From Desulfocapsa sp. (GTDB lineage Bacteria > Desulfobacterota > Desulfobulbia > Desulfobulbales > Desulfocapsaceae): 11,445 nt of DNA. The translations under genes and the position numbers were made by a program. This document shows, in pieces, positions 1 through 11,445 of the stretch; position 1 is the first letter of the stretch, and the number at the start of each line of letters is the position of its first letter. The notes beneath the pieces are model-generated. The model was not told the origin of the DNA, did not search any database, and saw only the letters and a program-made list of their open reading frames with translations. The stretch lies in assembly GCA_029942265.1 (NCBI GenBank), contig JAOZTO010000041.1, forward strand, positions 1 to 11,445, read 5' to 3'.

Positions 1-56
1 TTTTCATTTAACGAAGAGATCGGGACAAAAGGCATTAAATCAACAGGCTCATACAT
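1..56 (-). CDS. Possible 5' fragment of an outward-facing gene (partial)
   Basis: On the minus strand an ATG at 56-54 opens a frame reading MYEPVDLMPFVPISSLNE that runs off the left edge. The right end of the window carries the same peptide with Asn in place of Tyr at residue 2, starting from a similarly placed ATG. I do not recognise the family. No good ribosome binding site precedes this copy, and its start is only 31 nt from the rnfC start on the opposite strand, which is tight for two divergent genes. The same bases are also open on the + strand in frame 1 up to a TAA at 82-84, so the coding strand is not certain. Confidence 0.3.
   Translation of the reverse strand, partial: MYEPVDLMPFVPISSLNE
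2..52 (+). repeat. Left arm of 51-bp terminal inverted repeat
   Basis: Positions 2-52 are the exact reverse complement of 11395-11445, 51 of 51 bases (core GAAGAGATCGGGAC at 13-26). Position 53 mismatches its partner, 54-56 match again, and then similarity stops. The arm lies one base from the window edge, so the true outer limit of the repeat is unknown. It may be the start of a repeated gene, a terminal repeat of a mobile unit, or a contig-end artefact. Confidence 0.95.
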
Positions 57-87
57 AACACTTAATTATTGCCGTTACCATTAATCT

Positions 88-1413
88 ATGAAATCGTTGC
101 TGACATTTCCAAAAGGTGGAACACATCCACCAGAATTTAAGACGCAAACAGAGAAATGTGCCATTGAAGTAATGGACGTTCCTGATGAGCTAGAACTAAT
201 CCTAGGCCAGCATATTGGAGCCCCCTGTACTCCAATTGTCTCCAGACGTACTGAAGTGAACGAAGGAGATATGGTTGCTGAAGTAACCAAAGGCTTAGGT
301 GTTCCTTTGCATACTCCTGTAGCGGGAAAAGTAAAGGCTCTTGCAACTTCCGGGCATCCGATTCGGGTAACTGCTCCATCAATCACTATTACTGTTGATC
401 ATGATGCGGAACCCAGGAAATATGAGAAACAGGATTGGCAGGGACTTGAAGTTTCAGAGCTGCTTGCCAGAGTGCATAATGCAGGTATTGTCGGTATTGG
501 TGGCGCTGGATTCCCCACTCACGTCAAATTAAGCCCTCCACCAGATTCTCCTGTGGACACACTGCTCTTGAATGGAGCTGAGTGTGAGCCTTATATAACC
601 TCTGATCATCGACAGATGCTTGAGCACAGTACAGAAGTTATTGAGGGTGCAAAGATCATTCTCAAAATACTGGGCATTACAGAATGTCATATAGGCATTG
701 AAAATAATAAAGCGGATGCCATCACAGCAATGAGTCAGGCGGCAGCACAATCATCAGCTGCTGATTGCAATTTTACTGTACAGACCTTGCAGGTAAAGTA
801 TCCGCAAGGATCTGAAAAACAGTTGATCCAGGCTATTACCGGACGTAAAGTACCTGCAATGGCACTTCCTTCTTCGGTTGGAGTGGTTGTTCACAATGTA
901 TCTACCGCTAAAGCCATTTATGATGCAGTGGTGTACAACAAACCGCTCTACGAAAAAGTGGTTACCATTGCCGGAAAAGGAATTAACCGACCAGCTAATC
1001 TTTTGGTGAAAGTCGGTACAAAAATTGGTGATATTGTCGATTTTCTTGGTGGAACAAAACCGGATCTCAGCAAGATTATTATGGGTGGCCCTATGATGGG
1101 TTTTGCTGTGTCTTCCCTTGATATTCCAATTACCAAAACCACATCGGCAATTCTTTTTCTTGCCGAAAGCGAAGTTGATAGCAATCCACATTCACAGTGT
1201 ATTCGTTGTGGATGGTGTATTGATGCCTGTCCCATGGGACTTGAGCCAAAGGAAATTGGGATTTACGTTGAAGCTAATCTTGCAGAAGAAACTGAACCAT
1301 TTGGTGTGTTTGATTGTTTTGAGTGTGGATCGTGTGCCTATGTATGTCCTGCAAAACGACCGCTTGTGCAGTTTATACGATTGGCAAAAATGAAAGCTCG
1401 AAGGCCACAGTAA
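88..1413 (+). CDS. rnfC: RnfC, NADH/FMN- and Fe-S-binding subunit of the Rnf complex
   Basis: This is the peripheral cytoplasmic subunit of the Rnf complex, taken to be the site of NAD(H) exchange. The N-terminus has the family pattern GGTHPPE, QHIGAP and a biotinyl-like loop (TPVAGKVKAL). A glycine-rich nucleotide/FMN loop GIGGAGFPTH starts at residue 136, followed by NGAECEPY at 162-169. Two [4Fe-4S] motifs lie near the C-terminus: C371-x2-C374-x2-C377-x3-C381-P and C410-x2-C413-x2-C416-x3-C420-P. The protein is 441 aa, a compact RnfC without the long C-terminal extension of enterobacterial RsxC. The ATG at 88 matches the family N-terminus and a stop lies in frame at 82-84, although no clear Shine-Dalgarno is visible. 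It is the first Rnf gene here; anything upstream is beyond the window. rnfD follows after 203 nt. Confidence 0.97.
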   Translation: MKSLLTFPKGGTHPPEFKTQTEKCAIEVMDVPDELELILGQHIGAPCTPIVSRRTEVNEGDMVAEVTKGLGVPLHTPVAGKVKALATSGHPIRVTAPSITITVDHDAEPRKYEKQDWQGLEVSELLARVHNAGIVGIGGAGFPTHVKLSPPPDSPVDTLLLNGAECEPYITSDHRQMLEHSTEVIEGAKIILKILGITECHIGIENNKADAITAMSQAAAQSSAADCNFTVQTLQVKYPQGSEKQLIQAITGRKVPAMALPSSVGVVVHNVSTAKAIYDAVVYNKPLYEKVVTIAGKGINRPANLLVKVGTKIGDIVDFLGGTKPDLSKIIMGGPMMGFAVSSLDIPITKTTSAILFLAESEVDSNPHSQCIRCGWCIDACPMGLEPKEIGIYVEANLAEETEPFGVFDCFECGSCAYVCPAKRPLVQFIRLAKMKARRPQ

Positions 1414-1467
1414 CAGAAATTGTAACTATTCAGTAATAATACTAAAACTTACAAAATAGTGTTTTTT

Positions 1468-1473
1468 TATAAT
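1468..1473 (+). promoter_or_regulatory. TATAAT box in the rnfC-rnfD gap (weak promoter candidate)
   Basis: The 203-nt gap between rnfC and rnfD is unusually long for this operon. It contains a perfect TATAAT at 1468-1473 after a T-run, but no convincing -35 element at 15-19 nt upstream. A perfect TTGACA lies at 1483-1488, but no good -10 sits 16-18 nt after it. The two boxes do not pair, so an internal promoter for rnfDGEA is possible but unproven. Confidence 0.2.
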
Positions 1474-1616
1474 GAGTAAGGTTTGACAAGCTCGTAAAAA
1501 GCTAACATGTATGGTGGCTAAGTAAAAAATTTCATATCCGATGCGCAATAATTAACAAATTGCAGCAACGAAGGAGATGAAGAGCTTTTACAACGCCATC
1601 AGGTTTGAGGAGAGTC

Positions 1617-2669
1617 GTGAGTAAAGAGCAAGGTACAAATGATCAGATAGCTGCGACGGGAGGGTGGAAAGTTTCTATTTCCCCTCACGTAAAGAGTAGC
1701 GAGTCGGTCGAAAAAATCATGTGGACTGTTGTGGCCTGTCTTGTACCGCCACTTATTTTATCAGTATTTATTTTTGGAATACAAACCCTCTTCATAACTG
1801 CTGTATCAGTTGTCAGTTGTGTTGTTGTCGAGGTTATAAGCCAAAAAACCCTGGGAAGAGAAGTTACCATAAAAGATGGAAGTGCAGTTCTTACCGGATT
1901 GCTTCTGGCTTTCGTTATTCCACCAGGAGTTTCACCACTTCTACCAGTGCTAGCAGCTATCTTTGCAATTTATATAGGCAAGCATCTCCTTGGTGGCATT
2001 GGATATAACTTCTTCAATCCTGCACTTCTTGGACGTGCATTCCTGCTCGCCTCTTTTCCTGTGGCTATGACTTCTGCTTGGTTATCTCCAGTGGAAGGAT
2101 TTGGCATTTTTTCTTACCTTGGGGCATCAGTTGATGCTGTATCAACAGCGACTCCGCTAGCAGTTATGAAAGAGCAGGGAGTTGCCGCATTTACAGAGAT
2201 GTTTGGTAGCGGTCCTAGTTTGTACGGAAGCTTTTTTCTCGGCTGGCGGCCAGGCTGTATAGGTGAAACTTCCAGTTTCCTTCTCGTTCTTGGTGGCTTG
2301 TATCTTATGTATAGAGGATATATTTCCTGGCAGATTCCGGTGTCGATTCTTGCCACAATCGCTCTCTTGTCCTGGGTATTTGGCGGAGTAACCTATTTCA
2401 GCGGTGATCCTTTATTGGCTATTCTTTCCGGTGGTGCAATACTTGGAGCGTTTTTTATGGCAACGGATTATGTGACAAGTCCGTCTAATAAAACTTCTCA
2501 AATACTTTTTGGTATTGGTATCGGCGCCCTCACGGTTCTTATTCGAATTAAAGGCGGATACCCTGAAGGTATCTGTTATGCGATCCTTCTTATGAATCCT
2601 CTCAGTACTGTATTTGATAGCTGGTTTAAACCAAAGCGTTTTGCTCCTCCAGTGGGAGATGCGAAATGA
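1617..2669 (+). CDS. rnfD: RnfD, membrane subunit with covalent FMN site
   Basis: This is an integral membrane subunit (NqrB/RnfD family) that carries covalently bound FMN in the electron path. I chose the GTG at 1617, preceded by GAGGAG at 1607-1612, over a TTG at 1605 that has no binding site; this gives 350 aa. Multiple hydrophobic segments run through the protein. Family landmarks are NPALLGRAFL (134-143), the flavinylation region D173-A-V-S-T-A-T179-P with Thr179 as the likely FMN acceptor, CIGETSS (214-220), ATDYVTSP (282-289) and GGYPEG (313-318). The stop overlaps the rnfG start (ATGA at 2666-2669), so translation of the pair is probably coupled. The acceptor motif has Thr where the textbook Dxx(S/T)GAT pattern has Gly; this position seems variable in RnfD. 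Confidence 0.96.
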   Translation: MSKEQGTNDQIAATGGWKVSISPHVKSSESVEKIMWTVVACLVPPLILSVFIFGIQTLFITAVSVVSCVVVEVISQKTLGREVTIKDGSAVLTGLLLAFVIPPGVSPLLPVLAAIFAIYIGKHLLGGIGYNFFNPALLGRAFLLASFPVAMTSAWLSPVEGFGIFSYLGASVDAVSTATPLAVMKEQGVAAFTEMFGSGPSLYGSFFLGWRPGCIGETSSFLLVLGGLYLMYRGYISWQIPVSILATIALLSWVFGGVTYFSGDPLLAILSGGAILGAFFMATDYVTSPSNKTSQILFGIGIGALTVLIRIKGGYPEGICYAILLMNPLSTVFDSWFKPKRFAPPVGDAK

Positions 2670-3556
2670 AAGATATCATAACAATTGTAATACGTTTGAC
2701 TGTATCTTGCCTTATGGCGGCAACGGTTATGGGTTTGTGTTTTATCTTTACAAGTAGTGCAAAAAAACACAACGAACATGTTCGAGAACAGCGGGTCATG
2801 TATGAGCTTCTTGGCTATGACGCAGGTGCAGAAATACCTGAATCTGTATCACTGTATGAAATCTACCGGTATGTGGTTTCAAGAGGTACTGGGCAATCTA
2901 TCGCCTATCTCCTGCCTGAAGGAGAAGACGATAATTTTCTCTTTGTGGAAATTGATCTTGACGGAAAATTTCTCAACGCAAAACCCATGGAGATGAGTGA
3001 GCAGGATGCTCTGGAACATGATGTTCGTACCAAGCATATTCAGGCAGATCTTGGTGAAACAGTTCACGCTGAGTTTGCCGATCAAATTTTAATTGCAACC
3101 GATGATGGCAAGCGGACTGCTTATATAATTGGTGGCAAGTTTCAGGGATTCAAAACGTTTATCAACGTGATGATGGCAGTGAAACCTGATTTCAGTATCC
3201 TTGGTCTTGAAATTCTTGAGCATGAAGAAGATCCTGGTCTGGGCGCAGAAATTGAACAAGACTATTTCAAAAACCAGTTCAAGGACAAACCATTCGAAGC
3301 CTTAAAGGTTGTAGATGTTGTAAAAGCTCCTATTCCAGATGATTATCTCAAGGCATTGAATAACAAGGTAAGTGAGGAAGATGTTTTAAAATTCCGTGAA
3401 CAGTACAAAGACAAGGATATTTATGCCATCACAGGCGCTACTATTTCAACCCGAGCGGTGAGTAATGGTGTAAAGGCAATCGTAATGAAGTTTGCTTATC
3501 GTGTAACTGTTTTGGATAAAGTGCTTGAAGCAGAACATATCGCAGTGCCCTTTTAA
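2666..3556 (+). CDS. rnfG: RnfG, extracytoplasmic FMN-binding subunit
   Basis: RnfG (NqrC/RnfG family) is anchored by one N-terminal transmembrane helix (about residues 7-31) with its FMN domain outside the cytoplasmic membrane. Visible signatures are HEEDPGLGAEI (family pattern ETPGLGA) and the C-terminal flavin motif YAITGATIST, where Thr259 is the expected FMN acceptor for ApbE. At 296 aa it is longer than many RnfG proteins, because of an acidic segment at about residues 45-130 that makes it closer in size to NqrC. The Asp normally six residues before the acceptor Thr is Tyr253 here. The start overlaps the rnfD stop by 4 nt; rnfE follows after 18 nt. Confidence 0.95.
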   Translation: MKDIITIVIRLTVSCLMAATVMGLCFIFTSSAKKHNEHVREQRVMYELLGYDAGAEIPESVSLYEIYRYVVSRGTGQSIAYLLPEGEDDNFLFVEIDLDGKFLNAKPMEMSEQDALEHDVRTKHIQADLGETVHAEFADQILIATDDGKRTAYIIGGKFQGFKTFINVMMAVKPDFSILGLEILEHEEDPGLGAEIEQDYFKNQFKDKPFEALKVVDVVKAPIPDDYLKALNNKVSEEDVLKFREQYKDKDIYAITGATISTRAVSNGVKAIVMKFAYRVTVLDKVLEAEHIAVPF

Positions 3557-3574
3557 CCTGTAGAGGAAATTAAC

Positions 3575-4192
3575 GTGGCAAATGATAAATCAAGTATACA
3601 ACTGGTAACCAGGGGTATATTAAGTGAAAATCCAATTTTTAAACTGGCACTTTCCATGTGTCCGGCTGTTGGTATTTCAACTACGGTTATGAATGGAATC
3701 ATGCTCGGAATAGCGGTACTTTTTGTACAGGTTTTTTCCAGTGTAACGATTTCAATCTTCAAAAATATGATTCATCCTCGTATTCGAATACCAACATATA
3801 CCTTAACTATTGCCACATGGGTAACTGTTATTGACCTGGTGTTGGCAGCCTATATGCCTGAAGCATATGCGAAAATGGGTATTTTTGTTAAGCTGATCGT
3901 AGCCTTTGCAATCATCACCATGCGTCTTGAAATGTTTGCCTGTAAAGAACCTGTTAAGGATTCCTTCTGGGATGGCATCGGTATGGGACTTGGCTTTATG
4001 GTTGGTATGATGGCGATTGGCTTTATCAGAGAACTTTTAGGTTCTGGAGCTATTCTTGGACATGACGTTCTTGGCTTCAAACCATTGTTATTCTTCATCC
4101 TTCCAAGTGCTGGTTTTTTTGTGGTGGGATTGATGATGGCATTTTTTAACTGGATAGAAGTCTATTATAAACGCACAAAAGGGTTGCAATAA
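3575..4192 (+). CDS. rnfE: RnfE, core membrane subunit lacking one conserved Cys
   Basis: RnfE (RnfA/RnfE/NqrD family) is one of two homologous six-helix core subunits. It begins at GTG 3575 with AGAGGAA at 3562-3568 as binding site and is 205 aa. The N-terminal half follows the family (NPIFKLALSMCPAVG, then VMNGIMLG), with Cys29 in the first half-helix motif. In the second motif the family usually reads NCIILGRAEAFA, but here the sequence is FAIITMRLEMFA: the cysteine is Ala112, with a non-standard Cys123 eleven residues later. Positive charges near the N-terminus (R and K before the first helix, HPRIRIP after the second) suggest N-terminus inside, opposite to RnfA. The stop overlaps the rnfA ATG by one base (TAATG). 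Confidence 0.94.
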   Translation: MANDKSSIQLVTRGILSENPIFKLALSMCPAVGISTTVMNGIMLGIAVLFVQVFSSVTISIFKNMIHPRIRIPTYTLTIATWVTVIDLVLAAYMPEAYAKMGIFVKLIVAFAIITMRLEMFACKEPVKDSFWDGIGMGLGFMVGMMAIGFIRELLGSGAILGHDVLGFKPLLFFILPSAGFFVVGLMMAFFNWIEVYYKRTKGLQ

Positions 4193-5130
4193 TGGTATTT
4201 GCAAAAACTAAATCTCTCCTGCTGACACTACTATTTTTGTTAGCACCACTTTGTGTTTCTGCGGAAACGCTCGTTGTTGAGCAAAGTTTTAATGGAGATC
4301 ATGAAATTCAGGCCACTTTCGCAACTGCTGCTGACAAAGCTGTTGCCGAAGATATTAGCCGATACACCGTATTCGAAGAACAGGATCCGGATATCAGGCT
4401 GACTATTACATCTGCAAAGCTTGGTGCTGATGGTAAAAATGTATCTCTTCACTTCGCAGATCCTCTTAACACTGCAAACACACATGTGGTTGCAATGAAA
4501 GGTTCTGGAGAAGCTGAACAAACACTCTTTAAAGTGTCGAAATCCTATTTGGGATATCTGTTTGGTATCTTCATTTCTGCGCTCCTGATCAATAACTTTG
4601 TTTTTACCAAGTATTTGGGATTGTGTGTATTTTTTGGTACTTCAAAGAAAAAGAGTACAGCAAAAGGTATGGGCGTTGTGTTTACGCTCGTCATGGTTGT
4701 TTCTGCGATAATGAGTTGGTTTTTCTACCAGTTTATTCTTATACCATACGATCTTAATTTTCTACAGATTGTGGTCTTTATTGGTTTGGTGTCCCTCACT
4801 GTACAGGCGGTGGATACTATTCTAAGAAAGGTAAACCCCATACTGTTCAACTCTTTTGGCGTGTTCCTGGTGCTGGTTATTGCAAACTGTGTCATCATTG
4901 CCGTACCGCTGATTGTTGCTAATAATAATTACAATTTTTTTGAAACGCTTATGCTGGCACTAGGGGCTGGCGGTGGTTTTCTCCTTGCACTCTATTTGAT
5001 GAGTGCAGTGAGTGAACGTCTGCAACTGGCAAATATTCCACCTACATTTAAAGGGCTTCCCATCGCTTTTATAGTAGCTGGACAGTTTGCCATGGCTTTT
5101 CTTGGTTTTTCAGGATTACAGGTTTTTTAG
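4192..5130 (+). CDS. rnfA: RnfA with an N-terminal secreted Ig-like extension
   Basis: The C-terminal part, from about residue 118 (YLGYLFGIFISALLINNFVF) to the end (GFSGLQVF), is a full RnfA core with six helices. It has both conserved membrane cysteines, C145 in LGLCVFFG and C233 in IANCVII, expected to hold a 2Fe-2S cluster with RnfE. RnfA is usually about 190 aa; this protein is 312. The extra N-terminus has a signal peptide (residues 1-24, likely cleavage after CVSA) and then about 90 residues with an alternating beta-strand pattern (IQATFAT, SRYTVFEE, ITSAKLGADGKNVSLHFADP, HVVAMKG). That pattern recalls SbsA/Big-type bacterial Ig-like domains. The SKKKSTAK loop after the first core helix predicts N-terminus outside, so a periplasmic domain fits the topology. 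The frame is continuous and starts directly at the rnfE stop. Confidence 0.93.
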   Translation: MVFAKTKSLLLTLLFLLAPLCVSAETLVVEQSFNGDHEIQATFATAADKAVAEDISRYTVFEEQDPDIRLTITSAKLGADGKNVSLHFADPLNTANTHVVAMKGSGEAEQTLFKVSKSYLGYLFGIFISALLINNFVFTKYLGLCVFFGTSKKKSTAKGMGVVFTLVMVVSAIMSWFFYQFILIPYDLNFLQIVVFIGLVSLTVQAVDTILRKVNPILFNSFGVFLVLVIANCVIIAVPLIVANNNYNFFETLMLALGAGGGFLLALYLMSAVSERLQLANIPPTFKGLPIAFIVAGQFAMAFLGFSGLQVF

Positions 5131-5150
5131 CAGGTGTATTGAATCCGAAG

Positions 5151-5180
5151 TTTACAACAGGGAAGTACTATTTTTAGAAT
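5151..5180 (+). promoter_or_regulatory. Candidate promoter upstream of rnfB
   Basis: TTTACA (5151-5156) and TAGAAT (5175-5180) each match the sigma-70 boxes at five of six positions, with an 18-nt spacer. It sits in the 103-nt gap between rnfA and rnfB and would start transcription near 5187, within the neighbouring inverted repeat. It could give rnfB and apbE expression independent of the upstream genes. The call rests on motif match only. Confidence 0.35.
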
Positions 5181-5182
5181 GA

Positions 5183-5200
5183 CGGTTTTGTCAAAAACCG
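5183..5200 (+). promoter_or_regulatory. Inverted repeat / hairpin between rnfA and rnfB
   Basis: CGGTTTT (5183-5189) and AAAACCG (5194-5200) form a perfect 7-bp stem with loop GTCA. No T-run follows (next bases AATTTGATAA), so it does not look like an intrinsic terminator. It could be an operator placed just after the candidate -10 box, or an RNA stem that affects processing or stability of the rnf message. Confidence 0.45.
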
Positions 5201-5233
5201 AATTTGATAATTGGAATGTGAGAGTAAAAAAAT

Positions 5234-6109
5234 ATGGATCCGGCATTAATTAAAATAGCAATAGGCGGTCTGGTTTTACTTGGCTGTATCGGGCTGTTTT
5301 TTGGCATTGGCCTGGCACTGGCCGCCCACAAGTTCGCAGTTGAAGTGAACCCCCTCATCGAGGAAGTTGTTGAATCTTTACCGATGGCACAGTGTGGTGG
5401 GTGTGGCTTTCCAGGATGTGAAGGCTATGCCATTGCGGTTGTTAATGATCCTGATGTTCCGCCAAATCTCTGTTTTCCCGGTAAAGAACCGGTGGCAAAC
5501 AGGGTAGCAGAGCTAACAGGCAAAAAAATGGTCGCTGTTGAAGATCAGATTGCCCTAGTCCGCTGTTCACGAATCGAGGGACGAGTAAGCCACAAACATG
5601 AATATTATGGTTTTGCCTCGTGTACTGCTGCAAATATCAGTTTTGGTGGGCCATCATCTTGTCAGTATGCCTGTATTGGCCTTGGAGAATGCGCTGATGC
5701 CTGTCCGTTCGATGCAATTGATATGGTGGAAAATTTTCCCATGGTCAATCCGGATAAATGTGTAAGTTGTGGTGTGTGTGTGGCCGCATGTCCTAAAAAC
5801 ATAATTGAATTGCAAACCCTTAAGGCTCGCGTCTATGTGCCGTGTTCTACCAAAGACCTTGGGAAAATTGTAAAAGGTGTGTGTGAAGTTGGGTGTATTG
5901 GATGTAAGATGTGTGTTAAGGCATGCCCAGCTGATGCTGTGAAGTACGAAGGTAATATAATTGTAATAGATCATGCACTGTGCATTGAATATGGGACAGA
6001 ATGTGAAACTGCCTGTGTAACAAAATGTCCACGTGATATATTCAGACACTATGAAGGGCGACAGGCGATAGTTCGAAATGCCGAAGATGGCCTGAAAATG
6101 GCTGGATAA
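5234..6109 (+). CDS. rnfB: RnfB, multi-cluster ferredoxin-type subunit
   Basis: RnfB is the entry point for electrons from reduced ferredoxin. One N-terminal membrane helix (about residues 6-30) anchors a cytoplasmic Fe-S domain. The Fes-type motif is C54-x2-C57-x4-C62 with C80. Ferredoxin-like sets follow: C143/C147/C153/C157, C176-x2-C179-x2-C182-x3-C186-P, C221-x2-C224-x2-C227-x3-C231-P, and an unusual last set C250/C257/C261/C265. That predicts about five clusters, more than the roughly 190-aa gammaproteobacterial RnfB and like the long RnfB proteins of anaerobes. The ATG at 5234 follows a purine-rich stretch (GTGAGAG) rather than a strong Shine-Dalgarno. apbE begins 35 nt after the stop. 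Confidence 0.96.
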   Translation: MDPALIKIAIGGLVLLGCIGLFFGIGLALAAHKFAVEVNPLIEEVVESLPMAQCGGCGFPGCEGYAIAVVNDPDVPPNLCFPGKEPVANRVAELTGKKMVAVEDQIALVRCSRIEGRVSHKHEYYGFASCTAANISFGGPSSCQYACIGLGECADACPFDAIDMVENFPMVNPDKCVSCGVCVAACPKNIIELQTLKARVYVPCSTKDLGKIVKGVCEVGCIGCKMCVKACPADAVKYEGNIIVIDHALCIEYGTECETACVTKCPRDIFRHYEGRQAIVRNAEDGLKMAG

Positions 6110-6144
6110 CTGCCGCTTACTAATTTTTTAGATTGGAAACTGAT

Positions 6145-7194
6145 ATGAAAACTCCTGAAACTTCCTGTGATCACAAAAGAAGATCATTTTTGAAACTCTC
6201 CGGCCTACTTGGCCTTGGTGCTGCGTCTGCAACTCTTTTACCAGCTGAAAGCGCAGAAGCCTTTCTCTTTGGTAATAAAGAATATAAGGTTACCAAAACC
6301 CGTTTATCCATGGGCACATTTGTTGCTATGACTGCAATACACTCGTCACGTGATGAGGCAGAACAGGCAATTGGTCTGGCATTTGAAGAAATTGACAGAT
6401 TAAGTGCTTTGTTGAGCCATTATGAATCCAACTCAGCAATTGGGGCATTGAATACATCTGGTACTCTTGAAGGGCCACCGCAAGAAGTTATCGAACTTAT
6501 TGCACGCTCTCTCTACTATAACCGTGAAACCAACGGTGCTTTTGATATTACAGTAAAGCCTCTTGTGGATCTCTATAAGAACAGCTTTGCGGCTGATACA
6601 AAACCTACTGAAAATGAAATTAGCCGTACTTTAAAGCTTGTAAACAGTGCCAAATTGAAGTTTCAGGGAGGATCACTTGCCTTTGCTGACAGTGATATGG
6701 GTATAACTCTTGATGGTATTGCCAAAGGGTATATTGTTGATAAGGCATCTGATGTGTTAGCTGCAAATGGTGTCGCTAATCACCTGATCAATGCTGGTGG
6801 TGATATTCGTACAAGTGGTCTTGCAGCCAGAGGAAAAGCGTGGACAGTAGCCATACAAGATCCTAATAAATCAAAAGAATATCCTGATATTATTACTATG
6901 AAAGATGGTGCCATTGCCACATCCGGTAATTACGAAATTTACTATGATAATGAAAAATTATTTCATCATATTATAAATGGTCGTACCGGACACTCTCCAC
7001 ATCTGTCTAGTAGTGTAACGGTGCTTGCCCCAACAGTGATGGACGCAGATGCCATGGCGACCAGTGTCTTTGTAATGGAACCTGTCGTTGGTGTGCAGTT
7101 TGTTAATAATCAGCCGGAATGCGAATGCTTCGTTGTGGGAAGCAAGGGTGACGTTAGCCAATCGCGTGGATGGGATACCGTCACAAACAGCTGA
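6145..7194 (+). CDS. apbE: ApbE, Tat-exported FAD:protein FMN transferase
   Basis: ApbE transfers FMN from FAD to Thr residues of RnfD and RnfG outside the cytoplasmic membrane. I chose the ATG at 6145 (349 aa) over an upstream TTG at 6133. A twin-arginine signal is clear: KRRSFLK with R12-R13, then a hydrophobic stretch and a possible AEA cleavage site. ApbE landmarks in order: GTFVAM, LLSHYESNSAIGALN, GAFDITVKPL (131-140), DGIAKGY (190-196), NAGGDIRTSG (216-225), HHIINGRTG (275-283) and DADAMATSVFVM (300-311, metal-binding region). The usual HIIDPRTG reads IINGRTG here, with Gly instead of Pro. There is no lipobox. It lies 35 nt after rnfB and is the last gene of the cluster; its stop is 3 nt from the stop of the convergent ThDP enzyme gene. 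Confidence 0.95.
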   Translation: MKTPETSCDHKRRSFLKLSGLLGLGAASATLLPAESAEAFLFGNKEYKVTKTRLSMGTFVAMTAIHSSRDEAEQAIGLAFEEIDRLSALLSHYESNSAIGALNTSGTLEGPPQEVIELIARSLYYNRETNGAFDITVKPLVDLYKNSFAADTKPTENEISRTLKLVNSAKLKFQGGSLAFADSDMGITLDGIAKGYIVDKASDVLAANGVANHLINAGGDIRTSGLAARGKAWTVAIQDPNKSKEYPDIITMKDGAIATSGNYEIYYDNEKLFHHIINGRTGHSPHLSSSVTVLAPTVMDADAMATSVFVMEPVVGVQFVNNQPECECFVVGSKGDVSQSRGWDTVTNS

Positions 7195-7197
7195 GTT

Positions 7198-8838
7198 TTA
7201 CAAGAGGCAGGTTTTATTTTGCAGCTCTTGAAGAAATACCTTTTTATTCTCAGAATAATCGATTGGTATTTCAATAAGATGGATGCCAGGCATGTTCAGG
7301 CAAGTGGATAACACTTTGCTGAACATGCCTTCTTCTGTGATCCGGTATCCTTTCCCACCGTAACTTGTAACGTATTGTATGAAATCCGGATTACCAAAAT
7401 CAAGGCCGAAATCGGGAAAGTCCATTCCTTTTTGTTTCCATTTGATCATTCCGTAGCCATTATCCCGTAATATGATGATTATCAGATGAAGATCAAGCCG
7501 CACTGCTGTTTCTATCTCCTGGGAATTCATCATAAATCCCCCATCACCGCATACAGCTATTACTTGTCTTTTGGGATACACTAATTTGGCAGCAATTGCT
7601 GCTGGAAACCCTGCGCCCATCGTAGCAAGAGCGTTATCAAGCAGAAGAGAATGGGCATGTGAAGATTTATAATTGCGGGCAAACCAGATTTTGTACATCC
7701 CGTTATCAAGAGAAACAATAGCGTCGTTCGCAACTATTTTTCTGATATCACTCACTATACGCTGCGGTGTATTTGGAAAACAATCATGTCCCTGATCTTT
7801 AAAAACATGAGTGTTAATCTCTGTGCGGATACGTTGAAAATAATCAATTTTCTGTAAATTAACTCCAGCGAGCGCCTCTTTTAGAATGTGAATAGTGTGG
7901 GCAATATCTCCCAATATTTCCAATTGAGGGAAGTATACTGCATCAATATCTGCTGGGGAAACGTTTACATGAATGACTTTCGTGTCACCTTTATTCATGA
8001 AAAATGGTGGTTTTTCAACCACATCATAACCAATATTAATGATAATATCGGAGCGATCTATGGCACAATGAATGTAGTCATGGTCGGATAGGGCGGCTGT
8101 ACCAAGACAGCGGGAGGAGTGTTCATTAACTACCCCTTTTCCCATCTGGGTTGTGAAAAAATAGAGTCCAGTGGCTTCAATGAATTCAAGAGCTACGGGA
8201 CATATGTGTGGTCTATTGGCCGCTGCACCAAAGAGTACTAGAGGAAATTTAGCGGCTTTAATTAATTTAACAGCCTGGTCAACAGCAATTGGGTTAGCCA
8301 CCGGATAGTGGAGTTGGTGAACTTCAAAGGGGATGCCGTTGGTTTTTTCAGCGGCAATATCTTCTGGTAGTTCAATATGCACAGGTCCTGATTTTCCATT
8401 GATTGCAATCCTGAACATATCACGAATCATAGCAGGAATGGTACCAGCGTTGACGACCTGTTTGGTAAATTTGGTAAGAGGTTCCATCATTCGAATAACA
8501 TCAAGAATCTGAAAACGACCCTGTTTGCTGCTTTTAATCGGTTTCTGACCAGTTATAAAAACAACGGGCATTCCGCCAAGTAAACCATAGGAAACTGCAG
8601 TGACAAAGTTGGTGGCACCAGGGCCTAGTGTCGAAAGACATACTCCGGGATGACCTGTAAGACGTCCATAGGTGGCGGCCATAAAACCAGCAGCCTGTTC
8701 GTGGCGGGTGAGGATTAACTTAATTTTTGAATTGCGTAATGCTTCTAGGAATGCGAGGTTTTCTTCGCCTGGAATCCCAAAAATAGTTGTAACACCTTCA
8801 TTTTCCAAACATTGAACCAGCAGTTCTGCTCCGTTCAT
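7198..8838 (-). CDS. ThDP-dependent acetolactate-synthase-like enzyme
   Basis: This 546-aa protein has the three-domain layout of the acetolactate synthase/pyruvate oxidase family. Seen in order: GIPGEENLAFLEAL, catalytic Glu47 in LTRHEQAAGF, LSTLGPGATN, a central domain with a pattern close to catabolic AlsS (IINIGYDVVEKPP), and the ThDP/Mg motif GDGGFMM (431-437) ending at DN460GYG. KQKGMDFPDFGLDFGNPDF is typical of large-subunit-type acetolactate synthases. The likely reaction is condensation of two pyruvates to 2-acetolactate, but the substrate is not certain: the family includes other carboligases and decarboxylases. No regulatory small subunit (ilvH-like) is adjacent, which fits a catabolic type. 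The ATG is preceded by GATGAGGATACC on its own strand. It lies 39 nt downstream of the permease gene, so the two probably form an operon. Confidence 0.85.
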   Translation of the reverse strand: MNGAELLVQCLENEGVTTIFGIPGEENLAFLEALRNSKIKLILTRHEQAAGFMAATYGRLTGHPGVCLSTLGPGATNFVTAVSYGLLGGMPVVFITGQKPIKSSKQGRFQILDVIRMMEPLTKFTKQVVNAGTIPAMIRDMFRIAINGKSGPVHIELPEDIAAEKTNGIPFEVHQLHYPVANPIAVDQAVKLIKAAKFPLVLFGAAANRPHICPVALEFIEATGLYFFTTQMGKGVVNEHSSRCLGTAALSDHDYIHCAIDRSDIIINIGYDVVEKPPFFMNKGDTKVIHVNVSPADIDAVYFPQLEILGDIAHTIHILKEALAGVNLQKIDYFQRIRTEINTHVFKDQGHDCFPNTPQRIVSDIRKIVANDAIVSLDNGMYKIWFARNYKSSHAHSLLLDNALATMGAGFPAAIAAKLVYPKRQVIAVCGDGGFMMNSQEIETAVRLDLHLIIIILRDNGYGMIKWKQKGMDFPDFGLDFGNPDFIQYVTSYGGKGYRITEEGMFSKVLSTCLNMPGIHLIEIPIDYSENKKVFLQELQNKTCLL

Positions 8839-8877
8839 GGTATCCTCATCAAGGTAAATATTCGGGTTGGTTTCTGA

Positions 8878-9594
8878 TCATGCAAATATCATCATAATAC
8901 TCATAAGTAGAAGAAACGCAAAAATGAGCTGTACGTATCGTTGCCGTGGGATTTTGGTACAGAAGATATTTCCAAGTACAGTTCCAAGTAAAGCAAATGG
9001 TGCTGAAATCATAAAATTAGTAAAAATGTTGATCGTGGTCAGTCCACTCACTGCATGCACAATAACAATTAAAGAGGAGTTGAACAGGAAAAAACCGATA
9101 AGTGTTGCTTTTATACTGTCTCTGCTCCAGTTTTTTAGTGTAGTATAAATAATAACAGGCGGGCCACCGGCACTAAAAGCAGCTCCTATAGCACCGGAAA
9201 AGAATCCGGCAATGTATGACCAGTATGCGTGAATCTTTATCGGTTTCGGGGAGAAAAGTAGACTGTACAATGAGTAAACAAGAAGGAGTATGCCAAGCCA
9301 CACCTTGATACTGGAAGCATTCACTTGGCTTAAGATAGTGGCGCCGACAATAATTCCGGGAAGAGCAGCGATACACAAAGGGCGTATTTTTTGTAAATCA
9401 AGATGTTTTCGTAATGCAATAGCAAGATAAATATTAATGACCAGGCTGACCAGCATGCAAAGAGGAACGGCATCTTTGATATCAATAACTAGAATAAGTA
9501 AAGGAATTGCAACCAATGCCGAGCCAAATCCGGTGGTTCCCTGAACAAATCCAGCAATAAAAAAAATACTACTAATAATAAAAGGAGTGAACAT
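8878..9594 (-). CDS. TauE/SafE (TSUP) family permease
   Basis: This very hydrophobic protein has about seven to eight predicted membrane segments and the two repeated family signatures: GFVQGTTGFGSALVAIPLL (residues 15-33) and GAIGAAFSAGGPPVI (134-148). The family exports or imports small anions such as sulfite, sulfoacetate and other organic acids; substrate cannot be read from sequence. I prefer the ATG at 9594 (238 aa), which follows AAGGAA on the minus strand, over a GTG at 9621 with no binding site. It is first in a two-gene unit with the ThDP enzyme, so it may move that enzyme's substrate or product. It is divergent from the ExeA-like gene across an intergenic region of about 220 nt. 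Confidence 0.88.
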   Translation of the reverse strand: MFTPFIISSIFFIAGFVQGTTGFGSALVAIPLLILVIDIKDAVPLCMLVSLVINIYLAIALRKHLDLQKIRPLCIAALPGIIVGATILSQVNASSIKVWLGILLLVYSLYSLLFSPKPIKIHAYWSYIAGFFSGAIGAAFSAGGPPVIIYTTLKNWSRDSIKATLIGFFLFNSSLIVIVHAVSGLTTINIFTNFMISAPFALLGTVLGNIFCTKIPRQRYVQLIFAFLLLMSIMMIFA

Positions 9595-9657
9595 TAAAAT
9601 AATTTCCTTGATGAAAAACACTGTTCTGTAGATATTTCTATAAATTTATTTTATAAG

Positions 9658-9683
9658 ATACTAATACTACATTACCATAGTAT
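9658..9683. promoter_or_regulatory. Operator-like repeat in the divergent intergenic region
   Basis: ATACTA occurs twice in tandem (9658-9663, 9664-9669), and the second copy pairs with TAGTAT (9678-9683) across an 8-nt spacer as a perfect 6-bp inverted repeat. It lies just upstream of the permease gene, near a TATAAA-like box on the minus strand, so it could bind a dimeric regulator. No regulator gene is adjacent. Evidence is symmetry only. Confidence 0.3.
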
Positions 9684-9703
9684 GCAAAAGGAGTGATTTT
9701 TTA

Positions 9704-9757
9704 ATGTACTACAGGATGTTTTACGTCGTAAAAACTCTCCATCTTCGAGGCATGTAA
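9704..9757 (+). CDS. Possible 17-aa leader peptide upstream of the ExeA-like gene
   Basis: An ATG at 9704 opens a 17-codon frame (MYYRMFYVVKTLHLRGM) that ends with TAA at 9755-9757. A strong AAAAGGAG lies at 9686-9693, 10 nt before the ATG. It ends 56 nt before the start of the ExeA-like gene, in a different frame. The frame contains an inverted repeat (9719-9733). It may be a leader peptide or chance; there is no conservation evidence. Confidence 0.22.
   Translation: MYYRMFYVVKTLHLRGM
9719..9733. promoter_or_regulatory. Palindrome TTTTACGTCGTAAAA upstream of the ExeA-like gene
   Basis: TTTTACG and CGTAAAA form a perfect 7-bp inverted repeat around a single central T. A further half-site TTTTTACG occurs at 9767-9774, still upstream of the ExeA-like start. 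The pattern suits a repressor or activator binding site more than an RNA hairpin, because a one-base loop cannot form without opening the stem. No promoter boxes could be paired with confidence. Confidence 0.35.
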
Positions 9758-9813
9758 AGGTTGACCTTTTTACGAGTGTATCAAAGGATGGAATTTTGCT
9801 GTAAGGTTTAATA

Positions 9814-11382
9814 ATGACGAATACGAAAGCCAGAAAAACAAATATAGACACCCTTCCTTTTCAGGAAGGGTGTAACACTAGGCACTTCTTCACAGGTGGG
9901 GGGCGTGAAGCTATTTTAAATGATATTAAGATAGCGCTTAATGACAAGGTGGAGCTCATTACTTTGATAGGCGAAGAAGGTAGTGGCAAAACCATGCTTT
10001 GTACTATGCTGAAAGAACAATGGGATACACAAAGCAAAGTCATTTATCTCCCTCAGGTTATAGAATCTTTTGAAGATATTGTTCGAGTGGTTGCTCAGGA
10101 ATGTGATGTTCTTTATCCGATTGACACGACGCGAGCTGATGCGAAGCAAATTTTCCTGGATATAGTGGCATCGATACAGGCACAAGGGGATAGTCTGATC
10201 TTTCTCTGTGATGAGGCCGAAAAAATGTATCTAGCCACCCTAGAAAGGATGAGGAAAATTATTGACGAGGTGAATGACCAGGGAGGAGGTGTTCAGATGC
10301 TCTTGGTGGGGAGGAAAAGCCTCACCACAAGTTTGGAGCAGCTAGATCTTTGTGACTTTAAGCAAATTCACGAAAAACAATTTTTTCTTTCTGCGCTCGA
10401 CGATAATGAAACGTGGAATTATTTGAATTTTTGTGTGCAGTCACATCGTGGAACAGAGCAGCAGGAAGTTTTTACCAGAGAAGCTACTGCAAAGATCGCT
10501 TCAATGAGCAGAGGCAATCTGCGAATGATAAATATGCATGCAGATGAATCACTCCAGTCTTCTGATGCAGACACTTCATTTCTTGTTCTTTTTGATCATG
10601 TTAAAGACGATGAATCCGATGCTGGTCTGCGTTCTTCCGGTACTGGGTTTTTATCTCGAATCCCAAATCTTGTTAAGTATGGTATTGGGGGTGTAGCAAT
10701 TGCAGGTGCATTGCTGCTGATTTTTTTGTTTACCACTAAGGAAAAGTTACCGGTAGCTAGTATTGAGACGGAGCAGGGTGGTAGTCCTGGTGTTGCTGTA
10801 ATTGAACCAATTGCTGAGAAGGCAGTGGGAATTGTAACAGAAATTGCCCCAAACGTTGTGGAAATAGTTGTTGAACCTGATCCACCGCAAAATGAAGCTG
10901 AAAAAGTAGAGGATGTTTCGAGATCAATAGTTGCGATTTCTCCAGTAGAGCTTGTTGTGGAGCCAACTGTCGATTCAGAAACTATGGAACCTGCTAACCC
11001 GTCTTCTCTCGCTGAAACAAAACCAGCTGTATCCAGATTGGGAAAAGACCCTATTCTGGGACGATTTTTTAGTAAGGGGGAAAAATGGTTGGACGGTGAA
11101 ATGAATTCTGAATTCAGTATCCAGCTTATGGTGTTGCAGTCAGATAATGCTATGGAAAACCTTAAACGAATGATCCTGCAACCTGATTATCAGGCAGTGG
11201 CAGATAAGCTGATCATATTGAAGAAGCCATCGTCCCCACCAGTGTTACTCGTTTTCTATGGAGTGTATCCGAGTATGGCGGTAGCCAGGAGTGTGCGAAA
11301 CAATATGCCTTTATTTCTTCGTGATAGGCATCCGTACCCCATATCTGTGCGAGGTGCTGTTGAAAAGGTTCGTGTTGAGTAA
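9814..11382 (+). CDS. ExeA-like AAA ATPase with transmembrane anchor and SPOR domain
   Basis: The N-terminal domain resembles ExeA/MshM-type ATPases: Walker A GEEGSGKT (53-60), Walker B LIFLCDEAE (128-136), LLVGRKSL (163-170) and SRGNLRMIN (232-240, sensor-2-like). A single membrane helix follows at about 288-307 (YGIGGVAIAGALLLIFLF). Next comes a low-complexity linker rich in Val, Glu and Pro (about 310-410), then a SPOR-like domain at about 433-515 (FSIQLMVLQSD, LLVFYGVYPSMAVARS), the fold that binds denuded peptidoglycan. The topology implies ATPase inside and SPOR in the periplasm, as in E. coli DamX. Likely roles are assembly of a pilus or secretion apparatus, or cell division; context does not decide. 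The ATG at 9814 is preceded by GTAAGG with 7-nt spacing. A possible gene starts 8 nt downstream. Confidence 0.87.
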   Translation: MTNTKARKTNIDTLPFQEGCNTRHFFTGGGREAILNDIKIALNDKVELITLIGEEGSGKTMLCTMLKEQWDTQSKVIYLPQVIESFEDIVRVVAQECDVLYPIDTTRADAKQIFLDIVASIQAQGDSLIFLCDEAEKMYLATLERMRKIIDEVNDQGGGVQMLLVGRKSLTTSLEQLDLCDFKQIHEKQFFLSALDDNETWNYLNFCVQSHRGTEQQEVFTREATAKIASMSRGNLRMINMHADESLQSSDADTSFLVLFDHVKDDESDAGLRSSGTGFLSRIPNLVKYGIGGVAIAGALLLIFLFTTKEKLPVASIETEQGGSPGVAVIEPIAEKAVGIVTEIAPNVVEIVVEPDPPQNEAEKVEDVSRSIVAISPVELVVEPTVDSETMEPANPSSLAETKPAVSRLGKDPILGRFFSKGEKWLDGEMNSEFSIQLMVLQSDNAMENLKRMILQPDYQAVADKLIILKKPSSPPVLLVFYGVYPSMAVARSVRNNMPLFLRDRHPYPISVRGAVEKVRVE

Positions 11383-11390
11383 TAAGGCAC

Positions 11391-11445
11391 ATGAATGAGC
11401 CTGTTGATTTAATGCCTTTTGTCCCGATCTCTTCGTTAAATGAAA
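11391..11445 (+). CDS. Possible gene start downstream of the ExeA-like gene (partial)
   Basis: An ATG at 11391, 8 nt after the stop of the ExeA-like gene and preceded by AAGG, opens a frame reading MNEPVDLMPFVPISSLNE up to the window end. Close same-strand spacing fits an operon, for example a pilus or secretion gene following an ExeA-type ATPase. I do not recognise the product. Nearly the whole fragment is the right arm of the terminal inverted repeat, and the left end of the window encodes the same peptide facing the other way. Confidence 0.45.
   Translation, partial: MNEPVDLMPFVPISSLNE
11395..11445 (-). repeat. Right arm of 51-bp terminal inverted repeat
   Basis: This is the exact reverse complement of positions 2-52. 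It ends at the last base of the window, so the repeat may continue outward. Its inner edge lies 13 nt after the stop of the ExeA-like gene. Confidence 0.95.

Follow-up and report, generated by a model that had tools for sequence, protein, structure and literature searches.

Rnf complexes are pumps central to energy conservation in anaerobes. In the 11,445 nt stretch of Desulfocapsa sp. DNA analysed here (the window), the RnfA subunit of this pump is preceded, in the same reading frame, by a putative signal peptide and a further domain. This locus raises the question of whether such an extension is a genuine part of RnfA and, if so, what an additional exported domain might contribute to the complex.

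The rnf operon of the window and its RnfA protein

The full Rnf set (C, D, G, E, A and B) is encoded together in an rnfC-D-G-E-A-B-apbE operon at positions 88-7194 (+), with the following genes:

88..1413, + strand: rnfC; passes TIGR01945
1605..2669, + strand: rnfD; TTG start listed, true start possibly downstream; passes TIGR01946
2666..3556, + strand: rnfG; 296 aa, enlarged NqrC-sized FMN-binding subunit
3575..4192, + strand: rnfE; GTG start listed; passes NF009070 (212.2 against a cut-off of 184)
4192..5130, + strand: rnfA with N-terminal extension; 312 aa, frame unbroken
5234..6109, + strand: rnfB, polyferredoxin type; passes NF005503
6133..7194, + strand: apbE, FAD:protein FMN transferase (ApbE family); PF02424 above cut-off, NCBIfam ApbE model below its cut-off

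The ATG of rnfA overlaps the rnfE stop codon. Three of the products score below the cut-offs of the corresponding family models: RnfG with TIGR01947 (74.6 bits against 102), RnfE with TIGR01948 (174.7 against 213.4) and RnfA with TIGR01943 (192.3 against 229.3). TIGR01943 is nonetheless the best model match of the window RnfA, which we do not claim as a member of that family. The ApbE protein (6133-7194) has a twin-arginine-like signal, RRSFLKLSG, at its N terminus, where the Pfam TAT_signal match is below cut-off. A separate gene at 9814-11382 encodes an AAA_22 ATPase whose middle is long and variable and whose C-terminal part is of no recognised kind; its best NCBIfam match, the PEP-CTERM-associated ATPase TIGR03015, falls well below cut-off.

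The RnfA protein comprises, in order, a putative signal peptide, a compact predicted Ig-like domain and the membrane core, which follows almost without a linker:

4192..4263, + strand: signal peptide, residues 1-24, with an SPase I-like end (CVSA before E), read by eye and from aligned ends in relatives
4264..4542, + strand: predicted Ig-like (Big_5/SbsC-like) domain, residues 25-117
4384..4395, + strand: DPDI motif (residues 65-68) within the Ig-like domain
4543..5127, + strand: RnfA membrane core, residues 118-312, including C145 and C233

The core is that of an RnfA. PF02508 spans residues 124-309 (E 6.7e-43; 147.2 bits against a cut-off of 23.8), and the nearest solved chains are themselves RnfA proteins (7zc6_A, E 1.4e-45; 9eri_A, 8.3e-44; 8ahx_A, 7.6e-39), with weaker matches to solved NqrE (5.2e-32) and solved RnfE (7.9e-7 to 6.9e-6). 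C145 and C233, which we take to be ligands of the [2Fe-2S] cluster, are invariant in alignments of 30 and 59 sequences. A preliminary description of this DNA had reported one unbroken frame at 4192..4545, which corresponds exactly to residues 1-118, leading into an RnfA core with both conserved cysteines, and had noted that RnfA usually has about 190 aa and no extension. These statements hold: solved chains have 190-191 aa, and the non-extended RnfA/NqrE proteins compared with them have 190-206 aa, except for one of 226.

Conservation, predicted fold and probable export of the extension

Alternative start codons lie inside the rnfA frame (ATG at M102 and TTG at L120), and translation might in principle begin near residue 118, leaving the upstream frame as an accident. 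We rejected this explanation, which is almost certainly wrong, on the basis of alignment, selection, an invariant motif and a specific fold match to SbsC. An extension of 86-99 aa aligns across 97 extended RnfA sequences (94 distinct loci and three repeat copies). The preliminary description had named absence from close relatives, together with a lack of fold similarity, as a sign of a spurious fusion. For the Ig part, dN/dS among 32 close pairs, some of which are near saturation, has a median of 0.20 (30 computable, three of them slightly above 0.5). The core has a median of 0.048 (32 computable) and the signal peptide one of 0.50 (27 computable). Residues P66, D67 and I68 are invariant in 59 aligned sequences, and in the wider tree 65 of the 72 extended rows retain PD followed by I, L, V or M, while 7 differ. 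Sequence comparison confirms the extension as genuine rather than a product of chance, because it aligns in so many RnfA proteins.

Two sets of further candidates were examined and discarded. Non-extended frames of 253-255 aa (L104, L108 and L112) have upstream parts that are unlike the domain and look like over-long starts. A profile search for stand-alone homologues, covering proteins 0.55-1.75 times the query length, returned 12 short proteins, and all nine that were read resemble truncated or frame-shifted extended RnfA.

The AF2 model predicts a seven-strand Ig-like fold for the extension, and a structure search matches it to SbsC; the membrane core of the whole-RnfA model is poor (mean pLDDT 57.7) and was not interpreted. 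The window domain matches no Pfam family at E≤1. PF13205 (Big_5) matches 10 of 20 aligned extension members (best E 1.3e-5), and the extension of L030 passes this model (27.8 bits against a cut-off of 23.6). The preliminary description had called the domain Ig-like and had recommended comparing a predicted structure with Ig folds. That comparison, together with the PF13205 matches in aligned members, supports its assignment.

The same description took the extension to be exported, and the aligned putative signal peptides agree. At the aligned boundary, 76 of 97 rows have an AxA-like end, 14 are pattern-marked as lipobox (L064 doubtfully) and 7 are neither, where the classes come from reading by eye and pattern matching. 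A Gly-Cys end is likewise present in three of these 7, namely L073, L082 and its copy L133. This lipobox-like end, typical of lipoprotein signals, is found in 14 of 14 distinct loci of one clade (L073-L082, L128, L130, L131 and L132), some of which are titled Desulfobacterales; it suggests that the clade has a lipidated membrane pump subunit. Seven proteins (P0153, P0168, P0170, P0183, P0187, P0189 and P0190) have a shorter related domain and no visible signal peptide, which argues against export unless their start sites are misassigned, as may be the case.

Work by Saaf et al. in 1999 reportedly identified RnfA as the member of the RnfA/RnfE pair with its N terminus out. From this, the charge of the lysine-rich loop after helix 1 and the signal peptide, we infer that the RnfA N terminus faces out and that the Ig domain is exported and sits on the outward-facing N-terminal helix. 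A review describes RnfA and RnfE as inverted relative to one another (PMC12174285).

RnfE and extended RnfA are also found fused into a single polypeptide, joined by a hydrophobic stretch. Such RnfE-Ig-RnfA proteins of 520-538 aa are encoded at L030:676-2289 and in a group of about 523 aa (P0162, P0163, P0172, P0176 and P0180, which were read, and P0167, assigned by length and tree place), and they apparently represent two lineages. PF02508 was confirmed to match twice in each of P0162, P0180 and L030.

Distribution and history of extended RnfA

In the order of the window, Desulfobulbales, an RnfA/NqrE match at 1e-20 was found in 104 of 193 genomes. Full-length extended RnfA is present in 66 of the 193, including the window genome; in three more (G517, G567 and G474) it is interrupted by contig ends, and G442 encodes a short sister RnfA. 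A draw from the whole phylum gave RnfA/NqrE matches in 148 of 395 genomes and extended RnfA in at least 13; among the matches listed, no other row aligns upstream of residue 102. The lack of close relatives in this draw had suggested that the window contig was a contaminant, an idea dropped after the order-level search. All 80 related loci kept from 115 match from residue 43 or earlier, in a set biased toward the extension because two of the six search patterns fell within it. Loci with at least 70% identity bear the names Desulfopila, Desulforhopalus, Desulfobulbus and Desulfosediminicola, along with many broadly named MAGs; Desulfopila belongs to the Desulfocapsaceae within Desulfobulbales. 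Judging from genus names, several of the named hosts are presumably sulfate reducers.

In a tree of RnfD, RnfE and the RnfA core (72 rows), all 37 extended rows lie on one side of a branch with support of 100/99. They are adjoined by L158, which has a short RnfA and a short RnfG (100/100, where the tree program warns of long branches). A core tree of 104 rows, with 64 proteins added, places the extended rows in one clade (100/97) that includes P0186 and P0194, which look like fragments; its short sisters are L158, P0191-P0193 and P0195-P0196. Mapping the extension on an RnfA tree had been proposed in advance, and its placement in a single clade in both trees favours the distinct Rnf subtype then suggested. 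The window genome carries a second Rnf (L127, contig C141:1-6000) whose RnfA (191 aa) and RnfG (196 aa) are both ordinary, and therefore two Rnf types coexist in it. Near L127 is an ORF with eight CxxCH motifs that is truncated where the L127 stretch ends.

An Ig domain on RnfA is not mentioned in the literature searched, which was mainly open-access and included the available portions of PMC12174285, PMC11889175, PMC10553843, PMC9588780, PMC4014512 and PMC8170396. Within the available portion of PMC10553843, the legend of S9 Fig states that Rnf is absent from Desulfobulbales. This legend is contradicted by the complete Rnf encoded in the window and by the extended RnfA of 66 of 193 Desulfobulbales genomes. 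The RnfA, RnfE and RnfG of the window score below the TIGR01943, TIGR01948 and TIGR01947 cut-offs, which could be part of the reason that the subtype escapes notice. These data alter the picture of sulfate reducers, many of which have an extended RnfA and an enlarged RnfG that point to a distinct version of Rnf.

RnfG and possible roles of the Ig-like domain

The preliminary description overlooked the enlarged RnfG of the same operon, which differs from ordinary RnfG in two regions:

2813..3055, + strand: additional N-terminal beta domain in RnfG (about residues 50-130), from alignment with ordinary RnfG
3302..3415, + strand: second insertion in RnfG (about residues 213-250), preceding the TGATIS motif

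AF2 predicts the extra domain with a mean pLDDT of 90.6 (strands 61-73, 76-85, 90-96 and 102-109; helix 118-129). RnfG is enlarged at every examined locus with extended RnfA, except one in which rnfG is split, and this makes a partner within the complex the more economical reading. Because both traits map to one stem, the association counts as one evolutionary event and not many; RnfG of the sister group was seen at L158 only. Partial distance correlation over 64 complete loci did not tie the extension specifically to RnfG. The RnfG insert gives r 0.34 with the RnfA extension and other RnfG parts give 0.19 and 0.17, whereas cytoplasmic RnfC tracks the extension equally (0.37) and RnfD does so too (0.29). 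Moreover, an NqrC-sized head needs no Ig domain, since in six operons read as NQR the NqrC has 260-278 aa while the NqrE is of ordinary size. One locus, L154, has an RnfG-like frame of 410 aa and an RnfA frame of 226 aa, unlike either type.

In one cryo-EM study RnfG lies at the RnfA/E cavity (PMC11889175), and in another it is close to the N-terminal helix of RnfA (PMC9588780). Because the Ig domain joins this helix almost without a linker, geometry alone makes its contact with RnfG likely. Our preferred reading, to which we assign a probability of about 0.45, is that the window RnfA belongs to a distinct Rnf subtype with a rebuilt periplasmic face, in which the Ig domain would provide the mobile head of RnfG with a fixed dock or guide. 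The dock would favour or limit the position where the RnfG FMN is reduced by the [2Fe-2S] cluster lying between RnfA and RnfE, after which the FMN would swing to RnfD; the extra RnfG domain would offer the counterpart surface. A stronger and unlikely proposal is that the two domains form a periplasmic gate, confined to this subtype, that times the RnfG flavin swing and sets direction or ion-to-electron coupling, which would make a separate mechanistic class of Rnf.

The Ig domain could instead aid stability or assembly with no direct part in electron transfer, either because the signal peptide and a rapidly folding Ig domain would hold helix 1 of RnfA in its outward orientation or by anchoring the complex in the envelope. 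Its nearest folds, the S-layer Ig modules, are structural, and its sequence changes more rapidly than that of the core (dN/dS 0.20 versus 0.048). The domain is retained whether the signal is AxA-like or lipobox-like, its order is preserved in the RnfE-Ig-RnfA frames, and a lipid anchor in the lipobox group would suit the anchoring variant. However, ordinary RnfA manages without such aid, invariance of PDI in 59 sequences exceeds what a spacer needs, and RnfG is enlarged in parallel. We consider this role a real contender, though a somewhat unlikely one.

The preliminary description suggested docking of a periplasmic partner such as a cytochrome, beside flavin shielding and envelope tethering. 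More broadly, an external redox partner bound by the Ig domain would open a periplasmic exit or entry for electrons. The position of the domain is suitable, the complex of CopC with flavocytochrome c (5n1t) is among the fold matches, and the partner may be encoded elsewhere in the genome. Of the 40 ordinary Rnf/Nqr loci of the phylum, 15 have an ORF with at least three CxxCH motifs within 4 kb, but the same holds for only 2 of the 94 distinct extended loci (2 of 97 with repeat copies), in flanks that differ in length between loci; the six loci read as NQR have no such ORF within 4 kb. In the 78 loci where rnfC is complete and rnfA extended, the gene upstream of rnfC is DHODH-like (dihydroorotate dehydrogenase) in 34 (same strand, median about 91 bp) or RibF-like in 6, two of which are copies of one; these names come from sequence reading. 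The rarity of multihaem ORFs near extended loci lowers the cytochrome idea, and we regard an external partner as improbable. More improbable still is a protective role, in which the domain would keep sulfide, oxygen or other small oxidants and reductants away from the periplasmic flavin or the [2Fe-2S] cluster. The inferred site adjoins the RnfA/E cavity and several hosts are, judging from their genus names, sulfate reducers, but the other Rnf of the window genome (L127) lacks the domain.

How the periplasmic flavin subunit moves is one of the least established aspects of Rnf function. This natural variant, in which one partner carries an extra periplasmic domain and the other is enlarged, offers a direct handle on that movement.

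The RnfA proteins of Clostridium tetanomorphum (7zc6_A), Acetobacterium woodii (9eri_A) and Azotobacter vinelandii (8ahx_A) resemble that of the window in their PF02508 core and two conserved cysteines, and in known Rnf systems, as in the window, the rnfA gene is accompanied by those for RnfB, C, D, E, G and ApbE. In contrast, these solved chains have no N-terminal domain and match only residues 123-310 of the window protein. Na+-NQR likewise has an NqrE without extension (198 aa in 7xk3, 200-203 aa in the six loci read as NQR), whereas the window operon has RnfB and RnfC, and the tree separates the window from those six loci. The CopC/PcoC copper proteins match the RnfA domain far more weakly than SbsC does, near the level of a chance best match. 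The closest folds are the S-layer Ig modules (SbsC, SbsB and Sap; Pfam Big_5), which are parts of large surface proteins. In RnfA, a single domain of this predicted fold is fused to a respiratory membrane subunit and carries an invariant PDI motif.
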